Shown here piece by piece: positions 1 to 51,279 of a stretch of DNA of 51,279 nucleotides. A model generated the notes under the pieces. It searched no databases and was not told the origin of the DNA. It worked only from the letters and a program-made list of their open reading frames with translations. The stretch spans positions 1 to 51,279 of the forward strand of contig JACZSJ010000007.1 in the NCBI GenBank assembly GCA_022574295.1, read 5' to 3'. The translations under genes and the position numbers were made by a program. The DNA comes from Pseudomonadota bacterium. GTDB lineage: Bacteria; Pseudomonadota; Gammaproteobacteria; Eutrophobiales; Eutrophobiaceae. Numbering within the stretch: the stretch's first letter is position 1; each line of letters begins with the position of its first letter.

Positions 1-171
1 CTTTTCTAATCCTAGCTTTTCAGCAAATACCTTTTCAAATTCCTTGTCTATATCAATTATTTTGGAAAAGCGTTTTATATATGCCTTATTCTTTTTGGAT
101 ATTTTATAAGCATAGGTAGCCAAAACGACAAAGGCTAAAACAAGAAGCGATATAATTACATTTAATTCCAT
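1..171 (-). CDS. Partial CDS running off the left edge; small protein with N-terminal transmembrane segment, function unknown
   Basis: Reverse complement of 171..1 reads ATG... MELNVIISLLVLAFVVLATYAYKISKKNKAYIKRFSKIIDIDKEFEKVFAEKLGLEK, open to the window edge; hydrophobic N-terminus followed by charged region. Confidence 0.5.
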   Translation of the reverse strand, partial: MELNVIISLLVLAFVVLATYAYKISKKNKAYIKRFSKIIDIDKEFEKVFAEKLGLEK

Positions 172-461
172 TTGATTATCTCCTGTGGATTATTTATAGC
201 AGTACATCAATTGGTTTAGAAGAGATTCATGTAAAAAACCACTTATACACTATAGCCTCAATGGGTCTATTTTTATAGATATGCCACATTAGGTGTTCTG
301 TCGTTTTTGTCCCCCGTTGATGTCTTACTGGATTTATTTTGATGAGTAGCGAAAAATGTACAGGATGTACATTTTAGCCCATCGGATCATGGATGAGCCT
401 ATGGGCGGCGCGTGGGTCATCAAGATAAATTCAGGAACCCGAAGGGTAAGACATTAGGGTG

Positions 462-680
462 CCTTTCTCTTTCGTACCTTTCTCTTGGGCACGCAAGAGA
501 AAGGTACTTGCCATCAGGCAAAACCAAATCGTTTTTTCGACAAGTAACAAAAAGTTTTGTACAGGGATGTACTTATACTGCGCATCGCATGGATGCTAAG
601 GAGCAGTAAACTCGCCATAGAGGCGAAACAAAATCTTTAGCACACAAGAGAAAGGTACTTGCCATCAGGCAAAACAAATC
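462..680. repeat. Intergenic repeat cluster: CCTTTCTCTT/AAGAGAAAGG motif four times, a 14-bp perfect stem-loop, and a 37-bp near-identical direct repeat
   Basis: Hairpin GTACCTTTCTCTTG(474-487)-ggcacg-CAAGAGAAAGGTAC(494-507); direct repeat caagagaaaggtacttgccatcaggcaaaac(c)aaatc at 494-530 and 645-680; contains smaller hairpins TTGCC-atca-GGCAA. Confidence 0.8.
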
Positions 681-690
681 TTAGCCAAAA

Positions 691-1404
691 CTACTTAACA
701 GTTATTGAGTCCAGTAGTTCACCTTTACGATTCAAAATCAAGATTGATTTGCCATAACGACCTCTAAAAGGGACAAAGGCAAGTTCCTCTTCATTCATCC
801 CTGTTTTTTCGAGCCAGCGTGTTTTGTTGGTTTTAAATTTATCATCTGTGGTAAGTGAGTTGCTTACAGATGCTTCAAATAATTCATCAATATGTTCTTC
901 TAATGGGGTATATAGCTTTCCGAATATAACAACTCCAGTGTTTTCCCCACCAGTTTCCGGTTTTCGAGAGTGGAGGATAGCTGGGCTTTGGTGACTCAAT
1001 TTCTTTAATTGTTCAGGCTTCACGTCAGCGGCTTCCAAATCTTCCATCAATATGGGATAAAAGCGCCCTTCCCAAAAACTTATGGCCAAGGGTCTTTGAC
1101 TATATACAGCAGATAATCCCCAGATAAATGCGCTGATTTGGATTGCGCCTATCACTGTTAAATCGAACAAGATTGCTTTGATTGATTTTCCCGAATTGAA
1201 TATGATCAAAGTCAGGAGGGGACCAAGAACGATGTCAACGAAAAGCATGATACGCACGCCTTGCCAGCCGCCATTGGTAGAGAAATGTGGATTTGGGAAC
1301 CAGAGAAAGACAATAAAATAGAGCACGATAAAAAAAGCCAGGGCACTCAGGGATAAGTGAATACCGCTGGCTTTCAAACGAGGTTTAAGAATCTTCTCTT
1401 TCAT
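691..1404 (-). CDS. TfpX/TfpZ family type IV pilin accessory protein
   Basis: Multi-TM N-terminus with LFVDIVLGPLLTLIIFNSGKS signature typical of this family. Confidence 0.75.
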   Translation of the reverse strand: MKEKILKPRLKASGIHLSLSALAFFIVLYFIVFLWFPNPHFSTNGGWQGVRIMLFVDIVLGPLLTLIIFNSGKSIKAILFDLTVIGAIQISAFIWGLSAVYSQRPLAISFWEGRFYPILMEDLEAADVKPEQLKKLSHQSPAILHSRKPETGGENTGVVIFGKLYTPLEEHIDELFEASVSNSLTTDDKFKTNKTRWLEKTGMNEEELAFVPFRGRYGKSILILNRKGELLDSITVK

Positions 1405-1476
1405 GGATGTAAAATCATTTTGCTAGAATTATTTACTACAAATGTAAGGTAAATCAAGGTAAAGCGCTATGGATTC

Positions 1477-2586
1477 TTAATTTCTGTTTCTTTTGATATG
1501 CGGTCTTTGCGTGATAATTACATTGATTTTAATCTCTTTCCAGCCCCGTACGATAGTCATTTTGACGCTGGAACCCGGGGTAAGTTTTGCGATAGTATCG
1601 ATGGCCTGTCGCGGATCTGTAATGTCCTGACCCTGAATCTTGATCACAACATCTCCAGGATTGATTCCGGCGATATCTGCCGGTCCTCCCTGTAATACCC
1701 CCGAAACAAGTACACCGCCTTTCATCAAACCCATCGCTTCTGCGATGTCTGAGGGGAGGGGCTGTGCCCTGATACCTATCCAGCCGCGAACAACACGTCC
1801 ATTACTGACCAACTGACGCATGACTTCTATTCCAGAATTGATCGGTGTCGCCAGCCCAATACCCTGTGAGCCACCGGTTGTTGAATAGATTGCGGTATTA
1901 ATGCCAACAAGATCGCCATTGGCAGTAATTAATGCGCCACCCGAATTACCGGGGTTAATATCTGCATCTGTCTGGATAAAATTATCGAATGTTGTTATCC
2001 CCAGACGTTTTCTGCCAATGGCGCTGACGATGCCCTGCGTTACTGTTTGGCCAAAGTCATATGGATTGCCAATAGCGAGGACGATATCACCAACACGCAG
2101 TTGGTCGGAATTGCCAATGGGGATGACGGGAAGGTCGTCCAGTCCAATTTTCAGTACAGCCAAATCTGTATCGCTATCAATGCCTATTGTTCTGGCGATG
2201 GTTTCCCGACCGTCACGTAAGGTCACAAATATTTCTTCAGCACCTTGTATTACGTGTGCATTGGTAAGAATGTGTCCTTCTGTATCCATGATAACGCCGG
2301 ATCCCCTGCTGTCGATTCTTTTTAATGTATTTTGAGAAGACTCACCAAAAAACTGTCTGAACAAGGGATCCTGAAGTATTGGATTTTGGGCTTCCGTATA
2401 AGTGTTCCCTGAATAAACATTAACAACAGCTGGCGCGGCTGCCTCAATTGCTGCGTGATACGAATCTACCTGTCTTGAAGGATTGAATATCAAATCTCCT
2501 GGCATAAGCAGTAAAATAACTGCAGCTGCAGCCAGGCCGATAACGGTAGATTGTGCAACAAAAATCAGCGCTTGTTTCAGGTTCAT
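1477..2586 (-). CDS. degS: DegS/AlgW-type periplasmic serine protease (trypsin-like plus PDZ)
   Basis: Catalytic motifs NAHVI, DTDLAVLKI, NPGNSGGALI; single N-terminal TM; one C-terminal PDZ domain. Confidence 0.9.
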   Translation of the reverse strand: MNLKQALIFVAQSTVIGLAAAAVILLLMPGDLIFNPSRQVDSYHAAIEAAAPAVVNVYSGNTYTEAQNPILQDPLFRQFFGESSQNTLKRIDSRGSGVIMDTEGHILTNAHVIQGAEEIFVTLRDGRETIARTIGIDSDTDLAVLKIGLDDLPVIPIGNSDQLRVGDIVLAIGNPYDFGQTVTQGIVSAIGRKRLGITTFDNFIQTDADINPGNSGGALITANGDLVGINTAIYSTTGGSQGIGLATPINSGIEVMRQLVSNGRVVRGWIGIRAQPLPSDIAEAMGLMKGGVLVSGVLQGGPADIAGINPGDVVIKIQGQDITDPRQAIDTIAKLTPGSSVKMTIVRGWKEIKINVIITQRPHIKRNRN

Positions 2587-2712
2587 GGTCTGGGTTTCGT
2601 TCAGCTAAGAGGGGTGCTAACTATGCAAAGATTAATTGTTTCCCGGCAATAGGCTTGACATAGCATGGTATACTACCGAACTTGCAAGAAATTAGTAATG
2701 GGGGAGAGTGAT

Positions 2713-3336
2713 ATGCAAGATGGTGGCCAAAGTGGTGATATTGATAAAAAGCGGCGTCATTTTCTCACAGCTGCTGCGACAGTAGTTGGTGGCGCGGGGG
2801 CTTTGGCGACGGCTATACCATTTGTATCTGCCTTATCCCCAAGCGCGAAGACCAAGGCGATTGGCGGCCCTGTAGAAGCTGATATCAGTGGGCTGAAACC
2901 TGGTGAAATGCAAATAGAAAAATGGCGTGGTAAGCCAGTCTGGATCTTGCGCAGGAGTGAAGAATCAGTGGCAGAACTGTCTGGAATGTCGGACATGTTA
3001 CGCGACCCGGACTCAGAAGTTGAGCAGCAACCCGAATATGCGAAAAATGAGTATCGTTCTGTCAAACCTGAATATCTGGTTGTTGTCGGTTTGTGTACAC
3101 ATCTTGGTTGTTCTCCAAAATATCGGACAAAAGATGATAGTGAGGGTTTAGGTGCTGACTGGAAGGGTGGGTTCTTCTGCCCCTGTCATGGATCAAAATT
3201 TGACCTGGCTGGACGCGTCTACAAAGGTGTGCCTGCACCCGCTAATCTGATGGTGCCGAAATATCAGTTCATTAGTGAATCAATTATATTGATTGGTGAA
3301 GATTCAGTTGGTAATGATGCGGGGGCAAGCTCATGA
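2713..3336 (+). CDS. petA: Ubiquinol-cytochrome c reductase Rieske iron-sulfur subunit
   Basis: CTHLGC and CPCHGS cluster-binding motifs; twin-arginine-like KKRRHFL; GGGGAGAG ribosome-binding site upstream of ATG 2713 (ORF track start 2665 is further upstream). Confidence 0.95.
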   Translation: MQDGGQSGDIDKKRRHFLTAAATVVGGAGALATAIPFVSALSPSAKTKAIGGPVEADISGLKPGEMQIEKWRGKPVWILRRSEESVAELSGMSDMLRDPDSEVEQQPEYAKNEYRSVKPEYLVVVGLCTHLGCSPKYRTKDDSEGLGADWKGGFFCPCHGSKFDLAGRVYKGVPAPANLMVPKYQFISESIILIGEDSVGNDAGASS

Positions 3337-4574
3337 GCAAGCTCATTAATGGAGGAGTGAAGTTGCTGAATAATACCCTCGGCTGGATTGATGATCGTTT
3401 TCCTCTGACCAAGACCTGGAATGAACATCTTGCCCAGTACTACGCGCCAAAGAATTTTAATTTCTGGTACTACTTTGGATCACTGGCATTACTGGTTTTA
3501 GTCATTCAGTTTGTCACGGGGATCTGGTTGACGATGTACTATAAACCTTCTGCAGAGCATGCATTTGCTTCTGTGGAATACATTATGCGTGACGTTGAAT
3601 GGGGTTGGTGGATCCGTTACATGCATTCAACCGGTGCATCTGCCTTTTTTATCGTCATTTACCTGCATATGTTTCGGGCCTTGCTGTATGGATCATACAA
3701 ACGTCCAAGAGAACTTTTATGGCTGACTGGGATGTTTATATACCTGATCCTGATGGCTGAAGCCTTTTTCGGTTATTTGTTGCCATGGGGACAAATGTCT
3801 TACTGGGGTGCACAGGTAATTATCTCACTGTTTAGCGCGATACCTTTTATTGGCCCTGAACTGGCTGAATGGATCAGGGGGGATTATGTCGTCTCTGATG
3901 TGACATTGAATCGCTTTTTCTCTTTCCATGTTATTGCCGTACCGCTGGTATTGTGTGGCCTGGTTGGTTTGCATATATTCGCGTTACACGAAGTGGGTTC
4001 AAATAATCCCGATGGCGTGGAAATAAAAAAGTATAAAGATGCCAATGGCGTACCGTTGGATGGTATCCCTTTTCACCCTTACTACACGGTCAAAGATATT
4101 GTTGGGGTGGTTGTTTTTCTGATCTTTTTCTGTTTGGTGGTATTTTTTAATCCGGAGATGGGTGGATATTTTCTGGAGCACGCGAATTTCATCCCTGCAG
4201 ATCCGCTGAAGACACCTGAACATATCGCGCCAGTGTGGTATTTCACACCATTCTACGCCATCTTGCGCGCAGTCCCGGACAAATTGGGCGGCGTCATTGC
4301 CATGGGGGCCTCCACGTTGATCTTTATGGCATTGCCGTGGATTGATCGAAGTCCGGTGAAGTCAATTCGTTACCGAGGATGGAAGTACAGAACCGCCCTG
4401 ACAATGTTTGTCATTAGCTTTGTTGTTCTGGGTTGGCTTGGCATGCAGGTAGCGACACCAAATGTAACACTAGCGTCCAGAATATTTACGGTCATCTATT
4501 TTCTATTCTTTTTGTTAATGCCATTTTACACTGCAAACGATACGGATAAACCCGTTCCGGACAGGGTAACTTGA
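3333..4574 (+). CDS. petB: Cytochrome b subunit of bc1 complex
   Basis: Overlaps petA stop; typical cytochrome b sequence (RYMHSTGASAFFIVIYLHMFRALLYGSYK, LPWGQMSYWGAQVI, HIAPVWYFTPFYAILRAVPDKLGG). Confidence 0.96.
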   Translation: MSKLINGGVKLLNNTLGWIDDRFPLTKTWNEHLAQYYAPKNFNFWYYFGSLALLVLVIQFVTGIWLTMYYKPSAEHAFASVEYIMRDVEWGWWIRYMHSTGASAFFIVIYLHMFRALLYGSYKRPRELLWLTGMFIYLILMAEAFFGYLLPWGQMSYWGAQVIISLFSAIPFIGPELAEWIRGDYVVSDVTLNRFFSFHVIAVPLVLCGLVGLHIFALHEVGSNNPDGVEIKKYKDANGVPLDGIPFHPYYTVKDIVGVVVFLIFFCLVVFFNPEMGGYFLEHANFIPADPLKTPEHIAPVWYFTPFYAILRAVPDKLGGVIAMGASTLIFMALPWIDRSPVKSIRYRGWKYRTALTMFVISFVVLGWLGMQVATPNVTLASRIFTVIYFLFFLLMPFYTANDTDKPVPDRVT

Positions 4575-5320
4575 AGATGGAACGTATAATATTTTTATTT
4601 GTTATCGCATTGCTTTGGCCATTAACAGGATCAGCGACGTCGTCAGATCCTTCTGTTTACAAGGCAGATGTGGATATTACTGACAAGGCATCTTTGCAAC
4701 GCGGGGCAAGGATCTTTGTTAACTATTGTATGGGTTGTCACTCGGCTTCTTATATGCGCTATAACCGCATGGGTGATGATTTGGGTATTGAAGAGTCCAT
4801 TTTGCAAAGCAACTTGATGTTTGGCACGGAAAAAAGTGGCGATACCATGACCATAGCCATGCAGAAGGAAGATGCTGAGAAATTTTTTGGTATTGCAGCA
4901 CCTGATTTATCGGTCATCGCCCGGTCAAGAGGTGCTGACTGGTTGTTTACCTACTTCATGACATTTTATCGTGACGATTCAAGGCCTTTTGGTGTTAACA
5001 ATCTGGCGTTCAAAGATGTGGCGATGCCACACGTATTGTGGGAATTGCAGGGAATACAAAAACCTGTCTTTAAAATAATTGAGAGAGAAGATGGTACTCA
5101 GCAGGAAGTGATCGACCATCTGGAACTGGAAACTCCCGGGTTACTGGACAGTGATGGATATCAAAATACAGTCAATGATCTGGTCAACTTCCTTGTTTAT
5201 GTCGGTGAACCTGCTCAAATACAACGCCGGAATGTAGGTGTGATCGTTATTCTGTATCTGTTAGTCCTGTTGGTCATCGTCTATCTGCTCAAGAAGGAGT
5301 ATTGGAAGGATATCCATTAA
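4571..5320 (+). CDS. petC: Cytochrome c1
   Basis: CMGCH heme-binding motif, C-terminal TM anchor, overlap with petB. Confidence 0.95.
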   Translation: MKMERIIFLFVIALLWPLTGSATSSDPSVYKADVDITDKASLQRGARIFVNYCMGCHSASYMRYNRMGDDLGIEESILQSNLMFGTEKSGDTMTIAMQKEDAEKFFGIAAPDLSVIARSRGADWLFTYFMTFYRDDSRPFGVNNLAFKDVAMPHVLWELQGIQKPVFKIIEREDGTQQEVIDHLELETPGLLDSDGYQNTVNDLVNFLVYVGEPAQIQRRNVGVIVILYLLVLLVIVYLLKKEYWKDIH

Positions 5321-5369
5321 TCGTTTTTGCAATCAATTATAATTAAACAATTATTTACCAGGAGATATT

Positions 5370-6008
5370 ATGGCAAGTATAGCCAATAGACGTTCTGTAA
5401 TGGTGTTATATTCAGACAGTATCAGTCCAGCGGGTCATTGCGTAAGACTGGTTTTGGGGGAGAAAGACATCAATGTTGAAATTAACTATGTTGAAGTTGG
5501 AGAGAGGCCTGAATCACTTGTTGAAATTAATCCTTACAACTCTGTTTTGACATTAATAGACAGGGAACTAGTTCTGTATGATGAACAGATAATCATGGAG
5601 TATCTCGATGAACGATTCCCTCATCCTCCATTACTCCCTGTCGATCCTGTTACTAGGGCAGGTAATCGTCAAATACGTTTCCGTGTTTTAAAAGATTTAT
5701 ATTCTCTTATTGAAGATATTGAATCATCAGATAGTGCGAAAGTTGGTAATGCACAAAAAATCATGAAAGATAATCTAACGGCAATCGCGCCAGCGTTCAT
5801 GCATAAGCCCTATTTTATGTCAGATGAATATACACTGATTGATTGTTGTATGGCTCCTCTGTTATGGCGGTTGCCAATATATGGAGTCAAATTGCCAGCA
5901 TCAGCCAGACCAATCACAGAATATGCAGACAGACTTTTTGAAAGGGATGCCTTTCAGGCAAGTCTTTCTGAAGCAGAAAGGGAAATGCGTGGATTGGTTA
6001 GTGTCTGA
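5370..6008 (+). CDS. sspA: Stringent starvation protein A (GST-fold)
   Basis: VMVLYSDSISPAGHCVRLVLGEKDINVEINYVE N-terminus; located after petABC as usual in gammaproteobacteria. Confidence 0.9.
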   Translation: MASIANRRSVMVLYSDSISPAGHCVRLVLGEKDINVEINYVEVGERPESLVEINPYNSVLTLIDRELVLYDEQIIMEYLDERFPHPPLLPVDPVTRAGNRQIRFRVLKDLYSLIEDIESSDSAKVGNAQKIMKDNLTAIAPAFMHKPYFMSDEYTLIDCCMAPLLWRLPIYGVKLPASARPITEYADRLFERDAFQASLSEAEREMRGLVSV

Positions 6009-6039
6009 TTAAGTAACTTAATGCATACGAAGCAGTCTA

Positions 6040-6289
6040 ATGACCTCAAACAAGCCCTATCTGATCAGGGCGTTGAATGAATGGATCTATTTTTCAGCTC
6101 GATTTGGTGGCCGATCCTTCATGATTAATATTCCCATCAGTGCATATATTACAATATATGCTAAGGAAAATGGCCAGGGAATGATATTTGCCGAGGAAGA
6201 ATCATTACAGAGAGATCAATGAGAGAATTTGGCAAGACATAGAACAGAAGGAACCCAGCAGAAAACCAGCATTGAGAATTGTTAAATAG
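6040..6289 (+). pseudogene. sspB: Degenerate sspB (ClpXP specificity-enhancing factor) with internal deletion and frameshift
   Basis: MTSNKPYLIRALNEWI matches SspB start, then jumps straight to YFSARFGGRSFMINIPISAYITIYAKENGQGMIF; the KPALRIVK-stop tail is at 6263-6289 but in a different frame from the ORF that stops at 6222. Confidence 0.85.
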
Positions 6290-6320
6290 GGTTGTTACGC
6301 GCTTTAGGGTGCCTTTAATG

Positions 6321-6899
6321 TTAATCTATATACTGAAAGAGTTTCACAACTTTCTGTACACCGCCAGATTTCTGTGCTGCTCCTGTGGCGAAATCAGATT
6401 CAGCTCGGGTTAAAAGTCCCATTAGATAAACAACGCCTTTTTCGGTGACTACTTTTACACGAATCCCTCCATCAAAATCCTTTAGCGTAAGTAGTCTGGT
6501 TTTTACTTTTGCGGTGATCAGAGTATCACTGCTACGACTTGTCCATGAGCTAGGTGCTGCGATGGTTAATTCATCATAGATATGAGTTACTTTTTGATTA
6601 TTTCTGACAATGTTAACAATACGTTGTCGCATATCCTCGCTTGGTGTTTCACCAGTGATTAACACAACTGTATTGTAGCTAGTCACATTGATGTGTGAAC
6701 TGTCATAGATTTCTTTATCAGAGAAGAAACTTTTAACTGCTTTCAGTTCTATGGCCTGATCTTCAATGAAGGTGCCAGTTGTTCGCCGATCATGAGCAAC
6801 AGAGGCTGTTGTACCTGCTGCACCGATGACAGCTGCAGCGCATCCAGTAAGTAATAATGGTAGTAATGAGATTAAAAATAATTGCTTGTTAAAAATCAT
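6321..6899 (-). CDS. dolP: BON-domain outer-membrane lipoprotein DolP (YraP)
   Basis: Lipobox LLTGC, two BON domains, synteny with diaA-yraN-lpoA; start at 6899 gives a proper lipoprotein signal peptide. Confidence 0.88.
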   Translation of the reverse strand: MIFNKQLFLISLLPLLLTGCAAAVIGAAGTTASVAHDRRTTGTFIEDQAIELKAVKSFFSDKEIYDSSHINVTSYNTVVLITGETPSEDMRQRIVNIVRNNQKVTHIYDELTIAAPSSWTSRSSDTLITAKVKTRLLTLKDFDGGIRVKVVTEKGVVYLMGLLTRAESDFATGAAQKSGGVQKVVKLFQYID

Positions 6900-6907
6900 T
6901 GTTTGCC

Positions 6908-7759
<852 letters not shown>

Positions 7760-7763
<4 letters not shown>

Positions 7764-8137
7764 GCCTGAAATGCGTTTTTAATCCACTTTATCGTCGAAT
7801 TTTCCTGCGGGCCAGACAGGACAACAACATCAAATCTGCAATCCAGATGCGATGCAGTACGGTTCTGGGTGAGATACTGCTGACTGGTAACGATAATACG
7901 TTCACATTTATTTTTATTAATGGATTCTAGAGCTGTATGAAAATGATTATCTGATCTATAGCGAACCTCGATAAAGCATATGATATTTTTATCTTGCATA
8001 ATCAGATCGATCTCACCGAATACTGATCTGAAATTTCTTTCCAACAGCTTGAGTTTTTCACGCAAGAGGTATTCCAGCGCTGTTTGCTCAGCCCAACGTC
8101 CTCGTTGATAAGAATTCTTCCCTTTGCTGCCTGGCAT
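7760..8137 (-). CDS. yraN: YraN family (UPF0102) endonuclease-like protein
   Basis: RGRWAEQTALEYLLREKLKLLERNFRSVFGEIDLIMQD...IICFIEVRYR motif; synteny. Confidence 0.9.
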
Positions 8138-8147
8138 TAAGACACCC

Positions 8148-10049
8148 TTAATTCAAACTGCTTGCATCCGATAACTCTGGTTTCCCATCAACGAACCGGG
8201 CCCAGATGAGTCTCCTGTGCACTCGACCCTCCTCATCAAGTTTTATGTAACCAGTCTTGCCCTCAAATTGCCTGGATGGTTGCAGGATGAGTTCAGCAAT
8301 ACGCGGTATCAGACGATAGGCATCTATACCAAAGGCATACAATCTCTTATAGGCAGAATGAGCCGGTTTGCGGTATCTTTCAATCATTCTGTTTAATGGA
8401 GAATATTCATTTTCCGGATCGATTATCCATGGCATGTCTATGAATAACACACCATTAATATCATTATCTGCACGTGTGTTTATAATACCCGTATAGATAT
8501 TGGAAATAGAGTACAGAGCAACATCTTCTGTCCCGTAGTAACGAAGCTGTGGAACCAGTTGTCTGGCTGTCATGGGTGGTACAGCCATGAAGATTAAATC
8601 TACATCCTGTCTGCGTCTTGTCTCGGTTTTTAGACTTCTTTGTAGTCTACTACGTAAGGCCTTACTTCGCTGTTTACTCTGATCAATATTGAGGGCACTT
8701 CTGATGGGATTGGCAAGTTCCTTAATATCATGCCCGAGTTTGACATGCCCAAGAATTGTTCCCCCAAGCTCCCGCCAGTGAGATACAAATGCATCATTGA
8801 TACGTCTGCCTCTTTCATCTTTCGTCGTGATGCTGATTGCTCGTGCATGACCATCAAACCATGCACGTTCTGCTACCTGTTTGGCTTCTTCTTCCGGTGA
8901 TAGGCCAAATTGTATGATTGCTGGCAGCGCTGACGTATTGAAATTATTTGCAGTATCCAGTTCGCCATCATATTGATTAAGCACCAGGGTCGTAACTTTT
9001 ATCTCACCGTGCTCAATCAGGTTTGATATCGCTGATTTTTGTAATGGCCCGACAATGAATTCAGCACCTTCAGCAATAGCTTGCTCATATGCTTCAACCA
9101 CATTGTCAGCATCAGTACTGTAAATTTTTATGATTGGTTTATCATTTCTTGACTCATACCATGCAGCCAGGAAACCTTCACGTATCGCGATAGAGGCATC
9201 ACTGTATTTTCCCGTGAATGGAAGGAGCAGGGCGACCTGTATTGGCTGTTTCGCTAATTGTCTGGAAATGTCAATGATTTCTGGAATGATATTGTACAGG
9301 GCAGGATGATCAGGATATCTTTGTTGCCATGTGATAACTGCAGATTCAAGATTCGCCGTATTCTGCAGCATGGTTTTGCTTATGATGGCAAGTTCCAGCC
9401 AACTAGTAAGTATTCCGGGATTATCAGATCGATATGCATCAAGTTCATCAGGTGACAAACGGGATAAATTTTGCCACAGACTTTGATAATTCTCAGAAAT
9501 CACCTGGGCGTCATCCAGGTATGAATTCAAAAGTATGCGTTCTTTAGCTGCGGCAAAGTATTCGTTTTTTCTGTGCAATATAGTTGCACGTGTTTCATGA
9601 TATTTAGCGAGTACAGGCCGTGGCGTATCGGCAGGAAGATCAATGTTTATCAGTGTATAGGCAGCCTCGGGGTCATCTTTTGCCAGTAGAATCTGTGCAC
9701 TATATGTATTTTTGAGAATTTTCTGTACGTCGCTTAGTTTTTCCTGTGGCAGAAGGTCGATGATTTGCTGGGCCTGATCTATCTTCTGGTCTTTAATCAA
9801 TGCATCTGTAGCACCCAATTGATATCTAATCTCGTTGTTCGGATCAGCTTTTGCGAGCGCCAGGTATTCTTCTGCAGCGGCGTAAAAATTCCCAGCCTGA
9901 TAAAGTTCTCTTGCATGTAAATTTGCTTCGGGCGCAGGAACGTCAGTATCAGGTTTACTTGTTTGTGGACCGCAGCCAGTCAAGCTCAATACAGTCAGGT
10001 TCAATAAAGAAAGAACCATAAACAGGAAGATAGGTGTATTGTGTCGCAT
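8148..10049 (-). CDS. lpoA: Penicillin-binding protein activator LpoA
   Basis: Lipobox SLTGC, TPR-like N-terminal part, periplasmic-binding-like C-terminal domain, position between yraN and rsmI. Confidence 0.9.
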   Translation of the reverse strand: MRHNTPIFLFMVLSLLNLTVLSLTGCGPQTSKPDTDVPAPEANLHARELYQAGNFYAAAEEYLALAKADPNNEIRYQLGATDALIKDQKIDQAQQIIDLLPQEKLSDVQKILKNTYSAQILLAKDDPEAAYTLINIDLPADTPRPVLAKYHETRATILHRKNEYFAAAKERILLNSYLDDAQVISENYQSLWQNLSRLSPDELDAYRSDNPGILTSWLELAIISKTMLQNTANLESAVITWQQRYPDHPALYNIIPEIIDISRQLAKQPIQVALLLPFTGKYSDASIAIREGFLAAWYESRNDKPIIKIYSTDADNVVEAYEQAIAEGAEFIVGPLQKSAISNLIEHGEIKVTTLVLNQYDGELDTANNFNTSALPAIIQFGLSPEEEAKQVAERAWFDGHARAISITTKDERGRRINDAFVSHWRELGGTILGHVKLGHDIKELANPIRSALNIDQSKQRSKALRSRLQRSLKTETRRRQDVDLIFMAVPPMTARQLVPQLRYYGTEDVALYSISNIYTGIINTRADNDINGVLFIDMPWIIDPENEYSPLNRMIERYRKPAHSAYKRLYAFGIDAYRLIPRIAELILQPSRQFEGKTGYIKLDEEGRVHRRLIWARFVDGKPELSDASSLN

Positions 10050-10084
10050 TATTTTACTAAAGTAGTCCTGGTCCTAAATTGGTT

Positions 10085-10106
10085 TTACCGTGGTAATCGT
10101 TACCAC
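10085..10106. promoter_or_regulatory. Overlapping dyads in the lpoA/rsmI divergent intergenic region
   Basis: TTACC-gt-GGTAA (10085-10096) and GTGGTAA-tcg-TTACCAC (10090-10106) share a half-site. Confidence 0.4.
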
Positions 10107-10127
10107 ATTAGCTAAGCGGAGTTCTGC

Positions 10128-10976
10128 GTGTCAATTATAAAAGGTGCCCTGTACATCGTCGCGACACCTATTGGAAATCTTGGGGATCTCAGTCCCCGGG
10201 CCAAATCGGTGCTGGAAAATGTCGATCTTATTGTGGCGGAGGACACGCGCCACAGCAAGCCTATGTTAAATCAATTTGGCATCGAAACAAAAATTCACGC
10301 CTATCATGATCATAATGAGCGCAAGCAAACACCCGTGCTGATACAGCAACTGCAGGACGGAGCCTCCATTGCCTTAATCTCTGATGCAGGAACCCCTCTA
10401 ATTTGTGATCCCGGATACCATCTGGTGCTGGCCGCACACGCTGCAGAGTTACAAGTGATACCGATTCCAGGCTCTTCAGCATTGATCAGCGCTCTTTCTG
10501 CTGCCGGGCTTTCTTCTGAAAAATTCATCTTCGAAGGATATTTGCCGGCAAGGAAAATAGCCCGCCAGCAACGTTTACAATTACTTAAGGATGAGACCAG
10601 AACGCTGGTTTTCTATGAAGTACCACATCGAATATTTGCAAGCATGGAAGCTACGATCACTTGCTTTGGCGGTCAGCGACAGGCGGTCATTGCCAAAGAA
10701 ATCACCAAGCTGCATGAAAAAATTCGTCGGGGAACGCTGGCTGAGCTTATGAGGTGGCTCCATAGTGATAAAGATCTGAGCAAAGGTGAATTTGTTATTG
10801 TCATTCAGGGTGCAAAAGAAATATCGTTAGATAAACTCGAAGCCAGACGTATTCTGAAAATCTTGCTTGCCGATCGAACATTTAAAGAAGCAATCAGACT
10901 CACCAGTGAAATAACGCGAGGCAAAAAGAACGATATCTATAAGTTGGCTTTGGAGTTGAAAAAGGATGAGCACTGA
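10128..10976 (+). CDS. rsmI: 16S rRNA (cytidine1402-2'-O)-methyltransferase
   Basis: GALYIVATPIGNLGDLSPRA, VAEDTRHSKPML, LISDAGTPLICDPGY, PIPGSSALISALS motifs; GTG start. Confidence 0.95.
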   Translation: MSIIKGALYIVATPIGNLGDLSPRAKSVLENVDLIVAEDTRHSKPMLNQFGIETKIHAYHDHNERKQTPVLIQQLQDGASIALISDAGTPLICDPGYHLVLAAHAAELQVIPIPGSSALISALSAAGLSSEKFIFEGYLPARKIARQQRLQLLKDETRTLVFYEVPHRIFASMEATITCFGGQRQAVIAKEITKLHEKIRRGTLAELMRWLHSDKDLSKGEFVIVIQGAKEISLDKLEARRILKILLADRTFKEAIRLTSEITRGKKNDIYKLALELKKDEH

Positions 10977-11116
10977 AAGAAGAAATATGATCTTATTGCT
11001 GCGTGAGCTTTTGTAGGTGTGATTTATCTAAGGGTGACCTTTTTATGTTTCATTTCCCAGAATAGTGATGGAAAAGATTGCTTGCAACTTGGCATTGGTT
11101 ATCTGAAACTGGCGAT

Positions 11117-11550
11117 AGGAGTCGGCCGGGTAATCGCTCTTTGTCTATGGGTTCGCCTATAGGCAGTGAGAGGAAAGTCCGGGCTCCATAGGGCAGGGTG
11201 CCAGATAACTTCTGGGAGGTGTGAATCTACGGAAAGTGCCACAGAAAATATACCGCCATTTGTTTCTTATGGGATTAGGTTCCTGTGAAACAAAATGGTA
11301 AGGGTGAAATGGTGCGGTAAGAGCGCACCGCGCTGATAGTAATATCAGTGGCAGGGTAAACCCCACTCGGAGCAAGACCAAATAGAGGGGCTCATTGCAT
11401 TGCAGAAAGACTTGGGCATTGCAACAAGACGTGGTCCGCGTTGTCCCTGGGTAGGTTGCTTGAGGTGTATGGTGACATACATCCTAGATGAATGATTACC
11501 TCCGCCAGCTTGCTGGTGGAACAGAACCCGGCTTATGTGCCGACTCCTGT
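11117..11550 (+). ncRNA. rnpB: RNase P RNA, bacterial type A
   Basis: gaggaaagtccgggctccatagggcagggtgccag, taagggtgaaa.ggtgcggtaagagcgcaccgcgc, ggcagggtaaaccccac.cggagcaagaccaaatag, cctagatgaatga, acagaacccggcttat; closing helix aggagtcgg (11117-11125)/ccgactcct (11540-11548). Confidence 0.96.
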
Positions 11551-11736
11551 ATTTTTCACTAAAAAAACACCAAATTATGTCAATACCTGAAGTAAATTAT
11601 TAACTAATAATCTCAAGTTAATGATATCAAAAACCTTTAAGAAATTTAGGTACCGGTGTTCGTCATGTTTATTTACTTTTCATCGCTAAGTATCTGTTAC
11701 ACAGACACATTTTCCAAATAAAAACACAAAGTTTAC

Positions 11737-11765
11737 TTGCATCGAACCCTGCAAATACCTATAGT
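11737..11765 (+). promoter_or_regulatory. Candidate dcw promoter: TTGCAT-N17-TATAGT
   Basis: -35-like TTGCAT 11737-11742, -10-like TATAGT 11760-11765, immediately upstream of the MraZ boxes. Confidence 0.5.
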
Positions 11766-11772
11766 TCGCGGA

Positions 11773-11798
11773 GTGGGTGATTGTGGGTAATAGTGGGT
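11773..11798 (+). promoter_or_regulatory. MraZ operator: three GTGGGT boxes at exact 10-bp spacing
   Basis: GTGGGT at 11773, 11783 and 11793 upstream of mraZ; matches the known TGGGN-N5 MraZ box architecture. Confidence 0.85.
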
Positions 11799-11823
11799 AA
11801 AACAAACATTTAGGGGAATTTCC

Positions 11824-12282
11824 TTGTTTCGAGGTTTTAGCACGCTCAGTGTTGATAGCAAAGGTCGATTAGCGATTCCTAGTCGGTATCGCGAGCGCCT
11901 GTCTTCTGAAACTGGAGGATGCCTGGTTTTAACCCTGAATCCAATGGATAGATCACTCTGGCTATACCCGCTGATCGAGTGGGAATTCATTGAAACCAAA
12001 CTTGCTGAATTATCAGATTTTGACAAACAGGGTCGCAGGACCAAACAGATGATGCGCGGCTACGCTGCTGATTGTCAGTTGGATGCTCAGGGCAGGATCC
12101 TGATACCGCAGGAATTGCGAGATTACGCTCAACTTAAAAAACAGGCTGTTATCCTTGGCCAGGGAAACAAGTTTGAGATTTGGGATGAAAGCGCATGGAG
12201 AGAACAACGTGATCAATGGTTGGAGCAAATTGGAGATGAGTCAGGCGAACCCTCCGATGCGCTTAGGTCATTGTCATTATGA
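11824..12282 (+). CDS. mraZ: Transcriptional regulator MraZ
   Basis: SVDSKGRLAIPSRYRE and LDAQGRILIPQELRDYA duplicated AbrB-like motifs; TTG start with AGGGGAA upstream. Confidence 0.95.
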   Translation: MFRGFSTLSVDSKGRLAIPSRYRERLSSETGGCLVLTLNPMDRSLWLYPLIEWEFIETKLAELSDFDKQGRRTKQMMRGYAADCQLDAQGRILIPQELRDYAQLKKQAVILGQGNKFEIWDESAWREQRDQWLEQIGDESGEPSDALRSLSL

Positions 12283-12310
12283 AGCGTTCCCCTGATGAGT
12301 TGCATGGGGA

Positions 12311-13276
12311 ATGGCCAGGAAAATAGCCAAAGGTAAGAACAACACGGAGTATCAACATACACCGGTATTGCTGAATGAAACATTACAAGGCCTCAAGCTA
12401 CGTTCTGACGGCATGTACATTGATTGTACATTTGGTCGCGGGGGCCATAGTCGCGCCATTCTTGACCAACTTGGTGAGTATGGTCGTTTACTTGCGTTCG
12501 ATAGAGATCCGGACGCTATCGCAGCAGTTGATCGACAATTACTGGATGATCCGAGATTCACACTTGTATACGGTTCCTACACCAGGTTGGAAGAGTCAGT
12601 GAGAGAATTGAACTTGATAAGAAAGATTAATGGTGTCTTGCTCGATCTAGGTGTTTCTTCTCCACAGCTCGATGATGCTTCACGAGGGTTCAGTTTTCTG
12701 CGCGATGGTGAACTTGATATGCGAATGGATAACGGTCATGGCATGACTGCTGCTGAGTGGATCAATCAGGCACCTGCAAATGAAATTGCACAGGTGCTCT
12801 ATGAATTTGGCGATGAACGATTTTCCAGGCGTATTGCAAAAGCCATCGTTCAACAACGGGATGAAACACCAATTACGAGGACCAGGCAACTTGCTGATTT
12901 GGTCGCGAAAACAATACCAGGTAAGGAAAAAAACAAACATCCCGCGACCAGAACATTTCAGGCAATTCGTATATTCATCAACCGAGAGCTGGAAGAATTA
13001 GATGCTGTTTTGATGCAGGCAATGCATGTGCTTGCTGTAAACGGCAGGTTACTGGTGATCAGTTTTCATTCACTTGAGGACAGGTTAGTAAAGAGGTTTA
13101 TGCGTACGCAATCTCACGGTGTCGATATTCCAAGAGAAGTTCCTGTGACGCATGATGTTTTCAAACCAAAGTTAAACATTATTGGAAAACCGATACGTTC
13201 CAGGCAGGATGAAATTGCAAACAACCCTAGAGCCAGGAGTGCTGTATTACGTATTGCCGAGTGTACAGCGATATGA
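12311..13276 (+). CDS. rsmH: 16S rRNA (cytosine1402-N4)-methyltransferase
   Basis: [42 protein letters not shown] motifs. Confidence 0.97.
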
Positions 13277-13536
13277 AAAATGTTTTCTTAATCCTTCTTG
13301 GAACCGCAGTATTTTTTTCCGCGATCAAGGTTGTAATAGCACGCCATGACACGCGTAGGTTGTTTGTGGAAATACAGAAATTGGAAAAAGACAGAGATAA
13401 TTTGAATGAAGAATGGGGGCGTTTGCAGCTGGAGCAGAGTACATGGGCAACGGATGCACGAATTGAGTCTGTTTCTAAAACAGAGCTCCATATGATTGAA
13501 CCCAAAACGCGATCTGTCATGCTTATTTTGAAATGA
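13273..13536 (+). CDS. ftsL: Cell division protein FtsL
   Basis: Short bitopic protein with coiled coil after one TM, ATGA overlap with rsmH stop, position before ftsI. Confidence 0.9.
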
Positions 13537-13565
13537 CTCTGCGATTAAAAGATTAGAGACGGAAA

Positions 13566-15296
13566 ATGAGGGAGACAGGAAAAATAAAAGAAACGGGGAA
13601 AATAACTGAGTTCCCAATGCGGCGTTGGTTTTTACTCAGTATTTATACAATCTGTATGGCAGGGTTGCTTTTCCGTGCCATTGACCTACAGGTATTGAAT
13701 AAAGAATTTTTGCAGGATCGTGGCGATGCAAGAGCATTACGCATTGTAAAAATACCCGCACATCGGGGCATGATCACGGATCGTAATGGTGAGTCATTGG
13801 CAATTAGTACGCCAGTGAATTCGATCTGGGCTGTTCCAAAAAAGGTGTTGGCATCTGACTCAAGGCTGGATCAGCTTGCTAAATATCTGCAGATGAATGA
13901 TGAAGAATTAATTACCTTGTTAAAAGATCGGATTGGCAGACAGTTTGTCTATCTAAAAAGACATGTCGATCCAGCCCTGGCCGAAGAGGTCATGTTACTG
14001 GATATTCCAGGTATCTCATTACAGAGAGAATATCGTCGTTATTATCCTGCTGGCGAAGTGACATCCCATGTGCTTGGATTTACAAACATTGATGATTCCG
14101 GTCAGGAAGGTCTGGAACTGGCATATGACAGTTGGCTTAAAGGGTTGCCAGGCAGCAAACGGGTTTTAAAAGACAGACTCGGGCGCGTCATTGAAAACAT
14201 AGAGAGTATCCGCACACCGGATCCCGGCAAGCAACTGGTTCTCAGTATTGATAGGCGTGTTCAATATCTGGCCTATAGAGAATTAAAGACTGCGGTCAAT
14301 CATTATAAAGCACGTGCCGGCACATTGATCATGCTCGATGTGAATACGGGTGAAATCATTGCGATGGTTGGTCAGCCTTCTTATAACCCGAATAATAGAA
14401 CTGGTTTGAAGAGTGGTAATTATCGTAACCGTGCTTTAACTGATGTTTTTGAGCCAGGTTCAACATTAAAGCCGTTTACCATTGCTGCGGCTTTGGAAAG
14501 TGGCTTATATGATTTGAAAACGACCATTGATACGCGTCCTGGGTTTTTCAAAGTCGGTGATCATATAATCCGGGATCATAGAAATTATGGTGTGATAGAT
14601 CTGGCTACAGTGATAAAAAAATCCAGTAATATTGGTGCCAGCAAAATTGCCCTATCACTTGAACCACATTATTTCTGGACAAGCCTGGCAAGAGTTGGAT
14701 TTGGACAGTCAACCGGAAGCGGTTTCCCGGGAGAGGTTTCCGGGTTTTTAAATTCATACAACAACTGGTCTGAAGTTGAACAGGCAACCATGTCTTTTGG
14801 TTATGGCATGTCGGTCACTGCCTTGCAATTGGCACAGGCTTATATGGCATTTGCTACTGATGGCATGATGTTACCAGTTTCATTCTTAAAGGTAACGGAA
14901 CCTGTCAGCGCAAGCCGTGTGTTTTCTGTAAGTGTGGCCCGGCAAGTCAGGGGGATGCTGGAAACAGTTGTACAAAAAGGAGGCACGGGATATCGGGCAT
15001 CAATTGAAGGTTACCGTGTCGCAGGAAAAACCGGGACGGTACATAAAACTGTCGCAGGCGGTTATTCAGAAGATCGTTATCTATCACTCTTTGCCGGCAT
15101 GGCCCCCGCAAGCAACCCAAGATTGATCGCTGTGGTGATTATCGATGAGCCCCAGGGCGATCAATATTATGGAGGCCTGGTGGCAGCCCCTGTATTTTCA
15201 AAGGTGATGGCCGGTGCCCTGCGTTTGCTTGATATCCCACCAGATGATTTATCTGCGTTGAACGGACAGATAGTTGCCGCAGGGGGGTCTGACTGA
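13566..15296 (+). CDS. ftsI: Peptidoglycan D,D-transpeptidase FtsI (PBP3)
   Basis: GSTLKPF, SSNIG and KTGT transpeptidase motifs; N-terminal TM. Confidence 0.96.
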   Translation: MRETGKIKETGKITEFPMRRWFLLSIYTICMAGLLFRAIDLQVLNKEFLQDRGDARALRIVKIPAHRGMITDRNGESLAISTPVNSIWAVPKKVLASDSRLDQLAKYLQMNDEELITLLKDRIGRQFVYLKRHVDPALAEEVMLLDIPGISLQREYRRYYPAGEVTSHVLGFTNIDDSGQEGLELAYDSWLKGLPGSKRVLKDRLGRVIENIESIRTPDPGKQLVLSIDRRVQYLAYRELKTAVNHYKARAGTLIMLDVNTGEIIAMVGQPSYNPNNRTGLKSGNYRNRALTDVFEPGSTLKPFTIAAALESGLYDLKTTIDTRPGFFKVGDHIIRDHRNYGVIDLATVIKKSSNIGASKIALSLEPHYFWTSLARVGFGQSTGSGFPGEVSGFLNSYNNWSEVEQATMSFGYGMSVTALQLAQAYMAFATDGMMLPVSFLKVTEPVSASRVFSVSVARQVRGMLETVVQKGGTGYRASIEGYRVAGKTGTVHKTVAGGYSEDRYLSLFAGMAPASNPRLIAVVIIDEPQGDQYYGGLVAAPVFSKVMAGALRLLDIPPDDLSALNGQIVAAGGSD

Positions 15297-16816
15297 TGAT
15301 GACAGCTGAAAATCTAACATACAGTCAAACACTCAGTCAGTTGTTGCAGGGCTTATTACCACTATCAAATCAGGATGATGTCAGAGTGACAGGCATTACT
15401 TCTGATAGTCGGCAGGTAAAGGCAGGTGATCTGTTTATTGCCTATAAAAATCCAGGTGTCATGGACTATGTGGAATCAGCAATTGATTCAGGTGCAAGTG
15501 CGGTTGTTGCAGAAGTAGATCAGCTACCAGATATTCCAAAATACAATGTGCCGGTGATTTCGCTTCCGCAGTTGAGCGCACAGGCAGGATTAATCGCTGC
15601 CAGATTTTTCGGACACCCAACGCATAATATGAATGTGATAGGCATTACAGGAACGAATGGTAAAACAACAGTGAGTTACCTTATTGCGCAAGCATCTTCC
15701 CTTATAGGTCGGGGCAAGAGTGGCCTGATTGGTACTTTGGGATATGGCCCATTTGATCAAATTAGCAAAGGACCCAATACAACACCGGAGCCGGTGACTT
15801 TGCAAAATATTTTTGCAAATATGTATCAGCATGGCGTTGATGTGGTTGCCATGGAGGTCTCCTCTCACGGCCTGGACCAATATCGTATTACAGGTGTTGA
15901 ATTTGATATTGCCGTATTTACAAATTTAAGTCGTGATCATCTTGATTATCACCAAACGATGGAAAATTACGCGGAGTCAAAACGACGCTTATTCAGTGAT
16001 TATTTGATCAGAAAAGCGGTGTTCAATCTTGATGATGAGTATGGCCATAAACTGGCGGATGAATTCCAGAACAAAATAGAGCTTGTGGGCTATACACTCG
16101 TATCTGGTAAGCAATACGACTTTCCTGTTGTCTCGGCAAATGTAGTTTCAAACAAGCCTACGGGCTTAATGTTGGACGTCAGCAGCCCCTGGGGGAAAGG
16201 GTTGCTGCAGTCAGACCTGATTGGTGATTTTAATGCCTCGAATTTATTGGCATCACTGTCAGCACTCTGTATGGCAGGTGTTTCATTCTCGGATGCACTT
16301 TCAAATTTATCAAAATGTTCAAGTGTCCCGGGCAGAATGGAATATTTCAGGCATGAAGGAATGCCGCTGGTCATCGTCGATTATGCCCACTCTCCCGAGG
16401 CATTAAGGCAGGCTTTACGGGCATTGCAATCTCAAACTTCTGGAAAACTCGTGTGTGTTTTTGGTTGTGGTGGTCAAAGGGACAAAGGTAAGCGTGCTGA
16501 GATGGGTCAGATCGCTGAAACCTATGCTGATCATATTATTCTGACCAATGACAATCCACGAAATGAAGCTGCTGAGACAATAATTGAAGATATTATCGGC
16601 GGAATAAAAGATCAGTCTCGGGTAATAAAAGAGCTCGATAGAAAAAAAGCAATCAGGCAGGCGATCCATTCTGCATCAGTAGATGATGTGGTTTTAGTTG
16701 CCGGGAAAGGCCATGAAGATTATCAGGAGATCGCAGGGGTACGATACCCTTTGAGTGATCGTTCAATCGTCAAACAAGCTCTGGGCGAGCCTGAAAGCGG
16801 TAATGTGGATGATTAG
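15296..16816 (+). CDS. murE: UDP-N-acetylmuramoyl-tripeptide synthetase MurE
   Basis: GITGTNGKTTVSYL, NDNPRNEAAETI (DNPR motif for meso-DAP specificity). Confidence 0.96.
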   Translation: MMTAENLTYSQTLSQLLQGLLPLSNQDDVRVTGITSDSRQVKAGDLFIAYKNPGVMDYVESAIDSGASAVVAEVDQLPDIPKYNVPVISLPQLSAQAGLIAARFFGHPTHNMNVIGITGTNGKTTVSYLIAQASSLIGRGKSGLIGTLGYGPFDQISKGPNTTPEPVTLQNIFANMYQHGVDVVAMEVSSHGLDQYRITGVEFDIAVFTNLSRDHLDYHQTMENYAESKRRLFSDYLIRKAVFNLDDEYGHKLADEFQNKIELVGYTLVSGKQYDFPVVSANVVSNKPTGLMLDVSSPWGKGLLQSDLIGDFNASNLLASLSALCMAGVSFSDALSNLSKCSSVPGRMEYFRHEGMPLVIVDYAHSPEALRQALRALQSQTSGKLVCVFGCGGQRDKGKRAEMGQIAETYADHIILTNDNPRNEAAETIIEDIIGGIKDQSRVIKELDRKKAIRQAIHSASVDDVVLVAGKGHEDYQEIAGVRYPLSDRSIVKQALGEPESGNVDD

Positions 16817-16817
16817 C

Positions 16818-18182
16818 ATGCAAATATCACAGGCAGCTGAAATTTTGCAAGCAAGGTATCAGGGGGATGATGTTTGTTTCCTTGGATGCAGTACAGATAC
16901 CCGCACGATAAAAAAGAAGGAATTATTTATTGCCTTGCATGGGGAAAATTTCGATGGTCATGATTACGTAGATAAAGCAAAAGCATCTGGTGCCAGTGCA
17001 GTACTTGTTGAAGAAAATTGTGATGCGGCCAGATCATCCATCGGGCCATCAATCATTGTCAAGAACACGCGACGGGCAATGGGTGAGTTAGCCAAGAATT
17101 GGCGCGCAAGGTTTTTCATTCCTCTGGTTGCGATTACAGGGAGTAATGGCAAGACAACGGTCAAGGAAATGGTTGCAGCAATATGCAATTGTAAGTCTTC
17201 TGTGCTGGCGACCCAGGGTAATCTCAATAATGATATCGGTGTGCCACTGACATTATTTGGCCTGAATGACGATCATCAATATGCAGTCATTGAGATGGGA
17301 GCAAATCATCCCGGTGAAATTGAATGGCTTTCACAAATAGCCCAACCCACAGTCGCCACGATTACACAGTGTGCGCCAGCTCATCTCGAAGGATTTGGGA
17401 GTATTGAGGGTGTTGCCCGTGCCAAGTCTGAAATTTTTATCGCGCTATCAGAAGACGGAGTTGCCGTCATTAATGGTGATGATGATTTTGCTGATCTATG
17501 GCGGGAAAAGAGCAAGCACTCCAATCAGATCACCTTCGGACTGGGTGGTAACAATGAAATTACCGCCAAATCAATTCGTATTGAAAATGGCAAGTCATCT
17601 TTCCAAATAGTAACGCCGGTAGGAAACGTCGAAATAAATCTCAACGTGCCAGGCAGGCATAACATTACCAATGCTTTAGCTGCTGCTGCGTGTGCGATCA
17701 GTCTGGGCATTGCTTTATCACTCATCAAGCAAGGTCTCGAATCTGTCAGCGCAGTCAAAGGACGTTTGCAAATTAAAACCGGCTTGAAACAATGTCGAAT
17801 CATTGATGATACGTATAACGCTAACCCAGCTTCTCTGGATGCCGCACTGGAAGTACTTGATGAATTTCCCGGTAGACACTGGCTCGTGCTCGGCGATATG
17901 GGCGAGCTTGGCAATGATGACAAGGTGTTACACACACGTGCAGGGGAAAAAAGTAAAGCGTCAGGCGTGGAACGTCTTTATGCACTCGGTGAGTTGACAA
18001 AATTAACCGTTCAATCCTTTGGTGAGGGTGCCCGACATGTAGACAACCATGAGCAACTGGCTTCATTGATAGCAGAAGAGATTGATTCAGACGTAACAAT
18101 TTTAATCAAAGGCTCGCGCGCAATGGGTCTGGAGCACTTGGTTAATGCCTTGGTGATGAATACCCTGGAGATAAAAGAATAA
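16818..18182 (+). CDS. murF: UDP-MurNAc-tripeptide--D-Ala-D-Ala ligase MurF
   Basis: [24 protein letters not shown] motifs; ATG 16818 right after the murE stop. Confidence 0.95.
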
Positions 18183-18184
18183 TC

Positions 18185-19267
18185 ATGTTGCTCTGGTTCA
18201 CTGAATATCTTACTCAATTTCATAGCGGCTTTAATGTTTTTCAATATCTGACATTTCGCATAATTCTGGGTGTGTTGACATCACTCTTCATCTCATTACT
18301 GGTTGGGCCTTCTTTGATAAGGCGATTGAATCAATACCAGATCGGGCAAAATGTCAGAGATGATGGTCCGCAATCACACTTGTCCAAAGCCGGGACGCCG
18401 ACTATGGGAGGGTTGTTGATTCTGGTCTCGATAGCGGTCAGTACTTTATGCTGGGCTGATTTAAGTAATCGCTTCATTGCTGTTGTTTTGCTGGTGACGC
18501 TAGCTTTTGGAGTGATTGGTTGGGTCGATGATTATCGTAAGGTTGTTAAGCAGGATCCGAAGGGCTTGCCAGCACGGTATAAATATTTCTGGCAATCAAT
18601 TGTTGGTCTGGCCGCAGCTGTATTTCTTTATGTGAGTGCTGTTTCTCCCGCGGAGACGCAGTTGATTATTCCATTTGTTAAAGATGTGACAATCAATCTG
18701 GGCTGGATGTATGTTGTTCTGTCTTATTTCGTCATTGTTGGTTCCAGTAATGCAGTCAATCTTACTGATGGACTGGATGGCCTTGCAATATTGCCTACTG
18801 TTCTGGTTTCGGGTGCCCTGATGATATTTGCCTATACCACAGGTCATATCTATTTTGCAGAGTATCTGGGCATTCCCTATATAAAAGGCGTAGGGGAGGT
18901 CGCAGTATTTTGTGCGTCTATAGTAGGTGCAGGTCTGGGATTCCTGTGGTTCAACACTTATCCGGCCCAGGTGTTTATGGGTGATATCGGCGCGCTGGCA
19001 CTGGGTGCGGCGCTGGGCATTGTTGCGGTAGTGGTTCGTCAGGAACTGGTGTTGTTCATCATGGGTGGCGTGTTTGTGATGGAAACTTTTTCCGTCATTC
19101 TGCAAGTTGGTTCTTATAAATTGACCGGTAAGCGAATTTTTCATATGGCACCACTGCATCATCATTTTGAGTTAAAGGGTTGGCCAGAACCCAGAGTGAT
19201 TGTCCGTTTCTGGATAATTACCGTGATACTGGTACTGATTGGTCTTGCCAGCTTGAAGGTGCGGTGA
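18185..19267 (+). CDS. mraY: Phospho-MurNAc-pentapeptide transferase MraY
   Basis: Multi-[35 protein letters not shown] motifs. Confidence 0.97.
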
Positions 19268-19278
19268 GGTAATAACAT

Positions 19279-20670
19279 TTGGAATGTGCAGAGGCATACG
19301 AGCTTGAGGTGATAGAGACAAACAAACAATTTAACACGGTGATTGTAGGCCTTGGAAAGACGGGCTTTGCCTGTGCCCGATATTTGGCTACACAAGGAGT
19401 CAGTTTTGCCATTGCCGATAGTCGTGATGAACCTCCAATGTTGCATGAGATGAAGGCGTCCTTGCCCGATATCCCTTTATATCTGGGTGAATTCGATGAG
19501 TCTCTGTTGGCCAATGCCGAACATTTGTTGATGAGTCCCGGGGTATCATTGCACGAGGATGCAATCACTAATGCGATCAATTCGGGTGTCGATGTGTATG
19601 GTGATATTGAATTGTTTTGTCAAAATATTTCATCTCCAGTGATCGCAATCACGGGCTCGAATGGTAAAAGCACAGTGACCACACTGCTTGCAGAAATGGC
19701 CCGCGCGGCAAATCTTGATGTTGCTGAAGGCGGTAACCTGGGCACCCCCGTACTGGATCTACTGTCTGAAAAAGAGCCCGATGTTTATGTGCTCGAGTTA
19801 TCAAGTTTCCAGTTAGAAACAGTGTCGTCACTCAATGCTATTGCTTCCGTCGTCTTAAATATTACGCCGGATCACATGGATAGATATGCAGGATTGAAAG
19901 CCTATCAAGCGGCAAAGGAGCGCATCTATGATGGTGACGGGACAATGATCATTAATCTGGATGATCCTGCTGTAGTGAACATGTCTCGAACTCAAAGAAC
20001 TAGTGTTGGATTTACTCTTTTAGAACCTGAGGCAGGCAATTACGGTGTGCGTGCATATGATGACGTGCGCTGGATAGTTAAAGGTGATGAAAAGATCATT
20101 GCTGTGAATGATCTACGCATCCGGGGCGAGCATAATATTGCCAATGCAATGGTTGCCATGGCATTGGCAGAAACGCTCAATTGTCCATTAGATGCGATGT
20201 TAAGTGTGTTGCGTTCATTCCCGGGTCTGGATCATCGTTGTCAGTGGATTGCTGAACATGGAAATGTCCAATGGGTCAACGATTCCAAGGGCACGAATGT
20301 CGGCGCAACTTGTGCAGCTATTAAAGGGCTTTCTGGTGATGAAAATCTTATATTGATTGCTGGTGGCGACGGCAAGGGCGCTGATTTTTCAGACTTGGAG
20401 GAAATTGCTGAAGGCAGGTTAAAGGCCGCGATTGTTTTGGGCAAGGATGGGCCCGAGCTTGGCAAGGTGCTTTTGAACGTAGTGCCTGTTCATTCGGTTG
20501 ATAGTATGGAAATGGCGGTTGAAACCGCAGCAAGAATTGCCAAGGATGGAGATATTGTTTTGTTATCTCCTGCATGTGCAAGCCTTGATATGTTTGAAAA
20601 TTATCAGGCACGTGGTGAAGCCTTTGTCACTGCCGTTAAAAAGGTGCAGGGGGATCAGGCTTATGTATAG
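19279..20670 (+). CDS. murD: UDP-MurNAc-L-Ala--D-Glu ligase MurD
   Basis: [47 protein letters not shown] motifs; TTG start likely. Confidence 0.95.
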   Translation: MECAEAYELEVIETNKQFNTVIVGLGKTGFACARYLATQGVSFAIADSRDEPPMLHEMKASLPDIPLYLGEFDESLLANAEHLLMSPGVSLHEDAITNAINSGVDVYGDIELFCQNISSPVIAITGSNGKSTVTTLLAEMARAANLDVAEGGNLGTPVLDLLSEKEPDVYVLELSSFQLETVSSLNAIASVVLNITPDHMDRYAGLKAYQAAKERIYDGDGTMIINLDDPAVVNMSRTQRTSVGFTLLEPEAGNYGVRAYDDVRWIVKGDEKIIAVNDLRIRGEHNIANAMVAMALAETLNCPLDAMLSVLRSFPGLDHRCQWIAEHGNVQWVNDSKGTNVGATCAAIKGLSGDENLILIAGGDGKGADFSDLEEIAEGRLKAAIVLGKDGPELGKVLLNVVPVHSVDSMEMAVETAARIAKDGDIVLLSPACASLDMFENYQARGEAFVTAVKKVQGDQAYV

Positions 20671-21856
20671 ACCACAGCAAGCCATTCCCAGAAGTCATAT
20701 ATCGGCAACAAATGGTTTGTTTCGACCCTATGATGCATGGTTGATGACAGTGATCTTTTTACTCCTTGGCCTTGGACTTGTTATGGTGGCTTCATCATCC
20801 ATGGCAATCGCTGATCGTCAGTTTCATGAGCCCCTGCATTATTTCTGGAGACAAATGTTTTCAGTGGCAATCGGCATGAGTTTCATTATTGCTGCTTTGA
20901 AAATTCCATTGTCAGTGTGGGAGTTTTTAAGCGTTCCACTGCTTGTCCTTGGTCTGTTATTACTTATTCTCGTTTTAATTCCTGGCGTAGGCAGAGAAGT
21001 CAATGGCAGTACACGGTGGATCAGTATGGGGTCGCTCGCACTACAGGCATCCGAGCCTGTCAAATTATGCGTCATTGTCTATCTCGCAGGCTATATGGTG
21101 CGCCATGGTGAGCAAGTCAGAAATAATTTTGCAGGGTTTATCAGGCCTATCTGTGTTCTGACCATCGTTGCAGGTTTGTTGTTGCTGGAACCTGACTATG
21201 GTTCGTGTGTTGTTTTGTTCGCCACAGCACTGGGGATGCTGTTTATGGGTGGTGTTCCACTTGGCAGATTTTTTGCCTGGGTGTTAACCGCCGTGGTGGT
21301 TCTTGCCAGTCTGGCAATCCTGTCACCTTATCGACTACAAAGATTAATGAGCTTTGTTGACCCCTGGCAGGATCCTTTTAATAGTGGATTTCAACTGACT
21401 CAGGCATTAATTGCATTTGGACGTGGCGATTGGTTTGGTGTTGGTCTGGGCAGTAGTGTACAGAAATTGTTTTACCTGCCCGAAGCCCATACTGATTTTG
21501 TGTTTTCCGTATTTGCTGAAGAGTTCGGGTTGATGGGCACAACTATCCTTATTTTATTGTTTAGCTTTCTGGTATGGAGGGCCTTTGTCATCGGGCACAT
21601 AGCAGAGCGAATGGGAAAGCTGTTCGCCGCCTATCTTGCCTATGGTATTGGTTTGATTATTGGCGTTCAGGTCTTTATTAACATGGGCGTTAACCTTGGT
21701 GTATTACCGACGAAAGGACTGACCCTGCCGCTGCTGAGCTACGGCGGTAATAGCATGATAATTACCTGTTTGTTGCTGGGTATCTTATTGCGTGTAGAAG
21801 TAGAAAATCGACAAATAAAACGGTTACCTGATGAGACGAAGTGCTATGCAGAGTAA
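20663..21856 (+). CDS. ftsW: Lipid II polymerase/cell division protein FtsW
   Basis: SEDS-family multi-TM; GRGDWFGVGLGSSVQKLFYLPEAHTDFVF and LPTKGLTLPLLSYGG. Confidence 0.95.
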   Translation: MYRPQQAIPRSHISATNGLFRPYDAWLMTVIFLLLGLGLVMVASSSMAIADRQFHEPLHYFWRQMFSVAIGMSFIIAALKIPLSVWEFLSVPLLVLGLLLLILVLIPGVGREVNGSTRWISMGSLALQASEPVKLCVIVYLAGYMVRHGEQVRNNFAGFIRPICVLTIVAGLLLLEPDYGSCVVLFATALGMLFMGGVPLGRFFAWVLTAVVVLASLAILSPYRLQRLMSFVDPWQDPFNSGFQLTQALIAFGRGDWFGVGLGSSVQKLFYLPEAHTDFVFSVFAEEFGLMGTTILILLFSFLVWRAFVIGHIAERMGKLFAAYLAYGIGLIIGVQVFINMGVNLGVLPTKGLTLPLLSYGGNSMIITCLLLGILLRVEVENRQIKRLPDETKCYAE

Positions 21857-22961
21857 ACCCATGAGGAATAGACCCCAGGGAAATAGACCAATCCTGATCA
21901 TGGCGGGTGGAACAGGTGGGCATATCTATCCAGCATTGGCCGTTGCTGATTGTTTGCGGGACAGAGGTATCCCCCTGTTATGGCTCGGTACGAAAACAGG
22001 TCTTGAGGCCAAAATTGTTCCGGAAAAAGGCTATCAACTATTAACCATTAACATTAGTGGCCTACGTGGAAAGGGATTCTTGCGCTGGATCATCGCACCG
22101 CTATCCATTTTTATGGCGGTGGCTCAATCGATCATTTTGTTCATAAATCACAAGCCAATCGCTGTGCTGGGAATGGGAGGCTTTGCCAGTGGGCCCGGTG
22201 GCATTGCTGCATGGCTAATGCGTATACCGCTGTGTGTACATGAACAGAACGCAGTTGCCGGGTTGACGAATCGGCTCCTGGCACCACTCGCACGTATTGT
22301 GATGGAGGCTTTTCCAAATACTTTTCGCTCATCAATAAATGCAAGGGTGACAGGTAATCCTGTGCGTGAAGAGATTGTCGAAATAGCGACTCCGGAAGAT
22401 CGGTTTCAGGGTCGCGCTGATAATTGTTTACGGGTTCTGGTTGTCGGTGGAAGTCTTGGTGCCAGGGCATTGAATGAGGTTGTTCCTGATGCGCTTTCTA
22501 TTCTTGGAGATGAAATAAATTTTCAGATAAAGCACCAAACAGGTGATAGTCACCTGGATTCAACCAAAGCGCGTTACCAGTCTTTAAATATTTCTGTTGA
22601 ACCGCAAGCCTATATTGAGGACATGGCGGCAGCTTATGAGTGGTCTGATCTTGTGTTATGCAGAGCAGGTGCTATGACCGTGGCTGAAATTGCTGCGGCA
22701 GGTGTTGCAGCGATCCTTGTGCCATATCCTTTTGCGGTCGATGACCATCAAACGGCCAATGCACATTATTTAAGTCGTCAGGGCGGTGCCGTCCTGATCC
22801 AGGAAGCAGAATTGAATGGACAAGGTCTGGCCCGGTTATTTAGAGATTTCTCACGGGACCGTGACGGTTTGCTCAGGATGGCAAAGATCTCCCGATCTTT
22901 GTCCAGATCGGGGGCAACAGATCATGTCGCTGATTTGTGCATGGAGGTGGCTTGTGCCTGA
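21846..22961 (+). CDS. murG: UDP-GlcNAc transferase MurG
   Basis: MAGGTGGHIYPALA, GMGGFASGPGG, LVVGGSLGARALNE, CRAGAMTVAE motifs. Confidence 0.96.
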   Translation: MQSKPMRNRPQGNRPILIMAGGTGGHIYPALAVADCLRDRGIPLLWLGTKTGLEAKIVPEKGYQLLTINISGLRGKGFLRWIIAPLSIFMAVAQSIILFINHKPIAVLGMGGFASGPGGIAAWLMRIPLCVHEQNAVAGLTNRLLAPLARIVMEAFPNTFRSSINARVTGNPVREEIVEIATPEDRFQGRADNCLRVLVVGGSLGARALNEVVPDALSILGDEINFQIKHQTGDSHLDSTKARYQSLNISVEPQAYIEDMAAAYEWSDLVLCRAGAMTVAEIAAAGVAAILVPYPFAVDDHQTANAHYLSRQGGAVLIQEAELNGQGLARLFRDFSRDRDGLLRMAKISRSLSRSGATDHVADLCMEVACA

Positions 22962-23007
22962 ACATCGAAATAACACGATGGGAAATTGTGCCAAGGGTGA
23001 GAATACA

Positions 23008-24393
23008 ATGGATCGGGTAAACCATATTCACTTTGTGGGCATCGGCGGTGCAGGCATGAGTGGTATTGCTGAAGTACTACATAACCTGGGATATCAAATA
23101 TCAGGTTCAGATATGCGGGAAAGCCGCGTGACAAATCATTTGCGTTCTCTTGGTATTAAAGTTGAGCTCAATCATCATCGGGCACAGGTAAATGGGTGTG
23201 ATGTGGTGGTTGTTTCCAGTGCAATTGCTGATGATAATCCTGAATTGATTGAAGCACGTGAGAAGAGAATACCTGTGATACCACGTGCAGAAATGCTGGC
23301 TGAACTGATGCGTTTCCAGCAAGGGATCGCCGTTGCCGGAACGCACGGTAAGACAACGACCACGAGCCTGGTTGCCAGCATCCTTGCCGAAGGTGGGCTT
23401 GATCCGACTTATGTGATTGGCGGATTACTTAACAGCTCTGGCACGCACGCACGCCTGGGCACAGGGAAATATCTGGTTGCTGAAGCAGATGAAAGTGATG
23501 CTTCATTTCTACATCTACAACCAACAATTGCAATTCTTACCAATGTTGATGCCGATCATCTCGAAACCTATGGCGGTGATATAAATTGCCTGCAAGATAA
23601 CTTTATCGAATTCCTTCATCACCTGCCGTTTCATGGTTTGGCCATTATCTGTCTGGATGATGAAGGTGTCAGAAAAATCATGGGAAGTATTTTGAAACCT
23701 TTCAAAACGTATGGTTTTGATCCGGGAGCGGATTATTTCGCACATGATGTACATCACCAAGGACAGCAAAGCTGGTTTCAGGTTTCCCGGGCAGACTGCA
23801 GGGAATGGTTGCAGGTGAAATTAAACCTGCCTGGTAAACACAATGTTTTAAATGCATTGGCTGCAATTGCCGTTGCGCATGAAGTGGGTGTTGCTGATGC
23901 TTCGATCATCAGTGCACTGGCTGGATTCCAGGGAATTGCCCGACGCTGTCAGGTATTGGGTGATTTAACAATTCAAGGCAAGAAGGTTCTGATTATTGAT
24001 GACTATGCACACCACCCCCGTGAAATAGATGCAACATTACAGGCTGTTCGGTCGGGGTGGCCAGACAAGCGAGTCGTGGTCATTTTTCAACCACATCGTT
24101 ATACCAGGACCAGGGATCTGTTCGAGGATTTTTGTCAGGTGCTTGCCGAAACCGACAGACTGTTATTACTGGAAATATACAGTGCCGGTGAAAAACCTGT
24201 TGCTGGTGCAGATGGTCGGTCATTGTGTCGGGCAATTCGCCAGAGAGGGCAGGTTGACCCCATTTTTATTGAGAAACGGGAAGAGATACCTCAGTTACTG
24301 GAAAACTTTGTCGAAGAAAATGATCTGCTATTGGTGTTAGGTGCAGGGGATGTCGGTTTGGTATCTGCGGGTTTGTTACAGCAGTACGGGTAA
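23008..24393 (+). CDS. murC: UDP-N-acetylmuramate--L-alanine ligase MurC
   Basis: HFVGIGGAGMSGIAEVL, AGTHGKTTTTSLVA, DDYAHHPREIDAT motifs; conserved start at 23008 (track ORF begins inside murG). Confidence 0.96.
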   Translation: MDRVNHIHFVGIGGAGMSGIAEVLHNLGYQISGSDMRESRVTNHLRSLGIKVELNHHRAQVNGCDVVVVSSAIADDNPELIEAREKRIPVIPRAEMLAELMRFQQGIAVAGTHGKTTTTSLVASILAEGGLDPTYVIGGLLNSSGTHARLGTGKYLVAEADESDASFLHLQPTIAILTNVDADHLETYGGDINCLQDNFIEFLHHLPFHGLAIICLDDEGVRKIMGSILKPFKTYGFDPGADYFAHDVHHQGQQSWFQVSRADCREWLQVKLNLPGKHNVLNALAAIAVAHEVGVADASIISALAGFQGIARRCQVLGDLTIQGKKVLIIDDYAHHPREIDATLQAVRSGWPDKRVVVIFQPHRYTRTRDLFEDFCQVLAETDRLLLLEIYSAGEKPVAGADGRSLCRAIRQRGQVDPIFIEKREEIPQLLENFVEENDLLLVLGAGDVGLVSAGLLQQYG

Positions 24394-24489
24394 AAGGGGC
24401 ATTGAGAAATAAAGGTGCAAAACGAAATAAATGAATTTTATGAACAATCAAATCAGTCTGGAATATGGGCGTATGAACCTACGACTCAT

Positions 24490-25407
24490 ATGAAAAAAAG
24501 TAAGCAACAGGCAACTGAGATTCGCGGTGTCATGAAATTGAATGAGCCAATGATGAAACATACCTCATGGAGGACAGGGGGATGCGCCGAACGTTATTTT
24601 AAACCCGCTGATATTGATGATCTTTGCTGTTTCCTTGGGCAATTGGCTAAGGATGAACCTCTTTTATGGCTCGGTTTGGGAAGTAATCTTCTGGTGCGCG
24701 ATGGAGGGTTGAAAGGAACAGTGATTGCGCTATCTGGTGTATTAAATGATTGTCGTATTTACGATGGTGTAAACATGCATGTGGGTGTCGGGGTCGCTTG
24801 CGCGAAGGTCGCGCGAATGAGTGTGAAATCTGAATTAACGAGTGGAGAATTTCTGGCAGGTATCCCAGGGACGATGGGAGGTGCACTGGCCATGAACGCA
24901 GGGGCCTTTGGTGAAGAAACCTGGAACATTGTTTGCAGTGTTGAAACAGTCAATCGACAAGGTCAAAAAATCAAAAGAGCAGCATCGGATTTTGAGATAG
25001 GTTACCGCTATGTAAATTTACCTGAAGATGAGTGGTTTATTTCTGCAGAGCTATTACTTAAACCTGATGAAGGTGGAAAGGGGGTCGAACGAATACAGGC
25101 ATTTTTAAATCAGCGAGCCGAAAGTCAACCAACAGGTAAAGCCAGTTGTGGCTCTGTATTCCGTAATCCTGACAATGATTATGCAGCCAGATTAATTGAA
25201 GCTAGCGGACTTAAAGGCAAGTTTGTGGGCAAGGCTTGTGTCTCGGAAAAGCATGCGAATTTTATTATCAATTCAGGGAATGCAAGTGCTGCAGACATTG
25301 AATCGTTAATTCTGTTCATTCAGGAAAAGGTCATGCTTGATCATGGAGTGGAACTTGTTCCTGAAGTCAAAATCGTTGGTGAGCAAGCATGTCATGACGG
25401 TTTTTGA
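24490..25407 (+). CDS. murB: UDP-N-acetylenolpyruvoylglucosamine reductase MurB
   Basis: TSWRTGGCAERYFKP, LGLGSNLLVRDGG, GIPGTMGGALAMNAGAFG, SCGSVFRNP motifs. Confidence 0.95.
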   Translation: MKKSKQQATEIRGVMKLNEPMMKHTSWRTGGCAERYFKPADIDDLCCFLGQLAKDEPLLWLGLGSNLLVRDGGLKGTVIALSGVLNDCRIYDGVNMHVGVGVACAKVARMSVKSELTSGEFLAGIPGTMGGALAMNAGAFGEETWNIVCSVETVNRQGQKIKRAASDFEIGYRYVNLPEDEWFISAELLLKPDEGGKGVERIQAFLNQRAESQPTGKASCGSVFRNPDNDYAARLIEASGLKGKFVGKACVSEKHANFIINSGNASAADIESLILFIQEKVMLDHGVELVPEVKIVGEQACHDGF

Positions 25408-26317
25408 TAAAACAATGAACTTCGGGAAGGTTGCAGTAATGATGGGAGGGTCGTCAGCTGAACGGGAAATTTCTCTGCAGAGTGGGCAAGCGGTCCTTGA
25501 TGCATTGCAAAGGCAGAAAATCGATGCACACATTGTCGATCCTCAGAAAGATATGATGACTCAACTGGAAAAGGGAAAATATGATCGTGTATTTATCGCA
25601 CTACATGGGCGGGGCGGAGAAGATGGCTTGATGCAAGGCATGCTGGAAACGTTGGGATTACCTTACACGGGCAGTGGTGTCCTGGGCTCTTCTTTGGCGA
25701 TGGATAAGTGTCGAAGTAAGCGTATTTGGCAAAGCTATGAAATTCCCACACCGCCTTTCGTTGAACTGGATGAGCATTCTGATTGGGTTGATGTCGCCAA
25801 ATATTTAGGGCTGCCTTTAATTGTCAAACCTGTCAGAGAAGGTTCAAGTTATGGTGCCAGCAAGGTGAAGGAATTAAATGAGATGGAAAATGCATGGCGA
25901 CAAGCGTGTGAATATGATGAAAGGGTGATGGCTGAATCATGGATTGAGGGTGACGAATACACTGTTTCTATTTTAGCTGATGAAAGCTTGCCCATGATTC
26001 GACTGGAAACGCCGCGAGAATTTTATGACTACGAAGCAAAATATATTGCCGAGTCAACCCAGTACCATTGTCCAAGTGGTCTGGACGTTGAGATTGAAAA
26101 TGAATTGAGCAAATTGGCAGTTGATGCTTTTCAGGCACTGGATGCTAGTGGTTGGGGACGTGTTGACCTGATGGTGGATGCCAATGGTAAACCCTGGTTG
26201 ATAGAAGTAAACACGATCCCGGGGATGACCAGTCATAGTTTAGTGCCTATGTCTGCAAAGGGGGCGGGCATAAATTTTGATGAATTAACGCTAAAGATAT
26301 TGGCGACCAGTTTGTGA
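25394..26317 (+). CDS. ddl: D-alanine--D-alanine ligase
   Basis: VMMGGSSAEREISLQSG, LHGRGGEDG, VKPVREGSSYG, WLIEVNTIPGMT motifs. Confidence 0.95.
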   Translation: MTVFDKTMNFGKVAVMMGGSSAEREISLQSGQAVLDALQRQKIDAHIVDPQKDMMTQLEKGKYDRVFIALHGRGGEDGLMQGMLETLGLPYTGSGVLGSSLAMDKCRSKRIWQSYEIPTPPFVELDEHSDWVDVAKYLGLPLIVKPVREGSSYGASKVKELNEMENAWRQACEYDERVMAESWIEGDEYTVSILADESLPMIRLETPREFYDYEAKYIAESTQYHCPSGLDVEIENELSKLAVDAFQALDASGWGRVDLMVDANGKPWLIEVNTIPGMTSHSLVPMSAKGAGINFDELTLKILATSL

Positions 26318-26333
26318 GAATGATGAGCATATT

Positions 26334-27110
26334 ATGCAAGCAATACTGACAATGAATGGAAATGCAGATAACGGTCTTGATATACATGACCATTCTGCAC
26401 ACGCTAACAGTTTGCTTGGTGGATTGATGGCTGTATTGGTTACAACAGTCATTGTCGCGGGATCATTATGGATGATGAAACCTACCACGCTGCCCATTAA
26501 GCAGGTTCATATTGAGGGTGAATTTCTGCGGCTTGATACAAATCGTATGCAGGAGTTGGTAAGTGACAAGGTCAGGGGTGGCTTTTTTAACATTAATGTC
26601 GCAGCGATACGTAACACATTGATAGCATTGCCCTGGGTTAAGGAAGTTTCGGTTCATCGGATCTGGCCGGATGGTTTAAGGGTTGTTGTCAATGAACAAA
26701 CGGCAGTTGTCAAATGGAATGAAACCGGGTTATTAAATGATCAAGGTCATTACTTCGCACCAGAGAAAGATTCATTTCCTAATGGTCTTCCTGTGCTCGA
26801 AGGGCCCGAAGATTCCCAGGAATTGTTATTAAAAAGACTCAAACTGTTAAAACAGTTCTACGGTCTGTCCGTAGTGCGTTTGCGTTTGAATGAAAGACGC
26901 GCCTGGCAGTTTCAATTAGATAGTGGACTGAGTGTGGTGCTGGGCAGAAAAGATTTTGAGAGCCGCATTGATCGATTTGTGCATGTGGTTATCAAAAATA
27001 TGGGTGAAAAACTGTCTCAGGCCAGGGAAATTGATATGCGTTATACCAATGGTTTTGCCGTCCGTTGGAAGCAACGTGCAATTGAAAATATTGAGAGCGG
27101 AGTTAAATAA
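26334..27110 (+). CDS. ftsQ: Cell division protein FtsQ
   Basis: Single TM then POTRA-like domain (INVAAIRNTLIALPWVKEVSVHRIWPDGLRVVVNEQ); between ddl and ftsA. Confidence 0.94.
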   Translation: MQAILTMNGNADNGLDIHDHSAHANSLLGGLMAVLVTTVIVAGSLWMMKPTTLPIKQVHIEGEFLRLDTNRMQELVSDKVRGGFFNINVAAIRNTLIALPWVKEVSVHRIWPDGLRVVVNEQTAVVKWNETGLLNDQGHYFAPEKDSFPNGLPVLEGPEDSQELLLKRLKLLKQFYGLSVVRLRLNERRAWQFQLDSGLSVVLGRKDFESRIDRFVHVVIKNMGEKLSQAREIDMRYTNGFAVRWKQRAIENIESGVK

Positions 27111-27112
27111 TA

Positions 27113-28339
27113 ATGGCGAAAAAGATGGACAAAAATCTTATCGTTGGTCTGGATATTGGGACATCCAAAGTGGTTGCAATTGTGGGTGAAATATCCAGTG
27201 AAGACGATATTGAAATCATTGGTCTGGGATCCAGCCGATCTCGGGGCCTTAAGAAAGGGGTTGTCGTTAATATTGAATCCACGGTTCATTCTATCCAGCG
27301 TGCCATAGAAGAGGCCGAATTGATGGCGGGTTGTGAAATACATTCTGTATTTGCGGGTATTGCGGGGAGTCATATCCGTAGTCTTAACTCTCACGGAATC
27401 GTTGCGATTCGTGATCATGAAGTGGCGATGAGTGATGTCGATCGTGTTATTGATGCCGCACGCGCTGTAGCTATCCCGGCTGATCAAAAAATACTTCATA
27501 TTCTCCCTCAGGAGTTTGTTATCGACCATCAGGAAGGGATTAAGGAACCTATTGGAATGTCTGGTGTCAGGCTTGAAGCAAAAGTACATATAGTTACGGG
27601 TGCGGTAAGTGCGGCGCAAAATATTATCAAGTGTGTACGACGTTGTGGACTTGAGGTTGACGACGTAATTCTTGAACAGCTTGCATCAAGTTATGCCGTG
27701 CTTACAGAAGATGAAAAAGAACTAGGTATTTGCCTGGTTGATATCGGAGGTGGTACCACCGATATTGCTGTGTTCACAGATGGTGCGATCCACCATACAG
27801 CAGTGATTCCTATTGCTGGGGATCAGGTCACAAATGATATCGCCATTGCATTGCGTACGCCGACACAACATGCCGAAGACATCAAGGTGCAATATGCCTG
27901 CGCGTTAACACAATTGGCAAATCCTGAAGAGACGATAGATGTCCCCGGCGTTGGAGAACGTCCTTCCCGTCGACTAGCAAGACAAACATTAGCGGAAGTA
28001 GTTGAACCTCGCTATGAAGAGTTATTCACATTCGTTCAGGCAGAATTACGACGAAGTGGTTTTGAAGATTTGATTGCTGCAGGCATCGTGATGACGGGTG
28101 GCAGTTCAAAGATGGAAGGAGTAGTTGAACTTGCAGAGGAAATTTTTCACATGCCAGTAAGACTTGGTTTGCCACAACATGTCTCAGGATTGGCTGATGT
28201 GGTCAAGAATCCGATTTATTCAACAGGCGTCGGCTTATTGTTGTTTGGTCGCAAGCAAATGCAAGAAGGTTTCTCGGCATTAAGGGGGAGTGATGGGATG
28301 TGGGAAAGAATGAAGAGCTGGTTTCAAGGTAATTTTTAG
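27113..28339 (+). CDS. ftsA: Cell division protein FtsA
   Basis: VGLDIGTSKVVAIVGE, DIGGGTTDIAVF, GIVMTGGSSKMEG, C-terminal amphipathic MWERMKSWFQGNF. Confidence 0.97.
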   Translation: MAKKMDKNLIVGLDIGTSKVVAIVGEISSEDDIEIIGLGSSRSRGLKKGVVVNIESTVHSIQRAIEEAELMAGCEIHSVFAGIAGSHIRSLNSHGIVAIRDHEVAMSDVDRVIDAARAVAIPADQKILHILPQEFVIDHQEGIKEPIGMSGVRLEAKVHIVTGAVSAAQNIIKCVRRCGLEVDDVILEQLASSYAVLTEDEKELGICLVDIGGGTTDIAVFTDGAIHHTAVIPIAGDQVTNDIAIALRTPTQHAEDIKVQYACALTQLANPEETIDVPGVGERPSRRLARQTLAEVVEPRYEELFTFVQAELRRSGFEDLIAAGIVMTGGSSKMEGVVELAEEIFHMPVRLGLPQHVSGLADVVKNPIYSTGVGLLLFGRKQMQEGFSALRGSDGMWERMKSWFQGNF

Positions 28340-28369
28340 AGGGTAATTTTTAAAGTTTAATTTTTAGAT
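28328..28369 (+). repeat. Three tandem 14-bp imperfect repeats spanning the ftsA stop and ftsA-ftsZ spacer
   Basis: GGTAATTTTTAGAG / GGTAATTTTTAAAG / TTTAATTTTTAGAT. Confidence 0.85.
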
Positions 28370-28384
28370 GAGGAGATATATGTC

Positions 28385-29521
28385 ATGTTTGAATTTATAG
28401 ATACTGACAATCAGGCTGCCATTATCAAAGTTATAGGTGTTGGTGGTGGTGGTGGGAATGCTGTTGAGCATATGCTATCAGGCAATATTGAAGGAGTGGA
28501 ATTTATTTGTGCCAATACTGATGCGCAGGCACTTAATAATTCATCTGCAAAAACTTTATTACAACTGGGAAGGAATATTACAAAAGGTCTGGGTGCAGGA
28601 GCAGATCCTGAAATTGGTCGTCAGGCCGCACTTGAAGATAGAGATCGCATCATGGATGTTCTGGATGGTGCAGATATGATCTTCATTACATCTGGGATGG
28701 GCGGCGGTACTGGTACTGGTGCCGCACCTATTGTTGCTCAGGTAGCGAAAGAAATGGGAATTTTGACTGTTGCGGTTGTTACACGACCTTTTGCTTTCGA
28801 AGGCAAAAAGAGATCAAAAATAGCAGACGAGGGAATTAATGAACTTGGGCAATTTGTGGATTCCCTGATTACGATTCCCAACGAAAAATTATTAGCTGTC
28901 CTGGGTCGTGATATTAGTCTTTTGAATGCATTCGGTGCTGCCAATGATGTTCTACTCGGTGCGGTACAAGGTATTGCAGAACTGATTACTTGTCCTGGTT
29001 TGATTAATGTCGATTTTGCAGATGTCAGGACGGTCATGTCTGAGATGGGGATGGCAATGATGGGCACGGGTAAAGCACAAGGTGAAGATCGTGCTGTTGT
29101 TGCTGCTGAAGCTGCTGTGTCTAGCCCATTACTGGAAGATGTTAATCTCTCGGGTGCACGGGGCATTTTGGTGAATATTACTGCAGGCATGGATATGACA
29201 ATTGGTGAGTTTGACGAGGTGGGTAATACTGTTAAACAATTTGCATCCGATAATGCGACTCTTGTTGTCGGCACCGTCATTGATCCTGATATGAGCGGCG
29301 AAATGCGAGTCACTATCGTAGCAACAGGACTTGGGCACACCACGACGCGGGAAGAAGCGACAAGGGTTCAATTGGTTCAGAATGCAGCGGTGGGTGATTA
29401 CAAGGCGTTTGATCGGCCAACGGTGATGCGTAATCAGGACAAGGAAAAAGATCCGCAAAAAGTTGAAAATGACTCGGAATATCTGGATATTCCCGCCTTT
29501 TTAAGACGTCAGGCGGATTGA
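28385..29521 (+). CDS. ftsZ: Cell division protein FtsZ
   Basis: GGGTGTGAAP tubulin signature, C-terminal YLDIPAFLRRQAD peptide. Confidence 0.98.
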   Translation: MFEFIDTDNQAAIIKVIGVGGGGGNAVEHMLSGNIEGVEFICANTDAQALNNSSAKTLLQLGRNITKGLGAGADPEIGRQAALEDRDRIMDVLDGADMIFITSGMGGGTGTGAAPIVAQVAKEMGILTVAVVTRPFAFEGKKRSKIADEGINELGQFVDSLITIPNEKLLAVLGRDISLLNAFGAANDVLLGAVQGIAELITCPGLINVDFADVRTVMSEMGMAMMGTGKAQGEDRAVVAAEAAVSSPLLEDVNLSGARGILVNITAGMDMTIGEFDEVGNTVKQFASDNATLVVGTVIDPDMSGEMRVTIVATGLGHTTTREEATRVQLVQNAAVGDYKAFDRPTVMRNQDKEKDPQKVENDSEYLDIPAFLRRQAD

Positions 29522-29654
29522 TAAGTGATGTAATTGCCTGATACACTGTGCGCTGGATCTGTTCCTCATCATTTTAGGTTGGTTAGTTAGGTTCGGAAAA
29601 GGCTGGATATCTGGGGAATTCGGGGGCAGATGTATAAAAAGGTCAATAAAATCA

Positions 29655-30566
29655 ATGATAAAGCAACGTACGCTTAAAAATGTTATACGGGCCACGGGGG
29701 TCGGTCTGCATACCGGCAAGAAGATTTTACTCACATTGAGGCCTGCACAAGCGAATGCCGGGATTATTTTTCGCAGGGTAGATCTTGATGATCCGGTCGA
29801 GATTAAGGCTAGACCAGAAAATGTAGGCGATACAAAGCTGTCTACCTCGTTGGTTAAAGACGGCGTCAAAATATCAACCGTTGAACACCTGTTATCTGCG
29901 CTTGCTGGCTTCGGTATAGACAATGCCTATATTGATCTCAGTTCTGATGAAGTGCCAATAATGGATGGTAGTGCTGGGCCATTCGTATTCCTGATCCAGT
30001 CAGCGGGTGTGGAAGAACAAAATGCAGCAAAACAGTTTATGCGGATTAAGGAAAGGGTCCGCGTCGAGGATGGTGATAAATGGGCAATGTTTGAACCATT
30101 CGAAGGCTTTAAAGTGGGTTTCACCATCGAATTTGATCATCCGATGTTTCATGAAGGAAATTGTAAGGCTGAAATAGATTTCTCAACAACCTCCTATGTA
30201 AAGGAAGTAAGTCGCGCCAGGACTTTTGGTTTTATGCGGGATGTTGAGTTGTTGCGAAAGAATAACCTGGCATTGGGTGGCACATTGGACAATGCTATTG
30301 TTGTTGATGATTACAGAATATTGAATGAAGACGGATTGCGATTTGAGGATGAGTGTGTAAAACACAAGATACTCGATGCAATCGGTGATTTATATTTACT
30401 TGGGCATAGTCTGATCGGATCGTTCACAGGGTTTAAATCTGGACACGCATTAAATAATAGATTGTTGAGAGAATTATTGGCCAAAGAATCAGCATGGGAG
30501 TTGGTTAGTTTTGAAGATGAAGTGGATTTGCCCATCTCATTTATGCAGCCTATTGCAGCAACATAA
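29655..30566 (+). CDS. lpxC: UDP-3-O-acyl-N-acetylglucosamine deacetylase LpxC
   Basis: [48 protein letters not shown] motifs. Confidence 0.97.
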
Positions 30567-30586
30567 CAATAAAATATTTTTGTAAA

Positions 30587-31087
30587 TCATTCTCCGTGGG
30601 TGCTGATTTTTAGAATAGATTTCCGAAGGTCAGGGTCATTGATTGATTCTGCGATATTTTTGATAAAATCTGCAGATTTTTTTGACAGGCGTGCTTTCCT
30701 GGTAGGATTGGTAGCAGAAAATTTAGATTGACTAGTTTTAGGTTGATTAGCTTTGTGATGGATTGGCAAGACTCTTACTCGGACTGTTTTTAAATTGGTT
30801 AATCCGCATTCGAGTTTTGCAAATTTAAGGATATCGGGGATACAGTAGCGCAGTTTGGAGGCCCATGCGGATGTGTCGGCATTCACGGTAAGGGTTTCAT
30901 CAGAGTAGTTGGCAACATTACAATGATTACTTAGAGAAGGGGCAAGATGTTTGTGTAATTTTTCATTGAGTGCACAAATAGCCATTGCATGATGATACAA
31001 CTTATTGAGTTGATCATCGGAACTGATGAGTTCGTTGAATTGACGGGCAATAAGGTTTCTGGTTTTGAGATTTTTTTGGCCAGACAT
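30587..31087 (-). CDS. DUF721 / DciA-like protein (replicative helicase loader family)
   Basis: DUF721-like core with VNADTSAWASKLRYCIPDIL; opposite strand between lpxC and the M23 peptidase, a recurrent gammaproteobacterial position. Confidence 0.7.
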   Translation of the reverse strand: MSGQKNLKTRNLIARQFNELISSDDQLNKLYHHAMAICALNEKLHKHLAPSLSNHCNVANYSDETLTVNADTSAWASKLRYCIPDILKFAKLECGLTNLKTVRVRVLPIHHKANQPKTSQSKFSATNPTRKARLSKKSADFIKNIAESINDPDLRKSILKISTHGE

Positions 31088-31116
31088 AACTTGATGATAG
31101 AGAAAAATAATATTAT

Positions 31117-32049
31117 ATGGAACTCATATTAATATCGGAGAACAGAAATAAGTCCTACAGACTCTCAATAGGTTTGTTAGGGTCTCTGTTTATCGGGCTA
31201 CTGTTTCTGATAGCGGTAGTCGCCACTCTCCATGTCGGAGGAAAAATTGCGGTAAGTAAGGCTGAGGGCACATATATTGCGCTGAATGAGCAAAAGGATA
31301 ATGAATGGAAACAAGAGTTCGAAAAGCAGCAAACCAGTGTAGATAGTGCTAAGAGGAATGCCGAGAAAAGTCTGGATGCGATGGCTGCAAGATTAAGTAC
31401 CTTGCAGGCCCACTTGCTTCGACTTGATGCGTTAGGTTCACGTCTTGTTGATATTGCCAATATTTCTGATATCGAATTTAACCTGTTGGAACCGCCAGGG
31501 ATGGGTGGCCCTTTAATGATTGCAGATCAAAATTCTCTAGATGTGATTGATTTTGTTAAAGAATTAAAAATATTAAGTCGGAGGATTGAGGATAGGAATG
31601 AGAAGTTTTCAGCGATGGAATCCATGTTGATGAATAGCAATATCCAGGCGCAAATTCTTCCTCAGGGGAGCCCAGTTACTGGTGGCTGGACATCATCATT
31701 ATTTGGTTGGCGAACTGATCCGATATCAGGCAGAAGAGATTTTCATGAAGGCGTCGATCTGGCCGGAAAATTTGGGTCAAAAGTAACATCTGTTGCAACT
31801 GGGATCGTTACATGGTCAGGCAGGCATGCCGGATATGGAAACATGATTGAAATCAGTCATGGGAATGGTTATGTGACGCGATATGCGCATAACAAAAAGA
31901 ATCTTGTTGTTGTTGGTGATAAAGTAGAAAAAGGACAAATCATTGCGGTGATGGGTACATCAGGTCGTTCAACAGGACCCCATGTACACTTTGAAGTTAT
32001 ACACCATGGTAAGCATGTCAATCCCAGAAAGTTTGTTTCAATAAATTAA
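31117..32049 (+). CDS. M23 family peptidase / LytM-domain protein with N-terminal TM and coiled coil
   Basis: GWRTDPISGRRDFHEGVDLAGKFG ... GNGYVTRYAHNKKN ... GTSGRSTGPHVHFEVIHHGKHVNP. Confidence 0.92.
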   Translation: MELILISENRNKSYRLSIGLLGSLFIGLLFLIAVVATLHVGGKIAVSKAEGTYIALNEQKDNEWKQEFEKQQTSVDSAKRNAEKSLDAMAARLSTLQAHLLRLDALGSRLVDIANISDIEFNLLEPPGMGGPLMIADQNSLDVIDFVKELKILSRRIEDRNEKFSAMESMLMNSNIQAQILPQGSPVTGGWTSSLFGWRTDPISGRRDFHEGVDLAGKFGSKVTSVATGIVTWSGRHAGYGNMIEISHGNGYVTRYAHNKKNLVVVGDKVEKGQIIAVMGTSGRSTGPHVHFEVIHHGKHVNPRKFVSIN

Positions 32050-32126
32050 CAATCCATTTTTGTCATCCTTAAGGTCTATCACTCCATGCGGTAAAGAGTG
32101 CTTTTCACAAGCTTATAGAAATCACA

Positions 32127-34832
32127 ATGGTTATTGGTTTAGTTAGAAAAATATTTGGAAGTCGCAACGAGCGGTTGCTAAAAAAACTGCGCAAGGTTGT
32201 GGAAATAATAAATGATCTGGAGGAGCAATTTATTACCTTACAGGATCATGAGTTTCCCCTGAAAACTGCAGAATTTCGTGATCGAATCACACAGGGGGAA
32301 AAGCTTGATGATCTGTTGCCTGAAGCCTTTGCCCTGGTCAGAGAAGCGGGAAAGAGAACGCTTGGTGAGCGACATTTTGACATGCAGTTGGTGGGAGGCA
32401 TGGTCTTGCACAACGGTAAAATCTCGGAGATGCGCACCGGCGAGGGCAAGACATTAGTTGCAACATTGCCTGCCTATCTCAATGCCCTGAGTACGAAAGG
32501 CGTCCACGTGATTACCGTCAATGATTATCTGGCCAGGCGTGACTCGGAATGGATGAATAATATCTATGAATATCTGGGTCTTAAAACGGGTGTGATATAC
32601 ACGGGCATCAGTCAGGAAGACAGAAGGAAAGCGTATGAGGCAGATATCACCTATGGCACGAACAATGAGTTTGGTTTTGATTATTTGAGGGATAATCTGG
32701 CCTTTAGTCAAGAGGGCCGTGTTCAGAGAGAACTAAACTATGCAATCGTTGATGAAGTAGACTCTATTTTAATCGATGAGGCACGAACACCACTGGTTAT
32801 ATCTGGTGCAGTTGACGATAGATCGGATTTGTATATCAGCATCGACAAGATAATACCGAGATTGGAGAAACAGGAAGAAGAGGACGGACCTGGTCACTAT
32901 AGTGTCGATGAAAAATCGAGACAGGCTTATCTCACGGAAGAGGGTAATGAATATGTTGAAACACTATTTCGAGACGAAAATATCATTGGCTCAGAACAAG
33001 GCTTGTACGATCCTGTGAATATCAGTGTGTTACACCACCTAAATGCCGCAATGAGAGCCCACGCCTTATTTCAGAAGGATGTCGATTACATAGTAAAAGA
33101 CAATGAGGTAGTCATTGTTGATGAATTTACAGGAAGGACAATGTCCGGTCGACGTTGGTCTGATGGATTACATCAGGCAATAGAAGCAAAAGAAGGCGTG
33201 CCAATTCAAAATGAAAACCAGACGCTGGCCTCAATTACTTATCAAAATTATTTCAGATTGTATGAAAAATTATCGGGGATGACCGGAACAGCAGATACCG
33301 AGGCCTTTGAATTTGAGGACATTTATGGCCTGGAAGTGGTTGTCATACCAACACATATGCCAATGATTCGTGATGATGCAAGTGACGCAGTATATCTCAA
33401 GTCAAAACAGAAATTTGACGCAATCATCAGAGACATTAAGGACTGTAAAGACAGAGGTCAGCCTGTGCTTGTTGGTACCGCTTCAATTGAGGTATCTGAA
33501 TATCTGTCTGATTTGCTCAAAAAAGAGAAGGTAAACCATCAAGTCCTGAATGCCAAACAACATGAAAGAGAAGCTGAAATTATTGCACAGGCGGGGATGC
33601 CTGGTGCTGTCACTATCGCGACCAATATGGCTGGTCGTGGTACAGATATCGTGCTTGGAGGGAGTCTAGATGCTGAACTCAAGCAGTTAGGTGAGGAAAA
33701 TGAAAGCGAAACAGGAAGAATTAAGGAAGCATGGGAGAAAAGGCACCAGGCAGTCATTGCCAGTGGGGGGTTACATATTGTTGGTACGGAACGTCATGAA
33801 TCGAGACGTATTGATAACCAACTAAGAGGGCGAGCAGGACGCCAAGGTGATCCGGGCTCTAGCCGGTTTTATCTTTCACTGGAAGATAATTTGATGCGCA
33901 TCTTTGCTTCGGACAGAGTTGCATCTCTGATGCAAAAACTCGGTATGGAAGATGGCGAGGCAATAGAATCTTCATTGGTAAGTCGTGCAATAGAAAATGC
34001 GCAAAAAAAAGTAGAAGCACATAACTATGATATAAGAAAACATTTGCTTGAGTATGATGATGTCGCCAACGATCAGCGAAAAGTGATCTATGAGCAAAGA
34101 AATGATCTGCTTCTGGATGATGATGTGAAGGAAAATATCGACGCAATGCGTGAAGATGTGGTAAGCGAAATTATCAGCACATACATACCTCCTGGCAGTG
34201 TAGATGAATTGTGGGATCTGAATGGCTTAACTGAGGCGATCGAACATGATCATGGCCTAAATCTGGATATTACAGCCTGGCTTGAAAGTGATAACTCGTT
34301 AGACGAAGAAGCGCTTAGAGATAAAATACTGGAAAGTGTAGAGAAGGCAGCAAAAGAAAAGGAGGTCCTTGTTAGTTCCGGCATTATGAGGCGAGTTGAG
34401 AAACAGGTGATGCTGGATATTCTGGACAGGCAATGGAAGGAGCATTTGATCTCGATGGACCACTTGCGTCAAGGGATTAATCTACGAAGTTATGCTGCAA
34501 AGAATCCAAAACAGGAATACAAACGTGAAGCCTTTGAAATGTTTGTATTGATGCTTGAAAATATAAAGCATGATGTAATTTCTTTTCTTTCGATGGTTCA
34601 GGTAAGAACAGAGGAAGATGTAGAGGCAGCCGAGCAACAGCACAGTAAACCTCAGAACATGAAATTTAACCATGCCGCATCTCCGGATGCATTGGGGAAT
34701 CAACCAGCAAACAGGCCAGAAAGTATGGGAATGGAACCCTTTGTGCGGGGACAGAGAAAAATTGGACGTAATGAGCCCTGTCCTTGTGGTTCGGGGAAAA
34801 AATACAAACAATGTCATGGAAAATTAAAATAA
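32127..34832 (+). CDS. secA: Preprotein translocase ATPase SecA
   Basis: [39 protein letters not shown]-like motif, [27 protein letters not shown]-terminal zinc motif [14 protein letters not shown]. Confidence 0.98.
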
Positions 34833-34836
34833 ATAG

Positions 34837-35004
34837 TTAAGGGACCTCTGATTAAGTCATGAATCGACATCTTGCGATTAAAATATCCTGTTTCTGCGTT
34901 ATAAAAATTCGCAATAGCCCTGCTATTACGTGCGTTTTACGCCTTGAACCAGAACATTGTAAGCAGCAATCTATTCGACCCAGACTTAACCAGAGGTTCC
35001 TTAA
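34837..35004. mobile_element. MITE-like element (34841-35000, 160 bp) with TTAA flanks, resembling IS5-type ends
   Basis: Ends GGGACCTCTGATTAAGTC / GACTTAACCAGAGGTTCC (2 mismatches in 18), TTAA at 34837-34840 and 35001-35004; no ORF; internal AATAGC-cct-GCTATT hairpin. Confidence 0.8.
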
Positions 35005-35019
35005 CTATTGGTGTGTTTT

Positions 35020-36240
35020 ATGGCTGTAGGTTTAAGCAAAATATCAGAACTCCTGCCCGTTAAGGGTGTACAAGTATCTGCCTGTATTGCTGGGATATAT
35101 AAAGAAAAAAGAGAAGATTTAGCGCTTATCTCATTTGGCAGCAATTCAAACTGCGCTGCCGTTTTTACGCAAAATGCTTTCTGCGCAGCGCCCGTTATTG
35201 TTGCCAAAAAACACATTAAGGAGGGTAAACCCAACTATTGTCTAATTAATTCAGGCAACGCAAATGCAGGGTTGGGGGAGAGAGGAATAGAGGCTACTAT
35301 GGATGTATGCCGTCACCTGGCTGATTATACAGGGGCATCTGTTGAAAATGTTTTGCCTTTCTCAACAGGTGTGATTGCAGAGCCATTGCCTGTCAAAAAG
35401 ATAAAGAATGCAATTCCAACTCTGGTTGACATACTAATAGCAGATGCATGGTCGCATGTTGCAAACGCAATTTTAACGACAGATACCTTAGCTAAAGGCA
35501 TATCGAAAAAATTAGATCTGCCAGATGGTGAAATAACAATCACAGGAATTGCCAAGGGTTCTGGCATGATAAGGCCGAAGATGGCAACCATGCTTGCATA
35601 TATTGCAACAGATGCAGATATTGATGAGACATTGCTCCAGAGTTTATTGAGTGACGTCGTAGAAGATTCATTTAACTGTATTAGTATTGATGGTGATACT
35701 TCGACAAATGATGCCTGTTTTATGGTTGCAACGGGAGAGAGCCGTGTTGATGAGATTAAATCCTTTGATGATGGCTCAGGCCTGTTATTTAGAAATGCAT
35801 TACTGGAAGTTTGTGTTTATCTCGCGCAGGCCATTGTCAGAGATGGTGAAGGTGCCACCAAATTTATTTCTATCGATGTGATTGATGGGGCATCAAGGAA
35901 AGAATGTAGAGAGGTGGCATTAACTGTAGCCAATTCACCACTGGTTAAGACAGCATTCTTTGCCTCTGATCCAAATTGGGGAAGGATACTGGCTGCAATC
36001 GGACGAACCGAACTTTCTGCTCTTGACGTTGGAAGTATCTCAATTTCACTCAATGATGTAAAGATTGTTGAACGGGGGCAAAGGGCCGAGAGCTATACTG
36101 AGGCAAAGGGTCAGCATGTGATGGATCAGGAAGAAATCATAGTGCACATCTCTATGGGCAGGGGAAGCGCAAGTGCTGTGATCTGGACTTGTGATCTTTC
36201 TCATGAATACATCCGTATTAATTCAGAATATCGTTCATGA
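35020..36240 (+). CDS. argJ: Bifunctional glutamate N-acetyltransferase/ornithine acetyltransferase ArgJ
   Basis: INSGNANAGLGERG, GIAKGSGMIRPKMATMLAYIATD autocleavage region, ASDPNWGRILAAIGR. Confidence 0.95.
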   Translation: MAVGLSKISELLPVKGVQVSACIAGIYKEKREDLALISFGSNSNCAAVFTQNAFCAAPVIVAKKHIKEGKPNYCLINSGNANAGLGERGIEATMDVCRHLADYTGASVENVLPFSTGVIAEPLPVKKIKNAIPTLVDILIADAWSHVANAILTTDTLAKGISKKLDLPDGEITITGIAKGSGMIRPKMATMLAYIATDADIDETLLQSLLSDVVEDSFNCISIDGDTSTNDACFMVATGESRVDEIKSFDDGSGLLFRNALLEVCVYLAQAIVRDGEGATKFISIDVIDGASRKECREVALTVANSPLVKTAFFASDPNWGRILAAIGRTELSALDVGSISISLNDVKIVERGQRAESYTEAKGQHVMDQEEIIVHISMGRGSASAVIWTCDLSHEYIRINSEYRS

Positions 36241-36249
36241 TGTTCCTTT

Positions 36250-37269
36250 ATGAGATCTGATGTTTTTTTGCATGTTGCAGTAGGTATCATCAGAAATAAC
36301 AGAGATCAGGTATTATTGTCTCGCAGATTATCAAATGTATATCAGGCTGGTTTATGGGAATTCCCAGGAGGGAAACTAGAGCATAAAGAAACAGTTGGAA
36401 AAGCACTGTTAAGGGAGTTGGAAGAAGAACTCGCTGTTACTGTAAAATCAGCACATCCCTTGATCAAGATATATCATGACTATGAAGCGTATTCTGTGCT
36501 TCTTGATGTCTGGCAAGTTGGTTCATGGGAATCAGATTTGCTGGACAATAATGAGCGTTATGGTCGGCAAGGTCAAAAAATAGAATGGGTAGATCTCTCA
36601 AAACTGGCTGAACGTGATTTTCCGGAAGCCAACAAACCTATTATCAAGGCTGTACAATTACCTGAATTTTATTTGATTTGCCCTGAACCTGAAGATAATT
36701 TTGAAGATTACATCAAGAAATTTTCAGCATGTATCTCTGCCGGAGTTCGTTTGTTTCAGCTACGATTCGGTGATGATTCACAGTATGGCAGGAATCAAAC
36801 ATTGGTCAGAGAACTAATTGAAATGTGTAGAAGCAGCGATTCCATGCTACTCATGAACAGCACACCAGAAGCTGCAATAAAATATTCTGCTCACGGCGTT
36901 CATCTTAATAGTAAAAGATTAGTGCAACTCAATGAGCGGCCGCTCGGCAAGAAATTTCTGGTGGCAGCATCATGCCATGGCTCCGGGGAACTGGAGCGTG
37001 CATGCAAAATAGATGTCGATTTTGCAGTTTTGTCTCCGGTGAATCGGACAACAAGCCATCAAGCGGTGAAGCCATTGGGATGGGACAAATTCAAAAGCCT
37101 TGTGGAGTCCTTACCTATCCCAATTTATGCTCTAGGAGGTATGCAGGCTGTAGATATGGAAAGATCCTGGATTAGTGGAGCTCAGGGAATTTCTGTCCTG
37201 AGTGGCATCTGGGGTCAGAAAAGCATAAAACAGGCGTTGGATAAATATCCGATTGTAGAGGTTCCCTAA
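36250..37269 (+). CDS. Fusion of MutT-like Nudix hydrolase and ThiE/TenI-like TIM barrel
   Basis: Nudix box GGKLEHKETVGKALLRELEEELAV in N-half; C-half GVRLFQLRFGDD, HGVHLNSKRL, PIPIYALGGMQ typical of ThiE/TenI. Confidence 0.88.
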   Translation: MRSDVFLHVAVGIIRNNRDQVLLSRRLSNVYQAGLWEFPGGKLEHKETVGKALLRELEEELAVTVKSAHPLIKIYHDYEAYSVLLDVWQVGSWESDLLDNNERYGRQGQKIEWVDLSKLAERDFPEANKPIIKAVQLPEFYLICPEPEDNFEDYIKKFSACISAGVRLFQLRFGDDSQYGRNQTLVRELIEMCRSSDSMLLMNSTPEAAIKYSAHGVHLNSKRLVQLNERPLGKKFLVAASCHGSGELERACKIDVDFAVLSPVNRTTSHQAVKPLGWDKFKSLVESLPIPIYALGGMQAVDMERSWISGAQGISVLSGIWGQKSIKQALDKYPIVEVP

Positions 37270-37270
37270 C

Positions 37271-37468
37271 TCAATGTTTTGTATTCAAGCCTTCTGATAG
37301 GGTTTCTGTGGCGTGACAATGCTCCTCCGAGTCCAGCCTGTATTTCCCCTCAATCCATTCGCCAAGGTCGATTAGCTTGCAACGCTTGCTACAAAAGGGA
37401 CGATACTTATTTGCAGGAGAGTATTCGCTTGATTTTCCACATTCGGGGCATTTAATGATTTTCTTCAT
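37271..37468 (-). CDS. yacG: DNA gyrase inhibitor YacG
   Basis: [40 protein letters not shown] zinc ribbon; next to zapD/coaE. Confidence 0.93.
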
Positions 37469-38235
37469 AATATACAACAGTGAAGTTCAAATTCTACAGT
37501 GTCGTTGGTCTGTACAGGTCTGGTTGCTGTCGAAGATTGCTCCATAAAACGTATTGTGAATCGATGTTTCCCTCCGCTTATTTCAGGAAAATAGTTGCAA
37601 TCTACAGGGAGGAGGACACGAATTAATTGGCAGGATAGTTTGGATTCAATGGGTTGTTGATAAAAACCAGATTCGGCATTTTCAATCACAGGTGTTGTGC
37701 TGTTTCTAAGCATGAGTAACACGATAGCCAGAGAATCCTGTATGACTGAAAGATCCTGACTCCATATTTTAAAATCTTCACGTCTGGAATCTATTGGTTT
37801 ATGTAGCCAGTGGTGATAAGCAGGGAGATCAAAATTGCAGGTTCCCCCGGGAATAGAAATCCTTTGTTTGATTGATGTCGTTAACTCATCCTGTTTTAGA
37901 TTGTGACCGGGTTGGAAGTCACTGTCTCGCAATGTTGAAAGATAAACATTAATATTATCTAAAATATCAATTAGTCTTTGAAGATCAACACCTGGGTTAT
38001 TTTTTAATACATTTAGAGTAGTTGCATGGCGTTCCAACTCCTTGATTAAGTCACTTTTTATGTCAGACCGCGATATCAAATCGAGAATTTCCAGCAAACA
38101 TGATATAGCTATCCTGCTATCCCACTGACTGTCCTGGGGGCTGTGATGATCTGCAATTCCAAATAAATGTTCGAGGCGCAGGAAAGTGCGTACACGTTCA
38201 TTCAATGGTTGCTCATAAGTGGTATTTTTTTCCAC
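37465..38235 (-). CDS. zapD: Cell division protein ZapD
   Basis: [20 protein letters not shown]-terminus; synteny yacG-zapD-coaE. Confidence 0.93.
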
Positions 38236-38306
38236 GCAAATGACCGTTATGGATAAATATTAAACGTTGATTGTCCTGTACTTGCGTCTTGTAGGCAACA
38301 AGTCTA

Positions 38307-38570
38307 GTACTCCGTCCAGTTGATATTGTCGGGTTCAGTTAGCTTGTCAATGCCCATGGACTGCGTTGACCCTCTTGACAAGGGGGCCGCCATTGTCGGC
38401 GAGGTACGTCTTGCCATGAACATTGACAAGCTAACCTACAGGGCGTCGCCGTGGTATCCCGCAACCGCGTTGCAGCACTTGGGAAGGGAACAACCATTCC
38501 CGGCGTACTGCGTCTTGCTGCGAAATACCTCAGCAACGCTGAAACTGACAATATCAACTGGACGGAGTAC
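38307..38570. mobile_element. Non-autonomous palindromic element (264 bp) between coaE and zapD with 32-bp terminal inverted repeats and a nested 15-bp inverted repeat
   Basis: GTACTCCGTCCAGTTGATATTGTCGGGTTCAG (38307-38338) vs reverse complement of 38539-38570 (2 mismatches); inner pair GTTAGCTTGTCAATG 38338-38352 / CATTGACAAGCTAAC 38421-38435. Confidence 0.85.
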
Positions 38571-38574
38571 ACGA

Positions 38575-39165
38575 TTAAATACTTTTGTAAAATTCATGTA
38601 AATCATGAATTTGTCTGCGCAGATTTTCGATATCGCCTTCATTGTTAATAATATCATCGGCAGCAGCCAGTCTGTTGTCACGAGACATCTGAGTTCGAAT
38701 AATTCTTTTGATATCATTCAAGCTTGCATTATCGCGAACCGAAGCACGCGATAATTGCAATTTTTCGGATACATCGATAATTAAAACACGATCAATAATA
38801 TCTAAGGCCTCTGTTTCTAACAGGAGAGGGATGGAAATTATGCAATATGACGAGTCGATATTTTCAGTCTCATGTACAATTCTCTCGTATATGACTGGGT
38901 GTAAAATATTTTCCAATTTCTTACGGTCAATCTCATTTGTAAATATTTGATCTCGCACTTTTTTCCTGTCCAGAAGACCATCTTTGGTAATTATGTCCTC
39001 GCCAAACTCTTCTTTGATTAACTGAAGCGCGGGCATACCAGCTTGAACAACTTTTCGTGCTACGATATCTGCATCGATGATCGGAACGTCAAGCTCTGAA
39101 AATATTTCACAAGCAGTTGATTTTCCACTACCGATACCACCAGTTAGCCCAATTTTTAAAACCAT
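38575..39165 (-). CDS. coaE: Dephospho-CoA kinase
   Basis: IGLTGGIGSGKSTACEIFSELDVPIIDADIVARKVV. Confidence 0.95.
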   Translation of the reverse strand: MVLKIGLTGGIGSGKSTACEIFSELDVPIIDADIVARKVVQAGMPALQLIKEEFGEDIITKDGLLDRKKVRDQIFTNEIDRKKLENILHPVIYERIVHETENIDSSYCIISIPLLLETEALDIIDRVLIIDVSEKLQLSRASVRDNASLNDIKRIIRTQMSRDNRLAAADDIINNEGDIENLRRQIHDLHEFYKSI

Positions 39166-39178
39166 TTTACTTATTAAA

Positions 39179-40048
39179 CTAGAAACTATTCAGATAAATT
39201 CCAACTAATTCTTCACCCCAGATTAAGGTGACCCATCCTGCAACGGCAAGATATGGCCCGAAGGGGAAGGCGGCGCTTTTTTCTCGACCTCGAAAGATAA
39301 TCATTGCGATACCAATTAAAGAGGCAGCGATTGAGGATAACAAAATAACGAGGGGTAAATATTGCCAGCCAAACCAGGCACCCAAAAGTGCCAAAAGTTT
39401 AAAATCACCATAACCCATGCCTTCTTTTCCAGTAACTATTTTGAAACTCATAAAGACGATCCAGAGAACACTATAACCAAGCATGGTTCCGATAAGGCTG
39501 GATTCGATATCGGTGAAAATTTCAAAAAAATTACAAGCCAGACCCAGCCATAGGAAAGGGAGTGTTATGTCATCTGGTAGTAAGGAGTGTTCCAGATCAA
39601 TCATACTTAAACAAATAAGTGCCCATGTAAGCAACACTGCAAACAAGGTCTGCAGGTTAAAACCAAAGTGCCAGGCAACATAAGCAGTCGCTAAGCCTGT
39701 AAATATTTCAATGATGGGGTACTGAAGAGAAATCTTTGCTTTACATGAGCTGCAACGACCCTTCAGGAAAAGATAGCTAATCACAGGTATGTTTTCGAGG
39801 GCAGTTATCTTATGCTCACAGGCAGGGCAGCTTGAGCCAGGGGAAATTAAATTTACTTTTTGCTGCTCCGTTACATTTTCATTCTTTATTTCCAGCAGGT
39901 CACAACATTGTTCGTGCCAGTCCTGCTCCATCATTTTCGGTAAGCGGTAGATAACCACATTCAAGAAGCTACCGATACACATCCCAAGCAACGTCATGGT
40001 GAAGACAAAAAATATAGGGTGAGTCTGCAGGAAATAAAAGACTGACAT
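39179..40048 (-). CDS. pilD: Prepilin peptidase / N-methyltransferase
   Basis: GSFLNVVIYRLP, two CxxC pairs (CPAC, CSSC), SMIDLEHSLLPDDITLP, GMGYGDFKLLALLGAW. Confidence 0.95.
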   Translation of the reverse strand: MSVFYFLQTHPIFFVFTMTLLGMCIGSFLNVVIYRLPKMMEQDWHEQCCDLLEIKNENVTEQQKVNLISPGSSCPACEHKITALENIPVISYLFLKGRCSSCKAKISLQYPIIEIFTGLATAYVAWHFGFNLQTLFAVLLTWALICLSMIDLEHSLLPDDITLPFLWLGLACNFFEIFTDIESSLIGTMLGYSVLWIVFMSFKIVTGKEGMGYGDFKLLALLGAWFGWQYLPLVILLSSIAASLIGIAMIIFRGREKSAAFPFGPYLAVAGWVTLIWGEELVGIYLNSF

Positions 40049-40151
40049 TGCTTAGATTACATAACTAAAATTAGTGGGCAGGATCTGTCACTTACAGCAA
40101 CAAGAATTCACTTGATAAGATATGACCGATATTTTTTCGGTGTATCTGTTT

Positions 40152-41372
40152 CTACACCACTTGGCCCATCTTGAATATGGGTAGATACATACCGATAACA
40201 ATACCACCAATGACAACACCAAGAAACGCCATAATGGCTGGTTCTAACAAACTAGTTAATGCCTCTACCGCATCATCAACTTCCTGTTCATACCAGTCTG
40301 CGACTTTTCCCAACATGGTGTCGATTGAACCTGCCTCTTCACCAATGGCGACCATTTGTACGACCATATTCGGAAATAGTCCTGTGTCACGCATGCTTGC
40401 TTGAAGTTGGGTACCCGTGGAAATATCGTCTTTAATCTTCATACATGCGTGATAATAAACAATGTTACCGCAGGCACCAGCTACCGATACCATTGCTTCG
40501 ACCAGGGGGGTGCCGGCAGCAAACATGGTTTCTAATGTGCGAGCAAAACGGGCAATGGCCGCTTTTTCCATGACGATCCCAAGGACGGGGAGTTTGAGCA
40601 CTATTCTATCAAGAGCATGATTGAATGGTTTTGACCTTTTTTTCAGTTCCAGAATCCCAAAAATTGCGCCGCCAATAACGAGACCCATTGCCCACCACCA
40701 CTGAACAAAAAAATTCGACATATTGATAAGCATTTGTGTCAGCGCAGGTAAATCTGCACCAAAGTTGCTGAATAATTCTTCAAATTGCGGTATTACAAAG
40801 ATCATAAGGATAGTGACAACAATGGCTGCAACGACCATCACAGAAGCTGGATAGAACAGAGCGGCCTTTATCTTTGATTTTAATGCTTCCGTTTTTTCCA
40901 TATAGGTTGCAAGTTTATGCAAGATAGCTTCCAGAATACCTGCATGTTCACCCGCCTCAATCAGGTTGCAATAGAGTTCATTGAATTGCAGAGGCCTTTT
41001 CTTTAATGCATCTGTCAGGCTATTACCCGCTTCCACATCAGCCTTCACGCCTAGAATCAGCTCCTGCATCTTCGCATTTTCATGCCCCCGGCCAACGATT
41101 TCAAAGGCCTGAACCAGGGGCACGCCAGCTGACATCATGGTGGCTAACTGGCGGCTGAATATGGTTATGTCCTTGGGCGTTATTGCTTTGCCTCCCCCGG
41201 AGCCAAAAAGTGGCTTGGGTTTTTTCTTCACTTTTAGCGGATTTATCCCCTGGGTGCGGAGCTTTGCCTTAACCAAAGCGTCGCTCATACCAGCAAGTTC
41301 GCCTTTAACACGTTTTCCCTGTTTGTCTTTACCTTCCCATACGAACATTACCTCTTTTTTTGCTGTAGCCAT
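40152..41372 (-). CDS. pilC: Type IV pilus inner-membrane platform protein PilC
   Basis: FVWEGKDKQGKRVKGE start, GspF-type repeats, EEAGSIDTMLGKVADWYEQEVD; start at 41372. Confidence 0.94.
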   Translation of the reverse strand: MATAKKEVMFVWEGKDKQGKRVKGELAGMSDALVKAKLRTQGINPLKVKKKPKPLFGSGGGKAITPKDITIFSRQLATMMSAGVPLVQAFEIVGRGHENAKMQELILGVKADVEAGNSLTDALKKRPLQFNELYCNLIEAGEHAGILEAILHKLATYMEKTEALKSKIKAALFYPASVMVVAAIVVTILMIFVIPQFEELFSNFGADLPALTQMLINMSNFFVQWWWAMGLVIGGAIFGILELKKRSKPFNHALDRIVLKLPVLGIVMEKAAIARFARTLETMFAAGTPLVEAMVSVAGACGNIVYYHACMKIKDDISTGTQLQASMRDTGLFPNMVVQMVAIGEEAGSIDTMLGKVADWYEQEVDDAVEALTSLLEPAIMAFLGVVIGGIVIGMYLPIFKMGQVV

Positions 41373-41382
41373 GGTTGTTCCT

Positions 41383-43107
41383 TTAATCGAGGGTGACTCG
41401 GTTGACCTCAGTGAGACTGGTGATACCCTGTTTTGCTTTTGCCAGGCCTGACTTGCGGATATCCCAGATTCCTTCTTTCGTAGCTTGATCAGCAAGCTGT
41501 ACTGAATTAGCGCCTTCGATAATCAGTCTTTTCATTTCATCCGTGATAGACATGACCTGGTATATCCCCGCTCGACCTTTGTAACCACTGGGGCAATCTT
41601 CACCACCGTCACCTGGTTCATATAATGTGATTCCCTCTTTGATTTCTTCTTCCGTGTAACCTTCATCCAACAATACTTCCTTGGGTAGTTCCGCGGGCTT
41701 CTTGTAGTCTGGGTGCAGTCGCCGCAACAGGCGCTGTGCGGTAATCAGGTTGATACTGGTGGCAATAGCAAAGGCCTGGATGCCCATATCCTGTAATCGT
41801 GTCAAGGTTTGCGGTGCATCATTGGTATGTAAAGTTGACATCACCATATGACCGGTCTGAGCGGCCTTGACTGCAATATTCGCGGTGGTGATATCACGAA
41901 TTTCGCCAACCAGAATGATATCCGGATCCTGTCTAAGAAAGGCCTTTAAAGCCTTGTCAAAGGTCATGCCTGTTCTTTCATCGATCTGTACCTGGTTCAC
42001 ACCGGGTAGATTGATTTCAACAGGATCCTCTGCAGTGGAGATATTGATATCCACCTGGTTGAGGATGTTGATACCGGTATACAAAGAGACGGTCTTGCCA
42101 CTACCCGTCGGGCCGGTGACCAGAAACATGCCATAGGGTTTATGCAAGTTGGTCAGGAACACCTCTTTCTGGTGATCTTCATAACCCAACTGGTCGATCT
42201 GCAGGGCAGCAGCATCCGAGTCCAGAATACGCATCACGATCTTTTCGCCAAATAGTGTCGGACAGGTACTCACACGAAAATCGATGGATTTGCTTTTGGA
42301 TAACTTCAGTTTGATACGGCCATCCTGGGGGACGCGCCGTTCGGAGACATCCATGCGTGACATGACCTTGATACGCGCTGCAATCTTTCTCGTCAGTGAG
42401 AGCGGGGGTTTGGCAACTTCCTCCAACACTCCATCAATACGAAAGCGAACGCGATAGAATTTTTCATAGGGTTCAAAGTGCAGGTCAGATCCACCTTTTT
42501 TGATGGCATCGAGCAAACATTTATTAACAAACCGTACAACAGGGGCATCGTCAATATCGCTATCATCATCTTCAGCTTTGTCTGCGCTATCGTCCACAAC
42601 TTCGAGGCCATCCAGATCATCGAAGTCATCATCATCCATGTCACCCAGACTGTCTTCTGCATCTTCCAATGCCTTTTCAATGGCCTTGGCAAGCTTACCT
42701 TCTTCGACCAGGATGGCTTCTGTATTCATGCCAACAGCAAATTTAATTTCATCAAGTGCCATCAGGTTTGTCGGATCTGAAACAGCCAGATACAGACGTT
42801 TACCGCGTTTGAATAAAGGCAGTGCATGATGTTTCTGCACAAGCTCCTCTTTGACTAACTTGGTTACGTCCGGATCAATTTCGATACTCATTATGTCAAT
42901 GAGAGGTATTCCGAATTCCTGTGATGCGGCGAGCGCGATTTTGTCGCCAGGGACAATATCTTTTGTGACCAGATAGGTTACCAACGGTATCTTTTCTTTG
43001 AGTGCATCCTGATGTGCCTGTTGGGCTGCTTCTTGCTCAATCAGACCATCAAGCACCAGTTTACGCGCCAGACCACTTAGGTGAACAGTACTTGTTGTGA
43101 CGGCCAT
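41383..43107 (-). CDS. pilB: Type IV pilus assembly ATPase PilB
   Basis: Walker A GPTGSGKTVSLYT, Walker B ILVGEIRD, MSTLHTNDA; MshEN-type N-terminus. Confidence 0.96.
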   Translation of the reverse strand: MAVTTSTVHLSGLARKLVLDGLIEQEAAQQAHQDALKEKIPLVTYLVTKDIVPGDKIALAASQEFGIPLIDIMSIEIDPDVTKLVKEELVQKHHALPLFKRGKRLYLAVSDPTNLMALDEIKFAVGMNTEAILVEEGKLAKAIEKALEDAEDSLGDMDDDDFDDLDGLEVVDDSADKAEDDDSDIDDAPVVRFVNKCLLDAIKKGGSDLHFEPYEKFYRVRFRIDGVLEEVAKPPLSLTRKIAARIKVMSRMDVSERRVPQDGRIKLKLSKSKSIDFRVSTCPTLFGEKIVMRILDSDAAALQIDQLGYEDHQKEVFLTNLHKPYGMFLVTGPTGSGKTVSLYTGINILNQVDINISTAEDPVEINLPGVNQVQIDERTGMTFDKALKAFLRQDPDIILVGEIRDITTANIAVKAAQTGHMVMSTLHTNDAPQTLTRLQDMGIQAFAIATSINLITAQRLLRRLHPDYKKPAELPKEVLLDEGYTEEEIKEGITLYEPGDGGEDCPSGYKGRAGIYQVMSITDEMKRLIIEGANSVQLADQATKEGIWDIRKSGLAKAKQGITSLTEVNRVTLD

Positions 43108-43267
43108 TTTTTAATTATCAGCTTGTTTCAAAGGATTAACGGCTAAATATTAGATTATATAGAGAAAATAACCAACAGTTTTGGTGATATTTCTACACAA
43201 AAATTGAGAGTAACCCCCATGTTTGTATACAAAACAGGCTACTTGAAGATTAGTTTGAAAGAGCGCT

Positions 43268-43311
43268 ATTGATTAAATATAACTTTTTGCAGTGCAGCAA
43301 ATTTAATCAAT
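43268..43311. other. Stem-loop in clpB-pilB intergenic region
   Basis: ATTGATTAAAT (43268-43278) and ATTTAATCAAT (43301-43311) perfect 11-bp inverted repeat; inner TTGC/GCAA stem. Confidence 0.6.
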
Positions 43312-43350
43312 GGCAGGCATCACATCTTAATTGTGGTCATCGTTCGGAGA

Positions 43351-45939
43351 TTATTCGCCAAACACAAACGCGCCATTTTTCGCATCAATGGTGATGATTG
43401 CACCAGCAGCAAAGTTTTCCGACAATATTTCCTGTGCCAATGGTGTTTCAAGCTGGTTCTGAATCACCCTTTTGAGAGGTCTTGCGCCAAACACAGGATC
43501 AAATCCGGCATTACCCAATAGATCCAGTGCCGCAGGCGATATTTGCAACTGCAGATCCAGTTCTTGCAGACGTTGCCTAAGATAGTTTATCTGGATATTG
43601 GCAATTTTCCTGACTTCTTCTTTCTGCAGGGCATGAAAGACCACGATGTCATCGATCCGATTAATAAATTCTGGTCTAAAGTGACCGGAGACGATATTCA
43701 GGACAGTCGTTTTCATGGCTTCGTATTTATCTTCCTCACTATCAGCTTTTGCAGACAGAGCCTGGATTTCTTCCGAGCCCAGATTTGACGTCATGACGAT
43801 GACTGTATTGCGAAAATCTACAGTTCGACCCTGGCCATCCGTCAAGCGTCCATCATCAAGCACCTGCAACAGTATATTGAAAACATCAGGATGAGCCTTT
43901 TCTACCTCATCGAGTAACACCAGGCTATATGGTCTGCGCCTGACTGCCTCGGTGAGATAGCCACCTTGTTCGTACCCAACATATCCTGGGGGTGCGCCGA
44001 TGAGCCTCGCCACCGCATGTTTTTCCATATACTCGGACATATCAATCCGAATAAGTGCCTCTTCCGTATCAAACAGAAACTCTGCTAATGTTTTACATAG
44101 TTCCGTTTTCCCTACGCCGGTTGGGCCAAGAAACATGAAGCTGCCATTGGGGCGATCAGGATCTGCCAATCCAGCGCGTGAACGTCTGATGGCATTTGAA
44201 ACTGAGGTAATCGCCTCGTCCTGCCCAACCACTCGCTGGTGTAAAAAATCTTCCATATGCAAGAGTTTTTCTTTTTCACCTTCAAGCATTCTGGAAACAG
44301 GGATACCTGTCCATTTGGAGACAACTTCAGCAATTTCATTTTCTGTGACTTTATTGCGCAGCAATTTTGTACTCTGAACTTCAGATTGTTCTAACTGTTC
44401 AAGTTCTTTTTCTAGTTCAGGGATAATTCCATATTGAAGTTCTGATAGGCGGCTCAGATCCCCCGCTCGTTTGGCTGTTTCGAATTCCAGACGTGCACGT
44501 TCCAGCTTTTCTTTACTTTGCTGTGAGCCCTGCAAGGCAGCCTTTTCAGAAACCCAGATTTCTTCAAGATCTGAGTATTCTCTTTCAATACTATCGATAT
44601 TCTGTTCAAGATCTTTGAGGCGTTTTTTTGTTGCCTCATCAGTTTCTTTCTTCAATGCTTCTCGCTCAATCTTCATCTGAATCAGACGTCTCTCAAGACG
44701 ATCCATAGATTCAGGTTTGGAATCTAATTCTATACTAATGCGACTGGCTGCCTCATCAATAAGATCGATGGCTTTGTCTGGAAGTTGCCTGTCTGTGATA
44801 TATCGATGAGAAAGTTTTGTCGCAGCAATGATTGCGGGATCTGTAATTTGAACATTGTGATGAACTTCATAACGTTCTTTCAAGCCGCGTAGGATAGCAA
44901 TGGTGTCCTCAAGGCTGGGTTCATTCACCAGAATTTTTTGAAAGCGTCTTTCCAGGGCTGCATCTTTTTCAATGTTTTCTCTGAATTCATTCAGGGTGGT
45001 GGCACCAATGCAATGCAATTCACCACGGGCAAGTGCTGGTTTCAGCATATTTCCCGCATCCATGGAACCTTCTGCTTTGCCAGCACCGACCATGGTATGG
45101 ACTTCATCGATAAATAAAATGATTTGACCTTCCTGTTTTGCAATATCATTGAGGACAGCTTTAAGTCGTTCTTCAAATTCCCCACGAAATTTTGCACCAG
45201 CGATTAATGTACCCATGTCCAGTGAAAGCAGGCGTTTATTCTTTAAAGCTTCAGGGACTTCAGCATTGATGATCCTTTGTGCAAGACCTTCAACAATGGC
45301 GGTTTTACCGACACCAGGCTCACCAATTAACACAGGGTTATTTTTAGTTCGTCTTTGCAGCACCTGTATTGTGCGTCTGATTTCTTCATCTCTGCCAATG
45401 ACAGGATCGAGTTTACCTTGCTCGGCAAGTTCAGTGAGGTCGATGGTATATTTTTCCAGTGCCTGACGGTTTTCCTCTGCATTTGGGTCATTGACATTCT
45501 GTCCATCACGAATTTGATCGATGGAATTTTCAATATTTTGTTTTTCTGCCCCGCAAGATTGCATCAACCTGCCAAGCTCACCTTTACCTTCTATAGCAGC
45601 CAGTGCGAACAACTCACTCGAAATGTATTGATCATTTCTTTGCTGGGCGTATTTATCTGTCAGGTTTAATAAACGATCCAGATCTTTGGAGATATGAACT
45701 TCTCCGGCCGTGCCACTTACCTGAGCTAGCTTTTCCAGAGCCTGCCCAAGCTGTGAGCGCAAGAGATTGATGTTCATTCCGGAGGCGTTTAAAACATGTC
45801 TGAGGCTGCCTCCCTCTTGATCCAGTAAGGCAGTCATGACATGGAGTGGTTCAATAAACTGATGATCCCGCCCAATAGCCAGGCTCTGTGCATCAGCCAG
45901 TGCCATTTGAAATTTTGAAGTTAATTTATCAGCCCGCAT
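43351..45939 (-). CDS. clpB: ATP-dependent disaggregase ClpB
   Basis: Two Walker A motifs [15 protein letters not shown] and [15 protein letters not shown], middle coiled coil; start 45939 ([11 protein letters not shown]) preferred. Confidence 0.97.
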
Positions 45940-45972
45940 TAAATTTTCCTTTGAATAGAAAAGTCTCATCTA

Positions 45973-46001
45973 TAAATGAGGGCAGAATTAAAGGATTCAA
46001 G
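45973..46001 (-). promoter_or_regulatory. Sigma32-type heat-shock promoter upstream of clpB
   Basis: On minus strand CTTGAA (46001-45996) - N13 - CCCTCATTTA (45982-45973). Confidence 0.75.
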
Positions 46002-46108
46002 CTCAATTCGTAAAACGTATTTCGTTGGTAATAAAATCAGAATAGCGAACTTATGCTTACCTTTTATCTCGCATCATACGAGATACGAAAAATGAGTCCC
46101 TTTCGATT

Positions 46109-47533
46109 CTAATACACGCCAATATCAAGGTAAGAACGCGAGATCTTGGAGACTGCAACCACATAGGCAGCTGTGCGAAAATCCTTTATCTTCTTATTAG
46201 ATTCTTTGGCTTCGCTGATCTGCTGGTAGGCAAGTCGCATGGTGTCATCGAGGCCAGAACGTACCAGATCCAGTTCGTCAGCACCGCGTACAATCTCTGC
46301 TTCAAGCCAGGCCGGGACATCATTGCCAGTCATTGATTCAATCGCACTGATCACATGACGACCACGCATTTCATCATAACGTCGTTCTAAACGACCAAAA
46401 CGGATGTGAGAAAGATTACGTATCCATTCAAAATAAGACACGGTAACACCACCTGCATTGACATAAGCATCAGGTAGAATCATGACACCACGTTTATTGA
46501 GTATTTTATCTGCTTCAAAAGTTACAGGTCCATTCGCCGCTTCACAGACAAGCTTGGCTTTAATATTTTCGGAGTTGCTCGCCGTGATCTGAGACTCAAG
46601 TGCAGCGGGAATCAAAATATCACAATTTAACTCAAGTGCTTTCAGACCCTCTTCAGAGTAGGTGGCATCAGGAAAACCGTGAACATTCCCATCGTTTTCG
46701 TCCATGTATTGTCGGACATGATCTATGTTTAATCCGTCGTCATTAATTAGGACACCATCTCGTTCAATGATAGCAATAATTTTTGCATTATCTTCCTCAG
46801 ACAATAATTTTGCCGTATGATAACCGACATTACCCAGACCCTGAATGACGATACGCATATCACCCAGCCCACCTTTGATGTTAGCTGCCTTCACATCAGC
46901 AGGATGCCGGAAAAATTCACGCAAGGCATAAACAACACCCCGCCCCGTTGCCTCTGTGCGACCTTGAATACCGCCATGTTGTACTGGTTTACCGGTAACA
47001 CAGCCCTGGTAATCTATGTCTTCAGGACGAAGTTGTTTGTAGGTATCCATAATCCAGGCCATTTCCCTTTCACCGGTACCTACATCCGGTGCCGGGACAT
47101 TAGTCGCCGGACTTAGAAATCCTTTGCGCACCAATTCGCGTGTGAAGCGTCGGGTAATTAGTTGCATTTCTTCCCGGCTGTAATCCCGTGGGTTAATTAA
47201 TAATCCACCTTTTGATCCACCAAAAGGGACATCGACAATGGCGCATTTATAGGTCATAAGCGCTGCCAGTGCTTCTATTTCATCCTGGTTGACGATTGGT
47301 GCATATCGTATTCCCCCTTTTGCCGGTAAGCGATGTGAACTATGTGTAGCACGCCAACCCGTGAAAACTTCAATTTTATTTTTGATGGTGACAGGAAACT
47401 GGACCTGAAGTACGGCGTCGCAGGATTTAATGGCATTGGCAATTCCTGGATCGGTACCGAGCGCCTTGAACGCACGATCCACCATATGATTGACATTTTC
47501 ACTGAAGGTAGCGCGGGACTTTTTAGACGTCAT
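46109..47533 (-). CDS. Glu/Leu/Phe/Val dehydrogenase family, probably glutamate dehydrogenase
   Basis: KGGIRYAPIVNQDEIEALAALMTYKCAIVDVPFGGSKGG, TNVPAPDVGTGEREMAWIMD, QGLGNVGYHTAKLL, VCEAANGP. Confidence 0.93.
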   Translation of the reverse strand: MTSKKSRATFSENVNHMVDRAFKALGTDPGIANAIKSCDAVLQVQFPVTIKNKIEVFTGWRATHSSHRLPAKGGIRYAPIVNQDEIEALAALMTYKCAIVDVPFGGSKGGLLINPRDYSREEMQLITRRFTRELVRKGFLSPATNVPAPDVGTGEREMAWIMDTYKQLRPEDIDYQGCVTGKPVQHGGIQGRTEATGRGVVYALREFFRHPADVKAANIKGGLGDMRIVIQGLGNVGYHTAKLLSEEDNAKIIAIIERDGVLINDDGLNIDHVRQYMDENDGNVHGFPDATYSEEGLKALELNCDILIPAALESQITASNSENIKAKLVCEAANGPVTFEADKILNKRGVMILPDAYVNAGGVTVSYFEWIRNLSHIRFGRLERRYDEMRGRHVISAIESMTGNDVPAWLEAEIVRGADELDLVRSGLDDTMRLAYQQISEAKESNKKIKDFRTAAYVVAVSKISRSYLDIGVY

Positions 47534-47616
47534 GGCTGATTTCCTATTCACTTGTTTATGTTATATATACCCAAAATACGTGGAAATGCTAGCTGTTCTT
47601 GATTTCATTTCCAAGC

Positions 47617-48396
47617 TTAGTTTATGCTGGATTGACTATCCATCCAGATCAGGCTTGCCATGCGACCAGTAGTCCCATCCCGACGATGGGAAAAAAAACG
47701 CGCTTGCTCAGAATACGTGCAATAAGGACTGGTATAAATATGTCCTACCTGCAGAGTAGTCAATTGCTTGCTTACCAATTGTTTTAGATCCATCAACCAA
47801 TGTCCCATAGATGTTTCGATAAAACATTCTTCAGCACCCACAAAAATTTTCCTGGCAGCATGATAAACAGTTGCATCTATTTCGTAGTGATCTGCGCTGA
47901 TACACGGTCCAAGCCAAGTCATAAGTTTATCATGGGCACAGGTAAAATTTTCAATAGCAGCAGTTATGATGTCTTTGCTAAAACTTTGCCATCCAATATG
48001 AATCGCCGCAACCTGTGTTCCTTCATCATCACACAACAAGAGGGGCAGGCAGTCTGCGGTCACAACAACGCAAACCTTGTTTGCTCCTCCTGAATAACTG
48101 CCATCTGCAGTTTTATCAGTGAGCTTTAAATCTACTTGGGAATTAATCTGAATGATATTATTTCCATGAACCTGATTAAGCCAGACAGGCTCGGCGGGTA
48201 ACTTTAAATACCGGGACAGGCTTTCTCTATTCTTTAAAACACTATTGTACTCATCCTTGACATGCATCCCGAGGTTGAGCTGATCATAGGGCGCGGCACT
48301 TGCCCCGCCATATCGCATTGTGGTTCCTGCGTGGATGTGCGGCGGGGCATGCCAGTTGGCAGTCAACCATTTTATTCCTGCTTGATTATTGTTCAT
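47617..48396 (-). CDS. pgeF: PgeF/YfiH family (laccase-domain purine nucleoside phosphorylase / peptidoglycan editing factor)
   Basis: LNQVHGNNII, DGSYSGGANKVCVVVTADCLPLLLCDDEGTQVAAIHIGWQS, LGPCISADHYEI. Confidence 0.93.
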   Translation of the reverse strand: MNNNQAGIKWLTANWHAPPHIHAGTTMRYGGASAAPYDQLNLGMHVKDEYNSVLKNRESLSRYLKLPAEPVWLNQVHGNNIIQINSQVDLKLTDKTADGSYSGGANKVCVVVTADCLPLLLCDDEGTQVAAIHIGWQSFSKDIITAAIENFTCAHDKLMTWLGPCISADHYEIDATVYHAARKIFVGAEECFIETSMGHWLMDLKQLVSKQLTTLQVGHIYTSPYCTYSEQARFFSHRRDGTTGRMASLIWMDSQSSIN

Positions 48397-49381
48397 GTTT
48401 TTTTCTATCAGCTTCAAGGGCATTGATAAGCGCTACCATGTCTTCCGGCATCGGAGCTTTCCATTCCATCAATTCATTGCTTTGTGGATGAACCAGTTTA
48501 ATGGCACGTGCGTGCAGTGCCTGTCTTGGGAAGGCAGTAATAATGTTTGCAAGTTCTGGATCCATGCCTTTCACTAATTGTTTCATAGAACCATACACAG
48601 GATCGCCAATGATAGGATAGTGGTACCATGTTAAATGTACGCGAATTTGATGCGTCCTGCCGGTCTCCAGATTGACCTGTAGGTGGGTATGGTGTCTGTA
48701 TTTTTTTATGATGCGATAATGCGTCGTCGCTGGTCGACCATTTTTCACAACAGCCATTCTGGTGCGATGTTTAGGGTGTCGTCCAATGGCTTGTTCAATC
48801 GTTCCCCCAGCCGTCATGATGCCGTTGACAATCGTTTCGTATTCGCGATGCATGTTGCGTGTTTGTAACTGATCAACAAGGTACGTATGGCTCTGGGGCG
48901 TCCGCGCTATGACCAGTAATCCGGTGGTATCTTTATCCAGGCGGTGAACTATACCCGCACGGGGAACCTGTTCCAGTTGTTGATCATGGTGCAATAATGC
49001 ATTCATCAGGGTGTGTTGCGGATTGCCCGCCCCTGGGTGCACGATTAGCCCCGCTGGTTTGTTAATAATAATTAAATATTCATCTTCAAAAACAATTTCC
49101 AGCGGTATATCTTCAGGGCAGGCTGAATTTTGTGCTTCGATCTTTGCTCGTATTTCAACCTGTTCTCCACCTTGAACCTTGTCACGTGGGCGCCTTGATT
49201 TTTTGTCAATTTGCACAAAGCCATTACGTATCCAACCCTGTAGCCTGGCGCGGGAATGCTCAGGCAAGAGAATCGCCAATGCCTGATCAAGTCGTTTCCC
49301 GGACATTTCATTGGGAATAACAATATCAATTTGCAACCACTCACTCATATTTTTTTTGAAAGGCTTATTGTTGTTCTCCAT
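48386..49381 (-). CDS. rluD: 23S rRNA pseudouridine(1911/1915/1917) synthase
   Basis: S4 domain then GIVHRLDKDTTGLLVIARTPQSHTYL and ETGRTHQIRVHLTWYHYPIIGDPVYG; divergent to bamD; start at 49381 or 49348. Confidence 0.95.
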   Translation of the reverse strand: MENNNKPFKKNMSEWLQIDIVIPNEMSGKRLDQALAILLPEHSRARLQGWIRNGFVQIDKKSRRPRDKVQGGEQVEIRAKIEAQNSACPEDIPLEIVFEDEYLIIINKPAGLIVHPGAGNPQHTLMNALLHHDQQLEQVPRAGIVHRLDKDTTGLLVIARTPQSHTYLVDQLQTRNMHREYETIVNGIMTAGGTIEQAIGRHPKHRTRMAVVKNGRPATTHYRIIKKYRHHTHLQVNLETGRTHQIRVHLTWYHYPIIGDPVYGSMKQLVKGMDPELANIITAFPRQALHARAIKLVHPQSNELMEWKAPMPEDMVALINALEADRKKHEQ

Positions 49382-49464
49382 ATTATGTAGTAATCCCACA
49401 TAAATACATGCTAATTTTGTCCTAATTTTTGCCCTGTTTGGCAGATTAAGATAGTCTTCAGCGC

Positions 49465-50238
49465 ATGAAAAAAATGATCGCATCATTTCTGACTATTCTT
49501 GCGCTTTCAGCCTGTTCCTACTTTGAAGAAAAGGAAGACGTGACTGAAAAGTGGCCAGCAGAAAGACTGTATGCTGAAGCACGAGGAGCACTTGATGCTG
49601 GCAGTTATGAAAAAGCAGTAGAACTTTATGAAAAACTGGAAGCCAGATTTCCATTTGGTACCTATGGACAACAGGCAATACTGGATTTGGCTTATGCGTA
49701 TCACAAAAATGATGAACCTGATCTAGCAATTTCAACGGCGGAGCGTTTTATCAAACTTTATCCTCAAAATGCCCACGTTGATTATGCTTATTATCTTAAA
49801 GGCCTGACGAATTTCCAACGTGGTAAAGGCTTTACCGAGAGGATCTTGCCAATGGATGAGTCTCAACGCGATCCTGCTTCATCCCTGTGGGCGTTTGAGG
49901 ATTTTTCTGAATTGGTCAAGCGTTATCCAGATAGCCAATATGCTGAAGATGCCAAGTTAAGGATGGTATATTTAAGGAATATTTTGGCAGAACATGAGAT
50001 TCACGTCGCACAATACTATATGCGTCGTGGTGCGTTTGTTGCAGCAGCCAATCGAGCCCGTTATGTGGTTGAAAAATACCCACGCACACCCTCGACACCC
50101 GATGCTCTGGTGATTATGGCAAAAGCCTACAAGGTGATGGAGCTGACAGAATTATCTACGGATGCACTTCGAGTGCTGGAATTAAATTATCCGAATCATC
50201 CTGGCTTATATGAAGTCAGAGAAATACTGATTCAGTAA
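49465..50238 (+). CDS. bamD: Outer membrane assembly lipoprotein BamD
   Basis: Lipobox ALSAC, TPR repeats (AVELYEKLEARFPFGTYGQQAILDLAYAYHKNDEPDLAISTAERFIKLYPQ). Confidence 0.95.
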   Translation: MKKMIASFLTILALSACSYFEEKEDVTEKWPAERLYAEARGALDAGSYEKAVELYEKLEARFPFGTYGQQAILDLAYAYHKNDEPDLAISTAERFIKLYPQNAHVDYAYYLKGLTNFQRGKGFTERILPMDESQRDPASSLWAFEDFSELVKRYPDSQYAEDAKLRMVYLRNILAEHEIHVAQYYMRRGAFVAAANRARYVVEKYPRTPSTPDALVIMAKAYKVMELTELSTDALRVLELNYPNHPGLYEVREILIQ

Positions 50239-50297
50239 AGTTTTAATCTCTCAGGACACTTCCTGAAATCACGTAAACTAGACTATTTTTTTAAAAT

Positions 50298-51279
50298 CTA
50301 GCTTTCTTCGTAGCCAGAGGTGATGGGGTAGCGACGATCTCGGCCGAATGCGCGCTCGCTAATTCTTATCCCTGGTGCGGACTGGCGACGTTTATATTCA
50401 TTTCGATCAACCAGCGAAACAATTTGTTTTACGATTTTAGCATCGAAACCTGATTCGATGATTTCAGCCGGGCTCTGATCAAGCTCTATATATCTTTCCA
50501 GTATTGGATCCAGAACTTCGTAGGGGGGTAAAGAATCTTCATCTTTTTGATCTTCTCTGAGTTCCGCGCTGGGGGGGCGATCAATGACACGTTGTGGAAT
50601 AATCTGTCGTTTTTCATTTATCCAGTTTGCAAGTTCAAATACCAACACTTTGGGGATGTCTTTCAAAGGAGCAAAACCACCTGCCATGTCTCCGTAGAGT
50701 GTCGAATAGCCGACAGACATTTCACTTTTATTGCCTGTCGTCAGTACCAGTTTTCCAGTCTTATTAGAGATTGCCATGAGCAATATACCGCGGCATCGAG
50801 CCTGAATATTTTCCTCAGTGGTGTCTGCGGACAGGTTTTTGAAACGTGGTTTAAGGATCTTGTTAAATGCTGAAAATGGTTGGTCGATGGGAATAACATT
50901 GAAACTTACGCCAAGATTTTCGGCCTGACATTGTGCATCTTCATTGCTCATTGAGGCAGTGTATTGTGAGGGCATTATCAATACCTCGACATTATCAGCA
51001 CCTAACGCATCAACTGCGATACAGAGAGTCAATGCTGAATCAATCCCGCCTGAAAGTCCTATAATGGTTCCTGTGAAACCATTCTTGTATACGTAGTCTT
51101 TAACGCCAAGGACCAGTGCTTTGTAGATACTTTCTTTTTCGGATAATGCCTGGTATTCGTAGTCATCTGGAACAGAAAACCTGTCTTTATTTGTCTCTGA
51201 ATAATGAACAAGGTAAAGGTCTTCTACAAATTGTGGTGCCCGGAAGACAGTCTTTCCCTTGTGGTTTACGGCCATTGAG
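50298..51279 (-). CDS. nadE: NAD+ synthetase, 5'-truncated by the window edge (synthetase domain visible)
   Basis: TIIGLSGGIDSALTLCIAVDALG, LTTGNKSEMSVGYSTLYGDMAGGFAPLKDIPK, RPPSAELREDQKDEDSLPPYEVLD; the frame stays open (TCA ATG GCC) to the edge, consistent with an N-terminal amidase domain beyond it. Confidence 0.92.
   Translation of the reverse strand, partial: SMAVNHKGKTVFRAPQFVEDLYLVHYSETNKDRFSVPDDYEYQALSEKESIYKALVLGVKDYVYKNGFTGTIIGLSGGIDSALTLCIAVDALGADNVEVLIMPSQYTASMSNEDAQCQAENLGVSFNVIPIDQPFSAFNKILKPRFKNLSADTTEENIQARCRGILLMAISNKTGKLVLTTGNKSEMSVGYSTLYGDMAGGFAPLKDIPKVLVFELANWINEKRQIIPQRVIDRPPSAELREDQKDEDSLPPYEVLDPILERYIELDQSPAEIIESGFDAKIVKQIVSLVDRNEYKRRQSAPGIRISERAFGRDRRYPITSGYEES

Follow-up and report, generated by a model that had tools for sequence, protein, structure and literature searches.

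Gene content of the locus

The window, which is the whole stretch of 51,279 nucleotides analyzed here, belongs to a gammaproteobacterial draft genome (G000; 2.23 Mb, 96.5% complete, 175 contigs). It carries a gene for a DegS/HtrA-type protease, petABC, sspA, a remnant of sspB, a BON-domain lipoprotein gene, and a gmhA/diaA-type gene; neighbors outside the coverage of the domain search were named by sequence resemblance. All large open reading frames (ORFs) of the window are open, among them a long series that starts at about 11.8 kb. The product of sspA shares 89% and 92% identity with the SspA proteins of two genomes of the same genus, G001 and G002, respectively, and the dolP-like gene that closes the interval is common to relatives with and without sspB. 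The features of this interval are listed in Table 1.

Table 1. Features of the interval from sspA to dolP in the window
Feature	Position	Strand	Basis
sspA, intact 212-aa ORF, GST-fold stringent starvation protein A	5370–6008	+	ORF; GST_N/GST_C domains
sspB remnant ORF, 60 aa: N-terminal helix fused to beta block, TGA exposed by frame change	6040–6222	+	Pfam SspB match
Deletion junction: one ATGAATGGAT copy	6077–6086	+	Repeat scan of the G001 gene
Frame-change interval	6197–6222	+	Translations
Stranded ClpX-binding (XB) tail KPALRIVK-stop, +1 frame	6263–6289	+	Same peptide ends intact G001 SspB in frame
dolP-like BON-domain lipoprotein gene, convergent, closing the sspA-sspB interval	6321–6947	-	ORFs and synteny; name from sequence resemblance

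A truncated sspB downstream of sspA

SspB is the adaptor that delivers tmRNA-tagged proteins to the ClpXP protease. The ORF that follows sspA reads MTSNKPYLIRALNEWI|YFSARFGGRSFMINIPISAYITIYAKENGQGMIFAEEESLQRDQ*. An earlier note on this DNA had described it as an sspB relic beside an intact sspA, and both the profile search and the open sspA frame bear this description out. With an E value of 9.7e-11 and a score of 42 bits, where 27 bits is the threshold, the match to the Pfam SspB profile (PF04386) cannot be attributed to chance; it is limited to profile positions 69–112 of 156. Likeness to SspB (PDB 8ET3, 1YFN, 1OX9, and 1OU8) is found in the N-terminal helix PYLIRALNEW, the position after sspA, the (Y/F)FSARFGG...IYAKENG.G.IF block, and the C-terminal tail PALRIVK, whereas the remnant differs in lacking 49 internal residues and in having its tail out of frame. 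Synteny is preserved: the remnant sits between sspA and dolP, exactly where G001 encodes an intact SspB of 148 aa (148 open codons). The SspB proteins of most intact relatives begin with MTSN(R/K)PYL, equivalent to the Met at 6040, and a 1-nt length difference at 6020–6040 was therefore dropped as a candidate third lesion.

A genome-wide search of G000 (96.5% complete) returned SspB matches at the window locus only, which dismissed the possibility of a full-length or second sspB elsewhere in this genome. Two attributes of a functional adaptor are absent from the remnant. The SspB domain does not span the full folded length, as seen from the partial profile match and the 49 missing codons, and the XB motif is not in frame, KPALRIVK lying in the +1 frame past the TGA at 6220–6222. 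The sole and partial SspB match, the intact copy in G001, the repeat at the deletion ends, and the out-of-frame tail together make it very probable that positions 6040–6289 represent an sspB pseudogene.

Two lesions in the window gene

Translation confirmed the join of the two blocks at 6087/6088 and the stop at 6222 that had been noted before. The proposed loss of the core between them also stood, although its size was revised: relative to intact G001, the window lacks I23–I71, that is, 49 codons or 147 bp rather than about 47 residues or 140 bp. By alignment to solved SspB, the missing segment, the middle third of the protein, corresponds to approximately residues 22–70 of the Escherichia coli protein. 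In the sspB gene of G001, a 10-bp sequence, ATGAATGGAT, recurs without mismatch at a distance of 147 bp, the two copies lying exactly at the deletion ends; the window keeps a single copy. Both copies encode EWI in the same reading frame, which explains why the deletion preserved the frame. A single repeat copy left at the junction is what slippage or recombination involving short direct repeats typically produces. In the readable intact sspB genes of other genera, no match longer than 6 bp was found at the two repeat places, and among the genes read the full 10-bp repeat was limited to the genus of the window. Among deletion-type pseudogenes formed between short direct repeats, the window relic resembles the known pattern in the reduction of its repeat to one copy and differs in that the two copies share a reading frame and the frame was kept; otherwise, nothing about it is unusual.

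The second lesion falls in the interval from about 6197 to 6222, where frame 0 runs into the TGA. As the earlier note had stated, KPALRIVK-stop lies at +1 in a frame that is open leftward as far as about 6197, reading ...NERIWQDIEQKEPSRKPALRIVK* over about 31 codons; the SspB of G001 ends in an identical tail peptide. The description of two lesions, a deletion and a frame change, also held, and both are absent from this close relative. In the order of events that we infer, an ancestor with a normal petABC-sspA-sspB block would have lost 147 bp, and with them the early strands of the fold, through slippage or recombination between the two in-frame 10-bp repeats, and a separate small indel just past the folded domain would have shifted the linker and XB tail into another frame.

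The tail frame contains no ATG, and no convincing frameshift site leads into it. RF2-like frameshifting into the tail was considered and rejected, since the end of frame 0, CAA TGA G, is not RF2-like. Reinitiation into the tail was also rejected: the ATG at 6219, which overlaps the TGA, opens a frame of 7 aa and not the tail frame. The product, if made, would be a fragment of 60 aa that lacks both a complete tag-binding domain and the ClpX-tethering tail, so that tmRNA-tagged proteins would have to reach ClpXP/ClpAP without an SspB adaptor. The function of sspB has thus probably been lost in the lineage of the window.

Apparently relaxed constraint on the remnant

Comparison of the window with G001 gave a non-synonymous proportion of 0.159 in the remnant and 0.064 in sspA, a ratio of 2.48 (from 47 codons, with changes on the G001 branch also counted). 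Among intact pairs, the 25 closest that were compared gave ratios to sspA of 0.78 to 1.74 for the same segments. When changes were polarized against G011, the window branch carried 10 non-synonymous changes against 9 synonymous ones, compared with 6 and 7 on the G001 branch, a difference that is not clear. The first 16 codons of the remnant showed no amino acid change and four synonymous changes relative to G001, which, with the identical tail peptide, indicates that decay has been slight. Constraint on the remnant therefore looks relaxed in this small sample, probably not for long. The intact tail peptide and ssrA tag make a fairly recent, undated loss of sspB plausible.

Alternative explanations

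A variant of the pseudogene reading concerns the closer congener by SspA identity (G002, 92% versus 89% for G001), in which sspB is broken differently. Its gene can be followed as far as ...LNEWIV and then gives way to a MITE, an element about 266 bp long whose inverted ends (TATACCCAAACTACTTGGAAATGCAG) measure 26 bp. Full or partial matches to this element number 24 to 33 in each of G000, G001, and G002; its target in this genus is probably TA. The MITE lies in the codon immediately following the first EWI, only a few bases from the deletion end of the window, and a single MITE insertion might have inactivated sspB before the two lineages split, with a later repeat-mediated deletion removing the MITE along with the 147 bp. 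We regard this scenario as possible but tentative: two independent hits at one place could also occur, the window locus bears no trace of a MITE, and the G002 contig ends inside repeats, leaving the remainder of its sspB beyond view.

It is very unlikely that sspB is functional and that the lesions reflect assembly or sequencing error. The genome is a draft in 175 contigs, and assemblers can collapse direct repeats, but the usual assembly k-mers and reads are far longer than a 10-bp repeat. An error would also have to occur twice, by unrelated causes, within 200 bp, yet the large neighboring genes are open. Furthermore, the remnant has diverged faster than the intact pairs, and G002 is independently broken.

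Least credible of all is a derived mini-adaptor, consisting either of the 60-aa product alone or of a protein extended into the XB tail through programmed +1 frameshifting, a form that the earlier note had already called much less likely than decay: the in-frame deletion, the N-terminal helix and XB tail unchanged as peptide, and the open tail frame would suit it, but 49 residues are missing from a fold of roughly 110, the tail frame lacks an ATG, CAA TGA G is unlike the RF2-type site CUU UGA C, the same short form was found in none of the relatives examined, and amino acid change in the remnant outpaces that in the corresponding segments of intact pairs, which leaves a selected mini-adaptor unsupported.

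Repeated loss of sspB in the family

The pseudogene of the window is one of several separate sspB losses in one family of uncultured Gammaproteobacteria. Of 43 genomes of the family with a completeness of 85% or more, 31 contained an SspB match (the window relic included) and 12 contained none. Family genomes with sspB loss kept ClpX, and mostly kept sspA and tmRNA. A larger, different deletion was found in G025, where the N-terminal third of sspB is joined in frame to KNKVVK* and the start region is degraded; sspB is intact in its congener G014. In six genomes from several genera (G007, G018, G028, G034, G027, and G033), sspB is cleanly absent, and dolP comes next after sspA. Neither SspA nor SspB was matched in the searches of G005. 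In a genome of another family (G047), sspB is split across two frames, through either a frameshift or a sequencing error.

Complete losses in the family, such as those in genus g17 (genomes of 1.3–1.5 Mb), resemble the window in keeping sspA beside a dead or missing sspB. They differ in that sspA is directly followed by dolP in g17, whereas the relic is still visible in the window, whose genome of 2.2 Mb is not strongly reduced. Our literature search on sspB loss or sspB pseudogenes found nothing on point. Taken alone, the window relic is an ordinary pseudogene; wider interest attaches only to the pattern across the family. Several stages of loss within one family, beside a mostly conserved sspA, provide comparative material.

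The tmRNA tag and ClpX

In E. coli, SspB is bound by the AANDENY portion of the ssrA tag and ClpX by ALAA; without SspB, tags bearing ALAA are still degraded, although less efficiently (PMC8512704). Cells would therefore be expected to tolerate the loss of SspB. The genome of the window retains ClpX with its zinc-binding domain as well as tmRNA, whose tag, ANDDNYALAA in the ARAGORN output, is the same as that of G001. With the alanine charged on tmRNA, the full tag is AANDDNYALAA, and its SspB-binding half is thus retained.

A changed tag was found in genus g15. Four of its genomes without SspB (G027, G060, G061, and G062) encode DEKYNYALAA, or ADEKYNYALAA with the alanine, and G016, which has SspB, encodes ANDDNYALAA. 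The change altered the SspB-contact half and kept the ClpX-contact ALAA end. Among the 53 family genomes searched, DNA for the DEKYNYALAA tag was confined to five g15 genomes. Genomes of g17, g4, and g6 without SspB kept an SspB-type tag, which indicates that a change of tag is neither immediate nor invariable after SspB loss.

The window, with a dead adaptor and a tag that still reads AANDDNYALAA, could represent the first stage of a joint loss of the adaptor and of the SspB-binding half of the tag, and g15, with no SspB match and the tag ADEKYNYALAA in which ALAA is kept, could represent a later one. We consider the chances evenly balanced that sspB is weakly constrained throughout the family and has been lost repeatedly, each loss freeing the SspB-binding half of the tag to change. 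The family allows a test of whether adaptor loss relaxes the adaptor-binding part of ssrA while the ClpX-binding end stays fixed.

Two further genomes showed additional tmRNA genes. G070, with no SspB match in the genome, carries three copies, each with the tag ANEDNYALAA. G028 has a second, divergent tmRNA with the tag GENKYALAA, which lies on a short and possibly foreign contig.
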